A DNA stretch of 64,000 nt from Exilibacterium tricleocarpae (GTDB lineage: Bacteria > Pseudomonadota > Gammaproteobacteria > Pseudomonadales > Cellvibrionaceae): NCBI RefSeq assembly GCF_007004655.1, contig NZ_ML660091.1, forward strand, positions 371,524 to 435,523, written 5' to 3'. The notes below the pieces were generated by a model. That model was given only the letters and a program-made list of their open reading frames with translations, had not been told where the DNA came from and did no database searches. Below are positions 1-64,000 of this stretch, piece by piece; position 1 is the stretch's first letter, and each line of letters starts with the position of its first letter. Position numbers and translations under genes: made by a program.

Positions 1-206
1 GGGTTGGGGGGGGGGGGGTTTTTTTATTTTGCCCCTGTGTTTTTTTGTTTAAATTCAACCCCCCCCGACCCCTTCGAGGAGAACCACACCAACATCAACC
101 GGCACCCCCTCCCGCGGCACAAGGCTGACTGCGGGAACCCATCGAAACTTCAGCTAACATGTCCGGTCAGACATAGACTGTTACTGAGAGAAATATAAGA
201 CTGATC
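1..206. other. Low-complexity leader at the window start
   Basis: The first 70 bases hold a long G run, then T runs and a C run (about positions 4-18, 19-26 and 58-67). The rest up to tatD shows no convincing gene. An open frame of 64 codons across it has a low-complexity, Pro/Phe-rich product and no family resemblance, so I do not call it. The homopolymers may be a contig-end artefact. Confidence 0.5.
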
Positions 207-987
<781 letters not shown>

Positions 988-998
<11 letters not shown>

Positions 999-1242
999 GC
1001 GGCAGGCCGGCGAGAAAAGCCCGCAATTGGCCGGTGTCGAAAGGCCAACCGAGTTCGGCCGGCGTATCGGCCACGGCCAGGACGGGTATCCTGACCCCGT
1101 AACGCTGCATCAGTGTCTCGTCGGTCGCGATATCGATTTCCTCAAGACACAGCCCGCTGGCCGGCAGCAGAGGTTCGATAAGCGCTTTGGCCTCCTCACA
1201 CAGATGGCAGCCGAGTGTGGTGTATAACAACAGGGTTGGCAT
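988..1242 (-). CDS. Glutaredoxin-like small thiol protein (DUF836 type)
   Basis: 84-residue thioredoxin-fold protein. The N-terminus reads [15 protein letters not shown], a beta strand followed by a CxxC redox motif (Cys12 and Cys15), and IPVLAV near residue 52 is the usual cis-Pro strand. This matches the short DUF836/glutaredoxin-like family, whose members are presumed thiol-disulfide oxidoreductases with unknown partners. It converges on tatD and overlaps its last codons by 11 bases. Function beyond the redox fold is not shown by the sequence. Confidence 0.85.
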
Positions 1243-1297
1243 GGGTAGGGATCACCGCAGTTAAATCAGCGACCATTGTATCGGAGTCCGCCCGGCG

Positions 1298-2500
1298 CTA
1301 CAGCGACTCCAATAGCCGTTCAACGAAGGCGCCAAACGCTTTCCCGTCAGCTGCCGCACGCCCGTCATCCAGCGACCCCACCCGATCGGCCAGGTCGCGC
1401 AGCAACTGGTTTGGCTGGGCAAACGGCGAGGCCAGCTCCAAAGCGCCGATCAGGTCCCGGGCAAAGTCGCCCAGCGGCGCCAGATCGTTGAGCGGTGCCG
1501 GACCGGCGTAAACGCCGGGGCCTTCAAACTGCTGGTAAGCGGCGGTTGCCCGCACCACTTCCACACGAGTCAGGTTGAGAGCAAAACCGGTAATCTCCCG
1601 GCTGTCGTACCCGATCGACAAAGCACTGTTGAACGCCCCTTCGAGATCGCCCTGGAAAAACTGTCCCGACAGATCGTTGACTTTCGCGAGCAAATCATTG
1701 ATGGCCGCCAACTCACCGGCATCCAGGTCACCGTCGACCCGCAGATTGAATTGCTGCGAGTAGCTGTAGCCGGCACTGCCCGACTGTCCCACCAGCGCCC
1801 GGCCAGCGTCGAGAAAACCGGCAGCCTGGGCCCGTGCCGCCAGCAGCTCCTCGGCACCCGCCTGGATACGCACGGTGTCGCCGTCGGCGGTTTGCAATTC
1901 AAAACTGAGACTGTTGCGCTGGGCATAACCGTACTGACTGAAACCGTTCAAGGCACCCAGCGGGGCAGCGGGGGCAGCCGCCTCGTCGACAACCGGCGCC
2001 GGCGTCGCACCGGTCTCCAGGAAGCGCTCACGCAATGCATCCACACCCGACACTACCCGCTCGTAGGTGGCGTCTGTTTGGGCCACCACTGCCTTATTCA
2101 ACAGGCCCAGCCCCTCGAGTTGCTCTCGTGCGTCTTCAAAACCTTTTACAAAGCCCTCCAGGCCCGCTTCGAGTCGGCCAGCCAGCGCCTCGGTTCCGGC
2201 GCCTTCGGCCAGGTCCCGCTGTAAGCGGCGCTCGATAAAGCCCAGAATCCGCTCGGCAACCTGGTTCGGGCTCGGGCCCGCCTCCGGCGCCGCGCGAACA
2301 TAGCGGCTGGATGTCTGCAACGCTTCCGAACCGCGCTGGAGCAATTGATCGAACACTTTAAAGCCGTCGTAACCACCCTGGCGCGGTGTTTCCGAGGAGG
2401 CTAATCGAGCACCGTACTGAACACTTTGTGTTTGCTGGTAGAAACTGCTGAATTGGCCAATGGGCCGCGAAAACGTTGAACTGAGTGCCGGCGCCAACAT
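1298..2500 (-). CDS. DUF5610-like protein of unknown function
   Basis: About 400 residues. I chose the ATG at 2500 because a GGAGG ribosome site lies 6 bases upstream (2507-2511); the open frame extends a little further without such support. The N-terminus (residues 1-60) is Ser/Gln-rich and low in hydrophobic segments. The middle is helical, with AEGAGTEALAGRLEAGLEG-type repeats, and the C-terminal half carries the conserved block FSQYGYAQRNSLSFELQTADGD and a following region that resembles DUF5610 proteins of marine gammaproteobacteria. No signal peptide or catalytic motif is visible. The family assignment is from memory of its pattern and is moderate only. Confidence 0.7.
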   Translation of the reverse strand: MLAPALSSTFSRPIGQFSSFYQQTQSVQYGARLASSETPRQGGYDGFKVFDQLLQRGSEALQTSSRYVRAAPEAGPSPNQVAERILGFIERRLQRDLAEGAGTEALAGRLEAGLEGFVKGFEDAREQLEGLGLLNKAVVAQTDATYERVVSGVDALRERFLETGATPAPVVDEAAAPAAPLGALNGFSQYGYAQRNSLSFELQTADGDTVRIQAGAEELLAARAQAAGFLDAGRALVGQSGSAGYSYSQQFNLRVDGDLDAGELAAINDLLAKVNDLSGQFFQGDLEGAFNSALSIGYDSREITGFALNLTRVEVVRATAAYQQFEGPGVYAGPAPLNDLAPLGDFARDLIGALELASPFAQPNQLLRDLADRVGSLDDGRAAADGKAFGAFVERLLESL

Positions 2501-2679
2501 GATAGTCCTCCGGATTTCCCGCAAAAGGCAACTATCTGGCTATCGGCGCCAACCACGACGACTTAAGCACTATTTTATTATGAAGAGCAAACGCCGACTG
2601 TCGCCTGCGGTTATGTGGACATGCACGCCGCTTGGCGATCAACGGCACGCCGCGTCACCGCCTGTCGAACCTTGCGGCG

Positions 2680-3567
2680 CTATGCGCCCCCCTGCTGCAG
2701 CAGATACCAGGCGCCGGCGGCCACGGCAGCACCGGCCACCAGCAACCATGCCAGCCATCCCATGCCGCCGCGGCCGGCCGTATCGCCGTCGCCGGCGACC
2801 GAACCGCCAACCTCGGAACCGCTGGCACCCGCCTGGGGCCCGGTACTGGGCTTGCGGGATGTGGATGTGGATTTGGCACTGACAGCGGCCTTGGGTTTGG
2901 GGGCCGGCACGGCGCCGGCGCTGCGCACGGAGGTTTTATCCATGTCCTCGGCGGGACCCATCACCCCAAAGCTGAGGGTGTCGAAACGCAGTTCGTCGCC
3001 GCGTTTGACCCGCGCCTCGGTAATTCGTTTGCCGTTCAAAAAGGTGCCGTTCGAAGAACCCAGATCGGTAACAAACAACTGGCCCGAGCGGATCGTCAAG
3101 GTAGCATGGCGGCGCGATAAGTGCGCCGCTGCCAGGGTAATATCACACTCGTTGGAGCGCCCCACGACGGTTTCTTTCTTAAGACTGAACACGCGATTGG
3201 ACAAGGCCGTGTGATTGGCCTTCAGCGACCAGCCGGTAGCCTTGTCTTCGCGCATCACCGTGGCTGTGGCCTTGGGCTCGCTCTTCGGGTCCACCACCTC
3301 CAGCTCCACCTTACCGAGGGTAACCACATCGTCCTTTTGCAGTGCCGTGCGATCCGGCACCGCCGTATTGTTGACAAACAGCGCCTGGCCGCCCGACAGG
3401 TTGACCAGGGTGAGTTGTTCGTGATCAACCAGGATTTCGGCGTGGGTGGCGGCGACGCTGGCATCGTCCACAACCAGGTCGTTGGCAGTCTCGCGGCCCA
3501 CAGTAACCTTGGGTTCAACCAACCAAACTGCGTTGTGTTTATTATTCTTGAAACGGAGCTTGAGCAT
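2680..3567 (-). CDS. Membrane-anchored protein with two FHA domains
   Basis: 295 residues. FHA domains recognise phosphothreonine. The second one (about residues 130-205) is canonical, with VVGRSNECDITL, LSRRHA and DLGSSNGTFLNG. The first (about 18-85) has VTVGRE but reads SVAATHAEI where SxxHA is expected, so its Ser is displaced and it may not bind phosphopeptides. A Pro/Ala/Lys/Ser-rich linker (about 215-260) leads to one C-terminal membrane helix (WLAWLLVAGAAVAAGAWYLL), so the FHA domains should face the cytoplasm. It is divergent from the PP2C and Ser/Thr kinase genes next door, and is inferred to be a reader of that kinase's phosphorylation. Confidence 0.9.
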   Translation of the reverse strand: MLKLRFKNNKHNAVWLVEPKVTVGRETANDLVVDDASVAATHAEILVDHEQLTLVNLSGGQALFVNNTAVPDRTALQKDDVVTLGKVELEVVDPKSEPKATATVMREDKATGWSLKANHTALSNRVFSLKKETVVGRSNECDITLAAAHLSRRHATLTIRSGQLFVTDLGSSNGTFLNGKRITEARVKRGDELRFDTLSFGVMGPAEDMDKTSVRSAGAVPAPKPKAAVSAKSTSTSRKPSTGPQAGASGSEVGGSVAGDGDTAGRGGMGWLAWLLVAGAAVAAGAWYLLQQGGA

Positions 3568-3767
3568 AGTTATCAGACCCTTGTAAGCGTTTTACCGGCG
3601 CCGGCCCCGGCGCGATTCGGGCCGATGATGCTACAAAAGCAGCCGATTTTTCAATAGCTTAGCGACAAAAAATACTTTTACCCTGAACTGTATCTCAGTA
3701 ATATAAGTCCGCATAGAGTAGTGTTCGTTCATATGGCGCCTATTACCCAAGGCTATCGAAGCGAAAC

Positions 3768-3794
3768 TTCAGACCTGGCAGGCGGGCCTATAAT
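3768..3794 (+). promoter_or_regulatory. Candidate sigma-70 promoter of the phosphatase-kinase pair
   Basis: A perfect -10 hexamer TATAAT lies at 3789-3794, about 55 bases before the chosen PP2C start. The -35 region is weak (CTTCAG or TTCAGA around 3767-3773, spacing 15-16). It sits in the 260-base divergent gap between the FHA gene and the PP2C gene. Confidence 0.4.
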
Positions 3795-3848
3795 TAACAA
3801 CTATATGCAACCTTCAAGGTTGCGGCATTGACAGTGGACGGAAGTACT

Positions 3849-4721
3849 ATGGCGTTCTCAGCCGGGACCGGCGCCCCTCTTAAGCACAGCTCTGCCACCG
3901 ACAAGGGGCTGTGCCGGGGGAACAACGAAGACAGCTTTCTGAGCAGCCCGGAGCACGGGTTGTGGCTGGTGGCCGACGGTATGGGCGGCCACGAGGCCGG
4001 CGAGGTCGCCAGCGCCATTGTCAAGGACACCGTAGCGCGCAGCGTCGGCAGCGGCCAGGCCCTCGGCGAGGCCATTCAACAATCTCACCACGAAGTCCTG
4101 GAGGCCGCCAACAACGGCCGCGGCGCGGCCGGCATGGGTTCCACCGTGGTGGCGCTGCATTCCGATGCCCTCAACTACGAGGTGGCCTGGGTGGGAGACA
4201 GTCGCGCCTACCTGTGGACACTGGAAGCAGACGGCGGCAGGCTGGAACAACTAACCACCGACCACTCCTACGTCCAGATGCTGCTTGCCACCGGTGCTAT
4301 CGCCGAAGACGAGGTGGACAATCATCCGGACAAAAATGTCATCACCCAGTGTATCGGCTCCATCGACCTGCCGCAGGTCAACGTCGACAGCGTGTTCGGC
4401 AAATGGGAGGAGCGCCAGTGGTTGCTGTTGTGCAGCGACGGGCTCACCGACGAGGTGGACGACCAAACCATCGCGCGCACCCTGTGCGATGCCAAATCCT
4501 CCAGGGACGCCGTGCAACGGCTGGTACAGGTGGCGTTGAGCCGGGGCGGTCGCGACAATGTCACGGTGCAGATCGTCGAATCGCCGTTTTCCAAGCCGCT
4601 GCCGCTGGCTGCACTGTGGGACTGGTTGCCGGCCATTACCGGCAAACGCCTGTGGGACGGCGCGCTCTACGGTGCCGCCTGTCTCAGCCTGCTCCTCATG
4701 TTGTATTGGCTGGTGGCATAA
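3849..4721 (+). CDS. PP2C-type Ser/Thr protein phosphatase
   Basis: About 290 residues from the ATG at 3849; a TTG at 3828 is a less likely start. It removes phosphate from Ser/Thr residues using two metal ions. Visible PP2C motifs are the RGNNEDSFL block near the N-terminus, VADGMGGHEAG, VGDSRAY, CSDGLTDEVDD and GGRDNVTVQIVE, which together give the metal-binding aspartates. Unlike the usual soluble ~245-residue enzymes, it carries a C-terminal membrane helix (ALYGAACLSLLLMLYWLVA), so it is tethered to the inner membrane. Twelve bases separate it from the kinase gene, so the two are surely co-transcribed and likely act on the same substrates. Confidence 0.93.
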   Translation: MAFSAGTGAPLKHSSATDKGLCRGNNEDSFLSSPEHGLWLVADGMGGHEAGEVASAIVKDTVARSVGSGQALGEAIQQSHHEVLEAANNGRGAAGMGSTVVALHSDALNYEVAWVGDSRAYLWTLEADGGRLEQLTTDHSYVQMLLATGAIAEDEVDNHPDKNVITQCIGSIDLPQVNVDSVFGKWEERQWLLLCSDGLTDEVDDQTIARTLCDAKSSRDAVQRLVQVALSRGGRDNVTVQIVESPFSKPLPLAALWDWLPAITGKRLWDGALYGAACLSLLLMLYWLVA

Positions 4722-4733
4722 AGCGGTTCGCCC

Positions 4734-7154
4734 ATGCAGGTTCCGGGGTATCAGATCATTCGCAAGATCAACCAGGGCGGTATGTCCACGGTCTACCTTG
4801 CGATCCAGTTGAGCGTCGGCCGGGAAGTCGCGCTGAAAGTGATGTCACCGGCGCTGAATGCCGATCCGGTGTTTAGCGAACGCTTTCAACGGGAAGCAAA
4901 TATCGTCGGCCAACTCTCCCATCCGAACATTATCTCCATCTACGATATCGGCTGCCATAAATCGCTGAACTACATCGCCATGGATTATCTCTCGGGCGGC
5001 TCGGTACACGACAAAATGGCCGCCGGCCAGAGTACCCAGGAGGTCTTGCGGGTTATCAAGGAAGTGGCCCGGGCGCTGGACCACGCCCACGGCAAGGGGT
5101 ACATCCACCGCGATATCAAACCGGAAAATATTCTGTTCCGCGAGGATGACGCCGCCGTGCTGTCGGACTTCGGTGTCGCTAAAACCGTGAGTAAAGCCGC
5201 GCAGGTCACCAATGCCGGCACGGTGGTAGGTACGCCTCATTATATGAGCCCGGAACAGGCCCGCGGCCAGCCCATTGACGGGCGCTCCGATATCTACAGC
5301 CTCGGGGTGGTTTTTTACGAAATGCTCACCGGCACGGTGCCGTTCAAAGCCGAAGAAGCGGTGGCCATCGCCATCAAACATCTGACCGCCCCGATTCCCA
5401 AATTACCGCCGCAGCACGCCGTGTTCCAAAAACTACTGAACCGGCTGCTGGCGAAAAACGAGGACGACCGGTTTCAACGCGGCAATGAACTGGTGCAGGC
5501 GATAGAGGAAATAGAGAGAAACCTGCTGGGCGGCTCGCCGCAGTACCTCACCAGTACCGACCCCACCGGGGTGCAGATCAATTCGCTGTTCAAGGCATTG
5601 CTGGTCACCACCTATGCGGCGCTGCAAATCAAGCTGCGCCAGGGCTTTGAACATATGCGCAGTTGGCGCTGGACCCCCGGTAACGGTTTTTACCGGCGCC
5701 CGCGGGTTGCCGTCACCGAGATACGCACCGAATCCGACACCCAGGAAGATCAAAAGTCGACGGTCATTTCAACCCGCATACAGCAGGCCGCCTATTACCA
5801 GGGCGCGGGGTTTCGAAAAACCCGTCTGCTCACCAAGGCCCTGGCGCTGACCGGCGTGGTGTCGATCCTGTGGGGAACCTTCAGTCTCGCCGTCAATCGC
5901 TTCGACCTCCCCGGTGAAAAGCAATTGCCGGCTGCCCTGCACGCCGCCGCGCTCAGCACCGCGGCGTTTGTGAAACAGCAGCCCCCGCCCGCCGCCGACG
6001 GCGGCGAGGTATCCGCAACCGCGTCCCTGCCCGCAGCGGACACGGCCCCCCCTGAGACCACAGCACCGCCGGAGCCAGTCGCACCGGCGACAATCGAAAA
6101 ACCGCCGGCACTCGAGCCGGCAGTCCAAACTGCGAGCGCGCCGCCGGTGGAAGACACCGCGCCGGCTGAGCCGCAGTCGCCGCCGGTGGCCGTCAAGGAG
6201 GAAGTGCTTTCCCCACTCACCGTGCGGGCCGTGCCGGCCGGGGCGCGCATCCGTATTTTAAATATTCGCGAGAAGTACCGGCCCGGCATTCCACTGTCAC
6301 CCGGCAGCTATCACATCGAGGTGACTCATGCCGGCTACCAGCCGGCGAAAAAGTGGATTCGCATGCGGGAGAAACCCGTCGCTCTGGCCATGACATTACG
6401 CAAGGCACACCAGCCCGGAACGACCTTCTTCAGCGAGTGGGGCACCGGCGACAAGGGCCCGGAAATGCTGGTCATTCCCGCCGGCTCCTTTACCATGGGC
6501 GATGCCCGCGACGCCACTGCCGCGCCGCCGCGCAAAGTCACCTTCAGCGCACCTTTCGCCATCAGCAAGTTCGAGGTGACCTTTGCCGACTACGACAAAT
6601 TCTCAGTAGACACCGGCGCACTTATGCCCAGCGATAAAAAATGGGGTTACGGCAGCCGCCCGGTCATCAATGTAAGCTGGGATGATGCCCGCGCCTACGC
6701 CAACTGGTTGCGGGATAAAACGGGCAGGCCCTACCGCCTCCCCACCGAGGCCGAGTGGGAGTATGTGGCGCGTGCGGGTACCAGCACGCGCTACTGGTGG
6801 GGCAGCGACAGCGCCAAGGGCAGAGCCAACTGCCGGCGCGGCTGCCGCAGCAAGTTTGCCGGCCTGTTCGGCGTCAAGACCTCGCCGGTGGGCAGCTTCG
6901 AACCGAACCAGTTCGGCGTCTACGATACCGCCGGTAATGTCGCCGAGTGGGTAGCTGACTGCTACCAGGACCACTACCTGAACGCGCCCCAGGACGGCAC
7001 CGCCGTCGAGCTGCGGCAGTGTCAATTTCGGGTGGTGCGCGGCGGCTCGATCAGTGATAACAGCAAGCAGCTTTACGCCTATCTGCGCCGGCCGAGCACC
7101 GGCCACACCGCTACCGAGGATATCGGCTTCAGGGTAGTGGTGGAATTGCCTTAA
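4734..7154 (+). CDS. Transmembrane Ser/Thr kinase fused to PEGA-like and FGE-sulfatase domains
   Basis: 806 residues. The kinase domain (about 6-265) has a glycine loop QGGMSTV, Lys35, Glu54, catalytic HRDIKPEN (Asp127), DFG (Asp145) and MSPE, so it should be active. A membrane helix at about 370-390 separates it from a Pro/Ala/Glu-rich stretch (about 415-500), a PEGA-like segment (about 505-560) and a complete FGE-sulfatase/SUMF1-like domain (about 570-806; PAGSFTMGD, RLPTEAEWEYVARAG, YDTAGNVAEWVADCY, VVRGGS, GFRVVVEL). The last part should be periplasmic. PpkA-type kinases of type VI secretion can be similar, but no type VI genes are visible here. Partners are the adjacent phosphatase and FHA protein. 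Substrates are unknown. Confidence 0.9.
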   Translation: MQVPGYQIIRKINQGGMSTVYLAIQLSVGREVALKVMSPALNADPVFSERFQREANIVGQLSHPNIISIYDIGCHKSLNYIAMDYLSGGSVHDKMAAGQSTQEVLRVIKEVARALDHAHGKGYIHRDIKPENILFREDDAAVLSDFGVAKTVSKAAQVTNAGTVVGTPHYMSPEQARGQPIDGRSDIYSLGVVFYEMLTGTVPFKAEEAVAIAIKHLTAPIPKLPPQHAVFQKLLNRLLAKNEDDRFQRGNELVQAIEEIERNLLGGSPQYLTSTDPTGVQINSLFKALLVTTYAALQIKLRQGFEHMRSWRWTPGNGFYRRPRVAVTEIRTESDTQEDQKSTVISTRIQQAAYYQGAGFRKTRLLTKALALTGVVSILWGTFSLAVNRFDLPGEKQLPAALHAAALSTAAFVKQQPPPAADGGEVSATASLPAADTAPPETTAPPEPVAPATIEKPPALEPAVQTASAPPVEDTAPAEPQSPPVAVKEEVLSPLTVRAVPAGARIRILNIREKYRPGIPLSPGSYHIEVTHAGYQPAKKWIRMREKPVALAMTLRKAHQPGTTFFSEWGTGDKGPEMLVIPAGSFTMGDARDATAAPPRKVTFSAPFAISKFEVTFADYDKFSVDTGALMPSDKKWGYGSRPVINVSWDDARAYANWLRDKTGRPYRLPTEAEWEYVARAGTSTRYWWGSDSAKGRANCRRGCRSKFAGLFGVKTSPVGSFEPNQFGVYDTAGNVAEWVADCYQDHYLNAPQDGTAVELRQCQFRVVRGGSISDNSKQLYAYLRRPSTGHTATEDIGFRVVVELP

Positions 7155-7190
7155 AGCCATATCGAACTAGTTTAAGAATATCGCGGGTAG

Positions 7191-7300
7191 GTCTGCCGCT
7201 GGGTGGGGCTTTCAGAAACTCTCGACAGCAGGGATGCTGTCGGGAAGTCCCCAAGGAGGGGTTTACGACGTGTTTCTGAAAGCCCCACCCAGCGGCAGAC
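7191..7300. repeat. Perfect 29-bp inverted repeat element with internal hairpins
   Basis: Left arm 7191-7219 and right arm 7272-7300 are exact reverse complements (29 of 29). The 52-base core contains a nested 8-bp hairpin CGACAGCA/TGCTGTCG (about 7223-7242) and a CCCC/GGGG pair. The layout is symmetric and modular, unlike a simple terminator. It lies between the convergent kinase and uvrB genes and could be a dispersed, REP-like intergenic element that also blocks readthrough from both sides. Copies elsewhere in the genome cannot be checked here. Confidence 0.9.
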
Positions 7301-7308
7301 CGATCAAC

Positions 7309-7361
7309 TGGCACAGTTTTGCTTAAGTAAGTGCCGTTAGTAACTGTGCCAATGATTTTTT
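7309..7361 (+). terminator. Hairpin with T run after the kinase gene
   Basis: TGGCACAGTT (7309-7318) pairs perfectly with AACTGTGCCA (7342-7351) and is followed by six T at 7356-7361. The loop is long (23 bases), so efficiency is uncertain. It would end plus-strand transcription just before the uvrB stop codon. Confidence 0.5.
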
Positions 7362-7376
7362 CCGGACGTGGTGTCA

Positions 7377-9383
7377 TCACGCTTCGAGCTTCAACTGCGC
7401 AATCTCATCGCGCAGGCGCGCCGCCTCCTCGAAATTCAAATCCTTGGCGCACTGGAACATTTTCTGTTCGAGTTGGGCGATCGTCTGCCAAAGATCGCCG
7501 CTGGCCTTGAGTTTCTCCACGTCGTAGCGCCCGCGCGGCTCCGCCAGGGCCCGGCGCTTCTGTCCCGGGCGGCCGGCCGGGACATGAGCACCCTCGAGGA
7601 TATCGGCAACCCGTTTCTTGATACCGATGGGCGTAATATTGTGGGTTTTGTTGTATTCCTGCTGCTTGCGCCGCCGGCGTTCGGTTTCGTCCATGGCCCG
7701 CTGCATGGAACCGGTGATCTTGTCGGCATAGAGGATCGCCCTGCCGTTGACATTGCGGGCGGCGCGGCCGACCGTCTGGATCAAGGAGCGATCCGAGCGC
7801 AAAAAGCCCTCTTTGTCGGCATCGAGAATCGCCACCAGGGAGACTTCGGGCATATCCAAACCTTCGCGCAGCAGGTTGATGCCTACCAGCACATCGAATT
7901 CACCGAGGCGCAGATCGCGGATAATCTCCACCCGCTCCACCGTATCGATATCCGAGTGCAGGTAGCGCACGCGGACACCGTGATCGCTCAGGTACTCGGT
8001 CAGGTCCTCCGCCATGCGCTTGGTCAGGGTCGTGATCAACACCCGTTCATCGGCGGCGGCGCACTTGCGAATTTCCGACAAGACATCGTCCACCTGGGTG
8101 CCGGCCGGGCGCACTTCGAGTTCCGGGTCTACCAGACCGGTGGGCCGCACCACCTGCTCGACCACCTGGCCGGCGTGCTCCGCCTCGTAGGGGCCGGGTG
8201 TGGCGGAGACGAAGATCATCTGCGGCGCCAGTTTTTCCCACTCGTCAAACCTTAGCGGTCGGTTGTCGAGCGCCGACGGCAGGCGAAAACCGTATTCCAC
8301 CAGCGTCTCCTTGCGCGAGCGATCGCCGCGGTACATACCGCCGATCTGCGGCACGGTGACATGGGACTCGTCGAGTACCAACAACGCATCGTCGGGCAGG
8401 TAGTCAAACAACGTCGGCGGCGGCTCGCCGGTGCTGCGGCCGGACAGAAAGCGGGAGTAGTTTTCGATACCGGTGCAATAGCCCAGTTCCCGCATCATCT
8501 CCACATCATAGCGGGTGCGCTGCTCGAGGCGCTGGGCCTCCACCAGCTTGTCGTTACCGCGCAGATACTCCAACCGCAGCGCCAATTCCTCCTCGATCTC
8601 GCTGATGGAATCCAGCACCCGCTGGCGCGGCGTCACATAGTGGGACTTGGGGTAGACGGTATAGCGCGGAACCTTCTGCAACACCTCGCCGGTCAGGGGA
8701 TCGAACAGCGACAGCTCCTCGATTTCCTCGTCGAACAACTCCACCCGCAGTGCCTCGCGATCGGAGTCGGCCGGATAGATATCGATCACATCGCCGCGCA
8801 CCCGGTAGGTGGCGCGGTGAAAGTCCATATCGTTGCGCACATACTGCAACTCCGCCAGGCGCCGCAGCATCTGGCGCTGGTCGATCTGGTCGCCGCGGGT
8901 CAGGTGCAACACCATTTTCAGGTAGGAGTCGGGATCGCCGAGACCGTAGATGGCCGATACGGTGGCGACGATCAGTGCGTCCTTGCGCTCCATCAGCGCC
9001 TTGGTGGCCGACAGGCGCATCTGCTCGATATGTTCGTTCACCGAGGCGTCTTTGTCGATAAAAGTATCGGACGACGGGACGTAGGCCTCGGGCTGGTAGT
9101 AATCGTAATAAGAGACAAAGTACTCCACCGCGTTGTCCGGAAAGAATTCCTTGAATTCTCCGTACAGTTGTGCGGCCAGGGTCTTGTTGTGTGCCATCAC
9201 CATGGTCGGGCGCTGTAACTTTTCAACAACTTTGGCGATGGAGAAGGTCTTGCCGGAGCCGGTAACACCCAGCAGGGTCTGGTGTGCCAGGCCGGCTTCG
9301 ATGCCTTTTATCAGTCCGGCGATGGCATTGGGTTGATCACCGGCGGGTTTAAACTGGCTTTTTACTTTGAAGGGTTTTGACAT
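7377..9383 (-). CDS. uvrB: UvrABC system protein B (excision repair helicase-like subunit)
   Basis: 668 residues, normal length. UvrB verifies damage delivered by UvrA, opens the duplex and recruits UvrC for incision. The sequence shows the Walker A motif [13 protein letters not shown] (residues ~39-51), the beta-hairpin region [13 protein letters not shown], the Walker B equivalent LVLDESHVT, the helicase motif [15 protein letters not shown] and a C-terminal UVR motif (residues ~630-665, [20 protein letters not shown]) that pairs with UvrC. It is a single-gene unit; the gene upstream on the same strand (rlmKL) ends 174 bases away with a terminator between. I see no LexA box (CTG-N10-CAG) in the 60 bases upstream. 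Confidence 0.98.
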
Positions 9384-9410
9384 GGTTATTCAGTTTTATA
9401 CTCGCTGCTG

Positions 9411-9488
9411 AAAAAAAAACGGCTTGATGTTGCAGTGCCAACCGATCGGGTCCTTGACAGGTAGCGGGGCCGGGTCAGTTGGCACTGC
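9411..9488 (-). terminator. Terminator downstream of rlmKL
   Basis: An 11-bp perfect inverted repeat (9432-9442 and 9478-9488, GCAGTGCCAAC/GTTGGCACTGC) lies 70 bases after the rlmKL stop. On the minus strand it is followed, after about 12 bases, by nine T (9411-9419). It lies just upstream of uvrB, so it insulates the two genes, although the gap between stem and T run is longer than ideal. Confidence 0.5.
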
Positions 9489-9557
9489 CTTCCTTAGGGT
9501 CAATTGCAGCAGTTGCATGCGCAGACCCGACCACAACCACTGCACCGACCCCGGAAA

Positions 9558-11774
9558 TCAATTCGTTACATGCCGAATCACCCAGCACTGGTGAATTCTA
9601 CGATTACGCTGAAAGTCCTTGTCAAGCGTTTTCTCGCTGATATCTTTCAACGCGTACTTCTCCAGCGCCGCCCGCTCCAGTTTGAAGCTGCGCAGGTTGG
9701 TGGAGAACAACAGAGTGCCTCCGACATTGAGCAGGTCCATACAGCGACGGATCAGGCGCACATGGTCGCGCTGGATATCCAACACGCCTTCCATACGCTT
9801 GGAGTTGGAGAAGCTCGGCGGGTCGAGCACAATAAGATCGAACGCCTCGCGACATTGTCGCAGCCATTCGAGACAGTCCGCCTGCAACAATTGGTGGCGC
9901 TGCTCGCCGATATGGTTGAGGGCGAAATTGCGCCGCGCCCAATTCAGGTAAGTGTTGGACAGATCGACACTGACACTGGCGGCCGCCCCCGCCAGCGCGG
10001 CCCGCACCGTCACCGAGCCGGTGTAGCAAAACAGGTTCAGCAGGCGCGCGCCAGGTGCCAATTGCGCCACCAGACGGCGCATCGGGCGGTGATCCAGGAA
10101 CAGCCCCGTGTCGAGATAGTGCCACAAGTCGACACTAAACCGGCCAGCTCCCTCAGCCACCACAATCGGCTCGCCCGCCGCCTCCACCACCTGTTTCTCG
10201 TATTGCTCGCGCCCGCGGGTACGGCGCCGCTGGCGCCTGCTGATGCGCTTGTCGGGCAGCTCAAGAACCGCCGCCACGGCCGCCAGCAACGCCTCGAAAC
10301 GCTCGGCCGCTTTATCCGGATCGATGGACTTGGGCGCTGCATACTCCTGTACATAGGCGTATTCCAGGCCCTCAATATCCGTATAGATATCCACCGCCGC
10401 GGCGTATTCCGGCAGGTCGGCATCGTACAGCCGGTAACAGGAGATACCCTCGCGCTGCAGCCATTTAGCCAGGCTCTTGCGGTTTTTACGCAGGCGGTTG
10501 GCCACCATCTGCGCGCCTTCGCCCAGCGGGGCTGCCTCTGCCTCCACCGCCTGGGGCTGGCGCTCCTCCCAGGCCCCGGCCGGCGGCCGGTGGCGTGCCG
10601 CCGCCTCCGCGGTGATATCGAACAGCAGCAGTTCACTGGCGATGGTACCGTTAAACAGTTTGTACTTTTTCTGCGCCCGCAGGCCGGTTTGCTTGGCCAG
10701 CTCCGGATTGCCGGTGAAAATTGCCGCGCGCCAACCCTCGAACTCCACTGCCAGCCGTTCGCCAAGGGTCCGGTAGAGGGGCGCCACCGACTCAAGGTCA
10801 CCCAGCCGCTCGCCGTAGGGCGGGTTGCAGATCACCAGGCCCCGCGCCAGGGTGCGGTGGGTCGGCCGTTTGAACTGCGCCACCGGCTTGTGAATGATGC
10901 GAATCCACTGGTCCAGCCCCGCCTGGGCAATATTGGCCTCGGCGGCCCGTATCACCCGCACATCGTCGTCGTAACCACGGACCTCGAGATCAAAGTCGGA
11001 CAACCCGGCCCCACGACGCTCTATCGCCTCTTCCCGCAACGCCAGCCAGGTATCGTTGCGATGATTGAGCCAGCGCTCGAAACCGAAGCCGGGCCGTTGC
11101 AGGCCCGGTGCGATATCGGCAGCCATCAGCACAGCTTCAGTCAACAATGTGCCGGAACCGCACATGGGGTCCAACAGAGCCCCGCCTTCAGCCGCCAGCG
11201 CCGGCCAACCGGCACGCAGTAACAGCGCCGCGGCCAGGTTTTCCTTCAACGGCGCCGCGCCCTGCTTGATCCGGTAGCCGCGCCGATGCAGGCTGTCGCC
11301 GGACAGATCGATGGCAATGGCCACCCGCCCCCGGCTCAGGCGCGCGTTGATGCGCAGGTCCGGATCGTGCCGGGCCACTGAAGGTCGCTGCCCGCAGCGC
11401 TCCCGCAGCCGGTCGACAATGGCGTCCTTGATCTTGACAGCGCCGAACTGGCTGTTGCGAATCACGCTGTCGGTGCCGATAAAGTCCACCAGCAGGCTGC
11501 CGTGGGGGTTGAGATGCTCTTCCCAGGGCAGACTCGCCACGCCGGCGTAAAGGGCATCCGCATCTGCCGCACCGACGCGTCCCAGCGGCAACAGCACTTT
11601 GTTGGCCAGGCGCGACCACAGGCAGCAGCGGTAAGCCGTGCCGAGGTCCGCTTCAAAGTGAACCCCTGCCACTGTCTCCCGCGCAGCGTCCACGCCCAAC
11701 GCCTTCAGCTCGGCCAGCAGCAGACCTTCGAGGCCCTTGGGACAGGTGGCAAATAACGCAGTTTTCCAGGACAT
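9558..11774 (-). CDS. rlmL: Bifunctional 23S rRNA guanine methyltransferase RlmKL
   Basis: 738 residues with two SAM-dependent methyltransferases in one chain, as in E. coli. The N-terminal half (THUMP domain, about residues 45-160, then the RlmL methylase with motif NPPYGERL around 318) makes m2G2445. The C-terminal half (RlmK, with LNLFCYTGSVTVRAA and DPPSFSNSKRM) makes m7G2069. Both target the peptidyl-transferase region of 23S rRNA during 50S assembly. Both active-site motifs are intact. The gene is on its own, followed by a terminator on the minus strand and preceded by a 345-base gap before the divergent rmf. Confidence 0.96.
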   Translation of the reverse strand: MSWKTALFATCPKGLEGLLLAELKALGVDAARETVAGVHFEADLGTAYRCCLWSRLANKVLLPLGRVGAADADALYAGVASLPWEEHLNPHGSLLVDFIGTDSVIRNSQFGAVKIKDAIVDRLRERCGQRPSVARHDPDLRINARLSRGRVAIAIDLSGDSLHRRGYRIKQGAAPLKENLAAALLLRAGWPALAAEGGALLDPMCGSGTLLTEAVLMAADIAPGLQRPGFGFERWLNHRNDTWLALREEAIERRGAGLSDFDLEVRGYDDDVRVIRAAEANIAQAGLDQWIRIIHKPVAQFKRPTHRTLARGLVICNPPYGERLGDLESVAPLYRTLGERLAVEFEGWRAAIFTGNPELAKQTGLRAQKKYKLFNGTIASELLLFDITAEAAARHRPPAGAWEERQPQAVEAEAAPLGEGAQMVANRLRKNRKSLAKWLQREGISCYRLYDADLPEYAAAVDIYTDIEGLEYAYVQEYAAPKSIDPDKAAERFEALLAAVAAVLELPDKRISRRQRRRTRGREQYEKQVVEAAGEPIVVAEGAGRFSVDLWHYLDTGLFLDHRPMRRLVAQLAPGARLLNLFCYTGSVTVRAALAGAAASVSVDLSNTYLNWARRNFALNHIGEQRHQLLQADCLEWLRQCREAFDLIVLDPPSFSNSKRMEGVLDIQRDHVRLIRRCMDLLNVGGTLLFSTNLRSFKLERAALEKYALKDISEKTLDKDFQRNRRIHQCWVIRHVTN

Positions 11775-12119
11775 TGTAAGCCTTAATACACATCAGTACT
11801 TAGCGGGAATCGACTTAGCGAGACTCGGAATATATCGTCGCGCGATAACCCGCTCTAAGCATATAAAAATAAAATCATTCACAACCCGCGGCTAATTTTG
11901 CTCTACTGGACCTAACCGCGATATTCAGCGCGCTGTAACCGGATGACCGTGACCAGTCGCTGAATTTCGCCCGATTAACCCTTTCCGCTTTGGGCGGCTT
12001 TAGCGCCGGAAACGTAACCACAAAGGTAAACGAGAGGTAAGCACAAGCGTCAGACAATCACCGATACCAATACCGCATAGATCATCAAAAGTAGATCATT
12101 AAAAGAGGTGCTCCATACA
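11775..12119. other. Divergent intergenic region between rlmKL and rmf
   Basis: 345 bases. It must hold the rlmKL promoter on one side and the rmf promoter on the other. An AT-rich patch at about 11862-11880 is a candidate promoter zone. I see no clear -35/-10 pair, no RNA gene and no reading frame with family resemblance; a 60-codon minus-strand frame at 11875-12057 has no support. Confidence 0.5.
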
Positions 12120-12323
12120 ATGAAACGGCAAAAACGCAACCAACCTGAACGTGCATTCAACCGGGGCTATCAGGCCGGCGTCGACGGACGCTCCCGCAAT
12201 TTGTGTCCACACGACACGGGCGAAACCCGACAGAACTGGTTAAACGGTTGGCGCGAAGGCCGCGAAGATCATTGGAATGGTTACAACCGCTTCGCTCAAG
12301 TACAAAAGATCACTAACTTATAA
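12120..12323 (+). CDS. rmf: Ribosome modulation factor
   Basis: 67 residues starting at ATG 12120, where the conserved MKRQKR begins and an AGAGGTG ribosome site lies 10 bases upstream; an in-frame start four codons earlier is ignored. The sequence keeps the RMF signature (FNRGYQAGVDGRS, LCPHDTGE, NWLNGWREGRED). RMF binds 30S subunits in stationary phase and converts 70S ribosomes into inactive 90S/100S dimers. The E. coli protein is 55 residues; this one has a C-terminal extension of about 12 (YNRFAQVQKITNL). It is monocistronic. Confidence 0.95.
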   Translation: MKRQKRNQPERAFNRGYQAGVDGRSRNLCPHDTGETRQNWLNGWREGREDHWNGYNRFAQVQKITNL

Positions 12324-12343
12324 CATTTAACACTGATAACCAG

Positions 12344-12360
12344 CGCCGTCGTTGACGGCG
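12344..12360. terminator. Short hairpin between rmf and pyrD
   Basis: CGCCGTC (12344-12350) and GACGGCG (12354-12360) form a 7-bp GC-rich stem with a 3-base loop, 20 bases after the rmf stop. There is no T run on either side, so it may stabilise the rmf mRNA 3' end rather than terminate by itself. Confidence 0.4.
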
Positions 12361-12417
12361 AAACCGAAAATCTACAACCAAAACGCCTGCCATCCGCAGG
12401 CCAGGGCAGAGCCGGCG

Positions 12418-13503
12418 CTAATGATGAGCCGGGGTATCAACCGGCTGACCCTCAGGGTTACTGCGCTGCTCACTGCCCGCCGAGTGGCTTATGGACGCTA
12501 CGGCGTCCGCCACTTCGGCTATCAATTCCGGTCCCCGATAAATAAACCCGGTGTATATCTGCACCAGGCTGGCACCGGCCGCCACCTTGGCCGCCGCCGA
12601 AGCGCCATCGTGAATGCCGCCGACACCGATAATCGGCAGCTTGGCGCCGACAGCGTCCCGCAGCATCGCGACCACTTCGGTAGCCCGCGCAGTCAGTGGC
12701 TCGCCGCTCAGCCCACCCGTCTCGACAGCCAGCGGGTGGGCTTCCACGGCACTGCGATCGACTGTAGTGTTGGTGGCGATAACGCCATCTATGCCCTCCT
12801 CCACCAATACGCCGGCAACCGCGGCGACGGCGGTCTCGTCCATATCCGGGGCGATCTTGACGGCCACCGGCACGTAGCGGCCACTGTCGCGATGCAGCCG
12901 TCCCTGCTCGGCCTTGATACCGGCCAGCAGGGACTTCAATGCATCCCCAAATTGCAGGTCGCGCAACCCGGGCGTATTGGGTGAAGAGATATTGACGGCA
13001 ACGTAGTCGGCCCAGGGGTAGACCCGCTCGAGGCAGAGGCGGTAATCCTCCAATGCCCGGTCCTCCGGCGTGTCCTTGTTCTTGCCGATATTGATGCCGA
13101 GCACGCCGTCGAAGCGGCGCCGGCGCACCTGGGCGACCAGGTGGTCGACGCCCTTGTTGTTAAACCCCATGCGGTTGATCAGGGCACCGTGCTCGGGCAG
13201 GCGAAACAGGCGCGGGCGGGGATTGCCCGATTGCGGGCGCGGTGTCACCGTACCCACCTCGATAAAACCGAACCCCAGGCGCCCGAAGGCGTTGATATAG
13301 TCGCCGTTTTTATCCAGGCCGGCAGCCAGCCCTACCGGATTGGGAAAACGCAGCCCCATCACCGTTACCGGGTTGGCGGGCACCGGTCGCGCGAAAGGGC
13401 GCACCAAACCCAGGCGCTCGCCGGCGCCGAGCAGATCCAGGGTCAAGTCGTGGGAGGTTTCGCCATCGAGGTGAAATAATGCCTTGCGAACTAAGTCATA
13501 CAT
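12418..13503 (-). CDS. pyrD: Dihydroorotate dehydrogenase (quinone), class 2
   Basis: 361 residues. It oxidises dihydroorotate to orotate with FMN and passes electrons to quinone at the inner membrane, the fourth step of pyrimidine synthesis. Class 2 features are the N-terminal helix-rich segment (residues 1-40) for membrane contact, [14 protein letters not shown] (52-66), NRMGFNNKG (110-118), the [10 protein letters not shown] block (~175) with the catalytic-loop Ser, ATNTTVDRS (~245) and [26 protein letters not shown] at the FMN phosphate site. The C-terminus has a ~20-residue extension beyond the core. It converges on rmf. Confidence 0.97.
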
Positions 13504-13564
13504 GGGAGCGGAATTCTTCGGCTACTCGGGTAAATCGGCGGCAAGCATATAGCAAGCCGCCGGA

Positions 13565-13786
13565 CTAGTCGATTCTTTCCACTGCCTGATAACGGTTGTC
13601 GGCATCAAACGTAATCGCAAAGCTGCCCTGAATGCCGGTGTGGGTGACAAAGGGGCGCAGGATATGAGCGGGAAACCGCACCCGGCGACCGTCCCGGGCG
13701 CGCGCCACCACCGCATTGGCCGCCCCCCGGTACAGGCGCTGGTACTCCTCGGCGGAGATCGCCAGATCGACAATCAAGGACGCCAT
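13565..13786 (-). CDS. DUF2835 family protein
   Basis: 73 residues. It has the DUF2835 pattern: DLAISAEEYQRLYRGAANAVVARARDG followed by VRFPAHILRPFVTHTGIQGSF. The family is small, soluble and restricted mainly to gammaproteobacteria, and has no known function. It lies in the same direction as gdhB, 31 bases downstream of its stop, so the two may be co-transcribed. No signal peptide or membrane segment. Confidence 0.85.
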   Translation of the reverse strand: MASLIVDLAISAEEYQRLYRGAANAVVARARDGRRVRFPAHILRPFVTHTGIQGSFAITFDADNRYQAVERID

Positions 13787-13817
13787 GACCGATAAATGCT
13801 AAGCCCCGCGGCGGGCG

Positions 13818-16800
13818 CTAGCCCTGCTGCTCGCTGCCGAGAATGCACAACGGGCCGTCGTCCTCCAGCGACTCACAGTGCTGACTCGCCTGCGCCAGGT
13901 CCAACAACTCCCGCAACGCCACGGAAAACATGGCGAAGTCGCTGCCCGATGCACCCTGTAACTCGTTGATCATCGCCTTCCAGCGGTCGGCCAATACATG
14001 GTGCCGGATCAACCAGCGGTCTACCGACTCGTCAATCGAACGATCCTCACCGGCCAGGCGAATCAGGGAGATCGCCAAAGTGCGCATCTGGGACTCCAGA
14101 TCGTCCATATAGGCTTCCCGCGCCATCGCCTGCCAATAGCTGCCCACCTTGACTTCAGAAATCTGGTTGGCGAACCAGTAGAGCCCGAGGCGATCGCCGA
14201 GCACAAAATAAATTTCCGCCACCCGCACCGGGTCGGCGCCGCTGACCCTGGCCGCCTCCACCATGCCGAGACCGGAGTGCAAATTCGGGGGAATGGCGAT
14301 ATTAGTCACCAGCGCCTCCGGCACCCCCGACTCGATCAGGCGATCGCACTCCTTTTGCCACTCTTCACGGGGGGCGCCGCGAAGGATATCCGGCAGCGCA
14401 TCGATCACCTGCTGAATGGCGCCGGCAAACGCTTCCACCTCATCGACCGGCGCCAGGTGACTGCGGCGGTTGCGCAAAAACCAGCGGGTCCCGCGCCGCA
14501 CCCGGCGCATGATATTGCCGATCAGCTGCAGTTGTAACTGGGCCGGCACCTTGTAATCGAGCGCCTCCACCTGGCGCCAGTAGGCATCCAGCTTGTAGAT
14601 GTCCCGGGCGGTGACATAGGCTTTGGCGACCTGGCCGACGCTGGCGCCGGTGGATTCCATCAGCCGGTGACAGAATGTGATACCCATATTGTTGACCATG
14701 TCGTTGGCCACCTGGGTGGCCACAATCTCACGGCGCAGGTGGTGGCCGTAGATCTGCTTGCGGTACTTTTTCCGCAACACCGGCGGGAACGGATGCTCCA
14801 CCGCCTTCGCCATATACGGGTCCTCCGGCACATCGGAACCGGTCAGTTCCTCCTTCAGCGCGACCTTGGCATAGGAAATCAGCACCGATAATTCGGGCCG
14901 GGTCAGGTAGTTGCCCTGGGTTTGGCGCTCGAGTAACGTATCGTCGTCGGGAATAAACTCCAGTACCCGATTGAGGCGCCCCTCCGCTTCCAGCGCATTG
15001 ATCAGGCGGCGGTACTCGCCGATCCGCGCCGGCGCCTGGTACTGTGCCAGACTGATAGCCTGGGTCTGCCGGTAGTTGTTGGTCAGCACCAGCTCCGACA
15101 CCGTATCGGTCATATCGGCCAGTAGTTTGTTGCGCTGTTTTTGCGTCATGTCACCGGCGGTGACAATGTCGTTGAGCAGAATTTTGATATTGACTTCGTG
15201 ATCGGAACAGTCGACGCCGGCGGCATTATCGATAAAGTCGGTGTTACAGGCACCGCCGTTAAGGGCGTATTCGATACGCCCGAGCTGTGACATACCGAGG
15301 TTGCCGCCCTCGCCAAACACCCGGCAGCGCAGGTCGCGACCATCGACCCGCAGGGCATCGTTGGCCTTGTCGCCCACATCGGCGTCGGTTTCAAAGGACG
15401 CTTTTACATAGGTGCCGATACCGCCGTTCCAGATCAGGTCCACCGGCGCCTTTAACAGGCGGTGCAATAACTCGTTCGGGGTCAGACTGGCCTCTGCGAT
15501 ATCAAAGCGCGCCTGCATTTCCTCGGTGATGATAATCGCCTTGGCGGCCCGGGAAAAGACACCGCCGCCTTTGGCAATCAACGCCTTGTCGTAGTCCTCC
15601 CAACTGCTGCCGGGCGTCTCGAACAGACGCTTGCGCTCGCGAAAACTGGCGGCGGAATCCGGGCTCGGATCGACAAAAATATGCAGGTGATTGAACGCCG
15701 CCACCAAACAGATATGCTCCGACAGCAGCATGCCGTTGCCAAACACATCACCGCCCATATCGCCAACGCCGATAACGGTAAAATCCTCCGTTTGAATATC
15801 GACGCCCTTTTCCTTGAAATGCCGCTGCACCGACACCCAGGCACCTTTGGCCGTGATACCCATGCCTTTGTGGTCGTACCCCTGGCTGCCACCGGAGGCG
15901 AAGGCATCGCCAAGCCAGTGGTTGTACTGCGCCGATATTTCATTGGCGATATCGGAGAAAGTCGCCGTGCCCTTGTCGGCGGCCACCACCAGGTAGGGAT
16001 CGTCCTCGTCCCGCCTGATCACCTGTTTGGGCGGTACCACCTCACCGTCGATAAAATTATCGGTGATATCGAGCAAGCCCTGAATAAAAATCTTGTAACA
16101 GGCAATACCCTCCGCCAGCAGCGCCTCGCGCCCGCCGGCCTGCGGCGGCCGTTTGCAGACAAAGCCACCCTTGGCGCCGTTCGGCACGATCACCGCGTTT
16201 TTAACCTGCTGCGCTTTTACCAGTCCCAGTACTTCGGTGCGGTAGTCCTCCAGGCGGTCAGACCAGCGCAGGCCGCCGCGGGCCACCTTGCCGCCGCGCA
16301 GGTGCACACCCTCGACTCGCGGCGAGTAGACAAAGATCTCAAACATCGGCCGCGGCTCGGGAATATCCGGAATATTGCGCGGGCTGAATTTGAAAGAAAT
16401 ATACCGCTTCGGCTCGCCGTCGGCGCCGGGCTGGAAAAAATTGGTGCGCAGGGTGCCGCTGATAATATCCAGGTAGCGGCGGATGATGCGATCCTCGTTG
16501 AGATTATCGACTTTTTCCAAACTGTCGATAATCTTGTTCTTCAAGCGCTCAATACGCTGCAAATCCTTTTCTTTGCCCTGGTTGACCCGCGGCTCGAAAC
16601 TGGCCTTGAACAACGCCACCAGGTTGCGGGTGATTTCCAGGTGATTGGCCAGGGTATTGGCGATATAGCCCTGGCTGAAGTTAAACGCTGTCTGTTTCAT
16701 GTAGGCGGCGTAGGCGCGCAACAGGCCGACTTCGCGCCAGCTCAGGCGCGCACCGAGCACCAGCCGGTTAAACGCGTCGCTCTCGGTCTGGCCGCGCCAG

Positions 16801-18752
16801 ATGGCGGCGAAGGCCTCCTGGAAATGGTTGCGCGCGGCGTGTACGTCGATGGTAATGGGCAGGCCAAACACCAGGTCGAAGTCGTGCAGCCACACGGAGC
16901 CGCCATCGCTTTTTTGAATCTTGAAAGGATGTTCGCCGATCACGCGCAGACCCAGGTGTTCGAGCACCGGAATCACATCGGACAGTTCCAGACCGCGGTT
17001 GAGACGAAACACTTTGAAGCGCATGGCGTTTTTATCGACCCCCACCGGTTGATAAAAACTCATCGCCACTTCGTCTTCCGTGCGCAGCGGCGCAAAACTC
17101 TCAATGTCGTGCACACCGGCGCGGGCTTCATAGGTCTCGCGATAGGCCGTCGGAAAGGCGTCCCGGTACTCGTAGAACAACCGCGTGCCGCGCTCCTCGC
17201 CGTAGGATTCGACCAGTGAAGCGCGCAGGTGGTCGGCCCAACTGCGGGTGATGTCGACAATCTTTTGCTCGAGTCGACGGATGTCGTAATCGATTTTTTT
17301 ATCCGGATCGATGCGGAAGACAATATGGGTGCGCGCCAGGCTTGATTCGGAGAAATAGGTGGTAAACTCATGTTCGTCGGTCTGCAGCGCTTCGCCGATC
17401 AGCTGCTGGATTTTCAGGCGAATCTGCGTGTTGAACTCCTCGCGCGGAATATAGATGATGCAATTGACAAACTTGCCGTACAGGTCCTTGCGCATAAACA
17501 GCCGCACCATATGCCGCTCGTTGATGCGCGCCACGCCGATGGCGGTTTCAAACAGTTCGCCGGTGCTGCTCTGAAACAGTTCGTCGCGGGGGAAGGTCTC
17601 CAACACCTGCTTCAACACCTTGCCGTCGTGACTCGAGGGGTCGATCCCGGAAGCGTCGATAACCTGGGCGATCTTCTGGCGGATCACCGGAATTTTCGTC
17701 GGCGACAGGGTATAGACCGGCGAGGTGTACAGACCCAGAAAGCGGCTCTCGCCGATCACTTCGCCGGTCTCGCTGTAGCGTTTGATCACGACATAATCGG
17801 AGTAGGCGCGCCGGTGCACCCGTGAGCGCATCGAGGACTTCGAAAAGGTGAGCAGTTTCGGCGTCAGGTGAAAGCGCGCCATGCCGGGGTTGAAATTATC
17901 GATCTGCACACTGGCGGCGGCGCGGCCGTACAGCTTGAACAGACCCAGGCGTTTATCCGGCAGTTCCCGCAGGTGTTTGTCCTCGCCTGCGCCCTCAAAC
18001 TCGTACTCCGAATAGCCCATGAACGTGAAGTGGCTCATCAGCCAGCGAATAAACTCCTGGCTCTCTTGGATCTGCTCGGGCAGCACTTTTTTCGGCGCCA
18101 GGCCGAGATTTTTCTCCACTGTCTCCGCCCGGTCCAGCAGCGGCTGGTAGTCGTCCACCACCGCGGTCACATCGGTCAGCACCGAGTCGATGGAGCGGGC
18201 CAGCTCCTGCATATCCGATTCCGAGGTGTGCAGGTTGATTTCCAGGCAGACGAGCGCCTCTTTCTGAAACGTCTTGTTCTTACTGCTGCGGGGCTGTTTG
18301 TCACTGCCGTCCCTGCCCGCCAGCTCCACCAGGCGGTGCTGGGCATTGCGCGCGAGGTTCACAATGGTGCTCTTGACCGCGTGAATGGCGATGTTGCGGC
18401 GGTTGATTTCCATGCGGATGGAGTCCACCAAAAACGGCATGTCCCGTTGCAATACCACCACTACGGTATGCGGGCAGAGCCAGCCGTCCTCTTCCAGGCT
18501 CGGGTTGAACACCCGGACTTTTGGAGAACCCAGGTTGTGCTCCTGCAGATAATTCCACCAACTGTAGATACTGCCGTAGACATCGCTGACCTGGAGCCCT
18601 TCCAACTCCTCCAGCGGGTACTGCTCGAAGTACTGGTCGGCAAAGTCGACGACACTGTCTCTCTCGGCGCCGTGCAACTTTTCATCGATGTAACCGCGCA
18701 ATTGCTCGAAAAATATTTCCTTCGAGTCGGTTACCACCACGCTTATATCCAC
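13818..18752 (-). CDS. gdhB: Large NAD-specific glutamate dehydrogenase (GdhB type)
   Basis: 1,644 residues, matching the ~180-kDa bacterial NAD-GDH class. It deaminates glutamate to 2-oxoglutarate and ammonium and feeds glutamate catabolism. The long N-terminal regulatory part (residues ~1-700) has ACT-like segments. The catalytic part carries RWSDRLEDYRTEVLGL, NAVIVPNGAKGGFV with the substrate-binding Lys (~860-880) and VIGVGDMGGDVFGNGM of the nucleotide-binding fold (~995). The start is GTG at 18752, backed by an AAGGGG ribosome site. It is divergent from the Bat operon and followed by the DUF2835 gene. Confidence 0.96.
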   Translation of the reverse strand: MDISVVVTDSKEIFFEQLRGYIDEKLHGAERDSVVDFADQYFEQYPLEELEGLQVSDVYGSIYSWWNYLQEHNLGSPKVRVFNPSLEEDGWLCPHTVVVVLQRDMPFLVDSIRMEINRRNIAIHAVKSTIVNLARNAQHRLVELAGRDGSDKQPRSSKNKTFQKEALVCLEINLHTSESDMQELARSIDSVLTDVTAVVDDYQPLLDRAETVEKNLGLAPKKVLPEQIQESQEFIRWLMSHFTFMGYSEYEFEGAGEDKHLRELPDKRLGLFKLYGRAAASVQIDNFNPGMARFHLTPKLLTFSKSSMRSRVHRRAYSDYVVIKRYSETGEVIGESRFLGLYTSPVYTLSPTKIPVIRQKIAQVIDASGIDPSSHDGKVLKQVLETFPRDELFQSSTGELFETAIGVARINERHMVRLFMRKDLYGKFVNCIIYIPREEFNTQIRLKIQQLIGEALQTDEHEFTTYFSESSLARTHIVFRIDPDKKIDYDIRRLEQKIVDITRSWADHLRASLVESYGEERGTRLFYEYRDAFPTAYRETYEARAGVHDIESFAPLRTEDEVAMSFYQPVGVDKNAMRFKVFRLNRGLELSDVIPVLEHLGLRVIGEHPFKIQKSDGGSVWLHDFDLVFGLPITIDVHAARNHFQEAFAAIWRGQTESDAFNRLVLGARLSWREVGLLRAYAAYMKQTAFNFSQGYIANTLANHLEITRNLVALFKASFEPRVNQGKEKDLQRIERLKNKIIDSLEKVDNLNEDRIIRRYLDIISGTLRTNFFQPGADGEPKRYISFKFSPRNIPDIPEPRPMFEIFVYSPRVEGVHLRGGKVARGGLRWSDRLEDYRTEVLGLVKAQQVKNAVIVPNGAKGGFVCKRPPQAGGREALLAEGIACYKIFIQGLLDITDNFIDGEVVPPKQVIRRDEDDPYLVVAADKGTATFSDIANEISAQYNHWLGDAFASGGSQGYDHKGMGITAKGAWVSVQRHFKEKGVDIQTEDFTVIGVGDMGGDVFGNGMLLSEHICLVAAFNHLHIFVDPSPDSAASFRERKRLFETPGSSWEDYDKALIAKGGGVFSRAAKAIIITEEMQARFDIAEASLTPNELLHRLLKAPVDLIWNGGIGTYVKASFETDADVGDKANDALRVDGRDLRCRVFGEGGNLGMSQLGRIEYALNGGACNTDFIDNAAGVDCSDHEVNIKILLNDIVTAGDMTQKQRNKLLADMTDTVSELVLTNNYRQTQAISLAQYQAPARIGEYRRLINALEAEGRLNRVLEFIPDDDTLLERQTQGNYLTRPELSVLISYAKVALKEELTGSDVPEDPYMAKAVEHPFPPVLRKKYRKQIYGHHLRREIVATQVANDMVNNMGITFCHRLMESTGASVGQVAKAYVTARDIYKLDAYWRQVEALDYKVPAQLQLQLIGNIMRRVRRGTRWFLRNRRSHLAPVDEVEAFAGAIQQVIDALPDILRGAPREEWQKECDRLIESGVPEALVTNIAIPPNLHSGLGMVEAARVSGADPVRVAEIYFVLGDRLGLYWFANQISEVKVGSYWQAMAREAYMDDLESQMRTLAISLIRLAGEDRSIDESVDRWLIRHHVLADRWKAMINELQGASGSDFAMFSVALRELLDLAQASQHCESLEDDGPLCILGSEQQG

Positions 18753-18872
18753 AATTTATCCCCTTATTGGGTTACCATTTGCTCCGGCTATAACAAGTCT
18801 TTACCAAGCATAGTCTATGCCGGGGGTTCTGTCTGGAACCTAAATCTCATCACAGAGTCTAGTTGAAGGTAC

Positions 18873-18900
18873 TTGAACACTGCTGTTTTGCCATTAAAAT
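18873..18900 (+). promoter_or_regulatory. Candidate promoter of the moxR/Bat operon
   Basis: TTGAAC (18873-18878) and TAAAAT (18895-18900) are 16 bases apart and lie 59 bases before the moxR ATG, in the AT-rich divergent gap after gdhB. The hexamers are good but not perfect sigma-70 matches. Confidence 0.4.
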
Positions 18901-18958
18901 TACGTTCCTAATCAACAGCTTGAACAATTTTCATCCAAATCACTTGAACCGGAAAACT

Positions 18959-19921
<963 letters not shown>

Positions 19922-19928
19922 ACCGGCC

Positions 19929-20867
19929 ATGGACCCCCTCGACACCTTAAGCCCCTCGGGTGCCTATACCGACATCGACACCCTGCTGCGACTGCGATTT
20001 GCCGCCGGTGAACTGGCACTGTTCGCCCGCCGCCCCAGCGCCGCCGTGATCAGCGGCCAGGTGCGCACCCGTTTTCGCGGCCGCGGCATGGAGTTCGAGG
20101 AGGTGCGGCCCTATCAGCCCGGCGATGACATTCGCAGTATCGACTGGCGCGTAACCGCCCGCACCCAGGCGGCCTACACCAAGCTCTACCGGGAGGAGCG
20201 CGAGCGCCCGGTGTTCGTCTGGGTCGACCAGCGCGCGCCGATGTTTTTCGGCAGCCGCGGCTGTTTTAAATCGGTGCTGGCCGCCCACCTGGCCAGTCTG
20301 CTGGGCTGGGCTGCGTTGAACAACAGCGACCGCATCGGCGCCCAGGTGTTCGGCGATCGGGATCACCACGATATCCGCCCGCGCCGCAGCAAACACGCAC
20401 TGCTGGAACTGATTCATCAATTGCACGAGAGCAACCATCGCCTGCACACACCGGTCGCCCCCGCCGGCGGCAAGCGACTGGAGGATATGCTGGCCGATGC
20501 GCGCCGGGTATCCAAGCCCGGCAGTGCGGTATTTCTGATCAGTGACTTCCACGATTTTACCCGCGCCTGCGAAGAGCAGTTGTTTCAGCTCGCCCGGCAC
20601 ACCGACATTACCCTGTTTGCCCTTGCCGATCCGCTGGAGAGCAGGCTGCCCGACACCACCCGACTCACGGTCAGTGACGGGCAGCGCCGCCTGCCCGTCG
20701 ACACCGCCGACCCGCAGCTTGCGCAAGCCTTTTCCCAGCGCTACCAACAGCGCCGCCGGGCGCTGCAAAAAACCTGCGCCGCACTGGCGGTGCCGCTGGT
20801 GAGTGTCGCTACCGGCGATGACCCGGTAGCCCTGTTGCGCGGTCTGTACGGGAGAAAACGCCGGTGA
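19929..20867 (+). CDS. DUF58 domain protein of the Bat operon
   Basis: 312 residues from ATG 19929. The open frame continues upstream inside moxR, but the conserved sequence begins here (MDPLDTLSPSGAYTDIDTLL). It contains the DUF58 signature: RTRFRGRGMEFEEVRPYQPGDDIRSIDWRVTARTQ (about 50-85), then a VWA-like fold with FVWVDQRAPMFFG. DUF58 proteins are almost always encoded beside MoxR ATPases and BatA/B proteins, and are thought to be cytoplasmic partners of that complex. Its last bases overlap the DUF4381 start, so translation is coupled. Confidence 0.9.
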   Translation: MDPLDTLSPSGAYTDIDTLLRLRFAAGELALFARRPSAAVISGQVRTRFRGRGMEFEEVRPYQPGDDIRSIDWRVTARTQAAYTKLYREERERPVFVWVDQRAPMFFGSRGCFKSVLAAHLASLLGWAALNNSDRIGAQVFGDRDHHDIRPRRSKHALLELIHQLHESNHRLHTPVAPAGGKRLEDMLADARRVSKPGSAVFLISDFHDFTRACEEQLFQLARHTDITLFALADPLESRLPDTTRLTVSDGQRRLPVDTADPQLAQAFSQRYQQRRRALQKTCAALAVPLVSVATGDDPVALLRGLYGRKRR

Positions 20868-21394
20868 CCCAAACCGTGCCCGCCAACCCCACCCAGCCGC
20901 CGATCCCCAACCTGCTGGATATCGAATTGCCCGACCCGGTTACCCTCTGGCCGCCGGCACCGGGCTGGTGGCTGGTAGCCGCCGCCGGCTGCACCCTGTT
21001 GCTGTGGGCGGCGCTCAAACTGCGCGCCTATTGGCGTCACAATGCTTACCGCCGGGCTGCCAAGGCAGCGGCGCTGGCAGCCTGGCGGGATTACGAATCC
21101 GATCGCGACGGCGCCCGCTACGCGCGGGCCCTGAACCGCCTGCTCAAACGCACGGCACTGGCCGCCTACCGCCGCCCGCTGGTAGCGAAGTTGAGCGGCG
21201 AAGCCTGGGCGAACTTCCTGGCCAGTACCGCCGGCTCCCAGACCCCGTCGGCCGCCATGCTGGCGTTCTTACGCTCCGCCCCCTACCGCACGGCAACAGA
21301 CCCGGCCAATACCGCCGAATTGAACGAGATTCACCGCCTCGCGCTGGGTTGGATCAAGCACCACCGCCCCACCGCGGAGTTTCCCTATGCTTGA
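20864..21394 (+). CDS. DUF4381 membrane protein
   Basis: 176 residues. The GTG start at 20864 overlaps the stop codon of the DUF58 gene (GTGA). The N-terminal 25 residues are Pro-rich and include LPDPVTLWPPAPGWW; one membrane helix follows (WLVAAAGCTLLLWAALKL, about residues 36-53). The C-terminal part is a basic, helical cytoplasmic domain (FLASTAGSQTPSAAML and on). This matches DUF4381, the usual companion of BatA and BatB. Function is unknown, presumably an anchor or regulator of the VWA complex. It overlaps the BatA gene by 8 bases. Confidence 0.85.
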   Translation: MTQTVPANPTQPPIPNLLDIELPDPVTLWPPAPGWWLVAAAGCTLLLWAALKLRAYWRHNAYRRAAKAAALAAWRDYESDRDGARYARALNRLLKRTALAAYRRPLVAKLSGEAWANFLASTAGSQTPSAAMLAFLRSAPYRTATDPANTAELNEIHRLALGWIKHHRPTAEFPYA

Positions 21395-22424
21395 GTTGCA
21401 ATGGCCCTGGGTGCTGTTACTGTTGCCGCTGCCGGCGCTGGTCTATTTCCTGATGCCGGCCAACAAACGGGAGGAGGCCGCGTTACTGGTGCCCTTCTAT
21501 GACACCCTGGCGGGCCTCGAACGCGGTGGCCAGACCCGCAGCGGCGCCGGTCGCTGGTCGCTGGGGCTGCTGCTGGGCATCTGGCTCGCCTGTGTGCTGG
21601 CGGCGGCGCGACCGCAGTGGATCGGCGCCCCCATCGCGCTGCCCGCCAGCGGCCGCGACCTGCTGCTGGCGGTGGATATTTCCGGCAGTATGGAAACCCG
21701 GGATATGCAGGTGGCCAACCAACAAGTGGATCGCCTGTCGGTGGTAAAACGGGTGGTGGGCGAATTTGTCGAACGCCGCAAAAGCGATCGACTGGGCCTG
21801 GTGCTGTTCGGCACCCGGGCCTATCTGCAGGCGCCGCTCACCTTCGACCGGGTCACGGTCAACCGCCTGTTGCAAGAGGCGCAGTTGGGCTTTGCCGGTG
21901 AAAAAACCGCCATCGGCGACGCTATCGGCCTGTCCATCAAACGCCTGCGCGAGCGCCCGGAATCGAGCCGGGTATTGATCGTGTTGACCGACGGCGCCAA
22001 TACCGCCGGCGAGGTGACACCGCTGCGGGCGGCAGAACTGGCGCAGCAGGCGAAGGTCAAAATATACACCATCGGCATTGGGGCCGACGAGATGGTGACA
22101 CCGGGTATCTTCGGCGGTACCTTTGGCGCCCGGCGTATCAACCCCTCCATCGACCTTGACGAGGAGAGCCTGAAACGCATCGCCGAGCAGACCGGCGGGC
22201 AATACTTCCGGGCGCGGGACCCGGCGCAGCTGCGGGACATTTACCTCGCCCTTGACCAACTCGAACCGATCGAGCAGGACAACGAGGTCTTTCGCCCGAC
22301 CCGTGCACTGTTCCACTGGCCGCTGGGTCTGGCGCTCCTGCTCAGTTTCGGGCTTGCCGGGCGGCAGCTGTACCGGCGGCGCCCGGCTCGGCAAAGTGGT
22401 GGAAAACTCGTGTTGGAAAAATAA
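21387..22424 (+). CDS. batA: BatA-like VWA domain membrane protein
   Basis: 345 residues. N-terminal helices (about 4-20 and 50-70) are followed by a VWA domain (about 85-290) with an intact metal-ion-dependent adhesion motif, DISGSMETRD (DxSxS at about 91-95), and the second Asp in VLTDGAN (~197). A C-terminal helix lies at about 305-325. BatA is a peptidoglycan- and stress-related membrane protein of the aerotolerance operon. It overlaps the DUF4381 gene by 8 bases, so the order moxR, DUF58, DUF4381, batA is a single translationally coupled unit. Confidence 0.9.
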   Translation: MLELQWPWVLLLLPLPALVYFLMPANKREEAALLVPFYDTLAGLERGGQTRSGAGRWSLGLLLGIWLACVLAAARPQWIGAPIALPASGRDLLLAVDISGSMETRDMQVANQQVDRLSVVKRVVGEFVERRKSDRLGLVLFGTRAYLQAPLTFDRVTVNRLLQEAQLGFAGEKTAIGDAIGLSIKRLRERPESSRVLIVLTDGANTAGEVTPLRAAELAQQAKVKIYTIGIGADEMVTPGIFGGTFGARRINPSIDLDEESLKRIAEQTGGQYFRARDPAQLRDIYLALDQLEPIEQDNEVFRPTRALFHWPLGLALLLSFGLAGRQLYRRRPARQSGGKLVLEK

Positions 22425-22530
22425 GACTCGTGTTGAAAAAAAGAGTGGTGCAACAGTAGTAACGGAAAAATGGTGGTCACTGACAAGTGCTAGATTACAT
22501 GTCGACTGACAGATAGCGGTGTAGCAGCCA

Positions 22531-24414
22531 ATGTTTGACACAATGAGCGATTTTCACTTTTTACGCCCCTGGTGGCTGGCGGCGCTGGTGCCCGCCTGCG
22601 CGCTGATCTGGCTGTTGCAGCGCCAGTCGCGCACCGCCACGTCCTGGGCCGACCTGATTGCCCCGGAATTGCTGCAACACCTGCTGGCCGGCACCCTGTC
22701 GAAGCGCCAGCAACTGCCCTTCTGGGCGCTGGGGCTGGCGTGGCTGATCACCGCCGTCGCCCTGGCCGGCCCCACCTGGGAGAAGCTACCGCAACCGGTG
22801 CACAAAACCGAATCGGCACTGGTCATTTTGCTGGACCTGTCGCCGTCGATGCTGGCCCAGGATTTAAAACCCTCGCGCCTGGTCAGGGCCAAACACAAAT
22901 TGACCGACCTGCTCAACAAACGGGTAGAGGGTGTCACCGCGCTGGTCGCCTATGCCGGTGAAGCGCATGTGGTGACACCCCTGACCGATGATACCCGCAC
23001 CATTGACAGTCTGTTGCCGGCCCTGCACCCGAGTGTGATGCCGCTCAGCGGCAGTAATACCGAGATGGCGGTGGAGCTGGCGCTGCAGCTTTTCGACGAT
23101 GCCGGTATCCGCCGCGGCCGCCTGCTGCTGGTCACCGACGGCGTGGAGCCCGAGGCGCGGGCCACCGTGAAGGAACGCCTGCGGGACGGGCGTTTCACCC
23201 TGTCGGTCATGTCGGTCGGCACCGATGAAGGCGCGCCGATTCCACTCGGCAACGGCGGCTTTGCCAAGGATCGCCAGGGCGGCATAGTGGTGGCGCGGGT
23301 CGGCAGCGGGCAACTGCGCGATATGGCCCAGGCGCTGGGCGGTGTCTACACCCCGCTGTTGCCCACCGATGCGGATATCAAACGCCTGTCCGAGCCGCCG
23401 CTGCCGTTCGCTGACGACACCCGCGAGTTGCAGCGGGAATTCGATACCTGGAATGACCTGGGCGCCTACCTGGCGTTGTTACTGTTGCCACTGGCGGCAC
23501 TCTCGTTTCGCCGCGGCTGGCTGCTGGCTGTCACGCTGGTGACCGTGCCGCTGCTGCAGCCGGCGCCCGCCCGCGCCGATCTCTGGGACGATCTCTGGCA
23601 GCGCCCGGACCAGCAGGGCCAGGAGAGTCTCCAGCGCGGCGATGCAGAGGCCGCCGCGCAACAGTTTCGCGATCATCGCTGGCGCGGCAGCGCCCATTAC
23701 CGCAGCGGCAACTATGAAGCCGCGGCCGAGGCCTTCGCCAACGGCGATCGGGCCGGCGATGCCTACAACCGCGGTAATGCCCTGGCGCAGGCGGGGCAAC
23801 TGGACGCCGCCCTGGAAGCCTACCGGGAGGCACTGGAGAAAGACCCGCAATTGGAGGCTGCCAGGCACAACGCCGAGATCGTGGAGGCACTGAAAAAACA
23901 GCAGGAACAACAGCAGAACCAAAATCAGCAAGGCGGCCAGGACCAGACCGACGGCGAGCAACAGCAGTCCGACGGCGGCCAGGCGGGACAACAGCAGTCT
24001 CAACAGCAGTCTCAGGGACAGCCGTCACAGGACGGCCAGCCACCCCAGGGCGGCAGCCAGCCGCAAAACCCAGCCCCCGATGAAGCGGGCCGACAGCGCC
24101 AGGAGCAGACACCGGCAGGCGAGCAGCCGCCCCCGGCGTCCGGCGCTGAGTCGAAGGCAGACTCACAGGCACAGCAAGCGGCCGGCGAATTGCAGCCAGA
24201 GGACGGGGAAGACCAGGCCGGCACCGTATCGACAGCCTCCGGCACCGGTGACAGCGAGCGGGAACAGGCACTGGAGCAGTGGTTGCGACAAATACCCGAC
24301 GACCCGAGCGGACTGTTGCGGCAGAAGTTTCAGCACCAATACCGCCAGCGCCGCAAAGAATACCGGGCCGGCATCTGGCAACCGCCTGAAAACAAGGCCA
24401 ATAAACGCTGGTAA
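22531..24414 (+). CDS. BatB/BatC-like protein: VWA domain plus TPR
   Basis: 627 residues. A BatB part (about 1-325) has two N-terminal helices, a VWA domain with DLSPSMLAQD (MIDAS DxSxS) and a membrane helix at about 305-325. It is joined to a BatC-like part with TPR helices (about 350-450; RSGNYEAAAEAF, DAYNRGNALAQAGQLDAALEAYREALEKD). A Gln/Pro/Gly-rich low-complexity tail (about 455-565) ends in the conserved LEQWLRQIPDDPSGLLRQKF. In many species BatB and BatC are separate genes; here they are fused. The start is uncertain: ATG at 22531 or 22543, no clear ribosome site. A 106-base gap to batA contains the short direct repeat ACTCGTGTTG. Confidence 0.88.
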   Translation: MFDTMSDFHFLRPWWLAALVPACALIWLLQRQSRTATSWADLIAPELLQHLLAGTLSKRQQLPFWALGLAWLITAVALAGPTWEKLPQPVHKTESALVILLDLSPSMLAQDLKPSRLVRAKHKLTDLLNKRVEGVTALVAYAGEAHVVTPLTDDTRTIDSLLPALHPSVMPLSGSNTEMAVELALQLFDDAGIRRGRLLLVTDGVEPEARATVKERLRDGRFTLSVMSVGTDEGAPIPLGNGGFAKDRQGGIVVARVGSGQLRDMAQALGGVYTPLLPTDADIKRLSEPPLPFADDTRELQREFDTWNDLGAYLALLLLPLAALSFRRGWLLAVTLVTVPLLQPAPARADLWDDLWQRPDQQGQESLQRGDAEAAAQQFRDHRWRGSAHYRSGNYEAAAEAFANGDRAGDAYNRGNALAQAGQLDAALEAYREALEKDPQLEAARHNAEIVEALKKQQEQQQNQNQQGGQDQTDGEQQQSDGGQAGQQQSQQQSQGQPSQDGQPPQGGSQPQNPAPDEAGRQRQEQTPAGEQPPPASGAESKADSQAQQAAGELQPEDGEDQAGTVSTASGTGDSEREQALEQWLRQIPDDPSGLLRQKFQHQYRQRRKEYRAGIWQPPENKANKRW

Positions 24415-24589
24415 TTGCGCAGCCTTTGGCCCGACTCACAACAGGTAACAGGACCGTTAAAGTGGACATCAGCCTCGCAACAGCCGATCCGTCCGGAAAT
24501 CCGGCCCCGACGCTATCAGACCTCGACGGCATCGAGTTTTCGGCGCATGGAACGCCGGCGACATCGAATCCCGACCGAATCGTACCTTT

Positions 24590-24645
24590 GCAGTCGGACC
24601 TTTGCAGTCGGACCTTTACAGTCGGACCTTTACAGTCGGACCTTT
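24590..24645. repeat. Tandem repeat, 4 copies of 14 bp, before batD
   Basis: Four head-to-tail copies of (G/A)CAGTCGGACCTTT: 24590-24603, 24604-24617, 24618-24631 and 24632-24645. The first two begin with G, the last two with A; otherwise they are identical. A partial match precedes (ACCTTT). The unit length is not a multiple of three, so it is not coding. It occupies the 255-base gap between BatB/C and BatD and could vary in copy number or act as a binding array. Confidence 0.9.
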
Positions 24646-24669
24646 GCGCAAGACGTTTAAACAACACCT

Positions 24670-26472
24670 TTGATTAAGACAGGACCTTTGACAACAGTGG
24701 CCTCACTCATCCAGGTATCACCAGCGGCAATCCCGCGGACATCTTCACCGGCACGCGCGGGCCGCCTGCGCAGCGCCGCCGTTGCCCTGCTGTTGCTGGC
24801 GCAGGCGGCGCTGGCCGGGGCCGTAGAACTCAGTGCCAGTGTGGATCGCAAGAAAATCACCTTGGAAGACTCGGTGACACTGACGATTCGCATCAACGAG
24901 CAGAGCAGCTCGGGCCGGCCGGATTTTTCCGAACTCGGCGCCGATTTCGAGCTGCTCTCCGCACCCAGCGAGCGCAGTCAGTACCAGGTCATCAACGGGC
25001 GCGTGAGTTCGTTCACCCAATGGCAGATTCAACTGGCGCCGAAACGCGTCGGCAAGCTGTTGATTCCGTCGTTCGAGTATCGCGGCGCGTTCAGTGATGC
25101 CATCGAAATCACCGTGCTCGACCCGGTCGCCGGGCGCCGCGGCAACCAGGCGGATATTTTCCTGGAAGCGGAAATCGGCAAGTCCGCCGTCTATGTACAG
25201 GAGCAGCTTATCCTGAACGTGCGGCTGTTCACCTCGGTCACCCTGCAAAGCGTCAAGAGCCAGGACATCCGCCTGCCGGGCGCACGGGTCGAGGAGATCG
25301 CCGACCACCGCTACCAGCGCAATATGGCCGGCAAAACCTATGCGGTGGTGGAATCCGTCTACGCGGTATTCCCGCAGTCGAGTGGCGAGTTGACCATTCC
25401 CGCCCTGACCTGGTCGGTGACCACGGCCGGCAACCGCAGCAGTTTCTTCGGCCCCAGCGGCGGCAGCATCAAACGCCTGCGCAGCCAGCCGCTGAACGTC
25501 GAAGTACGCCCCCGGCCCGCGACCTACCCGGCGGACCAGCCGTGGCTGCCGGCCGAAGATGTGGCCCTGGTGCAGAGTTGGAACCGCAACCCCGATGCCT
25601 TCACGGTGGGAGAACCTATCACACGCACCCTGGAACTCAGCGCCCGCGGCTTGACCGCCGCCCAGTTGCCGCCGCTGCCAGCGGGTAATATCGACAGCAT
25701 CAAGGTGTATCCCGAGCAACCACAGAGTGAAGACTTCAAGTCCGCTGACGGCATCCGCGGGGTGCGGGTGGAAAGCCAGGCGCTGGTACCCACTCAACCG
25801 GGCCAGGTCACCCTGCCGGCGGTGGTGGTGACCTGGTGGGATACCGCCAACGACCGCCAGCGCGAAATCACACTGCCGCCCCAGGTTATCGACGTGGCAC
25901 CGGCGGCGGCCACCGGCACCGTCGCCGCCATGACCCCCGCCGCCACTGCGCCGGCGCCCGGCTCCACGGTTGCAGCACCGATCACTACCGCGGGAAGCTT
26001 GTGGGCCTGGCAAGTGGCCACGGCGCTGTCAGCCTTGTTGGCATTGCTGTTTGCCTGGCTCTGGCGCCGCGCCGCCGGCCCACAGTCGGCGGCGCCTGCA
26101 GACACCCCGCGCGGCAACGCCGTCGACACCGAAGCCAAGGCGTTCCAGCAACTGCGCGCGACTTGCAGTAACGGCGAACCACGGGCCATCCGCCGGGCGC
26201 TGCTGCAATGGGCGCAACTGTATTGGCAGGAACCGCACCTGACCCGCATCGCCGATCTGGCGGCGCGACTGGCGGATGACGAAGCCAGCGCCTGCTGTGC
26301 CGAGTTGGAGGCTCTGCTCTATGCTGAAAACTCCGGCAGCGGCAATGTGCGGCAACTGTGCAACACCTTGCTGGCGTGCCTTGCGCGACTGCGGGCACAG
26401 CGGCCCGCCGCCGCGAAAGCGAGCCGCCGCGGCGCCGACCCGGCGCTGCCGGAGCTGTACGCCGCGGGCTGA
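24670..26472 (+). CDS. batD: BatD-like (oxygen tolerance) membrane protein
   Basis: Up to 600 residues. A signal peptide or anchor lies near the N-terminus (RLRSAAVALLLLAQAALAGAV, about 32-52). The long periplasmic part (about 55-430) consists of repeated beta-sandwich domains (LSASVDRKKITLEDSVTLTIRI; PDFSELGADFELLS). A membrane helix lies at about 440-462 (LWAWQVATALSALLALLFAWLW), with a cytoplasmic tail after it. It is the last gene of the Bat operon. Start choice is unresolved: only TTG and GTG codons (24670, 24688, 24697) are available and none has a strong ribosome site. Confidence 0.85.
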   Translation: MIKTGPLTTVASLIQVSPAAIPRTSSPARAGRLRSAAVALLLLAQAALAGAVELSASVDRKKITLEDSVTLTIRINEQSSSGRPDFSELGADFELLSAPSERSQYQVINGRVSSFTQWQIQLAPKRVGKLLIPSFEYRGAFSDAIEITVLDPVAGRRGNQADIFLEAEIGKSAVYVQEQLILNVRLFTSVTLQSVKSQDIRLPGARVEEIADHRYQRNMAGKTYAVVESVYAVFPQSSGELTIPALTWSVTTAGNRSSFFGPSGGSIKRLRSQPLNVEVRPRPATYPADQPWLPAEDVALVQSWNRNPDAFTVGEPITRTLELSARGLTAAQLPPLPAGNIDSIKVYPEQPQSEDFKSADGIRGVRVESQALVPTQPGQVTLPAVVVTWWDTANDRQREITLPPQVIDVAPAAATGTVAAMTPAATAPAPGSTVAAPITTAGSLWAWQVATALSALLALLFAWLWRRAAGPQSAAPADTPRGNAVDTEAKAFQQLRATCSNGEPRAIRRALLQWAQLYWQEPHLTRIADLAARLADDEASACCAELEALLYAENSGSGNVRQLCNTLLACLARLRAQRPAAAKASRRGADPALPELYAAG

Positions 26473-26530
26473 GCCAAACGACCACTTGTCAGTCCGTTTT
26501 TAACAGAACTACACTAGAATAATTATAATT

Positions 26531-27253
26531 ATGACGCACAACAGCGGGACGATTGACACCAATCTTATGAAGGATCGGGAAACAATACCCCTGGTTTGTC
26601 CGGTCGGCGAGAGCCATTGCGCCTTCCTGGACGAGTTGGCCCGGCTACGGCAGCAAAACCGCGAACTGGCCGAACAGGTGCGCACTGACACCCTGACCGG
26701 CGTATTCAATTACCGCCACTTGATCCAGTCGCTGGAACAGGAAATCGAACGCACCCGGCGCTCTGCCCAGCCCACCACTCTGATTATGTTGGACCTCGAT
26801 CACTTCAAGCTGGTCAACGACACCTGGGGGCACGATACCGGCAATGCCGCACTGGTCAACGCCACCGCGGCGATTCGGGGCGCGGTGCGCAAACTGGATG
26901 TGCCCTGCCGCTACGGCGGCGAGGAGTTCGCCGTGGTCCTGCCGTCCACCAGCCTGCTGATGGGCATTCAGGTGGCGGAGCGGCTGCGCAATACCATCGT
27001 CAACAGTCCGTTGCGCATCGACGACCAGGTGATCCGATTAACCGCCAGTTTTGGCGTCGATGTATTTGCCCCCGGCGATACGGAAACCCCCGAGGCGTTC
27101 CTCAAGCGCACCGATCAATACCTCTACCAGGCCAAGCAGAACGGGCGCAACCGGGTGTGCCACGCCATAGACGCGCGCCTCAACACCGGCACCAGTATCA
27201 GCCAGGCAGAACGCGATGCGCTGTTGGGCGGGGATGACGAGACCGATAGCTGA
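26531..27253 (+). CDS. Diguanylate cyclase (GGDEF domain)
   Basis: 240 residues. The N-terminal segment (1-45) is short with a helix rich in Arg/Glu (ELARLRQQNRELAEQVRTD), probably a coiled-coil dimerisation helix. The GGDEF domain (about 48-215) has DTLTGVFNYRHL, LIMLDLDHFKLVNDTWGHD, the active-site RYGGEEF and ASFGVD. The inhibitory I-site RxxD (RKLD) lies five residues before GGEEF, so product feedback by c-di-GMP is expected. No sensor domain or membrane helix is present. It makes c-di-GMP from GTP in the cytoplasm. The ATG at 26531 lacks a strong ribosome site. Confidence 0.92.
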   Translation: MTHNSGTIDTNLMKDRETIPLVCPVGESHCAFLDELARLRQQNRELAEQVRTDTLTGVFNYRHLIQSLEQEIERTRRSAQPTTLIMLDLDHFKLVNDTWGHDTGNAALVNATAAIRGAVRKLDVPCRYGGEEFAVVLPSTSLLMGIQVAERLRNTIVNSPLRIDDQVIRLTASFGVDVFAPGDTETPEAFLKRTDQYLYQAKQNGRNRVCHAIDARLNTGTSISQAERDALLGGDDETDS

Positions 27254-27274
27254 CCGGCGCAGCGCCCGCGGCAG

Positions 27275-28039
27275 TCAGTGACCGGTGAACAGCGCCGCCA
27301 GACTGACCGCCACAGTCATCACCAACAGGAACCATTTCAACGTCTGCTGGCTGATGCCAATGGCCACCTTCACAGCCACGTAGGCGCCCACCATGTTACC
27401 CGCCGCCAGCACCAGGCCCGGCACCCAGGCGATTTGATCGCGGGCGATAAACACCACCAGTGCCACCGCCGTGAATACCGCCGTGCAGAGCATCTTCAGG
27501 GCATTGGCGCGCACCAGGTCGTAGCGCAGGCTGCCGGCCAGCGCCGCCAGCAGGATAAAGCCGACCCCCGCCTGCACGAAGCCGCCGTAAAAACCGGCCG
27601 CGAACAATGCCGCCACCGCCCCCGGCCGGCCACCTACCGGCAGCGCCGCGGTGCCGGGAGGTGGCGCTATCACCGCCGGACGGATCAGGATCACCAGCGC
27701 CATGGCGATCATAGCGCCCAGCAACAGGGGCTTGAGCAGCCAGTTGGGCAACACCGAGGCACTGGCGGCGCCGACCGCCCCGCCGATCAGCATCGGTGCC
27801 AGGATCGCCACCAGATCGCCGCTGGCAAGTTTGCCGTACTGCCTGAAGCCCCGGACCGCCACCAGCGACTGCAGGAACACTCCGACCCGATTGGTGGCAT
27901 TGGCGACGTCGGCCGGCATACCCAATACCATCAGCGCCGGCAGCGTCAGATTCGAACCGCCTCCGGCCAGTACATTGATGACACCGGCCAACAGGCCGGT
28001 CCCGAGCAACAACACAATATCGGTAACAGCGAGCGCCAT
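27275..28039 (-). CDS. TauE/SafE-family sulfite exporter-like permease
   Basis: 254 residues with about eight hydrophobic helices. The family signature is seen twice: GTGLLAGVINVLAGGGSNLTLPAL (residues 13-36) and the related segment GFYGGFVQAGVGFILLAAL (~147-165). TauE/SafE proteins export sulfite or organosulfonates, or act as permeases for related anions; the substrate cannot be read from the sequence. The gene is monocistronic and converges on the diguanylate cyclase, with 21 bases between the stops. Confidence 0.88.
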   Translation of the reverse strand: MALAVTDIVLLLGTGLLAGVINVLAGGGSNLTLPALMVLGMPADVANATNRVGVFLQSLVAVRGFRQYGKLASGDLVAILAPMLIGGAVGAASASVLPNWLLKPLLLGAMIAMALVILIRPAVIAPPPGTAALPVGGRPGAVAALFAAGFYGGFVQAGVGFILLAALAGSLRYDLVRANALKMLCTAVFTAVALVVFIARDQIAWVPGLVLAAGNMVGAYVAVKVAIGISQQTLKWFLLVMTVAVSLAALFTGH

Positions 28040-28612
28040 GAGTTTGTCAGGTCAGGAAGTGGGCGACAGATGATAAGCGGTCACAGCGGTTTTGCAACCA
28101 TGACCGCCCCCCGGGCGATTTTTACTGTTACCGGTATCCAAACGAACCCACGCCGAACCAAAATGTGAACTGTGTCAAGAAATTGACATCCAGCAGTTTG
28201 TATACTGCCAGTCGACCAAAACAACAACTTTCGTACTCACGGCATCCGCAGACCATTCTGATACCGGCAGTCCCGATCTGATATGAAGGCTTTTCAGCGA
28301 GAAAAAGCGGTCGCGATTTTGGAAATCCGCCCATCCCCGGTGCACCGCGACAATCGCCTGTGCTGAGGGCAATACGATAAAGCGGCCATTTATTGAGTGA
28401 CATCAAGCCGGCGCCAGGGTCGGCTATAGTATTTTAACGATGTGAAGCAAACTAACGCGGTATCCGGGCGGTAGCTTCCCTGCGCCACCGCCGGGTCGAC
28501 TGTCGCCACACCGGAGTGCGAGTTGGAACGGGAAAACGGCACAAACAACCGCAACAAAGAAGCAGGTGCCGCCGGCCGGCGCCTGTAACGGGTCAGAGAC
28601 AAGCGAGACACT
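28040..28612. other. Divergent intergenic region, 573 bases
   Basis: It lies between the TauE/SafE gene and the following plus-strand gene. It contains a small inverted repeat TGTCAA-GAAA-TTGACA (28173-28188) and an AT-rich stretch near 28422-28438 (TATAGTATTTTAA) that could hold a -10 element for the 28613 gene. TTGACA at 28183 is only 12 bases from the next TATACT, so that pair is not a good promoter. I found no credible gene; a 92-codon minus frame at 28128-28406 has no family features. Confidence 0.45.
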
Positions 28613-29161
28613 ATGGCAAACTACCAGTTAATCTGGAATCTTCATGGTATACATTACAAAGACAAGGCCGTTAATTTTTTACAGCGCTTCGAAGATTCGC
28701 TGTGTGTATTCTCCGGCGCGGTGAGCCAGGTCTACGCCAACTACAATATCTGGCCGATCACCGCCGACAACAGCAAACTGCTGGTGCTGCCCAACCCCAA
28801 CGCCCATCACGATATCTTCCAGTCGATTGACAGCGATGCCGTTGTCAGCACCGGGCTGTATATCCTGCCCGGTGAAGTGGTGGGTAAGAAAGGGTTGTTT
28901 CTCTCCCACAAAAGCCGCCTCAACGGTAAACTGAAAGTCACACCGCTGGCCCAGGGGCTGGAAAAAGTAGCGGCCAAGACGGACACTCCGTTTTTACCGG
29001 TTATCACCAACAAGGATTTGAAAGAGCTCAACCGCAAGAGCCCGATCCTGCATCTGCATCGCCTGCTCCCCGAGCGACTCGAGAGCCACTCGCAGTTCGA
29101 CGTGCGCACCATCTGCGGCACCATCGAGGAGAAGATGCACAAATACCTGGCCTGCGCCTGA
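28613..29161 (+). CDS. Conserved-looking hypothetical protein
   Basis: 182 residues, soluble, with no signal peptide or membrane helix. The composition is normal and codon use matches its neighbours, so it is likely a real gene. I do not recognise the family. It begins with hydrophobic-aromatic strands (YQLIWNLHGIHYKDKAVNFL) and has the Pro/Asn-rich segment VLPNPNAHHD near residue 58. One internal Cys-containing segment (DVRTICGTIEEKMHKY) lies at the C-terminus. It is monocistronic, convergent with pepN, and preceded by a 573-base gap. No function is proposed. Confidence 0.7.
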   Translation: MANYQLIWNLHGIHYKDKAVNFLQRFEDSLCVFSGAVSQVYANYNIWPITADNSKLLVLPNPNAHHDIFQSIDSDAVVSTGLYILPGEVVGKKGLFLSHKSRLNGKLKVTPLAQGLEKVAAKTDTPFLPVITNKDLKELNRKSPILHLHRLLPERLESHSQFDVRTICGTIEEKMHKYLACA

Positions 29162-29300
29162 CCCGGGTGCTGTACACAGGGCATGCCGGTGCTCCCGGAG
29201 GTGATGTCACTGCCGCCATCCAGCAGTGCCGTCACCGGCGCTGTCCCACCGCTGTCATCATCCGCACTGCCGGCTGCGGCCACCGTGCCGGTGGCGCCGC

Positions 29301-31973
29301 TCAGCGGAGACTTTTGCTGACCACTTCGTAAACATCTTTCGACAGATCCGGTTCGATCAAAATCCGCTCCAGTTCCGACTTCATCAGGATCTGTCGCTGC
29401 GGGTCGTACTTCTGCCACTTCGTCAGCGGCGTGGTCATACGCGCGGCGATTTGCGGATTGAGGCGGTTCAGGACAATGATCTGGTCGGCCAGAAAACGAT
29501 AGCCGGCGCCGGATTTCAGGTGAAAGTTGATCGCGTTTTGATTGCAGAAGGTACCGATCAGCGCGCGCACCTTGTTGGGGTTCTTGATGTCGAATCCCGG
29601 GTGTTGCAACAGCGCTTTGACCCGCGCCAGCCCCCCCGGTGCCACACAGCCGGCCTGTACCGATAACCACTGATTGACCACCAGCGGCTCGTGTTGCCAG
29701 CGCTGGTAAAACGCCGCCAGCGCCGCCGTACTGGCGGCAGTGGCGGCGGCGGATGTGCCGTTCACCAGGCAGGCCAGGGCCGCCAGGACGTCGGTCATAT
29801 TGTCGGCCTGTTCAAACTGCGTGCGGCACAGCTCCAGACTGTTGTCGTCTTCCCGCAACGCCAGGTAACCCAAAGCGGTGTTTTTCAAACTGCGCCGGGC
29901 AATAGCGCCGGCGTCCGCGCGGTAGGCCTCGTCGCTGCAATTGCCGTGGTAGACCCGTTCCCACTGTTCGGCCAATGCCAGTGCCAGCGCTTTGCGCAGG
30001 TGTTGGCGCGCCGCGTGTATGGCCTCCACGTCAACGGTGTCGGCCAGTTCGCTCAGATAAGCCTCGGTGGGCAACCGCAACATCAGCGCCACCATGGCCC
30101 GATCGAGACTGTCATCGTCGAGTAGCTCGCGGTGGGCGCTGAGCAGTCGCGGGTCGGCCGGCTCGCGGTGCAATTCACCGGTTTTACCATAGCGGTCGAT
30201 CAGGTCGCCGATCACCGCCACCCCCAACTGCTGGCTGGCGTCCCAGCGACAGAAGCCGTCGCTGTCGCGGCTCATCAGGCGCATCAGATCGTCGCGGCTG
30301 TAATCGTAATGCAGTTTTACCGGGGCGGAAAAACCGCGCAACAACGAGGGCACCGGTTTTTCCGCCACGCCTTCGAATACGAACGTCTGTTGCGGTTTGG
30401 TGAGTTCCAGCACACAACTGCCCTGATCCGCCTCGCCAGTGCCTGAGTCGGAGCCGCGCAACCGCAGCGCCAGGGGACCGGCCTCGCCCACCAGTCCCAC
30501 GGCCAGCGGGATGTGAAAGGCCAGCTTGGTTTCGCTGTCCGGCGTCGGCGGACAGGATTGACTGACGGTCAGGGTAAACTCTTCCCGCCCGGCGTCGTAA
30601 ACACCGTCGACCTCAAGCACCGGCGTGCCGGCCTGGGAATACCAGCGTTTAAACTGACCCAGGTCGCGACCCGAGGCATCCTCCATCGCCTTGACAAAAT
30701 CGTCGATAGTCACCGCCTGGCCGTCGTGGCGCTCGAAATACAGGTCCGAACCGCGGCGAAACTGCGCCGCTCCCAACAGGTTGCGAAGCATGCGCACCAC
30801 CTCGGCGCCCTTTTCATAGATCGTCAGTGTGTAGAAGTTGGATATCTCGATAAACGACGCCGGTTGCACCGGGTGCGACATGGGCCCGGCATCCTCGGCA
30901 AACTGCAGGGTGCGCAACAGCGACACATCTTCCACCCGCTTCACCGTAGGCGAGCCCATGTCGGCGGAAAACTCGGCATCGCGAAAGACGGTGAACCCCT
31001 CTTTCAGACTCAACTGAAACCAGTCGCGGCAGGTGACGCGATTGCCGGACCAGTTGTGAAAGTACTCGTGGGCCACCACGGCTTCAACGCGCTGGAAACC
31101 GGCATCGGTGGTCGTCTCCGGTTTGGCCAGTACGCAGGAGGTGTTAAAAATGTTGAGGCCCTTGTTCTCCATCGCGCCCATATTGAAATCGTCCACCGCC
31201 ACGATCATAAAAATGTCGAGATCGTATTCGCGCCCGTAGACTTTTTCATCCCAGGCCATGGCATTTTTCAGCGACGCCATGGCGTGATCGCATTTATCCA
31301 GGTCTTTGGCCTCGACAAAGATGCGCAGCGTTACCTCCCGGCCGCTGCGGGTGGTGAAGGTATCGTCAAGCGCGCAGAGATCGCCGGCCACCAGGGCGAA
31401 CAGGTAAGCGGGTTTTTTAAACGGGTCGTGCCACCGGACCCAGTGGCGGCCGCCATCACCCTCACCGCGATCGACCAGATTGCCGTTGGAAAGCAGCACC
31501 GGGTAGCGGCTGCGATCGGCGTCGATGGTGGTGGTAAATTCACTCATCACATCGGGCCGGTCCAGGTAGTAGGTGATTTTCCTGAACCCTTCCGCCTCGC
31601 ACTGGGTGCAGTACATCGAGTGCGATTTATACAGGCCTTCCAGGGAGGTGTTTTGCGCCGGTTTGAGGCGGGTTTTACAAGTGAGTTTGAACTGCGCCGG
31701 CACCTGCGGCAGCGTCAACAGTTCGTCGGTGAGTTGATACTCCCGGGGCGCCAGGGGGCGGCCGTCGACGGCCACCTCGATCAGTTCCATGTCCTGGCCG
31801 TGCAAGACCAGCGGCGCGCCCGCGGCGGCCTCGGCGTTGCGTCGCAACATCAGCTCGGCGGTCACGTCCGTCGCCTCCTCGGCCAGCGAAAAGTGCAGGT
31901 CGGTCTTGTCAATCCAGTAGTCCGGAGCCCGATAATCGCGCAACAAAATGGCGCGCGGTTGGAAGTCTTTCAT
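29301..31973 (-). CDS. pepN: Aminopeptidase N (M1 family)
   Basis: About 890 residues; the ATG at 31973 is preferred over the GTG one codon earlier, as a GAGG ribosome site sits 8 bases upstream. This zinc exopeptidase removes N-terminal residues from peptides in the cytoplasm. The gluzincin core is complete: GAMENKGLN (exopeptidase motif, ~265), HEYFHNWSGNR (HExxH, ~298-302) and the third zinc ligand Glu in LSLKEGFTVFRD 18 residues on. Domain order is N-terminal beta domain (1-200), catalytic domain (200-450), then a beta-sandwich and helical C-terminal domain, as in the E. coli protein (870). No frameshift is seen. Confidence 0.96.
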   Translation of the reverse strand: MKDFQPRAILLRDYRAPDYWIDKTDLHFSLAEEATDVTAELMLRRNAEAAAGAPLVLHGQDMELIEVAVDGRPLAPREYQLTDELLTLPQVPAQFKLTCKTRLKPAQNTSLEGLYKSHSMYCTQCEAEGFRKITYYLDRPDVMSEFTTTIDADRSRYPVLLSNGNLVDRGEGDGGRHWVRWHDPFKKPAYLFALVAGDLCALDDTFTTRSGREVTLRIFVEAKDLDKCDHAMASLKNAMAWDEKVYGREYDLDIFMIVAVDDFNMGAMENKGLNIFNTSCVLAKPETTTDAGFQRVEAVVAHEYFHNWSGNRVTCRDWFQLSLKEGFTVFRDAEFSADMGSPTVKRVEDVSLLRTLQFAEDAGPMSHPVQPASFIEISNFYTLTIYEKGAEVVRMLRNLLGAAQFRRGSDLYFERHDGQAVTIDDFVKAMEDASGRDLGQFKRWYSQAGTPVLEVDGVYDAGREEFTLTVSQSCPPTPDSETKLAFHIPLAVGLVGEAGPLALRLRGSDSGTGEADQGSCVLELTKPQQTFVFEGVAEKPVPSLLRGFSAPVKLHYDYSRDDLMRLMSRDSDGFCRWDASQQLGVAVIGDLIDRYGKTGELHREPADPRLLSAHRELLDDDSLDRAMVALMLRLPTEAYLSELADTVDVEAIHAARQHLRKALALALAEQWERVYHGNCSDEAYRADAGAIARRSLKNTALGYLALREDDNSLELCRTQFEQADNMTDVLAALACLVNGTSAAATAASTAALAAFYQRWQHEPLVVNQWLSVQAGCVAPGGLARVKALLQHPGFDIKNPNKVRALIGTFCNQNAINFHLKSGAGYRFLADQIIVLNRLNPQIAARMTTPLTKWQKYDPQRQILMKSELERILIEPDLSKDVYEVVSKSLR

Positions 31974-32012
31974 CACTGTATCCTCAAACCTCCGCCCGGC
32001 GGCGACGGGCCG

Positions 32013-32846
32013 CTACGCTGTTTCAGCGGCCAGTTCGACATGATAGGAGGTAAATTTTCTGATATTCAAAACGCCGGTATCCAGCAACAGATACTGGCCC
32101 TTGATGCCCAGCAACCGGCCACCGGCGACCGGCTGTTTATCAAAGTTATGGGTGCTGATTTTGGCCGGGTACTCGAGCACCGGATAACGGATATCCACCG
32201 CCGTCGCCGCCAGCGCCTGCACCGCCTGCACACCCCAGCGCTGTTGTAAATCCTCGATAACCGACGCCGCCTCGCACAGCAGTTGCCGCCCCAGTGAGAC
32301 CAGGTCTACCGCACCGGCCTCCCCTTTCAACATCGCCCGCCAGTTGGTTCTGTCGGCCACGAACCGGCGCAGAAAGGCCTCTACCAGTCCCGACTGCTGT
32401 CGCGTCTGCACCCGCAACAACGGCAGCGCCTGCACCGCTCCCTGGTCGATCCAGCGCACCGGTACCTGGGAGGCGCGGGTAATACCGACTTTCGGACCGG
32501 AGGAGTTGGCCAGGTAAACGATATGGTCGGTCATACAAAAGCGCGTGCCCCAGTCCGGTTCGCGGCAGGTGCCCTGCGCGAAGTGGCACTTCTCCGGGCT
32601 GACGATGCACTGATCACAGCGTGCCAGGCGCTTGAAGCAGAGGTAGCAATACCCCTGGTTGAAGCTCTTGCGGGTGGCTCGCCCGCAGTGCTGACAAGCG
32701 ATCGCGCCGCCGTAGCGCAACTCCAGCGAGCCGCCCAGGTAGCGGTTCAGGGGAACGAGGGTGTCGTCGAGCGGCAGCGCGTAAGTGACAGGTTCTTGCA
32801 GTTCCACCTGCATTTTGCGCAGGTGACCGGCGGCGATAACATCCAT
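32013..32846 (-). CDS. DUF2797 family protein
   Basis: 277 residues. It matches the DUF2797 pattern: CQHCGRATRKSFNQGYCYLCF (~55-75), then further cysteines in ARCDQCIVSPEKCHFAQGTC (~80-100) that could bind zinc, then HIVYLANSSGPKVGITRASQ (~115-135), a GIY-YIG-like nuclease-style element, and QSGLVEAFL. Function is unknown. It is the second gene of a likely operon with the DUF1315 gene upstream (1-base gap). Confidence 0.85.
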   Translation of the reverse strand: MDVIAAGHLRKMQVELQEPVTYALPLDDTLVPLNRYLGGSLELRYGGAIACQHCGRATRKSFNQGYCYLCFKRLARCDQCIVSPEKCHFAQGTCREPDWGTRFCMTDHIVYLANSSGPKVGITRASQVPVRWIDQGAVQALPLLRVQTRQQSGLVEAFLRRFVADRTNWRAMLKGEAGAVDLVSLGRQLLCEAASVIEDLQQRWGVQAVQALAATAVDIRYPVLEYPAKISTHNFDKQPVAGGRLLGIKGQYLLLDTGVLNIRKFTSYHVELAAETA

Positions 32847-32847
32847 G

Positions 32848-33114
32848 CTAGTGCCAGTTCAGGGGCTGCTCGGCGTCGGGCCCGGCCAGCTCGCCGCTGC
32901 CGCCACAGTGGGAATGGGTCTTCGGGGGAATATAGCCGCTGCGCTCGTGCTCCGGCAGGTGCTTGACCTCGTAGGCGATCACCGCCTGCAGGCTGAGCTG
33001 GCGCTGCTCGCGGGTCAGGGGGCGGCCGTCAGGCCACTTGCCCAGCTCCACCGCCCGCTTCAGGTTGGCGTAGACCTCGGGGGTCAGTGTGTCGAGCAAC
33101 TCATTGAAATCCAT
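32848..33114 (-). CDS. DUF1315 (YeaC-like) family protein
   Basis: 88 residues from the ATG at 33114; the open frame has a GTG one codon earlier. It matches DUF1315: MDFNELLDTLTPEVYANLKRAVELGKWPDG, then LTREQRQLSLQAVIAYEVKHLPEHER and GYIPPKTHSHCGG. No function is known for this small gammaproteobacterial family. Its stop lies one base before the DUF2797 start region, so the two are co-transcribed. Confidence 0.87.
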   Translation of the reverse strand: MDFNELLDTLTPEVYANLKRAVELGKWPDGRPLTREQRQLSLQAVIAYEVKHLPEHERSGYIPPKTHSHCGGSGELAGPDAEQPLNWH

Positions 33115-33230
33115 CACTAAAATCCAAATTCCTCCACCGGCACGACGGCGGTCGTGCGATTAATCACCAGCGGCATCCGGCAACACCTGGTCGCCAGCGC
33201 GCTAAGTATAGCAATCGCCCTGCGCGCCGA

Positions 33231-34073
33231 CTACGACTGTGACGCCTGCCGCCGCGCCGACCAGGTCCCGGCGATAACCCCCACCAGTAAACCGGAAAAA
33301 TGCGCCGCGTTGGCGATGCCCACCTGCGCCACCCAAGTCACCACCCCGGACATACACAGCACCAGCCAAAACAACATAAAACCGATGTAACCGGACGGCA
33401 GCGCCAACTGTGACACCGGCGCCAGGCGCTGGCGCAACCAGATATAGCCGATAAACCCATAAATCACGCCGGACATGCCGCCGAACGTCACCGGGCGACT
33501 CCAAAGATACTGGCAGGTGTTGGACACCACCGCGGTGAGGATGATGAAGCCCAACAACCGCCAGGGGCCCATAAAGCTCTCCAGCTTTTGACCCAGCACC
33601 CACAACCACAGGCTGTTGAAGACAATATGGAAAATGCCGAAGTGCAAAAAAATTGGCGTCACCAGCCGCCATAGCTCGCCTTGCTGAACGACCCGGGGAG
33701 CCTCGTAGGTGAGGAAGTAAAGCCAGCCCAGGGTACCGTCCAACTCCACGAGCAGGGCACCGCAAATACTCAACACCATCAGGCTCAGGGTCAGGGGCAA
33801 CTGCTGCCAGGACCGGGCCAGTCGCGCCCAGGGTGGCGCCGCCGGCAGCGCGGGCGCGGCGCTCGGGTTCACCTCGATGACGATATCGCCGGCGATAAAA
33901 CGCCGCAGTAACTGCTGCAGCGGCTCCGCATCTTCGCGCCGCTCGACCCAGATCACCTGCCGCCCCACCTCCTCGGTCACCCGGTGGGCGATCCGCTGCT
34001 GGTACAGATAGCGGCTCAGATCACCGAGATCGACGTCGGCCGGTACGGCAGTGACTTTTACCCAATCTCCCAA
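33231..34073 (-). CDS. glpG: Rhomboid family intramembrane serine protease (GlpG-like)
   Basis: 280 residues. An N-terminal cytoplasmic domain (about 1-85; AIAHRVTEEVGRQVIWVERREDAE pattern) precedes about six membrane helices. The catalytic Ser is in GGMSGVIYG (~187-195) and the catalytic His in NAAHFSGLLVG (~257), as in GlpG. It cleaves single-span membrane proteins in the inner membrane. The start is TTG at 34073, supported by a strong AGGAGGT ribosome site (34079-34085) inside the end of the metallophosphoesterase gene, so translation is coupled to that gene. Confidence 0.93.
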   Translation of the reverse strand: MGDWVKVTAVPADVDLGDLSRYLYQQRIAHRVTEEVGRQVIWVERREDAEPLQQLLRRFIAGDIVIEVNPSAAPALPAAPPWARLARSWQQLPLTLSLMVLSICGALLVELDGTLGWLYFLTYEAPRVVQQGELWRLVTPIFLHFGIFHIVFNSLWLWVLGQKLESFMGPWRLLGFIILTAVVSNTCQYLWSRPVTFGGMSGVIYGFIGYIWLRQRLAPVSQLALPSGYIGFMLFWLVLCMSGVVTWVAQVGIANAAHFSGLLVGVIAGTWSARRQASQS

Positions 34074-34076
34074 GCG

Positions 34077-35069
34077 TTAGACCTCCTGCGACCACTGCGG
34101 CGGATCGACATAGACCCAGACGAACTTGTCGGTGCGCAACTGCGACTCACCGTCATAGCGATAGGCCACCAGGCGTCCGTACTTGACAGCACTGTAGTCC
34201 AAACAGGCGATATTGGGCCGAATCGGTCGGGGGCGACCCTGCAACCAGTAGTGTCCGACAAACAGCGGCGGCTCGGTGGCCCCGTAAGTCAGCAGCTTGG
34301 CGCGGTCGGCGCGACTGATGGGCCGATCGGCGATATCGTCCGGCAGCGGATCGGGCTGGAAGGCGACATCGCGGTATGTCTGCGGGTCCTGCGCCCAGAA
34401 TTTGGTGCGGAAAAAGTGCCGCTGATAACCGTCGCGACTGTGCATGACACCGCCGCCCGGTATTCGCATATCCGTGCCGCGGGTAAGTCGGTCCATGACC
34501 TGACCGGCAAAGGAATCTTTCTCCATGGATGCAATGACAAAGTCGCGATCGACGCGGTTGTCGGCAAAGCGCTCGCGGTAGGTCTCGATCAGGGTCGCAT
34601 CCCAGCAGGCGTGTACGACGCGGAAACTCTGCCGCTCGACCTGCTCCTCCAGAAACAGCGGCAAGGTGAGAAACCAGTCGAGAAACCCGCGCCAATCCTC
34701 CGGGTAGTTGGCGAACTGTTCCAGCGTCTCGGCAATCAGCCGGTTGTGCCGCTCATTGTGCTCGCGCAGGTAGGCGTGACCGCTGCCGGGGGGACCCGGC
34801 GTCGTATAGCCCAGGGCGTTGTACTCATGATTGCCCATCACCATCTGCGCGGCACCGCCCTCGACCATATCGTAAACAAGGTGCAGGGCTTCGCGAATAC
34901 GCGGTCCGCGGTCCACCACATCGCCGACAAAAATGGCCTGGCGCCGGCGATGCCGGTAGACGCCGTCGCGCCGGCTGTAACCCAGACGTTGCAGCAGAAG
35001 CTCCAGCGTATTACTGCAACCGTGGACGTCGCCGATAATGTCGTAACCCTGAAACGCTTTGGCTATCAC
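34077..35069 (-). CDS. Metallophosphoesterase (PP2A/ApaH-like)
   Basis: About 330 residues, starting with GTG at 35069; a GAGG ribosome site is 6 bases upstream, whereas the longer frame (GTG 35090) lacks one. The metal-binding motifs of the calcineurin-like phosphoesterase fold are present: DIIGDVHG (~10-17), FVGDVVDRGP (~48-57), MGNHEYNA (~80-87) and a later VVHACWD. It resembles prokaryotic diadenosine tetraphosphatase/PP2A-type enzymes, but the substrate is unknown. It precedes glpG on the same strand, with three bases between the two, and follows nadK. Confidence 0.9.
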   Translation of the reverse strand: MIAKAFQGYDIIGDVHGCSNTLELLLQRLGYSRRDGVYRHRRRQAIFVGDVVDRGPRIREALHLVYDMVEGGAAQMVMGNHEYNALGYTTPGPPGSGHAYLREHNERHNRLIAETLEQFANYPEDWRGFLDWFLTLPLFLEEQVERQSFRVVHACWDATLIETYRERFADNRVDRDFVIASMEKDSFAGQVMDRLTRGTDMRIPGGGVMHSRDGYQRHFFRTKFWAQDPQTYRDVAFQPDPLPDDIADRPISRADRAKLLTYGATEPPLFVGHYWLQGRPRPIRPNIACLDYSAVKYGRLVAYRYDGESQLRTDKFVWVYVDPPQWSQEV

Positions 35070-35120
35070 GCCATACCTCAAACCGTACACCCGGCTCCTG
35101 TATGTAATGCAACGATAATG

Positions 35121-36002
35121 TCAGTTCACCAGGTGACTGCCCCACCCGAGTTTGTTGCGGCATATTTCGTAGAAATTATGGTTGAGTGGATGAATCAAAT
35201 GTAGCTTATGGGGCTTTTTGTGCACGTGAATTTCATCGCCGGGTTCGGTGACCACATGGGTTTGCCCATCGCAGGTGACATGGGGATAAGCGGTGTTCTG
35301 CTCTCCGATCAACAGGCGAATTTCGGCGTTGCCGTCGACGACGATGGGCCGGCTGCTGAGTGTGTGGGGGTACATCGGCACCATAACGATGGCATCCAGT
35401 TTGGGGTGCATGATCGGCCCGCCGCCGCTCAGCGCATAGGCGGTCGAGCCGGTGGGGGTCGACACGATCATGCCGTCGGAGCGCTGGCTGTAGACAAACT
35501 GACCATCGATATACAGTTCAAACTCGATCATGCGGATAAATTTGCCGGGGTGAACCACCACATCGTTCAGCGCTTCACCACCGCCGATCAACTGTCCGTT
35601 GCGCAACACCGACATATCCAGTAGAAACCGGCTTTCCATCATGTACTTGCCGGCCAGCACTTCACCGACCTTGACCTCGATTTCCTCGGGGGTGATATCG
35701 GTGAGAAAACCGAGCCGGCCGCGGTTGACGCCGAGCAGCGGCACATTGAACTTGGCCAGCAGCCGCGCCGCCCCCAACAGGCTGCCGTCGCCGCCGACGA
35801 CAATCACCAGGTCGCAGGATTTGCCGAGATCGTCGCGGGTGACAGTTTCCATGGTTTGATCCGGCAATACCGAGGCGGTCTCCTCATCCAGGATCACCTC
35901 GCTGCCCTGGGTCTGCAGAAAATGAATCAGGCGCTTAAGGGAGTAGACTGCCGTCTCGCTGCCCAACCGGCCGATCAGTCCGATCCGGGTGAATTCCGCC
36001 AT
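35121..36002 (-). CDS. nadK: NAD kinase
   Basis: About 293 residues from the ATG at 36002 (the longer frame starts with TTG at 36020). It phosphorylates NAD to NADP using ATP in the cytoplasm. Conserved motifs are the N-terminal RIGLIGRLGS, VVGGDGSLLGAARL (GGDG, ~68-72), NRGRLGFLTDI, and STPTGSTAYALSGGGPIMHP around 178-197, with an N-terminal beta strand and the C-terminal HKPHKLHLIHP typical of gammaproteobacterial NadK. Same strand as the downstream phosphoesterase and glpG genes. Confidence 0.97.
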   Translation of the reverse strand: MAEFTRIGLIGRLGSETAVYSLKRLIHFLQTQGSEVILDEETASVLPDQTMETVTRDDLGKSCDLVIVVGGDGSLLGAARLLAKFNVPLLGVNRGRLGFLTDITPEEIEVKVGEVLAGKYMMESRFLLDMSVLRNGQLIGGGEALNDVVVHPGKFIRMIEFELYIDGQFVYSQRSDGMIVSTPTGSTAYALSGGGPIMHPKLDAIVMVPMYPHTLSSRPIVVDGNAEIRLLIGEQNTAYPHVTCDGQTHVVTEPGDEIHVHKKPHKLHLIHPLNHNFYEICRNKLGWGSHLVN

Positions 36003-36146
36003 AATAATCTGTCTCTGCAAGTCGGCCCCGCATTATAGCGGGAAATGTTAGAATCGGCACACCTGCAGACCGTCTCGACATAACCCCAACGCCGGTGGTA
36101 CCGACCTGCAACGCCGGCGCGGCACCAGACCAGGAGCAACCCGGCC

Positions 36147-37070
36147 TTGATTTGGAATGTGTATCACCAGCCGCAGGTGAGGGACCTCGCCTGGTGTCTG
36201 TTCAGCCCCCCGCTGATGGCGCAACTGCCCGCCCGGCACGCCATCGACATCGACGCACGCACAGCGGATACCGCGCAGCGGCGGTGGCTGAGTCAGCTCG
36301 ACAAGGCACCCGCCCCGCTGCTGCAACACCTGGCGGATCGCCCGACCCGCCGGCTCGGTATCTACTTCGAGAACCTCCTGTCTTTTTTTTACCGGTCATC
36401 GCTGTGCCGGCAGTGCGACCAACTGAGCCTGCGGGCGCAGAATTTACAGATTGCCGAAGGCGGTAAAACGCTCGGCGAATTCGACTTCCTGCTGCAAAGC
36501 CACGCATCCGCACAGGTCTTACATACCGAAGCCGCGGTTAAATTTTATCTCGGGACACCGGCTGCCGGCGCGGCGGCAAGCGACTGGCGACAGTGGCTCG
36601 GGCCGGGCTGTCGCGACCGCCTGGATATCAAACTGACGCACCTGATCGACCGCCAATTGCAACTGTCGCGGCAACCGGCGGCGCAGGCGATACTGCGCGC
36701 GCGGGATATAGACCCGCAGCAGGTTACGCCGCTGGCATTGCTGCGGGGCGTGTTGCTCTACCCCGCACACACCAGCGTGCCGGCCCCGACCGGCGCGCAC
36801 CCCGGACACCTGCGCGGCACCTGGCACTACCTGGAAGATTTTTTGGCCCGGCAACGTCCGCACGGCTGGGAGTGGTTGCCGCGCTTGCGCTGGCTGGCAC
36901 CGACCCACCCGGGGCAGGCCGTTCTTTACAGCGCTGCCGAGGTGCGCCAACACCTGCTCGAACACTTCACCAAACAGCGCCAACCGGTGATGTTGCGCAA
37001 CCGGACTGCGGCGGCGCCGGACCCGCAGTTGCATATGATCGTCCCCGACTACTGGCCCTGGACCACCTGA
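36147..37070 (+). CDS. DUF1853 family protein
   Basis: 307 residues. It has the DUF1853 features: VRDLAWCLFSPPLM near the N-terminus, RRLGIYFENLLSFF (~68-81), LGEFDFLL (~107-114), the KFYLG strand and LDIKLTHLIDRQLQLS. The DUF1853 fold resembles nuclease-like proteins, but the function is unknown. The start is a TTG (36147) with an AGGAG site 11 bases upstream. It converges on and overlaps the cyclic-nucleotide/rhodanese gene by 22 bases. Confidence 0.85.
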   Translation: MIWNVYHQPQVRDLAWCLFSPPLMAQLPARHAIDIDARTADTAQRRWLSQLDKAPAPLLQHLADRPTRRLGIYFENLLSFFYRSSLCRQCDQLSLRAQNLQIAEGGKTLGEFDFLLQSHASAQVLHTEAAVKFYLGTPAAGAAASDWRQWLGPGCRDRLDIKLTHLIDRQLQLSRQPAAQAILRARDIDPQQVTPLALLRGVLLYPAHTSVPAPTGAHPGHLRGTWHYLEDFLARQRPHGWEWLPRLRWLAPTHPGQAVLYSAAEVRQHLLEHFTKQRQPVMLRNRTAAAPDPQLHMIVPDYWPWTT

Positions 37071-38188
37071 CCATTGCGCAGCACATAACTGTGTTCGGTC
37101 TCGCGCAGGCGTGCCCAGGACTCCGCATCGAGTGCATGGATACCTTCAGCCAGTGCCAGCGTCTGAAAGCCCTGCTGGTTCAGCAGATAGGCCGCGGCGC
37201 GGCCGCGGCGCCCGGTATTGCAATAGATAACATAGCGGGTCGCCTGATTTAACAGCCGCGATTTGATCCGCAGCAGGTTGAGAGGAATATTGACCGCCCT
37301 GTGTACATGACTGCGCGCGTACTCCTCTTCGGTGCGCACATCGATCATCACGGTACCCGCCGCCACTTCGCCGGCCAGTTGCGAGCCCTCGAGCGTATCG
37401 ACCTCCGGCTCGCGCAGCAACAGAATAAAATCTTTTTTCTCCAGCCGCATCACCACACCGCCGGTCTGCATAGTCACTGTGGCGTTGCGCACTGCCGCGT
37501 TCACCAGCGCGTCCTCGCCGAAACAGCGACCGGGACCGATATCGGCCAGCGGCAGCGGCTTGCTGACGCCGTCCGGGGAACGGGTAACGCTGGCGCTGCC
37601 TTCCTTAATAAAGTAACAACCGTCGCCGATCTCGCCCTGGCGCAGTATCACCTCACCGGCATCCACCACCATCGGCGAGAGCCGTGAGAAAATTTGTTGC
37701 ACATTGATCGGCGGCACTTTGAAAAACAGGTTCGACTTTAACACTGTCATCATCCAGTCGACATCTTCGTCCAGGTCGCGCTGGTAGGCTATGTCGACCA
37801 GCAGGTATTCGCTGATCTGGCTCCAGGCCAATAATTTGTCGAGCGCCTCGCTGTCGAGGCGCAGGATACTGCAATCGGTTTTTGCCACCGCCGTGGCCGC
37901 GCGGCGGCGCCGGTGGGCCAGCGGGTAGAGCTGGGTGCGGGCCGAGGCAATCGTCGAGCGGCCAGCCCCGTCCGCCAGCGCCACATCGCCGTGCAGCAGA
38001 TAAACGTGAGTGGCATCGCGACTGTCCCGCTCGAACAGCACCTGCCCGGCACATACAGTAAGCACGGCACCCGTATCCAGCAGCGCCGCTAAATGGTTTT
38101 CGCTCATGCTCTTGAGAGGAACCAGCGACCGGGTCAGCGCCAGTTCGGGCCGGCTGGGCACAGGGCCGGATTGCGGTGCGTTTAACAT
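37049..38188 (-). CDS. Protein with two cyclic nucleotide-binding-like domains and a rhodanese domain
   Basis: 379 residues, cytoplasmic. The first cNMP-like domain (about 25-120) is degenerate: the phosphate cassette is absent (LYPLAHRRRRAATAVAK). The second (about 150-260) has FGEDALVNAAVRNATV, so the conserved Gly-Glu and Arg of the cassette are present. A C-terminal rhodanese domain (about 275-365) has the active-site Cys in YCNTGRRGRAAA. It may couple nucleotide sensing to sulfur transfer, or act as a regulator without DNA-binding domain; no HTH is seen. Adjacent to the ACC-deaminase-like gene. Confidence 0.88.
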   Translation of the reverse strand: MLNAPQSGPVPSRPELALTRSLVPLKSMSENHLAALLDTGAVLTVCAGQVLFERDSRDATHVYLLHGDVALADGAGRSTIASARTQLYPLAHRRRRAATAVAKTDCSILRLDSEALDKLLAWSQISEYLLVDIAYQRDLDEDVDWMMTVLKSNLFFKVPPINVQQIFSRLSPMVVDAGEVILRQGEIGDGCYFIKEGSASVTRSPDGVSKPLPLADIGPGRCFGEDALVNAAVRNATVTMQTGGVVMRLEKKDFILLLREPEVDTLEGSQLAGEVAAGTVMIDVRTEEEYARSHVHRAVNIPLNLLRIKSRLLNQATRYVIYCNTGRRGRAAAYLLNQQGFQTLALAEGIHALDAESWARLRETEHSYVLRNGQVVQGQ

Positions 38189-38206
38189 GACTGATAATTC
38201 ACAGAT

Positions 38207-39157
38207 TCAATCGAGGTCAAAGCCCCGGCGTCCCTGTAACCCTCCCGTATGAATGACAACGATACGCGCCCTCTTCTCAAACTTGCCGAGACTGGCTAAA
38301 CGCGACAGTCCCCAAAGCATTTTCGCCGTGTAAACCGGGTCCAAAAATATACCCGTGTGGGTTTCAAACGCCGCCATAAAGGCACGCAGGTCGGGCGGGA
38401 ACTTGGCGTAGCCGCCGCCGTGAAAATCCCGGTGCAGGACCCATCGCGCGGCAGTGGCGCCCAACTCTTTCAATATAGCAGTTATTCGCGCCTCGAGGCT
38501 ATCCTCGCCGCCGGGGTTTTCCTTGAGCACGGCAAAGCCGTGGGCCAACACCTGGGCGGGCAGCGCCGAGGCAATCCCGGCCAGGGTCGCGCCGGTGCCG
38601 CAGGGCACACACACGTGGTCGACGCCGCCCGGCACCTGGGTCAGAATACCCACCGCCAGGGCCCGGCAGCCGAGTGCGCCCAGGCGATCACCGCCCCCCT
38701 CCGGCACGCAATAAAACTCTCCCCAGCGTTGCGCCAGGCGCGCCTGCAGCGCTGCGGTGTGTTTTTCACGGTAATCGGCGCGGGAGAGAAAATCCAGGCG
38801 CATGCCCCAGGCCTCGGCGTCGCGCAGCGTGGGACTCAGTTGCCGCGGCCGCTCGCCGCGAATCACACCGATGGTGGCGAGTCCCAGGCGCTGGCCCATG
38901 GCGGCAAGTGCATGAATGTGATTGGAATAGGCGCCGCCGAAACTCAGGATCTGCCGCGCGCCCTGCCCGCGGGCCAGGCGCAGATGCTCGTACAGTTTGT
39001 AGTATTTGTTGCCGGAGCAGGCGGCATCCACCAGGTCTTCGCGCTTGATAAATACCTGCAGGCCAGCCGCCGTGAAGTCCGGCCAGTCGATCGGTTGCAG
39101 GGGTGTCTGGGCCGCGGCTTGTTGTGGTGATAGCAGGTCGGTGTTGGCCGTCAACAC
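38207..39157 (-). CDS. PLP-dependent deaminase/desulfhydrase (ACC deaminase / D-cysteine desulfhydrase family)
   Basis: 316 residues, beta-family PLP enzyme (tryptophan synthase beta fold). The PLP lysine lies in CSGNKYYKLYEHL (~47-59). It is followed by FGGAYSNHIHALAAMGQRLGL (~73-93), the phosphate-binding CGTGATLAGI (~190) and IHTGGLQG at the C-terminus. Family members cleave 1-aminocyclopropane-1-carboxylate or D-cysteine; the residues that separate the two cannot be judged with certainty here. It starts with GTG and lies between the coiled-coil gene and the cNMP/rhodanese gene, 18 bases before the latter. The rhodanese neighbour hints at sulfur metabolism, by inference only. Confidence 0.85.
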   Translation of the reverse strand: MLTANTDLLSPQQAAAQTPLQPIDWPDFTAAGLQVFIKREDLVDAACSGNKYYKLYEHLRLARGQGARQILSFGGAYSNHIHALAAMGQRLGLATIGVIRGERPRQLSPTLRDAEAWGMRLDFLSRADYREKHTAALQARLAQRWGEFYCVPEGGGDRLGALGCRALAVGILTQVPGGVDHVCVPCGTGATLAGIASALPAQVLAHGFAVLKENPGGEDSLEARITAILKELGATAARWVLHRDFHGGGYAKFPPDLRAFMAAFETHTGIFLDPVYTAKMLWGLSRLASLGKFEKRARIVVIHTGGLQGRRGFDLD

Positions 39158-39171
39158 AGGCGGGGGTGGCC

Positions 39172-40533
39172 CTAAACCACGGCCAGGGTAGTCACATTGG
39201 ACTGGTGTTCGTAGCAGCGATCACTCTCGCCACTGTGAAAGTCGGCGGGGGATTCGACCCGCGTCACCAGCGTCCCGCACAATTCGCCCTGCTCGTTGAG
39301 CGCCTGGCAAGTGGGCGCGGTGTAGTGGGCCAGCCAACCTTCGTATTGTTTTTCACCGACACCGCAGCGCTGCGCGGCATAGGCGGTGGGGTTCTCGAGG
39401 TAGGTGGACATATCACTGAGTGGGATGGTCATATGGCCGGCGCCGGGGTGAAAGGCCACAAAACTGATGCCGCTGCGGTTCATTTTGTCAAGCAACTGGT
39501 CGGCGCTGTCCGACAGCAATTGCTGATTTTCCTGGCGCAGGCGGGAGATCTCTTCGTTGAGATTGCCCACCAGTTCATTGCGATAGGTCAACTCGACCTC
39601 GCGCATCTGCAGCATTTCTTTCAGCTCGGTGGTAGCCGCCTCGATCTTGGCGTCCAGTTCCATTTCGAAATTGGTTTTCAGCGTCTGTAACTGGGCGATC
39701 TCGATAGACTTGGCGGTTTTCAGCTTGTGCTCGAAGTACTCGCGCACGCCCTCTATTTTTGCCGCCTGCCCATCGATGGTTTGCTTCAACTGCTGGTTGC
39801 GCTGCTGCTCGTCGCTGTGGAGCTGGCGTATTTGCTCGATTTTTTCCTGGTGCTCCTGAATGCGGCGCTGGTGCTCGAGCTGCAATTCCTGCAATTCCTG
39901 CTTGCGCTTGGAATCCAGTGTCAGAATGCGCAGGCGCTGCTCTTTCAGTGTTTGCGCCATGCGGTCGCGAAACTCCTGCTCGAGCTGGCGTTGCAGTTTC
40001 TGACTGATATGGCGCTCCAGCGCGGCCGGTTCGATAATCTGAGTCGGGGGTGCAGCGGCGGCCGGGGGCGGCTCGGGCGGCGCCTCTTCGACGACCTGCA
40101 AACCCAGCCGGTTGCGCTGTACGCCCTTGCGCAAAATCACGAAATTGTTGGCGCCCGGTTGCATCTCCGGGTCCCACAACTGTTGTTGATGCCAGGCCAC
40201 CGGACACTGGCTGCGACAGGCCAGGCGAATCGGACCGGCACCCAGATCGGGGCCTCTGCCGGCGGTGTCGGCGAATTGTTCCAGTGGGATATTCCAGCGC
40301 TTGTCGGCAAAGCCGCGGGGATCGAAATCGATCAGGAAGAATACCGCAGCGGTGATTTTCAACTGCGGATTAACCCGCAAAAAAACCGCTTTAACCGTAT
40401 CGCCCGCCTTCTCCGTTACCGGTACAAAGCCGTCCAATATGGCTTCGAACTCGGCATGCAGCATTTCCCGCACAATGGCATTGTGTTCGAAAAACAATAC
40501 AGCTTGCGTCTGCGCGCCTGGTTTTGCTGCCAT
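39172..40533 (-). CDS. Coiled-coil protein of unknown function
   Basis: 453 residues. The N-terminal part (1-160) is a mixed fold with hydrophobic strands (AVFFLIDFDPRGF). A Pro-rich hinge (PPEPPPAAAAPPTQ, ~155-170) is followed by a long coiled coil (about 175-355), rich in Gln, Glu and Leu (LKEQRLRILTLDSKRKQEL). The C-terminal 100 residues (SGISFVAFHPGAGHMTIPLSDM...) form a compact domain. Related proteins are often annotated vaguely as chromosome partitioning or DNA repair; nothing here shows that. It is monocistronic or first in line before the PLP-dependent enzyme gene. Soluble, no signal peptide. Confidence 0.8.
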   Translation of the reverse strand: MAAKPGAQTQAVLFFEHNAIVREMLHAEFEAILDGFVPVTEKAGDTVKAVFLRVNPQLKITAAVFFLIDFDPRGFADKRWNIPLEQFADTAGRGPDLGAGPIRLACRSQCPVAWHQQQLWDPEMQPGANNFVILRKGVQRNRLGLQVVEEAPPEPPPAAAAPPTQIIEPAALERHISQKLQRQLEQEFRDRMAQTLKEQRLRILTLDSKRKQELQELQLEHQRRIQEHQEKIEQIRQLHSDEQQRNQQLKQTIDGQAAKIEGVREYFEHKLKTAKSIEIAQLQTLKTNFEMELDAKIEAATTELKEMLQMREVELTYRNELVGNLNEEISRLRQENQQLLSDSADQLLDKMNRSGISFVAFHPGAGHMTIPLSDMSTYLENPTAYAAQRCGVGEKQYEGWLAHYTAPTCQALNEQGELCGTLVTRVESPADFHSGESDRCYEHQSNVTTLAVV

Positions 40534-40794
40534 AAATCGAGGTCCGTCGCGGCGGTCCGCACTAGCTACTGGGATCTCAGAGTAAACGGAGTGGTTTAAG
40601 CGCCAATCAGTCCCTGGCGTGACCTGCTAACCATCGGGTTCTCGAGACTATACCGACTTATTATTGACCACAATTACCGCAGGCGCTGTGACAGGATCAT
40701 CACTTTATAGATTAAAACTTAAGCATTTGATACAAACGTGGGGGTTTTGAGCATAAGTAACAAACAGCAACAGGGACCCGTGACCGGCGCCGGG

Positions 40795-40893
40795 TCAGAG
40801 GTCTACACAGTCATCCAGCCAGGTCTCGTCCGCTTCATCGTCCGGCAGGTCCACCAAGTCCCCTTGCAGCAGTTCTTCCAGATAGTCTTCCAT
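40795..40893 (-). CDS. Very short acidic protein, 32 residues
   Basis: A reading frame from ATG at 40893 to TGA at 40795 has an exact GGAGG ribosome site 8 bases upstream (40902-40906). It codes for a strongly acidic peptide beginning MEDYLEELLQGDLVDL and ending TWLDDCVDL, with 12 Asp/Glu and no Lys or Arg in 32 residues. It is too short for standard gene callers and has no recognised family. It lies 261 bases upstream of the coiled-coil gene, on the same strand. Translation is suggested by the ribosome site only; it could be a small regulator or a leader peptide. Confidence 0.55.
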   Translation of the reverse strand: MEDYLEELLQGDLVDLPDDEADETWLDDCVDL

Positions 40894-41013
40894 AGTTACG
40901 CCCTCCGGCGCGCTGTTACAGTTGGCACGGAAAAGTTACAACAAGCAGATGACAGTGATATGACGAGCAACAGGCCGCGCTCTGCGCTCACTATCACCCT
41001 GTCCGGGCACAAC

Positions 41014-41050
41014 TGAAATGCATTTCAAAAAAGGATTGAAATGCATTTCA
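41014..41050. promoter_or_regulatory. Two identical 14-bp palindromes before the trehalose genes
   Basis: TGAAATGCATTTCA occurs at 41014-41027 and again at 41037-41050. Each copy is a perfect palindrome and their centres are 23 bp apart. They lie 69 bases and more upstream of the MFS start (41119), the position of an operator. The regulator is not in the window; the central GC (not CG) argues against a typical LacI-family site. They probably control the transporter and trehalase genes in response to trehalose or a related sugar. Confidence 0.75.
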
Positions 41051-41118
41051 TATCATCGTAATGTAAATAATCGAACACCCCGCCAGCGGCGGTATCGGAA
41101 AGCAGCCGGAACCCTGAC

Positions 41119-42354
41119 ATGAGCAACCTTCCCATCAAACTGTCGCTGTTTATCAACTATTTCCTGTTCGCCATCCTCCTCAACAGCGTCGGCACGGTCA
41201 TCCTGCAGGTGCAGAACAGCTACGGCGTCACCGAGTCGGCTGCCAGCGTCCTGGAGGGCTTCAAAGACTTGAGCATTGCCCTGACGTCGTTCCTGGTGGC
41301 CTCCTTTATCGCCCGTATCGGCTACAAGCGCAGTATGCTGTTTGCCCTGGGCTTCATCGGCCTGGTGTGCCTGCTGATGCCCCAGGTGCCGGCGTTCTGG
41401 ATGACCAAACTGCTGTTCGCCGCCATCGGCGTCAGCTTTGCGCTGGTCAAGGTATCGGTGTTTGCCACCCTGGGCCTGGTGACCGGCAGCCGCAGGGAAC
41501 ACGTCAGCACCATGAATTTCCTGGAGTCGTTTTTTATGGTGGGGGTGATGTCGGGGTATTTTATCTTCAGTGCGTTTATCGACGATGCCGACCCCGGCGC
41601 CGAGCGCTGGTTGCAGGTCTATTACCTGCTCGCCGTGCTGGCGTTTGCCGCCCTGGCGCTGCTTCTGTTTGCCCCGCTGGACGAAGCCGGCGTCACGCCC
41701 GAGGCCGGCCGCCCCCTGCGGCGGGAGTTTACGGATATGATGGCACTGGCGATCAAACCGCTGGTGTTGGTTTTCGTGATCAGCGCTTTTCTCTACGTGT
41801 TGATCGAGCAGAGCATTATGTCCTGGCTGCCCACCTTCAACAGCAGCATTCTCAATCTGTCCACGTCGCTCAGTATTCAGATGGCCAGCATCCTGGCGGC
41901 CGCCACGGCCTGCGGGCGCTTTGCCGCCGGTGTGGTGCTGCGGCGCTATCACTGGTTCGGGGTGCTGGCAGTCGGGCTGGCGCTGGCGGCGGCGCTGGTG
42001 CTGGTCAGTCTGCCCCTGGCCGGCAACAGCGGCGGTGCGCCGGTCACCAGTTGGTTCGATGCGCCCCTGGCATCGTTTGTGTTCCCGCTGATCGGGTTGT
42101 GTATTGCGCCGGTGTACCCGGCAATCAACTCGGTGATTCTCTCGGCGCTGCCGGTACATAAACACGCACCCATGTCCGGCCTGATTGTGGTGTTCTCCGC
42201 GCTGGGTGGTACTACCGGCTCTCTGGTGACCGGCCACCTGTTCGAGGCCTTTGGCGGTAAAACCGCGTTTTATTTCTCGCTGCTGCCCATAGCGCTGTTA
42301 TTATTCGCGCTCTATTTGTTCAAACGCCAAACCGATGATGTACCCAATGGCTGA
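41119..42354 (+). CDS. MFS sugar transporter (fucose permease-like)
   Basis: 411 residues with about 12 membrane helices in two halves joined by a cytoplasmic loop near residue 190-205 (PEAGRPLRREFTDMM). The family-type loop motif after helix 2 is ARIGYKRSMLF. The segment MNFLESFFMVGVMSG resembles the fucose/galactose permease branch. It is the first gene of a pair with a trehalase whose start overlaps its 3' end by 20 bases, so it probably imports trehalose by cation symport; substrate is inferred from context. It lies directly downstream of the twin palindromes. Confidence 0.88.
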   Translation: MSNLPIKLSLFINYFLFAILLNSVGTVILQVQNSYGVTESAASVLEGFKDLSIALTSFLVASFIARIGYKRSMLFALGFIGLVCLLMPQVPAFWMTKLLFAAIGVSFALVKVSVFATLGLVTGSRREHVSTMNFLESFFMVGVMSGYFIFSAFIDDADPGAERWLQVYYLLAVLAFAALALLLFAPLDEAGVTPEAGRPLRREFTDMMALAIKPLVLVFVISAFLYVLIEQSIMSWLPTFNSSILNLSTSLSIQMASILAAATACGRFAAGVVLRRYHWFGVLAVGLALAAALVLVSLPLAGNSGGAPVTSWFDAPLASFVFPLIGLCIAPVYPAINSVILSALPVHKHAPMSGLIVVFSALGGTTGSLVTGHLFEAFGGKTAFYFSLLPIALLLFALYLFKRQTDDVPNG

Positions 42355-43858
42355 ATACCCAACCCCCGATCAGTTGTATGCAGAGTTGTTTGAAGCGGTA
42401 CAGTCCGGACATCTCTTTGCCGATTCCAAAACCTTTGTCGATGCGGTGCCGAAAACCGACGCCGCCACGATCAATCGCGCCTTTCGCGAGCAGGTCGGCC
42501 AACCGGGCTTTGCGCTGCCGGCGTTTGTCGAGGCCAACTTCGATTTACCGGCAACCACAGCCAGCGGGCTGGCACCGGATAGCGGGCGTCCGGTGCGCGA
42601 CCATATCGAACAGCTCTGGGGACTGCTGACACGGGTGGCCGAAAACGACAACCCCAACGCTTCACTGATCGCACTGCCCCACCCGTTTATCGTGCCCGGC
42701 GGACGGTTCCGGGAAATTTATTATTGGGACAGCTACTTCACCCTGCTGGGGCTGGCAGCCTCAGGTCGCACCGACCTGGTCGCGCATATGGTCGCCAACT
42801 TCGCCTACCTGATCGACACTATCGGCTTTATCCCAAACGGCAACCGCAGTTACTTCTGCACCCGCTCCCAGTTGCCGTTGTTTGCGTTGATGGTCGAACT
42901 GCTGGCCGAGACAACGGGCGATGAAAACGTTTACCGGCGTTTTCTCCCGCAACTGGAACAAGAGTATCGCTTTTGGATGGACGGGTCAGCGCAACTGACC
43001 GACAACCTGAGCACTGCCCGGCGCGTCGTGGCAGTGGACGGCGGCCACCTCAATCGCTTCTGGGACGACAGCGACCTGCCGCGCCAGGAGAGCCACAGCG
43101 AGGACCTGGCACTGGCGGCCCGCAGCGCCCGCCCGGCGGCGGAACTTTACCGCGACCTGCGCGCCGCCTGTGAATCGGGCTGGGATTTCAGCGCCCGCTG
43201 GCTCGCCGACCCGCAGGACCTGGGTTCGATTCGCACCACTGAAGTGATCCCGGTCGATCTCAATGCCGTGATGTACAAACTCGAATCGGTACTGGCCCAC
43301 AGCCATCGCCTGCAGGGAGATAAACAACGGGCGGCCCGGTTCACCGAGCGCGCCGCCCAGCGCCGGCACCTGCTGCAAACCCGTTTTTTCGACGCCCAAA
43401 CCGGCTGCTTTACCGACTTGCTGCTGCCGGATTTGCGGCCCTCTACCACCTTGTCGCTGGCCATGGCGTATCCGTTTTTCTTCGAGCTGGCCACCCGGCG
43501 GCAAGCGCAGCAGTTTGCACAAAAAATGCAGTCGGCGTTTTTAAAACCCGGCGGCTGGGTAACGACTTTGATCGACAGCGGCCAACAGTGGGATTCTCCC
43601 AACGGCTGGGCACCTCTGCAATGGGTCACCTACACCGGCTTATGCAACTATGGTTTCACCGCCGAAGCCCGCGCCGGCGCACGCCGGTGGGTGGACAACA
43701 ATCTCGCGGTTTACGGCAGCACCGGCAAACTGCTGGAGAAATACAACGTCGAGCAAGTCGGGCGGATCGCCGGCGGTGGCGAGTACGCCGTGCAGGACGG
43801 CTTCGGCTGGACCAATGGGGTATTACTCAGGTTTATGGATCAATTGGGGATACCGTAA
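42335..43858 (+). CDS. treF: Trehalase, GH37, cytoplasmic type
   Basis: 507 residues. It hydrolyses alpha,alpha-trehalose to two glucose. Both family signatures are intact: PGGRFREIYYWDSYF (~108-122) and QWDSPNGWAPLQW (~408-420). The C-terminal glycine-rich GGGEYAVQDGFGWTNG is also standard. There is no signal peptide, so it acts in the cytoplasm, like TreF and unlike periplasmic TreA. Start codons are ATG at 42335, 42338 or 42347, none with a strong ribosome site, because the gene overlaps the end of the transporter gene and is translationally coupled to it. Together they form a trehalose uptake and breakdown operon. Confidence 0.95.
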   Translation: MMYPMAEYPTPDQLYAELFEAVQSGHLFADSKTFVDAVPKTDAATINRAFREQVGQPGFALPAFVEANFDLPATTASGLAPDSGRPVRDHIEQLWGLLTRVAENDNPNASLIALPHPFIVPGGRFREIYYWDSYFTLLGLAASGRTDLVAHMVANFAYLIDTIGFIPNGNRSYFCTRSQLPLFALMVELLAETTGDENVYRRFLPQLEQEYRFWMDGSAQLTDNLSTARRVVAVDGGHLNRFWDDSDLPRQESHSEDLALAARSARPAAELYRDLRAACESGWDFSARWLADPQDLGSIRTTEVIPVDLNAVMYKLESVLAHSHRLQGDKQRAARFTERAAQRRHLLQTRFFDAQTGCFTDLLLPDLRPSTTLSLAMAYPFFFELATRRQAQQFAQKMQSAFLKPGGWVTTLIDSGQQWDSPNGWAPLQWVTYTGLCNYGFTAEARAGARRWVDNNLAVYGSTGKLLEKYNVEQVGRIAGGGEYAVQDGFGWTNGVLLRFMDQLGIP

Positions 43859-44035
43859 AAACACGGCGCCCGTATCACACTGTCAGTCTATTTCTCCCGG
43901 TATCGATCTTATCAATTTTCCCGGCGACCAGTGACTCAGTTGTTACCCGGACAGGTAATCGATATGCTTGTGCGCATATCGGCAACCAGAAACAGTGATA
44001 GCCACAGGGATAAACGCAAAGGTCAATTGCCTGCC

Positions 44036-45070
44036 ATGTCAGATCGCGACCAAGACGGCGATAAAGAGACAGACACGACGGAGTCGGCGCCACCGATCCT
44101 CCCCCGCCAGACTACCCGGGACAAAAAAATAGCGCTGGCCCTCGGCAGCGGCTCCGCCAGAGGCTGGGGACATATCGGGGTGATACGGGCGTTGCACGAT
44201 GCCGGTATCGCCCCCGATATCGTCTGCGGATCGTCCATCGGCGCGCTGGTCGGTGCCAGTTATGCCAACGGCCGGCTCGCCGACCTGGAAACCTGGGCGA
44301 GAAGCCTGACCACCTGGAAGATGGTGCGTTTCGTCGACGTTCGCATTACCACCGCCGCCATGATCGACGGCGGCCGCCTGCGCATGGAATTAAGTGAGGT
44401 CATCGCCGATCAGGATACACTGATAGAAGACCTGCCGATCCGCTTTGGGGCGGTGGCGACAAAACTGTTGTCCGGCCGGGAAATTCAGTTTACCCAGGGC
44501 TCGCTGCAGGAAGCCATCTGGAGTTCCGCCGCCATTCCCGGTATCCTGCCGCCGGTGCGGCTCGACGATGAGTGGCTGGTGGACGGCGGCGTGGTCAACC
44601 CGGTGCCGGTGAGTCTGTGCCGCACCCTGGATGCCGACCTGGTTATCGCCGTCAATCTCAATGGCAATATCATCGGCGCCCGCGGTGGCGATGCCAAAAA
44701 ACGCAGTGCCAGACCCGCCAGGAAACACAGCGGCGGCAAGGACGGGAGGGAAGACTCCTTCTCGAAATTCAAAGAGTCCATTATCCGCCACCCGCTCTAT
44801 CCCTTTCCGCTCGAAGAACCTGAAGACATCAAGGCCGGTGTCAAACCGCCGGGTATGTTCGAGGCCTTTGCCGATGCCATCAATATTATGCAGGACCGGA
44901 TTACTCGCAGCCGCATGGTGGGCGACCCGCCCGATGTCTTGATCGCCCCCCATATGGCCGGCATCTGGATGATGGACTTTACCCGGGCAGCCGAAGCGAT
45001 CGATATCGGTTATGCCAGCGTGGAGCGGCTGCTGCCGGAAATTCTGCACCAGATAAAAATGGCGAAGTAA
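44036..45070 (+). CDS. Patatin-like phospholipase (RssA/YchK type)
   Basis: About 344 residues from ATG 44036; GTG 43931 and ATG 43964 are alternatives in the same frame. The patatin motifs are IALALGSGSARGWGHIGVIRAL (oxyanion loop), GSSIGALVGA (nucleophile Ser in GxSxG) and VDGGVVNPVP with the catalytic Asp (DGG). It is a serine lipase/acylhydrolase of the Ser-Asp dyad type, cytoplasmic, with no signal peptide. A Lys/Arg-rich insert (KKRSARPARKHSGGKDGRED, ~225-245) is unusual and may be a surface loop. Monocistronic and convergent with the metalloprotease gene. Confidence 0.9.
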   Translation: MSDRDQDGDKETDTTESAPPILPRQTTRDKKIALALGSGSARGWGHIGVIRALHDAGIAPDIVCGSSIGALVGASYANGRLADLETWARSLTTWKMVRFVDVRITTAAMIDGGRLRMELSEVIADQDTLIEDLPIRFGAVATKLLSGREIQFTQGSLQEAIWSSAAIPGILPPVRLDDEWLVDGGVVNPVPVSLCRTLDADLVIAVNLNGNIIGARGGDAKKRSARPARKHSGGKDGREDSFSKFKESIIRHPLYPFPLEEPEDIKAGVKPPGMFEAFADAINIMQDRITRSRMVGDPPDVLIAPHMAGIWMMDFTRAAEAIDIGYASVERLLPEILHQIKMAK

Positions 45071-45084
45071 TTGGCGATCAGCCC

Positions 45085-45117
45085 AAAAAAAGCGGTAAAG
45101 CCAACCGGCTTCACCGC
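45085..45117 (-). terminator. Intrinsic terminator of the secreted metalloprotease gene
   Basis: On the minus strand an 11-bp GC-rich stem (45092-45117, loop of 4, one G-U pair) is followed directly by seven T (45085-45091). This is a textbook rho-independent terminator 96 bases after the metalloprotease stop codon. Confidence 0.8.
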
Positions 45118-45212
45118 AACTATCGCTTTGGTTTACTTGTGCGGCCCCGATTTCCGGGCGAACCACTGGGATTTCTCAGCCTACTCGCCGGGTTTTTCCA
45201 AGCACCGGACGT

Positions 45213-48191
45213 TCATCTAATCCAGACTTGATATTCGTTCCACAAGGTATTGATATCCTGCCCGGTGGTATTGCGAATGGCGCTTTCCCAGGTCCAGTTA
45301 TTGGGATTGTCGGGATTGGCCTGTTGGTTGAAGTCACGGACAAAATTACTGAAACCCGCCTCCTCTTGCAACCACGCCAAAAAGAAACCGGTGGTTTTGT
45401 AACCGCTGGTCCAGTGGCCGCCACTGCGCCGTTGCGACAGCGGCGCGTAGCCGGCTAAATGCCGCACCGTATCGGCCAGGCCCTCGACGGCCGAAGACGC
45501 CGCACCGCTGGCGTGCTGGTAGGCGTGGGTCATTTCGTGATAGAGAATCCCCGTCACTTCGTCCAACACATCGCGATTGGCGCTGCGCAGGCGATCGAGA
45601 TAGTAGGCGTTGATATTGACAGTGATCCGCGGCGGCCGCCCCGCTTTCCACGCGATCCCGTCGCGGTTGTTATCCCAGTTCTCGATCCGCAGCTCCAGTT
45701 CGGAAAAGTTCGGCACCGCAGCCGGCGTTTCGTATAAAAGCGGGCCTACCTCAGCGGCAATCCGATGAATATAGCCGTCCACATCGGGCACCAGTTCCCT
45801 GAACAACCGGGCACCGGACGAATTGTCGGGGCGATAATCAATCGACGGCTTCAACACGGCTTCCCAACCGGTCGCCGCCGTGCTGATACGGAAAGACGAC
45901 AAGGTATCATTGAAACCGAGAGTGGTCAGGTTGGTTATATCGCGGTTGAGACCGTGAACAGTGCCGCCGAAATTGATATGGCGAAACAGCTCGACCCGAT
46001 AACCGCTTTGCACGCGCACGGAAGAGACCACATCATTCCATCCGCTCGGCATGCTGGTGTAGTCCCCCGCGCCGCGACAAAAGCTGGCGCCGCGGTACTG
46101 GGAATGTTGATAGAAACAGACAACACCATCGGTTATGGTCACTTCTGTAGTGGCGCGCTTGGAGGCACCACTGTCATCCAGCACAGTCAGGGCCACCGTG
46201 TAGGTGCCTTTCGTCGTATAGGTATGTTCAGGGTTGGCGTCGTCGCTGGTGTTACCGTCACCGAAATCCCACTGGTAACTGATAATGCTGCCGTCAGGGT
46301 CTGAAGTGCCGGTACTGCGAAAGCGCACGACACTGTCGACCGTACCGGAGTAAGGACCGTTGACCCGTGCCACCGGTGCCTGGTTTTGACCTTCGGTAAC
46401 CGGCAGCAGGCGAAATTTCTGGTTACTGTTCCCGTGGCAGCCCCACTGCAGGATGTTGGCTCCATCGCCCGTTCTGGCTCCCTCCACATCGACACACTTG
46501 CCGCTGCCCACATTTTGCAGCGCAACAATATTGTTGCCGTAGTCGATAATACCGAAGCGTCTGCCGGTGGAACCGTCACAGGATTGCTGTTCGATATTTT
46601 GTCCGTCACTGCGATCGCCACTGCCGGGCCTGACCGCCAGGCATTGACTACTGTGTCGCGCCTGCAGGTCAATCTGGTTGTTGCCGCGGTCGCGCAGCTC
46701 CCACTGTTGGTTTTCGCCTTGATTGCAGTCCCATTGCACAATATTGCCACCACGGCTGGGGCTTCTGTCGGCAACATCGAGACATTTCCCGGAATGCAAC
46801 GCCTGCAGTGCGAAGGTGCCGGTGACCACCGGACCGACGCCATTGCGAAAGCCCGCCATTATCGGTGCCGTAATGTTTAACACGCGATGGTTATCGTGCC
46901 AGGCCGCGGTGCCGCGGGGCGCGCCGCGAAACGTTTTGCCCGGGTGCGACCAGAAGTTGCGGCGCCGGCAGCAACCCTGGATATTGTAAGACATCACCGT
47001 GCGCCAGCCGCCACTGCGATTGGCATAGCCGTGACCGAAGGGATAGGGAGAGCGGCTCGAGTCCTGTTCCGGATTGTGGCGTGCCCCCTGCAAGTGACCG
47101 ATTTCATGGGCAAAAGTGTAGTTACCTGTCGCGCAGTTTTTCGCCACTATGGCATAGGCGGAGTTGACATTGGAGCCGATCCCCCGGGCGATGCCGCAGT
47201 AGCCGCCGCCATTGGTAATCAGTATCGCCACATCGGCGCTGCGCTGTTCGAGCAGGCTGTGCACCTCGTCCATATAACCGTCGCGGCGACCCGCAAATCG
47301 ACTTAAATCGGTGCGCATATCGCCGGACTCCCGGTAGTTGACCTGCGCCATATGGGCCAGTCGTACACGGGCGTTGATATCACTGTCGGCGTAACCGGCA
47401 TTGGTTTCGGCGATGGCCAGATCGATAGTACCGGCGATATTGTTGCGGACCGCCGGCGTATAGACCACCAGCAAATCGATTACCGCGGTGTCGGCCCGGG
47501 GATCGGCCGCGGCGGTAACGGCCAGTTGCTCGAGCATCTGTTCGTCGACCAGAGAGGTATCGCCGTCAACGGCGGGCGGGTGATCTTCGGGTAAGGCATC
47601 AGGATTAATTTCCTTGATAACGTGCGCGCCATCGGCCAGCGGTTCGACCTTAAACAACCTGTCGGCATAGTGAATGGTCGCGGTGATTTCATTGCCGCGG
47701 CGAACGATGATAACTGAGTCCGCAACGGATTCTGTGTTGGATGCCGAGGGCTTTTTCAGACTACCCGCTGAAGGTTTCCCCACATTGCTTACTGAAGGCT
47801 TTCTCACATTACTTGCCGAGGACTCTCCACCACCGGCAGCGGTCATTTTGCCCTGGCCGGCGGCTATACTGCCGCGCCACACCACTGCCCCGGTACCGCT
47901 GGCATAAGCGTTTCGACGCACAGCCCGCAGGTCTATACCCCCGTCGAGGTTCAACAGGATACTGCCCTGCTCCTCACTCACTAAAGCAGCGTTCACGGTT
48001 CTTAAAACCTGATGATCAACTTCCCGATCCTCAACTGTTCTACTCAGGGCCACCGCAGCAGTTGACTGCAGTTTATCGGGCAACGGGGAAAACAGCGGTT
48101 GATCAACGTCCGCAGCCGCGGCACTGCCCGACACCAGGAGCCCGCAGAAAACAATGGCTGTAGCGACGGGTGAAAAAAATGGTTGGCGCAT
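45213..48191 (-). CDS. Secreted multidomain metalloprotease with lectin, PKD, crystallin and basic-secretory-protein domains
   Basis: 992 residues from ATG 48191 (GGAGG ribosome site at 48199-48203). A signal peptide (1-26) and a propeptide come first; the propeptide holds a KPS-rich repeat (~110-145). Next is a reprolysin-like M12 domain (~235-435) with HEIGHLQGARH at 362-372. A ricin-type lectin (~445-585, QxW repeats as in NQQWEL), a PKD domain (~590-680), a beta/gamma-crystallin-like region (~685-770) and a C-terminal basic-secretory-protein peptidase (~775-992) with HEMTHAYQH at 885-893 follow. Two independent zinc motifs in one chain are unusual. It is likely exported and may attack glycoproteins. 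LacI-like palindromes lie upstream. Confidence 0.88.
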   Translation of the reverse strand: MRQPFFSPVATAIVFCGLLVSGSAAAADVDQPLFSPLPDKLQSTAAVALSRTVEDREVDHQVLRTVNAALVSEEQGSILLNLDGGIDLRAVRRNAYASGTGAVVWRGSIAAGQGKMTAAGGGESSASNVRKPSVSNVGKPSAGSLKKPSASNTESVADSVIIVRRGNEITATIHYADRLFKVEPLADGAHVIKEINPDALPEDHPPAVDGDTSLVDEQMLEQLAVTAAADPRADTAVIDLLVVYTPAVRNNIAGTIDLAIAETNAGYADSDINARVRLAHMAQVNYRESGDMRTDLSRFAGRRDGYMDEVHSLLEQRSADVAILITNGGGYCGIARGIGSNVNSAYAIVAKNCATGNYTFAHEIGHLQGARHNPEQDSSRSPYPFGHGYANRSGGWRTVMSYNIQGCCRRRNFWSHPGKTFRGAPRGTAAWHDNHRVLNITAPIMAGFRNGVGPVVTGTFALQALHSGKCLDVADRSPSRGGNIVQWDCNQGENQQWELRDRGNNQIDLQARHSSQCLAVRPGSGDRSDGQNIEQQSCDGSTGRRFGIIDYGNNIVALQNVGSGKCVDVEGARTGDGANILQWGCHGNSNQKFRLLPVTEGQNQAPVARVNGPYSGTVDSVVRFRSTGTSDPDGSIISYQWDFGDGNTSDDANPEHTYTTKGTYTVALTVLDDSGASKRATTEVTITDGVVCFYQHSQYRGASFCRGAGDYTSMPSGWNDVVSSVRVQSGYRVELFRHINFGGTVHGLNRDITNLTTLGFNDTLSSFRISTAATGWEAVLKPSIDYRPDNSSGARLFRELVPDVDGYIHRIAAEVGPLLYETPAAVPNFSELELRIENWDNNRDGIAWKAGRPPRITVNINAYYLDRLRSANRDVLDEVTGILYHEMTHAYQHASGAASSAVEGLADTVRHLAGYAPLSQRRSGGHWTSGYKTTGFFLAWLQEEAGFSNFVRDFNQQANPDNPNNWTWESAIRNTTGQDINTLWNEYQVWIR

Positions 48192-48233
48192 GAAGTATCC
48201 TCCCATGGCGGGATTGATTTTGGACCCCTTTTT

Positions 48234-48245
48234 GACAACGTTGTC
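48234..48245. promoter_or_regulatory. LacI-like operator in the metalloprotease leader
   Basis: GACAACGTTGTC is a perfect 12-bp palindrome with central CG, 43 bases upstream of the ATG and inside the likely 5' leader. It is identical in its 12-bp core to a second site at 48331-48342. Such sequences are typical of LacI/GalR-family operators of carbohydrate use genes. Confidence 0.7.
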
Positions 48246-48310
48246 GCTGGCAAGGTTGAGCAATAGACACGCCATCTAGGGTAATTTATAAAATTTCTTC
48301 TAGATTTTTA

Positions 48311-48347
48311 GGTTAGACAAACCAAAAATAGACAACGTTGTCTAACC
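48311..48347. promoter_or_regulatory. Second LacI-like operator within a larger inverted repeat
   Basis: TAGACAACGTTGTCTA (48329-48344) is a perfect 16-bp palindrome. In addition GGTTAGACAA (48311-48320) is the exact reverse complement of TTGTCTAACC (48338-48347), so the site overlaps a wider inverted repeat. Its centre is 97 bp from the leader site, an arrangement that could allow looping. The rest of the 48192-48520 gap shows no gene that I can support. Confidence 0.7.
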
Positions 48348-48520
48348 GGCGTGAAGCGTATCACCCGCATTCAGAAAAGTGCGTGAGGCCGATCACAGTC
48401 TGTATTGGGATTACGCTGACAAGCGTGTGCGCAACATCAAAGTGTCAGGCTTTTGGCATCGAAGACTACTGCAGTCCGAGGTGCGCCAGCGCAGCCGTGC
48501 AGGACATGGCATGCAACCCG

Positions 48521-50128
48521 TTACACCGCAAACCGCACCGCAACCTCATCGCTATCCGCGAGATTGCGATGGACGAGATCGGCCAGGGATGTGGTCTTTT
48601 CAATCAACTGCAGGCCATAATCTGAAAAGGTGTGGGCGTTGTAAACATTCTGTGACAGTAAGGGGTTGGTATAGATTTGCGTAAACGCATCATAGGCGAC
48701 CATGGCGTTGAGCAGATCACCGAACAACCCCTCCCCCACACTCCCCTGCGCGAACATTCCGACGATAAACTCCACTTGGTTAACATCGTTATAAAGGCCC
48801 TTTAACGCGTCGATTAATTGCGCGTCATCGGTCAACTCATCAAACCGGGACAGGGGTTTGAAACCAAACTGCCGCCGGTAGTCGTTATAGGGACGCAGCC
48901 TGAAGTCCCGCCCCATCCTTACCGTCGCATACTCGGCCCCCAACATAAACTCGGGAACGTTCTGCAGCGAGATGGCACCGGCGGCCTGGACGGAAGCCGC
49001 CTGAATAACACTGCCGAGCCCGGCGGCTTCAAACAGCGCGTTGTTTACCCGGTACTGCAGATGATCGTAGTTTCGCCCGCCTATTACTATCTGGTCGGGA
49101 ATCAAACCGTGCCAGCGATACAGCAGATCAAACTCCAGGGCGATCCAGGGCGTTCGGTACCACGCCTGTCGTTCGGCAAAAGTGTGGTCCAGTTTGAACA
49201 GCCTGAGCCCGGCAATATGGTTTATATACTCTTCGATGACCAGTTTCATCAGAATAACGGTATTGATCATTCGCGCGGTCTGAAAAAGTCGTTCATCGTC
49301 CCAGGCAGGATATCTGTTATGCAACTCGTCGCATATTCTGTTATGTTCGCGCAAAAACAACGTGCTGATAGCCACATAACCAATCGAGGAATTGCCCCGG
49401 TCGAGCCCGGTGGCATAGAGCTTGTGCTTGCGGTCCTGCGGCCAGGCGCCAAAAATTTGCGCCAGTCTCTCATCGCTCGTGTAAGGAAGCACCCGGTAGT
49501 GTTCCTTGACCTGCCAGTGGCCACCGGCGTCGACGGTGCCCAGATAGTCCGGGTATTCCGCGCCATCGATGTGTTGACTGCGCAGCTTGCCGCCGCGTTT
49601 TGAGCGCAGGGCATTTGCGGCGGTCTCTGTCAGCCCATAAATTTGACAGAGATCGATATTGTGGTTAGAGGTATTTTTGCGGCGGTCACCGGGGTCGACT
49701 CTAAGCACGCTGTCGGTAAACCATTGGGCGAAAAACATAAACAACAACGAGGAACGACTGGGCTTCATCGAGCCCTCTCTGCGGAACAAGGCGGTAACGG
49801 CACCGGTTGCTCCCGTGTCGGGATTGTATGGCCGGTCCTCGGGCAATTGGGTGGTATAACCCGGATCAGCCGGAGGCAAATGTCTGGCAAAATAAAGGCG
49901 ATTGGTCAACATCGGCCAGGTGGTGTAGTCGCCGACAGCCCCCTGTTCTTCGTAACCGGTCGGGGTCGGGGTGCTGCCGCGCGGCATGGGCTGGTGCGAC
50001 CACAGACTAAATGCCCTGGGGCGGGGTTTGATGATAGTGCATATGCGGTTGGTAGCGTACCGGTTTAAGAACGTGTTGGTGTAAGGGATTTTACTGACAA
50101 TATTAAAGATCCTATTGACGATTCCCAT
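48521..50128 (-). CDS. Cyclooxygenase-like animal haem peroxidase family protein
   Basis: 535 residues, no signal peptide. The sequence carries the COX/alpha-dioxygenase-type blocks: FFAQWFTDSVLR (~132-143), TLFLREHNRICDELH (~236-250), VIEEYINHIAG and LEFDLLYRWHGLIPDQI (~332-348). By alignment with cyclooxygenase, Tyr337 and His340 match the catalytic Tyr and proximal haem His, but the distal His site is Asp139 (Gln135-x3-Asp). Substrate is probably a fatty acid, an inference from the family. A ribosome site AGGGGA precedes the ATG at 50128. It diverges from the TIR gene across 569 bases. Confidence 0.85.
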   Translation of the reverse strand: MGIVNRIFNIVSKIPYTNTFLNRYATNRICTIIKPRPRAFSLWSHQPMPRGSTPTPTGYEEQGAVGDYTTWPMLTNRLYFARHLPPADPGYTTQLPEDRPYNPDTGATGAVTALFRREGSMKPSRSSLLFMFFAQWFTDSVLRVDPGDRRKNTSNHNIDLCQIYGLTETAANALRSKRGGKLRSQHIDGAEYPDYLGTVDAGGHWQVKEHYRVLPYTSDERLAQIFGAWPQDRKHKLYATGLDRGNSSIGYVAISTLFLREHNRICDELHNRYPAWDDERLFQTARMINTVILMKLVIEEYINHIAGLRLFKLDHTFAERQAWYRTPWIALEFDLLYRWHGLIPDQIVIGGRNYDHLQYRVNNALFEAAGLGSVIQAASVQAAGAISLQNVPEFMLGAEYATVRMGRDFRLRPYNDYRRQFGFKPLSRFDELTDDAQLIDALKGLYNDVNQVEFIVGMFAQGSVGEGLFGDLLNAMVAYDAFTQIYTNPLLSQNVYNAHTFSDYGLQLIEKTTSLADLVHRNLADSDEVAVRFAV

Positions 50129-50697
50129 TGATTTTCCCCTGTCGTCAAAGTGGTGGAAAACACCACATATCCGTTAACCGATTGCCACGATAGGCCGATA
50201 GATACGGTATAGGCAAGTGCCGGTTTCGCAAAAAAACAATGCAAAACCGGCCAACAATGAAAAATGCCGTTTTTAGTACTGAGGGAAAAAAAGAGGCCTG
50301 CGTATTATTCTAAATCGACCTTATAGTGGCTGCTAAAATACAGTGGCTGCTGAAGCCTGGCGAAGTCACCGTCTAATCGGGAGCAAGCGGGCTTTGGCGG
50401 GGTTGCGACAGTCATCACATGACGACTATAAGTATCATTTTTTAAATATCAGTTTAACTATAACTAACCTTTTTATATATTATTTAAAATCCATAAAAAC
50501 GATAACTCACATGGAATAGTATTACTTATCTCTGTCAGGATGACAGGCTTATAGCACAAATAATATGCATATAAATTAAAAGACGAAATAAGCATCCCGG
50601 TTAGTCCGACAAGTACTCACCAATACCGGCAGTTCTCTCCGCTTTCACGGTGACTGTGGGCGAGATTCGTCTAATTTTATACGTTCAAGGAGCCACC
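50129..50697. other. Long divergent intergenic region between the peroxidase and TIR genes
   Basis: 569 bases, AT-rich between 50400 and 50600. It holds a GTGGTG-GAAAA-CACCAC hairpin (50150-50166) just upstream of the peroxidase ribosome site, a larger inverted repeat (listed separately) and a direct repeat AGTGGCTGCT (50325-50334 and 50342-50351). It probably contains promoters for both genes. No reading frame with family resemblance is visible. Confidence 0.5.
50219..50251. repeat. 12-bp inverted repeat with A-rich loop
   Basis: GCCGGTTTCGCA (50219-50230) pairs with TGCAAAACCGGC (50240-50251), 11 of 12 positions, around a 9-base loop AAAAAACAA. It lies in the gap upstream of the peroxidase and TIR genes. 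On neither strand does it end in a T run outside the stem, so it looks like an operator or RNA structure rather than a terminator. Confidence 0.6.
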
Positions 50698-52722
50698 ATG
50701 ACCCGAGGTCAGCGTGACAGAACAGTTTCTGTTTTAACGACTGTCAAACTGCAAGCCCTGTTGGATTCCGGGCTAAACCCCACCCTTCGCAATCGACGGG
50801 CGCTGGCCGACTCCATGACTGCCGGTGGCGATAAGATCAGTGTGCACGGCGTGGAAGGTTGGTTTAAGCACGTAGACTCCAACTATGCACTGGCACGCGA
50901 GTCGCTCCATCCGGAGCTAAAGTCCTATCCTGTGCCGAGACGGCGCTGGAGCGCCATCCTGAATTTGTTTCCCGTCGATGCCGACGATTTGAGACTATCG
51001 GACCAAGCCTTCAAAGACATGTGCTTCGAGCGCCTGAAAACATCCGTTCCCGCCGCGACCACGGACACACCCGATCCGGACAGCGACTACCCGCCACTGG
51101 TATTCGTCATCTACGCTATGCGCGATGGAGAAAACCTCTATGAGGAGCTGCTCTGGCTGCGGGGCAGAGGCCTGAATCTCTGGTGGGACACCAGCCTCGC
51201 GGAAGACCCGCTATGGTCAAATACCGTAGCCACGGTCATCGAACGGGCCTGCGTGTGTTTGTTGTACCAGTCGGCGGCATTGATCAGCTCCACCCGTTGC
51301 CAGCGGGAACTGGAACTGGCCTGTCACCTCGGCAAAACCATTGTCGTATCACGCAACCCCGACACCACCGCGACACCGGCGCTGGCCCAGTTACTGGAGC
51401 AGCAGCCGTCACTGGTACGGCGGGAACACAACAGCCACTACTTGGACGAACTGGAGACAAACATTCGTGCTCACCTGGCAGCGGGCGATAGGGCCTCCGC
51501 CGGTCCTCCCCCCCTGGCCGCGCCAATGCCCGACCAACCTTCGATTGTGGTGTTGCCGCTAACCAACCTGACAGGACATCGGGAAGTGAATTACGTGGCC
51601 CAGGGTATCACCGAAGACATCATCACTTTACTGTCGCGTGTGCCGGAGCTTTTTGTTATCTCGCGCACGGCAAGCAATGCCTACGCCGGTACACTGACCG
51701 ATCACCGCACGATTCGTGAACGACTGGGAGTGCGCTTTGCGCTGGAAGGCAGTGTCCGCCGCTGCGGCGCAAAGTTGCGGGTGACGGCCATGCTCACAGA
51801 CCTGGTCAATGAGCAACAGCTCTGGGCAGACAAGTTCGAGGGCGAGTTTGACAAAATCTGGGATGTACAGGACGAGATCACCACCTGTATCTGCGCCCGG
51901 CTGCAGCCCAGAATCGTCATGACATCCCTCGACTATGGCTCGCGAACGGATAATTACGCCACTTGGCGATACTGGCAGCTGGGGTGGTACAAGTTGTTCG
52001 TAGACCCGCCGATACCGGCGCTGAGAGAGGCGCTGGATTGCTTCCACAAAGCATTGGAACACGAGCCGGATTACGCCCTCGCCCATGCCGGTATTGCCAA
52101 CGCCATGGGCACGGGTATGTTGTGGGGCGGCATCGGCCCCGAGGACTACCCCACTGCAAAAGCCCATGCCGAAACCGCTTACCGTCTTCTGCCCGACAAC
52201 CCGGCGGTATTGTACTCCATGGGTATGGTCGCTTTTATTGCGCCCAAACCGCTGACGGTAGCTCGCGACTGGGTCCGGCAGGCGGTGGATTTGGAACCGA
52301 GTAATGCCGCCTATGTGGCGGCATTGGGTTACCTTACGGCCCAGGTTGGCGAGGCAGACAAAGGGCTTGAAATCTGCGAGTATGCAGCGCGCCTCGCGCC
52401 GGGCGACAGGCGTCAGCCCTTTATTAACTATATGCTCAGCGCCACCCAGGTGGCGGCAGGCCGTTTTGAAGCCGCCGTGCAAACCATGCTGCTGAGCGAC
52501 CGCCTGACCAGCGTGGATTTCGTCTGGATCATAATAGGCTTTGCCTGGTTCAAACTGCATCGAATCGATAAGGTCGAGGAGGCTATTGCAAAATGCATTG
52601 CCCTCGGTGCCCGACCGCTATCGCTCTATCACTATTCTGTTACCTCGCGGCTCTGGCCACAGTACGGCATTGAGGAAAAGGAAGCGTATCTAAAAATCTG
52701 TGCGCAAATGGGTATTCGATAA
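50698..52722 (+). CDS. TIR domain protein with HTH-like N-terminus, TolB_N-like and TPR regions
   Basis: About 674 residues from ATG 50698, with AAGGAG 6 bases upstream; the longer frame lacks this. Residues 1-110 look helical and HTH-like (LNPTLRNRRALADSM). A TIR domain follows (131-235; VFVIYAMRDGENLYEELLWL) with the CQREL motif: Cys201 and Glu204, the position of the NADase glutamate. After a Pro-rich linker comes the domain seen behind adenylate cyclases and CadC proteins (SIVVLPLTNL, GITEDIITLLSR, LEGSVRR; ~265-395), then TPR helices (~415-674). It could be a signalling NADase or a regulator. It faces the flavoprotein gene tail to tail, 2 bases apart. Confidence 0.85.
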   Translation: MTRGQRDRTVSVLTTVKLQALLDSGLNPTLRNRRALADSMTAGGDKISVHGVEGWFKHVDSNYALARESLHPELKSYPVPRRRWSAILNLFPVDADDLRLSDQAFKDMCFERLKTSVPAATTDTPDPDSDYPPLVFVIYAMRDGENLYEELLWLRGRGLNLWWDTSLAEDPLWSNTVATVIERACVCLLYQSAALISSTRCQRELELACHLGKTIVVSRNPDTTATPALAQLLEQQPSLVRREHNSHYLDELETNIRAHLAAGDRASAGPPPLAAPMPDQPSIVVLPLTNLTGHREVNYVAQGITEDIITLLSRVPELFVISRTASNAYAGTLTDHRTIRERLGVRFALEGSVRRCGAKLRVTAMLTDLVNEQQLWADKFEGEFDKIWDVQDEITTCICARLQPRIVMTSLDYGSRTDNYATWRYWQLGWYKLFVDPPIPALREALDCFHKALEHEPDYALAHAGIANAMGTGMLWGGIGPEDYPTAKAHAETAYRLLPDNPAVLYSMGMVAFIAPKPLTVARDWVRQAVDLEPSNAAYVAALGYLTAQVGEADKGLEICEYAARLAPGDRRQPFINYMLSATQVAAGRFEAAVQTMLLSDRLTSVDFVWIIIGFAWFKLHRIDKVEEAIAKCIALGARPLSLYHYSVTSRLWPQYGIEEKEAYLKICAQMGIR

Positions 52723-52724
52723 AC

Positions 52725-54242
52725 TCACATACCATCGAGCAGTTCGGGCAGGCGATACTTCATAAAGGTCATTATTCTGCCCGGCCCCACCTGCTCGGAG
52801 CGTAACCTCATCAACTGCTCTTCCGGTATTGCCACCGGCGGCAGAATAACCACCGGTTTTACGTGAGGCGCATAGCGTTGGCGAATCGCCTCGGCGGCGT
52901 TCATCCCTGAACGCACCGCACCTTCCATAGACGTGATGTCCGTATCGTTTTGGACAAAATCCCCGGCGAAGTAAAACTGCTCGCCCTGGGTCTGCGGCCG
53001 CAGCTCCCAAGTGCCTACATCATTGACGAACAACGGCTGATCGGCATTCGGGTGCGGCACCAGAAACGCCATCTCCGACGCCCTGGCGGCGGGCAGGTAC
53101 TCCCGAATTTCACGCACCAGCGCATGCATAAAACCAACCTCCGACAGGCCCTGCAGGCGCCTGCAGTTTCCCGCCACAAACTGTAAGACCGTGCCGGGAT
53201 ATCCGCTCAGGCTGTCCCAGTGCTGGGAGATATCAAAAGCGGAGAGACTGTAGGTGGAGCCCAGCAGATCAAAGTGATCCTGCGGCACTTTCGGCAGTTT
53301 ATGCTTGAAATAGATATCGATAGCGCCAAATTGATGGGCGCGCAGATAACTGAGATTGGCAAGCGCCGGTTCGGCTGCAAACAAGGTGTCACTTTGCAGG
53401 CTGCGCAGTACCTCCAGCGGCACGGCAAGCACCACCGGGCCGCGATCAATAATCCGTGTGCTGCCTTTGTTATCGGTAATCTCGATCGCCATCGGTGCAT
53501 CTTCGGCAGTGATTTTCGTCAGCCGATGGTGATAATGCAATTGAAACTGCAGCCCCTTTTCTTCAGCCCGGCGGCGGATAGTGCTCTCCATCGGAGCAAT
53601 CAGTATCTCATCCAGACTACCCTTGAGCGCCGCCCAGTTTTTTTCCTTAAGTACGGGGTACCACTGGCAAAAGAGATTGCGCACTACCCTGGAGCTGATA
53701 TCGTACTCCTCGATGGACAGTGCGTTGAGAAACAGTGCCCTGAGACTGACCGACTCCAGGCCGTTGTAACAGCGCGAATACAGAAAGCCGCGGAAACTGA
53801 GATCGTTGACCTCTGCATCTGTACGGGTAACCAGGTCCATCACACTGAACGCTTCGCGTTCTTGTCTCGGGCGCGGTGGCTTAAAATCGTAACCGGTCCC
53901 TCGCGACAACTGGTAGTAATCCCCACCCTCAAACACCTGTTGCGGCGTGATCCCCACCCGCGTCCACAATCGGCGCATATTGACATACCAACGCGGGAAA
54001 ACGTGGTAACCGTGATCCGAGGGTATGCTGTTTGCTATCTGATCATAGACCGGTTGCATTGCGCCGTCGTAAACGCGCCCGTCGCGGATGCTGCCCGCCT
54101 TGCCGCCGAGATGATCACTCGCCTCGTAGAGCGTCACAGAAAAGCCGCATTCGATTAACTCCAGCGCAGCTGTCAGACCTGCCAGGCCGCCGCCAACAAC
54201 GGTGACGGCCGGTACATTGGTATTGGTATCTTGGGTCGACAT
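52725..54242 (-). CDS. FAD-dependent amine oxidase / phytoene desaturase-like protein
   Basis: 505 residues. An N-terminal Rossmann FAD motif, VVGGGLAGLTAALELIECG, with acidic end in TLYEASDHLGGKAG (~15-51), and the C-terminal FAD block GEQFYFAGDFVQNDTDITSMEGAVRSGMNAAEAI (~425-460) define the class. It resembles squalene/carotenoid-type desaturases and hydroxysqualene dehydroxylases rather than classical amine oxidases. No signal peptide. The substrate is unknown; a lipid or isoprenoid is likely from the family. Only 3 bases separate it from the papain/hydrolase gene upstream, so the two form one operon. Confidence 0.85.
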   Translation of the reverse strand: MSTQDTNTNVPAVTVVGGGLAGLTAALELIECGFSVTLYEASDHLGGKAGSIRDGRVYDGAMQPVYDQIANSIPSDHGYHVFPRWYVNMRRLWTRVGITPQQVFEGGDYYQLSRGTGYDFKPPRPRQEREAFSVMDLVTRTDAEVNDLSFRGFLYSRCYNGLESVSLRALFLNALSIEEYDISSRVVRNLFCQWYPVLKEKNWAALKGSLDEILIAPMESTIRRRAEEKGLQFQLHYHHRLTKITAEDAPMAIEITDNKGSTRIIDRGPVVLAVPLEVLRSLQSDTLFAAEPALANLSYLRAHQFGAIDIYFKHKLPKVPQDHFDLLGSTYSLSAFDISQHWDSLSGYPGTVLQFVAGNCRRLQGLSEVGFMHALVREIREYLPAARASEMAFLVPHPNADQPLFVNDVGTWELRPQTQGEQFYFAGDFVQNDTDITSMEGAVRSGMNAAEAIRQRYAPHVKPVVILPPVAIPEEQLMRLRSEQVGPGRIMTFMKYRLPELLDGM

Positions 54243-54245
54243 TAT

Positions 54246-56081
54246 TTAATAGTCCAATATTTCTCGAGTAAAATGCACCGCCGGGAGATGACAGCAACCC
54301 AACATGCGCATCAGTATGTTGTTCATGGTGGCGGGATCATTATCAAAACCGCTGTGGGTTTCACTGTGCGTCAGGGGCTCAGCCCCGCCTGAACCTTCAC
54401 TGTAGATAAACTCCAATTCGGAACCGTGTAAGGCGGTGCTGTATTTTTCCATACCCAAAAGCGCCGTGTTTCCGCTTGCCTCAAAAGCGGTGGAGACCAG
54501 ATAAAGCAGTGATTTCCGATAGACGCCGGCGACGCTGTCATCTCGCTCCAGTCTGTCGCTGAGGTTATAGACCGTCATATCATCGATACCGAAGGTTGCG
54601 CGGCCAGTCCCGAGCAATGGCCTGTAGTACTGATGAAAATCCGCCACCGTACAGGCGGGGGCCATTAGCGAACAAGTGGCGATGCGTCGCGACGCCGGCC
54701 CCGCGCCCAGCCGCTCGAGGAGATAGGCCAGCAACAGCGCGCCGGCGCTGTGCCCGACCAGGTGTATCTTCCAGTCGCCCTGGAGCAAATCCACGATGGC
54801 TTGCAGGACCTGAGTGCCGGCGCCGCCAGCCGTAAAGCCTTTGGCGGCCCCCCGCTTTATCTCCCGCCATATCGCCCGGCCCGGTACCCGGACCGACCGC
54901 GCCACAACACCGTCCCAGATGTCGTCAAACCCGGTTACCCGGTTTGGGTCGGCGCTTCTGCGCAGCACCAGGTCCTTTATCTCTTCCAGCAACCCGGTGT
55001 CGTACATAAAATGGAACGGATAGATACCGTTTTTCTTGTAGATATCCTTCATCGCCACGATACGTCGGGCGGATGCCTTGGTGCTGTTGAGTCCGCCGTG
55101 CGCATAGAGCAGCAGGTGTCGGTAGCGGTCCTGCCCCCTCAAGTACTGCGCCGTTTCCTGCACATCGGTGAGCTCGCTGAAGTAAGGCCCGGTCGGGTGA
55201 AATTCGCCATCATCAAGGTGAACAAAGTGCCCGGCGATATCGCTGCGGCGGACTTTGCGGCGACCAAACTGCACCGGGCGGCCGTCATCAACCGCAGAGT
55301 GAGCATCGGCATGAAAACGCGGTGTCGGCACCGTAAACCGCACCACCCAGGCATCGATCACATGGGTCTGCCAGTCGTCATAGCGCCACAGGGCCAGCCC
55401 GGCTTTAGCCCAGCGTTTACCCCATGAGTTCTGGACCCAGAAGCCTTCCTGGTTGTAACCCACAATGGCGAAAGCGTGGCCTCCCGCAGCGGTGACGGCG
55501 TATGGAATCGCACCTGTTTCTGCGTCCGGCTCATACCAACCGGCATGGACTCGCGCCGACACATAGATGGCTCCCGCCTCGTTGATGGCGGCGTGATAAT
55601 CGGCCAACCGCGGTCGCAGGCGATAGTAGGCCCCGGGTTTGTTGAACCGCGCCGAAACGGCGCGGCTGCGGGTCAGGTCGCCGGGGCGATTCTCCTCATA
55701 GGGCCACTCCCGATCGGTACAGACCCCCATATTCTGCCAGCCGCGAATAGCGCCGCGACAGCTGGAGCCGGCGTATTCATCACCGGGCCATTCATCAAAT
55801 TTACGGGCCATTTCGTAGAGCATACGCGCACTTACCGGACCCCTGGGGGCGGCGCCAATATCGCGCCGGCGCCGCACATCCAGCAGATTGAGCACGGCCG
55901 CCAGGGCAAAACCGGTGCAGGCACCTTCACCGCCCTGATCCAGTATTTGAATACCCGTCGGTGCCGGCCAGGCGTCCCTGACTGCGATAAGCGCGGGCTG
56001 GTAAACAAGATCACGAATATCATAGGTATCGGCCACCGCGTTTAACAGATGCCCGGTGGGTGTAACATAGCGATTTTCCAT
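54246..56081 (-). CDS. Papain-like cysteine protease fused to an alpha/beta hydrolase
   Basis: 611 residues from ATG 56081 (GAGGGG ribosome site just upstream). Residues ~20-245 form a C1 peptidase domain: Gln49 and Cys55 (DQGGEGACTGFA), His202 (GGHAFAIVGYN) and Asn218 (QNSWGKRWAKAGL) match the papain catalytic set. The second half has LLLYAHGGLNS (~315-325) and GHSAG with Ser445, the nucleophile elbow of an alpha/beta hydrolase. No signal peptide is present, so it is probably cytoplasmic. No comparable fusion is known to me. It is the first gene of a minus-strand operon with the flavoprotein. Confidence 0.83.
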   Translation of the reverse strand: MENRYVTPTGHLLNAVADTYDIRDLVYQPALIAVRDAWPAPTGIQILDQGGEGACTGFALAAVLNLLDVRRRRDIGAAPRGPVSARMLYEMARKFDEWPGDEYAGSSCRGAIRGWQNMGVCTDREWPYEENRPGDLTRSRAVSARFNKPGAYYRLRPRLADYHAAINEAGAIYVSARVHAGWYEPDAETGAIPYAVTAAGGHAFAIVGYNQEGFWVQNSWGKRWAKAGLALWRYDDWQTHVIDAWVVRFTVPTPRFHADAHSAVDDGRPVQFGRRKVRRSDIAGHFVHLDDGEFHPTGPYFSELTDVQETAQYLRGQDRYRHLLLYAHGGLNSTKASARRIVAMKDIYKKNGIYPFHFMYDTGLLEEIKDLVLRRSADPNRVTGFDDIWDGVVARSVRVPGRAIWREIKRGAAKGFTAGGAGTQVLQAIVDLLQGDWKIHLVGHSAGALLLAYLLERLGAGPASRRIATCSLMAPACTVADFHQYYRPLLGTGRATFGIDDMTVYNLSDRLERDDSVAGVYRKSLLYLVSTAFEASGNTALLGMEKYSTALHGSELEFIYSEGSGGAEPLTHSETHSGFDNDPATMNNILMRMLGCCHLPAVHFTREILDY

Positions 56082-56163
56082 TCCCAGCCCCTCGAAGCCT
56101 GTCCGTTTGTTTTCAGCTCGATATCCGATCATAACCACTGTGCAGGGAAAAGCATCCGCTCCA

Positions 56164-56222
56164 TAACTACGTTTAACTACGGCCCGCCCACCCACGGACG
56201 CCCCTAACTACGTTTAACTACG
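56164..56222. promoter_or_regulatory. Phased direct repeats in the shared divergent promoter
   Basis: TAACTACGTTTAACTACG occurs at 56164-56181 and, exactly repeated, at 56205-56222. Each copy contains two AACTACG heptamers 10 bp apart, giving four heptamers (56165, 56175, 56206, 56216). Pairs are 41 bp apart, about four helical turns, so all lie on one face of the DNA. They lie between the divergent papain/hydrolase and lipoprotein genes and look like tandem binding sites of a response-regulator-type protein. Confidence 0.75.
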
Positions 56223-56300
56223 ACGGCCTTGTCCAGTGCCTCGGGCGATCGGATACTGACCTCACACCCGCCGAAAACAACGATACCAAGGGGAATGCCG

Positions 56301-58754
56301 ATGATTAAGCATTGCGATAGTGCCTCGAGATGGGTCGGCCTACTGGCCGGTTTGACGCTGACAGCCTGCACCACGGTGTCGCAGACCGATATCAGTTACG
56401 CCGAAGCGCTGCTGGCGGAGTGGGGAACTGCCACCGCTTCCTCACCGATATTGAGCAGGAAAAAGGATCACTATAAATTTAATCTGAAGAAAGATGCCGA
56501 CAGCTTTTATGCCACCGCAAAATCTGAAATCAACGCCGGTATTGCGCGGCACACCCAACGGGTAACCTCGGTACTGCTGGCCGGGTCAACCCAGGCCAAC
56601 TCGGTAAGCAAGGGTCTGTTCGATGCGCAAAAACAAAAGTTCTCTGCAGTCCAGACCGCGGCACTGAGCGACAACGAGAAAAGTCGTATAGACAATGAAC
56701 AGAAATTTCTTATGGAGCAGGCCAGGCTAAATTATGGAATCTGCCTGAACGCAGCCGACAGTGAACTGGCGATTGCCGCCACCCTGCAAGACACCGATAA
56801 GATAAGTGCCTTAAACTCGCAAGCGCTGGCCCGGCGCAATGGATGTTTCAGCGAGTATTTGAACCGGATCGCCCCGCAAAGCCCGGCTGCCGATACCCTC
56901 CACCCCGGTCTGCCCGAGGATAACGTACCGGCGTTGAGCCGTATCCAATCACTGCCGTTTCAAGCAAAAGAGGCCTTACTTACCCCCTACTCCACCAATG
57001 ACATAAGCGGCTTGAGCGGCTCCCCGGCCCTCCCCGACCACGAGGCGATTGCACAGGCAGCAACCAATAACTTTCACAAAGCCATGTTTACCACCCTGGG
57101 TGGTGAGAATGTGGGGAATGCGCTTTTTGGGGTGGCAATGGTCTCTGTCAATCCGGGGTGGCGTACCCGGCAAAACTATAAAGCCGTTGTCAATATTCAA
57201 CCCCAATTGATATACAAAAGGGCAACCCGGAAAACAACACTAAACTACCTGAAAGACTCAACGGTTCCGGCAGAACTGCGAGCAGCCATTGCCTATCAGG
57301 TCGGTGAAGGTTGTGAGGAAAAAAATCTAGCACCACTTTGTAAAAATCACGAGGCATTGCTCCACAGCCTAAAAACCAACTGGCAACATGACAGCCATGC
57401 TGATGTAGTCAGCAACCCATCGGCAGTAACGGTGACGGCTATATCACCGGTTTCTTACGGGCAGACACTGGATCTGAAAAATCGGCAGTTGACGCAACTG
57501 CATCTAACGACAATGTTGGCGGCGGCGTTGCAGAACGCCGGTCTGGAAAAAGCCGCTGAGTTCTATGTGGATTTCTCCAAACAACAACGCCTGGACTTTG
57601 CTTCCCGCAATAAACGCAACAACGTCAACGTTTTTTCCCATGGTAATTCAGTGATTGGCATCGAAGTAGGGCCTGAATTCCTCGCCGCCGCCGCGGGGCG
57701 AGAAGGCTCCGCCTGGCGCCTGCAACGCCAGACAATACCGGTTTTATTGGCTATAGATATAGTCGACGAGAAGGATGACCATTATCGACCTATTTTTGTA
57801 AAGTCCTGCAAGCCGCACGATGATCTAGAGCACTATTGTCTCTTGGAGCCGAAATTGCAGTTCGTCAATACCCACAGGTGGTTGCCAATAGATAAGAACC
57901 GTTTCAATATACCGTTTCTGCCGGAACGAAAACTGCTGTCAACAAAGCAGCTAACCGACGTACAAAAAACGCTACGTAATGCTTGCGGAGAAGAACCGAA
58001 AGACACAGGCCGGCAAAACAATCAATTTTTACAGGCCAGATGCAATGAGCTACGGGCCAAACTGCTTGGCCACTACAACTATTCCAGCCTGCCAATTTTG
58101 GCTCAAGCGAAACCCAAGCCCGCTATTCAACACATTTATCCCGACAAAGTCACCCTTGCGGTTGCAGACGGAAAAGTAAAGCCGAAGCAAGTCCGCTTTA
58201 TTGTATCCGGAAGCGACCTGAGAACTTTAGCCGCTGGTGACAATACGGATATCACCGGCCAGATAGCCCCCTACTTCGACGGCCAGGCTGTCGAGGCGGC
58301 AGCCCTGGTCGGCGACAGTATCGTAATAGATATGCGGATTACCGACAATAAAGGGCCGGTTATGTTCAAGATAGGCTACGAAGGCGGCTCCATAAATTCC
58401 GGCACATCACCCGCAACCCTGGCTCAGGTACTGACGAAAGTATCAAGCCAGGGACCGAATGAAGTGCAGTATGTGATCAAGTCCGACGCCATAGGTGCCG
58501 AACTCACGTTACCGCCCGGCCAACGGGATTTGCCTGAGCAGGTTGGCAAACTGCTGCAAACGATCCACACGCCGCCAAATCCCGCTACCGGGGTAGTCGC
58601 TTTGCCCGGTACCTGCGCCTACCTCGTTACCCAAAAACCAAACCTGGTGACTCAGCTCGGCGACTGTACGGCCGGCACAGATGAGAGAGCCCCGGAGTAC
58701 CTGTCGCCAATCCATTCAGAGTCAGCCAAGACTGATCTCGTTACTCAGGAGTAA
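56301..58754 (+). CDS. Large lipoprotein of unknown family
   Basis: About 817 residues from ATG 56301, with AAGGGG 7 bases upstream. The N-terminus has a lipoprotein signal (hydrophobic segment, then LTAC with Cys23; Thr at +2 suggests the outer membrane). The remainder is a mix of a coiled-coil-prone stretch (~55-165; many Lys/Asn/Gln), a mixed region with cysteines (~170-560) and a beta-rich C-terminal half (~600-760; VRFIVSGSDLRTL). I do not recognise any family. It is probably co-transcribed with the papain gene, 5 bases downstream, and lies divergent from the papain/hydrolase gene. Confidence 0.78.
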   Translation: MIKHCDSASRWVGLLAGLTLTACTTVSQTDISYAEALLAEWGTATASSPILSRKKDHYKFNLKKDADSFYATAKSEINAGIARHTQRVTSVLLAGSTQANSVSKGLFDAQKQKFSAVQTAALSDNEKSRIDNEQKFLMEQARLNYGICLNAADSELAIAATLQDTDKISALNSQALARRNGCFSEYLNRIAPQSPAADTLHPGLPEDNVPALSRIQSLPFQAKEALLTPYSTNDISGLSGSPALPDHEAIAQAATNNFHKAMFTTLGGENVGNALFGVAMVSVNPGWRTRQNYKAVVNIQPQLIYKRATRKTTLNYLKDSTVPAELRAAIAYQVGEGCEEKNLAPLCKNHEALLHSLKTNWQHDSHADVVSNPSAVTVTAISPVSYGQTLDLKNRQLTQLHLTTMLAAALQNAGLEKAAEFYVDFSKQQRLDFASRNKRNNVNVFSHGNSVIGIEVGPEFLAAAAGREGSAWRLQRQTIPVLLAIDIVDEKDDHYRPIFVKSCKPHDDLEHYCLLEPKLQFVNTHRWLPIDKNRFNIPFLPERKLLSTKQLTDVQKTLRNACGEEPKDTGRQNNQFLQARCNELRAKLLGHYNYSSLPILAQAKPKPAIQHIYPDKVTLAVADGKVKPKQVRFIVSGSDLRTLAAGDNTDITGQIAPYFDGQAVEAAALVGDSIVIDMRITDNKGPVMFKIGYEGGSINSGTSPATLAQVLTKVSSQGPNEVQYVIKSDAIGAELTLPPGQRDLPEQVGKLLQTIHTPPNPATGVVALPGTCAYLVTQKPNLVTQLGDCTAGTDERAPEYLSPIHSESAKTDLVTQE

Positions 58755-58759
58755 CAACC

Positions 58760-59728
58760 ATGAAAAACACTACCTGCGATCAAAAGCCACCCACTCCATC
58801 GCAACGGCGGAGACGACATTCCAACCCTTATGGTCGTCGAACAGGCGGCGGGACTTTCCGGTTGGGCTGTTTAAAAGATCTACCGGATAGACGCGATATT
58901 TCAGTGGCACGAGTCAACAAGGATAATAATCTGACCCACACTATCCAGGCTCTTTCGGAAAAAATAACATCCGCCAAAGAATCCTTTTTACTTTCGCCGG
59001 AAGAAGCATCGCTACCCGCTAGCTGTGAGTTAGCCCACGTCCTGTTTACAGAAATAGAAGACCAACGAACGCTGGGAAGCTGTACAGCCAATGCCGTTAT
59101 CAGCCTGATCGAGTACCTGATCAAATCAGCTAGTAGCAGGAATACGGATCTTTCCCGCATTTTTCTGTATAAAGTCACAAGAAACCTGATGGGTGAGAGA
59201 GGCCTCGGGGACAGCGGTGCTTTTATTCGCGATACGATTAAGGCGATGAAAATTTTTGGCGCTCCGCCGGAGAGGTGGTGGCCTTACGATACCGAGAATT
59301 TTGACGATGAACCGGATGCGTTCATTTATACCATGGCCCAAAACTTCCAGTCTATAGACTACCTGCGCCTTGACGCCCCAGGCGTCAACGGCGGCGAAGA
59401 AACGCTTAAAAACGTTAAGTGTTGTATCGCAGACGGTTTTCCGGCTGCGTTTGGTTTTTGGGTAACAGAGGCTGTTTTCGAAGCTGGCGTGGGGACTGGC
59501 GTCATACACCTACCGGACGATTCCACAGCGATCAGCGGCGGACACGCCGTGTTGGCCGTTGGCTACGACGATGCAAAAAAGGCGATAAAAATCCGCAACT
59601 CCTGGGGCACCAGTTGGGGCGACAACGGCTATGGATGGCTCTCGTACGACTACGTGTTGGAAGGTATGGCTTTCGATTTCTGGACCATTTTCAGCCAGGA
59701 ATGGGTGGATACACAGACTTTCGCCTGA
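58760..59728 (+). CDS. Papain-like cysteine protease (C1 family)
   Basis: 322 residues. The AGGAG ribosome site lies inside the lipoprotein gene's end. A basic, unstructured N-terminus (1-40; QRRRRHSNPYGRRTGG) precedes a C1 peptidase domain with Gln102 and Cys108 (EDQRTLGSCTANA), His262 (GGHAVLAVGYD) and Asn280 (RNSWGTSWGDNGYGWL). All catalytic residues are present. There is no export signal and no propeptide that I can identify. It resembles the papain domain of the fusion protein encoded 2.7 kb away, but with clearly different sequence. The third gene of the operon, a small membrane protein, follows. Confidence 0.88.
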   Translation: MKNTTCDQKPPTPSQRRRRHSNPYGRRTGGGTFRLGCLKDLPDRRDISVARVNKDNNLTHTIQALSEKITSAKESFLLSPEEASLPASCELAHVLFTEIEDQRTLGSCTANAVISLIEYLIKSASSRNTDLSRIFLYKVTRNLMGERGLGDSGAFIRDTIKAMKIFGAPPERWWPYDTENFDDEPDAFIYTMAQNFQSIDYLRLDAPGVNGGEETLKNVKCCIADGFPAAFGFWVTEAVFEAGVGTGVIHLPDDSTAISGGHAVLAVGYDDAKKAIKIRNSWGTSWGDNGYGWLSYDYVLEGMAFDFWTIFSQEWVDTQTFA

Positions 59729-59850
59729 CCTGCTCCGAAAGCGAATCAACGTTTACCAACAGGATCGCGCTTAGCCGATCGCCGCTTGCGGAGCGATCAA
59801 AAAGCCGCCGATAGATAACTGCGGGGCGCATCATACAGGGAGAACTTTTT

Positions 59851-59862
59851 AATAACGTTATT
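59851..59862. promoter_or_regulatory. 12-bp palindrome before the two-helix protein gene
   Basis: AATAACGTTATT is a perfect palindrome with central CG, 30 bases before the ATG at 59893, in the 164-base gap after the second papain gene. It could be an operator or a promoter element; no other copy is seen in the window. Confidence 0.4.
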
Positions 59863-59892
59863 GCGAAGACGCAAATATAGGGAGAATCGACA

Positions 59893-60357
59893 ATGCCAGT
59901 CACTATCGATGAAAATATTCAAAATATGATTTCGCATCATTTGTCATTGATAAAAACCCAGATCGAAAATCGGTCGTTGGAGTTGGCCTCGAAAGAAACG
60001 AAAGAAACGGAAGAAACGGAGAAAAGCGCGGTGATGCCCCGGCACGCGTTTCAATCAATTAATGAGTATGCCCCCGGAAGACCTATTACGGAAGAAGACC
60101 CCGAATCGAAGGTTACCGCCTTTTTTCGTATGCTTTTTACTTCGACGCTTGGGGTTTCCGCGATACTGGCCGTCGTTTTCGGGATATTTGGCCTGGTTGG
60201 CTTCGGTGGCGTAGAACAGGGACACCCCGAACTCGTGGAGTTAGTTGAGCAACAAAGGGCGGCCTTTATCGACATTGCCAAGATCTTTGCAGGTGCCGTG
60301 GTAGGTGCCGCCGGCGCCAACGCCCTCACCTCCCATGGCAGAGTAGCCTCCAGTTAG
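59893..60357 (+). CDS. Small protein with two membrane helices
   Basis: 154 residues with a GGGAGA ribosome site before ATG 59893. The N-terminal 70 residues are soluble and rich in Glu/Lys/Thr (KETKETEETEKS, about 35-46). Two hydrophobic helices follow: LFTSTLGVSAILAVVFGIFGLVGFGG (~82-105) and KIFAGAVVGAAGANAL (~130-146), joined by a loop with Glu-rich sequence (ELVELVEQQ). Two-helix proteins next to TIR or protease genes are often membrane effectors, but nothing here proves it. No family is recognised. It is the last gene of the plus-strand operon. Confidence 0.7.
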   Translation: MPVTIDENIQNMISHHLSLIKTQIENRSLELASKETKETEETEKSAVMPRHAFQSINEYAPGRPITEEDPESKVTAFFRMLFTSTLGVSAILAVVFGIFGLVGFGGVEQGHPELVELVEQQRAAFIDIAKIFAGAVVGAAGANALTSHGRVASS

Positions 60358-60492
60358 TCCTGGTCTGCAATAAGAACACGGAACGGGGTAGTCGGTACAC
60401 TTGTACTGCCACCCCTTATGGTTCCCAGGGATGGGCGCTTTATCAGGAGTCTTGCCCGCCACTTGCCCGACGGGAGACCACAACGCGTAGGC

Positions 60493-61158
60493 TCACAAGA
60501 CCGCATCACCGGTGTCCGCCTCACGCAAAAAGGCCTGCTCTGCAAACCGGCAAGCATAGTATCCGATGTCGCTTGGCCACGCTTGGCCGGCCGCCGTAAA
60601 GCGCTGGCGATCCCCGGCATAGAGCGCACGGATTGCCTCTTCGAAACCGGGCAGGTCGCCGGCAATAGCCGATAAAAACCCGTGAGTTCGATTTTGGGAT
60701 CGACGTACAAGGTCCTGATGTTGATTCGACGTCCGCTCCCGCTCTATCAGGCGCCTGAGTGTATTTGAGGCGCCCCCCGGCTGCTCATCCAGCCATGCCC
60801 AATGTCGCGGCAACAGGGTCACTTCGCGCCCAACCACACCAAGCTTCGGACGGCCCCGCTGCCTCTTGGGGGGCGATTCGCAGACAACTTCCATGGTGGA
60901 GGCATCAGCGGCGGCCTCGCCGGCACCGTAACGCTCAATCAACGCCGCCTCATCGCCTCGTATATCGATATCCATTTGTCGTCCTGATCTTGTTTCAAAT
61001 ACGAGCAGCGTGCCCGGGTTGTTTTCCGCCCGCAGGTCCTCCCGCTGACGCCTCATCAACTGGCGCTTAAAAGCCAGAGCGACCACGAGCAGCTCTCCGG
61101 CAGCCAGCAACTCCGCACCTTCGAAAAGAAGGTGGCTTGGATTCATAAATGTTTCCAT
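60493..61158 (-). CDS. DUF2239 family protein
   Basis: 221 residues. The DUF2239 core is RQRGRPKLGVVGREVTLLPRHWAWLDEQPGGASNTLRRLIERE (~98-140) preceded by an N-terminal beta domain (~10-85). Two start codons are possible (ATG 61158 and ATG 61146). Function is not established; the Arg/Gly/Pro/Lys-rich segment is a possible nucleic-acid contact. The C-terminal part is longer than the shortest members. It converges on the two-helix protein gene, 135 bases apart, and has a tandem operator-like repeat just upstream, which may mean autoregulation. Confidence 0.82.
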   Translation of the reverse strand: METFMNPSHLLFEGAELLAAGELLVVALAFKRQLMRRQREDLRAENNPGTLLVFETRSGRQMDIDIRGDEAALIERYGAGEAAADASTMEVVCESPPKRQRGRPKLGVVGREVTLLPRHWAWLDEQPGGASNTLRRLIERERTSNQHQDLVRRSQNRTHGFLSAIAGDLPGFEEAIRALYAGDRQRFTAAGQAWPSDIGYYACRFAEQAFLREADTGDAVL

Positions 61159-61176
61159 AAGTGATTACAGCCATTA

Positions 61177-61208
61177 TTGCCAAGGTAAAAATATTTTTGC
61201 CATGGTAA
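61177..61208. promoter_or_regulatory. Tandem operator-like repeats upstream of DUF2239
   Basis: TTGCCAAGGTAA (61177-61188) and TTGCCATGGTAA (61197-61208) differ at one base, are each nearly palindromic and are 20 bp apart (two helical turns), separated by AAATATTT. They lie 19 bases upstream of the DUF2239 start and would block a promoter there if bound. Confidence 0.65.
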
Positions 61209-61573
61209 TAATAGAATAAAAGTCTTTCAAGTGTTTTTTGAAACATGTCGACAAGCCCTTTATGGACTCAACAAAATAACAGTAACACTTTGATATAACT
61301 AGCTTTTTACTTTATCCAGAAAAGACGGTGGCGGGACCTTGTAGGAGCAAAGACATCCCGAATTTTGTGCCAATCAGGACGTCCTGCCAGGATTGGGGGT
61401 ACTGGAACGTACCGGCAGCCCGAGCTGGCCGCTTTCCGTTAGCGTTGTCTGCCAGACTCCGGTGGCGGCGGGTAACCCTGGCCAGCCGCCGATACGGCTT
61501 GGCTCCAGGGTGTGTTTTTGTGGGGACCAAGGGGCCTTGTGCGTTAACCAGAGACACCCCAGGCGACTGTCTT
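61209..61573. other. Intergenic region between DUF2239 and the chemotaxis gene
   Basis: 365 bases. It includes a TTTCAA/TTGAAA inverted repeat (61225-61243) and an AGGACGTCCT palindrome near 61377. A 92-codon plus-strand frame (61328-61606) has an unusual composition and no family resemblance, so I do not call it. It may hold the chemotaxis gene's terminator, which is not clear. Confidence 0.45.
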
Positions 61574-63682
61574 TTAAACTTTGAATTGTTGCACCAGGCC
61601 GGATAACTCGTGGCCGAGAGCCTTCAGCCCGCTGGAGTGTTCAGTCGTTTTCTCGGCCGCCGAGGATGTCTCTTGAGCCGTGCCTACGATGGTATTGATA
61701 CTGTGGTTAATGTCGTTTGTAACCTCAGATTGTTGCTCTACAGCGGTGGTTATCTGCGCAATCATAGTGTCTACCTCGGTAACGGAAGCGCTGATGTTGT
61801 CAAGCAAGCCGCCTGTCTCCACTGATTTGGCGACGCTGGTATTACTGTTGGCCTGACTACGCTCCATACTTTTCACGGCACTCGAGACACCCGACTGCAG
61901 GCTTTCGATCATCACTTGTATTTCTTCGGTGCTGTTTTGCGTGCGTGCGGCCAAGGTTCTGACCTCATCAGCCACAACAGCAAACCCTCGTCCCTGCTCG
62001 CCTGCGCGGGCGGCTTCAATCGCGGCATTTAGTGCAAGCAGATTGGTTTGTTCGGCTATCCCTTGAATGACAGTGAGCACAGAACCGATACTGTTTGCAT
62101 CGTTACTGAGTTTTTCAATCACCTCCGCACTGTTTTCAATATCCCCGGCGAGGGTGCGAATGGCGTTTACAGACTCTTCCACCACATACTTCGCCTGCTG
62201 GGCTTCTTTATTTGCACTTGATGTAGAGTTAAATACGTTTTGAATATTGTTGTTAATCTCCCGCGCATTGGCAGACAACTCATTAATGGCTGTAGCCGTC
62301 GAATCAGTCTCTATGCTCTGTGAGCTGACATTTTGAGACACTGATTCGATCAAGGTATCCATACTGCTAACAGAACTGCTCATCTTTTCACTGGCAACGG
62401 ATATTTCCTTGATCAGCTGCCGTATTTTATCGACAAACAGATTAAAAGCTTTCGCCAAATCACCGACTTCGTCATTTGAAGTATCATTGATTACTTGCGT
62501 TAAGTCACCTTCACCCTGCGCAATATCGCGTAGACGCGCTGCAAGCTCCTTCAATGGGTTGACCAGCAGCTTGATAAATATAACCACCATCGCCACGCTG
62601 ACAGTCAACGAAATAACCGCTACAATCACCTGTTCAGTAACTGCAGCAGCTACTACACCGGCAGCGGTCTCATCAGCGCTGTCCATAAATTTATCTGAAG
62701 TCTCAGCGACCTCCTCCAACACGGCGTCTGCATTGTCGACATCCTTTTCCAGCTCTTCCGTGTAGAAATCGGCTTTGTATTCCATGTCGAGCTGATCGCG
62801 GTATGAATCAAACAGTCTTTCATCTGAGTTTGCTAAATTGATCCAATCGTCAAAAGCTGCGACCAAGTCTTTGGCATCCTGCCTATCCTCGCTGGTTTCA
62901 GCCAATGACTTCAACACCTCAAAAAACGGCTTCGTCGACTCCACTAGCTCGTCAAAATTTTCTTTAATTTGCGGCAATTTATCAGGATTTTCCTCTGCCA
63001 AATACTCCCCGGAAGTGTCTTGCAGTTCAACAACCAAGCGTTGAAGTTTGAGAGAGGATTCAACAACGGGATAGTCTTTTTCAAAAAGCTCACCAAGAAC
63101 CTTGTTCACAGATTTTGCCGAGCCATTACGCGCTACAATGGCATCACCTTCGTTCTCTGCCTTTTGCATTTCCTGTTCATTTTCCGTAGCAAACTCATCC
63201 AGCATGATAATCAGCTTGGCACCTTGAGAATCAAATTCCTCAAGTAAAGATTTAGCTTTCAACTCTTCCTCAAGCTCACTGATATGCGATTCAATCATTT
63301 TCTTGGAGTGATCATTAAACTCAGTATGTTCGGTTATTGCCTGGTCAATAAGAGCAATATATCTCGGTTCATCAACAATATCTTTTAAAGTATCGGATGT
63401 AATCACAAATGAAGCGGATAATTGTTCAAGCTCCTCAGCCAAAACCTTCACTTCTTCAATATCTTCACTGGCAAGTATTTCATTCGCTACCTTTGCAGAC
63501 TCCCACAGCGCCGCGATAAGGTCATCAGTTTCTTCAATAGTGGGGCCGGCCTCATCGGTTATGGTATTGATCTGCTCTTCCAGCAAAAATACGGACCATA
63601 ACCCACCAACGGAAGATATAAGCACCAACACTGCCATAAGAGCCAAGCCGGCGATTAATTTTGACTGAAGTGTACGTAACAT
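61574..63682 (-). CDS. Methyl-accepting chemotaxis protein
   Basis: About 702 residues from ATG 63682; the frame opens with TTG at 63691. A membrane helix (~10-32) starts a long periplasmic or sensor region (~33-345) that is acidic and largely helical, with no recognised named sensor fold. The second helix (~350-375) is followed by a HAMP domain ([25 protein letters not shown], ~378-430) and an intact signalling tip ([32 protein letters not shown]). It signals to CheA/CheW of the chemotaxis or a related pathway. No flagellar or che genes lie beside it. The ligand is unknown. Confidence 0.93.
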
Positions 63683-64000
63683 ATATACCAAACCTTAACA
63701 CGTGGTTACCATACCGAATATTTAGGTGTATGACTTTTAAGTAAAAACTGATCCAGCCATACCACTGCTTTCAAAATCGTGTTAGCGTCCCCAACCCGTA
63801 AGTGGACTCAATGCACGCGAAGACACCGCCTGCTCATCCCGGAGAGCAAGACCCATATCTAACCCGTTCTTTGAACGTTTACCTGAGCATAGTAACAGGT
63901 GTCTATTTACACAAATAAATAGGAATAGTTTTTCTCAATATAGAATTTTCGAAAAAAATCACATTTAAGCTAGTTTTGAGCAAAACTTATACTAAAAAAT
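63683..64000. other. Upstream region of the chemotaxis gene, window end
   Basis: 318 bases, AT-rich toward the end of the window. It must include the chemotaxis promoter. I see no gene, repeat or RNA that I can support. Confidence 0.4.

Follow-up and report, generated by a model that had tools for sequence, protein, structure and literature searches.

TIR domains have been described mainly in two roles, as scaffolds in immunity and as effectors that cleave NAD. The NADase TIRs AbTir, TcpC and SARM1 carry a glutamate at the catalytic position, preceded at position -4 by the tryptophan of the WxxxE motif. According to the accessible part of PMC11374754, AbTir depends on this tryptophan whereas TcpC does not, and the residue is less well kept among non-catalytic TIRs and among those that form no cyclic ADP-ribose. 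Among the larger proteins built around this domain, the 'group 6' TIR-TPR proteins, which are found mostly in Actinobacteria, combine an N-terminal TIR with C-terminal TPRs, as does the protein described here. The accessible part of PMC7075850 mentions neither a FlgO/TolB_N part nor an extra N-terminal domain for this group, and the terms TolB, HTH and helix-turn-helix are absent from its text. TIR is furthermore listed, together with FGS and with caspase and alpha/beta hydrolase, among the parts of the ternary conflict systems in the available part of PMC7159879. In none of the papers searched was a TIR domain found on a TolB_N/TPR (COG5616) tail.

The protein analysed here is encoded in a 64,000-nt stretch of the Exilibacterium tricleocarpae contig NZ_ML660091.1 (the window). 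It is a soluble, TIR-containing member of the FlgO/TolB_N-TPR sensor family and carries a conserved N-terminal domain in addition (Table 1). Its reading frame offers an alternative, longer GTG start at 50650, and the ATG at 50698 is preferred because the full-length orthologue, located on a contig of a Gammaproteobacteria metagenome-assembled genome (L019), aligns with the latter; the Shine-Dalgarno-like sequence ends five bases ahead of this ATG. No membrane-like segment was detected by a 19-residue hydropathy scan of the window protein and its orthologue, with best values of 0.80 and 1.03, respectively, in the 80 residues preceding the FlgO/TolB_N-like part, and of 1.41 and 1.22 anywhere in the protein.

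Table 1 Features of the TIR gene and its surroundings, in window coordinates
Feature	Position	Strand	Remarks
Haem peroxidase gene, animal-type, possibly associated	48521..50128	-	Pfam An_peroxidase, 1.3e-49
Shine-Dalgarno-like AAGGAG ahead of ATG 50698	50687..50692	+	Sequence read directly
TIR-FlgO/TolB_N-TPR protein gene	50698..52722	+	674 aa; full-length orthologue L019:7989-10037, 52% identical
N-terminal conserved domain, residues 1-92	50698..50973	+	Predicted helical; HTH-like by pattern only
TIR domain, residues 132-235	51091..51402	+	Pfam TIR_2; 7-row TIR alignment/PDB profile
Glu204 codon, conserved TIR glutamate	51307..51309	+	TIR alignment
FlgO/TolB_N-like domain, residues 281-405	51538..51912	+	Alignment of 15 members; weak PDB profile match
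TPR tail, residues 406-674	51913..52719	+	Weak Pfam TPR matches; OGT and designed TPR PDB chains
Flavin amine-oxidase-like enzyme, 505 aa	52725..54242	-	Pfam Amino_oxidase, 2.5e-28; L019 homologue 58% identical
Papain-like peptidase + alpha/beta hydrolase protein	54246..56081	-	Pfam Peptidase_C1 over cut-off; L019 homologue 60% identical
Two 21-nt direct repeats upstream of the papain/hydrolase gene	56161..56222	.	Candidate operator, tentative

The TIR domain and the FlgO/TolB_N-TPR tail

The initial annotation had proposed that a TIR with a glutamate at the catalytic position, Glu204 (CQREL), takes the place that a CadC domain or a cyclase holds in related proteins. This assignment is borne out by the profile match to TIRs of the PDB and by the aligned glutamate, and the residue number is correct. 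Pfam TIR_2 (PF13676) covers residues 135-229/230 with 24.0 bits for the full protein and 25.8 bits for residues 1-274, just below the curated cut-off of 28 bits, over which the orthologue scores (37.8 and 40 bits). A seven-row TIR profile, composed of the window protein, its orthologue, L054, L044, L045, L049 and L051, recovers 79 distinct sequences of the PDB at E ≤ 0.1, the strongest at 2.4e-12, and nearly all of the 60 shown bear the names of TIR, TLR, MyD88, SARM1 or plant TIR resistance proteins. As TIR chains of AbTir and SARM1 are included in the matches, the window protein has the TIR fold in common with these NADases. A single-sequence PDB search with the full window protein lists only matches to the TPR tail, with no TIR match at E ≤ 1, and a two-row profile of residues 1-274 gives no match at E ≤ 10, the latter search being insensitive in that TIR chains are missed too.

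Glu204 is invariant in all seven aligned TIRs, as one of seven invariant columns, and corresponds to the conserved alpha-C glutamate that AbTir, TcpC and SARM1 have as well. The aspartate of the WWD motif is also kept. However, the WxxxE tryptophan of these NADases is replaced by Arg200 in both orthologues. Since the glutamate is present, the tryptophan is replaced and the need for the latter differs between TIRs, NAD cleavage by the window TIR is possible as judged from its residues, and a cyclic product would be less likely.

The C-terminal part of the protein belongs to a widespread type of tail. Residues 281-405 align with 14 other FlgO/TolB_N-like domains; at E ≤ 1, Pfam recognises FlgO in nine and TolB_N in five of the 15 aligned members, the window member being matched by neither, and a profile of the region weakly matches FlgO-domain chains in the PDB (E 0.047). 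The TPR matches of the window protein are weak and all below the Pfam cut-off, and in the single-sequence PDB search the tail region 425-659 matches OGT and designed TPR chains. The protein matches 561 plasmid records, and the 30 listed all start at residue 282 or 283. At E ≤ 1e-20, tail matches are present in the own genome and in 10 of 57 other genomes; these matches, the gene itself aside, start at residue 245 or later.

The N-termini found on this tail were compared for 15 homologues from the own genome and its relatives, one TPR-only match (L005) having been dropped from 16 loci. Ten carry Trans_reg_C, two Guanylate_cyc (L004 and L009, in L009 below the Pfam cut-off) and one GerE (L003), and two have no N-terminal Pfam match (L013, L017). 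The earlier statement that most tail proteins have a class III cyclase or a winged helix of the CadC type at their N-terminus thus agrees with 12 of the 15 homologues. Because 11 of the 15 have a DNA-binding N-terminus and two a cyclase, the tail appears commonly to drive gene control or messenger synthesis. The window protein has the FlgO/TolB_N-TPR tail in common with the CadC-type and cyclase proteins, and its FlgO/TolB_N-like part is 30-36% identical to that of eight CadC-type members, the two cyclase proteins standing outside the alignment; three tail proteins (L004, L009, L072) are absent from it as they were missed by the anchor pattern. The difference lies in the output domain, which is a winged helix, a LuxR-type HTH or a cyclase in these families, whereas it is a TIR in the window protein. 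The LuxR-type case is a paralogue in the own genome (L003:910-2658, minus strand), with GerE on a FlgO/TolB_N-TPR tail.

The combination of TIR with this tail had been regarded as one of a kind, a view that was abandoned in the light of three further proteins, from Novosphingobium sp. RL4 (L054:3962-5935) and from two genomes of the window's order (L071, L072). All three have an N-terminal TIR_2 over the cut-off (74.7, 62.8 and 72.7 bits, respectively) and C-terminal TPR matches, and the FlgO/TolB_N-like part is aligned in L054 and L071 and recognised by eye in L072. They begin with the TIR, whereas the window protein has the extra domain of residues 1-92 ahead of it, and they have a hydrophobic segment between TIR and FlgO/TolB_N (hydropathy 1.84, 1.72 and 2.46), which the window protein lacks. 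A protein in another genome of the order (L073:1-1992, minus strand) has TIR_2, Guanylate_cyc and NB-ARC/AAA in a row within one open frame; the frames of L071, L072 and L073 are cut by the end of the sequence stretch examined. The TIR, FlgO/TolB_N and TPR parts are therefore already found together elsewhere, and what is unusual and new in the window is the extra conserved domain of residues 1-92 together with the fixed pair of neighbouring enzymes.

The N-terminal domain

Residues 1-92 are the best-conserved part of the protein, with 67 of 92 residues identical to the orthologue (73%), compared to 55% for the TIR, 51% for the FlgO/TolB_N-like part, 54% for the TPR tail and 26-28% for the linkers. 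The orthologue, which is the only relative found to contain this domain, was detected by scanning a genome collection for exact 8-residue patterns with residues 1-274 as the query; the same scan with the full protein gave no confirmed relatives, and such a scan of genome contigs, run on sampled and overlapping genome sets, detects only relatives that share an exact 8-residue pattern. In sequence and profile searches, residues 1-92 aligned in no other genome among 369 of the class, 398 of the phylum, 341 of the order, 200 relatives of G672 and 145 relatives of the L019 genome; these sets overlap, those of class, phylum and order including the own genome and the set of 145 the L019 genome. None of the other profile matches listed starts before profile position 115; all of them begin within the linker or the TIR.

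Within the domain, the run RR.LA..MT..G.KISVHGVEGWFK ... VP.RRW..IL.LF resembles by eye what we take to be a Cro/YdaS-like HTH with an insertion. Homology searches for an HTH were negative throughout: there was no HTH match in Pfam with residues 1-274 and no match in PHROGs with residues 1-115, and nothing significant was obtained from the PDB profile, Foldseek or hhalign against YdaS-, CadC- and LuxR-type proteins. The hhalign comparison with 13 YdaS-type proteins scored 13.9, the highest of seven templates (others 10.3-12.5), and lies within the range of shuffled sequences, of which at least 5 of 60 scored 14.9-16.5. AF2 of the N-terminal region places helices at residues 15-23, 31-42 and 49-62 with a low mean pLDDT of 46, and the best of 15 Foldseek matches to this low-confidence model is a homeodomain at E 2.2, none reaching E ≤ 0.001. 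A full-length AF2 model from a two-row alignment had a mean pLDDT of 41 and was discarded as unusable. The isoelectric point of the region is 10.3 in the window protein compared to 8.1 in the orthologue, so that it is clearly basic in the window protein only. Of the HTH-like region annotated in front of the TIR, the separate domain is thus upheld by its conservation, and its HTH nature is not, given the non-significant profile, fold and family tests; the fold prediction suggested at the time yields the three helices, at a confidence and with a Foldseek result that leave the type of fold unsupported.

The neighbouring enzymes and their relatives

The flavin gene ends tail-to-tail with the TIR gene, 2 nt from its stop codon, and is preceded by the papain/hydrolase gene, the start of which (56081) was taken from the orthologue, the open reading frame itself opening at 56195. 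The alpha/beta hydrolase Pfam matches of the window papain/hydrolase protein are below the cut-off. Both papain/hydrolase orthologues contain the Cys, His and Asn motifs of the peptidase and the GHSxG motif of the hydrolase, all of which are presumably catalytic. In the window and in L019 the three genes have identical order and orientation, with products that are 52, 58 and 60% identical, and the gaps in L019 measure 35 and 41 nt. No other gene is common to the 64-kb window and the 16.7-kb stretch of the 38-kb L019 contig (ORFs of at least 100 aa, E ≤ 1e-5), apart from antisense shadow ORFs of the three genes and a weak match of the papain part to the second papain gene (58760-59728). The arrangement is seen in two genomes only, the linkage resting on this one comparison, and the TIR protein and its two neighbour enzymes are probably a small and rare system. 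A cassette of peptidase/hydrolase and flavin enzyme was not met in the papers searched.

The haem peroxidase was considered and rejected as a fixed member of the cassette: it is absent from the L019 stretch, and the peroxidase at another papain/hydrolase locus (L034) has no BLAST match at 1e-4 to that of the window. The region 45213-48275 (minus strand) encodes a 1020-aa protein with reprolysin-like, ricin-B lectin, PKD, crystallin-like and BSP peptidase domains, and the region 56292-59728 (plus strand) an 820-aa protein for which no Pfam match exceeds the cut-off; behind it, at 58760-59728, lies a second papain-like gene.

The direct repeats upstream of the papain/hydrolase gene (copies at 56161-56181 and 56202-56222) have an identical 18-nt core, and each is a 10-nt tandem. 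With up to two mismatches, this core occurs at two places in the 7.18-Mb genome, both of them here, and the reversed control at none. The repeats are a possible operator of the divergent genes; they were not found in the counterpart region of L019. An operator common to the TIR gene and the operon was rejected, since the two promoter regions have no 10-mer in common. Imperfect inverted repeats occur in both regions, and perfect palindromes (7-nt arms, at most 12 nt between them) in neither.

Homologues of the papain/hydrolase protein are present in the own genome, in 10 of 298 other genomes of the phylum and in 23 plasmid records. Nine of the ten other genomes were extended around the homologue, G447 being left out as it belongs to the same genus as G444, and the neighbours were scanned in part; a TIR or flavin gene was found by BLAST at 1e-4 in none of the nine. 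In five of them and in one of four annotated plasmid loci, caspase, trypsin, FGE-sulfatase or bpMoxR is encoded nearby or fused: FGE-sulfatase in L033, An_peroxidase with Trypsin_2 in L034, FGE-sulfatase with a bpMoxR AAA in L038, a caspase in the adjacent gene in L039 and in the same protein in L041, and trypsin-like, YEATS-associated and caspase genes on the plasmid. The four remaining genome loci (L035, L036, L037, L040) have no such partner among the proteins scanned. A Palleronia plasmid locus (L089) has a haem peroxidase and an S8 peptidase, and the other two plasmid loci none of these genes beyond alpha/beta hydrolase.

A stress or conflict role for the cassette is plausible, because some papain/hydrolase homologues lie beside parts described for ternary conflict systems (PMC7159879, accessible part). 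A distant homologue (L038) is close to a bpMoxR-matching AAA protein, whereas the window locus has no match to MoxR, vWA or STAND among the eight proteins scanned, including the TIR protein. PADLOC, run on five proteins, assigned no family to the TIR protein, the peroxidase, the papain/hydrolase protein or the 820-aa protein; the flavin protein had three matches, the best at 6.7e-11 over its FAD-binding start, which were judged unspecific. A phage or plasmid origin was also considered and dropped, as residues 1-274 match neither plasmids nor phages at E ≤ 1; in viral contigs no match was confirmed for residues 1-274 or for the full protein.

Possible roles of the TIR protein

Starting from the TIR, FlgO/TolB_N-like and TPR parts, the conservation of residues 1-92 and the three-gene arrangement in two genomes, we consider it a realistic, if not quite probable, reading that the TIR protein serves the papain/hydrolase and amine-oxidase cassette as its dedicated regulator or trigger, working as a soluble, cytosolic one-component signal protein. 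A signal, which may be crowding or a partner (protein or peptide), would be received by the FlgO/TolB_N-like domain together with the TPR tail and would alter the assembly of the TIR, which may then cleave NAD or act as a docking or oligomerisation surface. The N-terminal domain would provide the specific output, most likely by binding either DNA or one fixed partner, and would control, or work with, the adjacent papain/hydrolase and amine-oxidase operon as its putative target. The same three-gene order, the conserved residues 1-92, the regulators of the tail family, Glu204 and the lack of a membrane-like segment argue for a dedicated regulator, as do the contexts of the papain/hydrolase homologues, which are known from conflict systems in the accessible part of PMC7159879. 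Against it stand the restriction to two genomes, the non-significant HTH tests, the lack of a common operator, the absence of the repeat from L019, the arginine in place of the tryptophan, an N-terminus that is basic in the window protein only and the lack of a PADLOC match.

Alternatively, and somewhat doubtfully, the TIR protein could be the effector of a self-killing or anti-phage system and no transcription regulator, in which case the N-terminal domain and the TPRs would sense an invader or damage, the TIR would deplete NAD, and the papain/hydrolase protein and flavin enzyme would be co-effectors. The conserved Glu204 and the rare and patchy distribution are consistent with such an effector, and so are the caspase, trypsin or bpMoxR genes accompanying papain/hydrolase homologues in some genomes, TIR, caspase and alpha/beta hydrolase all being listed among ternary conflict parts (PMC7159879, accessible part). 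However, the TIR protein matches no known defence family, no invader-sensing ATPase or nuclease is present among the eight proteins scanned, the WxxxE tryptophan is missing, and the tail family usually serves gene regulators. The arginine at that position in both orthologues would instead fit a non-enzymatic TIR scaffold, in which the N-terminal domain and the TPRs bridge partners, for example the papain/hydrolase protein with the flavin enzyme. TPR and TIR are interaction domains, which also speaks for bridging, on the assumption that all three proteins are cytosolic (the membrane-segment scan covered the TIR protein). A scaffold is nevertheless unlikely, as Glu204 and the WWD aspartate are retained and a purely scaffolding TIR need not keep the glutamate. 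Very unlikely is an ordinary TolB_N/TPR regulator with neighbours kept by chance and a gene order derived from one recent DNA transfer. That only two genomes are known and that none of the nine extended papain/hydrolase loci has a TIR or flavin gene would agree with chance; yet recent transfer does not explain the arrangement, since order, orientation and close spacing were retained although identity between the proteins has fallen to 52-60%, and the flanks differ.

The dedicated regulator reading remains our tentative preference. Taken further, the protein might be a TIR-based one-component transcription regulator, which we regard as quite improbable: residues 1-92 would represent a new family of DNA-binding domains, with the operator of the papain/hydrolase and flavin enzyme operon as its site, TIR assembly or NAD cleavage would be the switch, set by the TPRs, and the cassette would serve cell death or stress. 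With a TIR at the place where its relatives hold a DNA-binding domain or a cyclase, an additional conserved domain and a fixed pair of enzyme genes beside it, the protein would define a small peptidase/hydrolase/flavin-enzyme cassette and would make direct gene control by TIR signalling testable.
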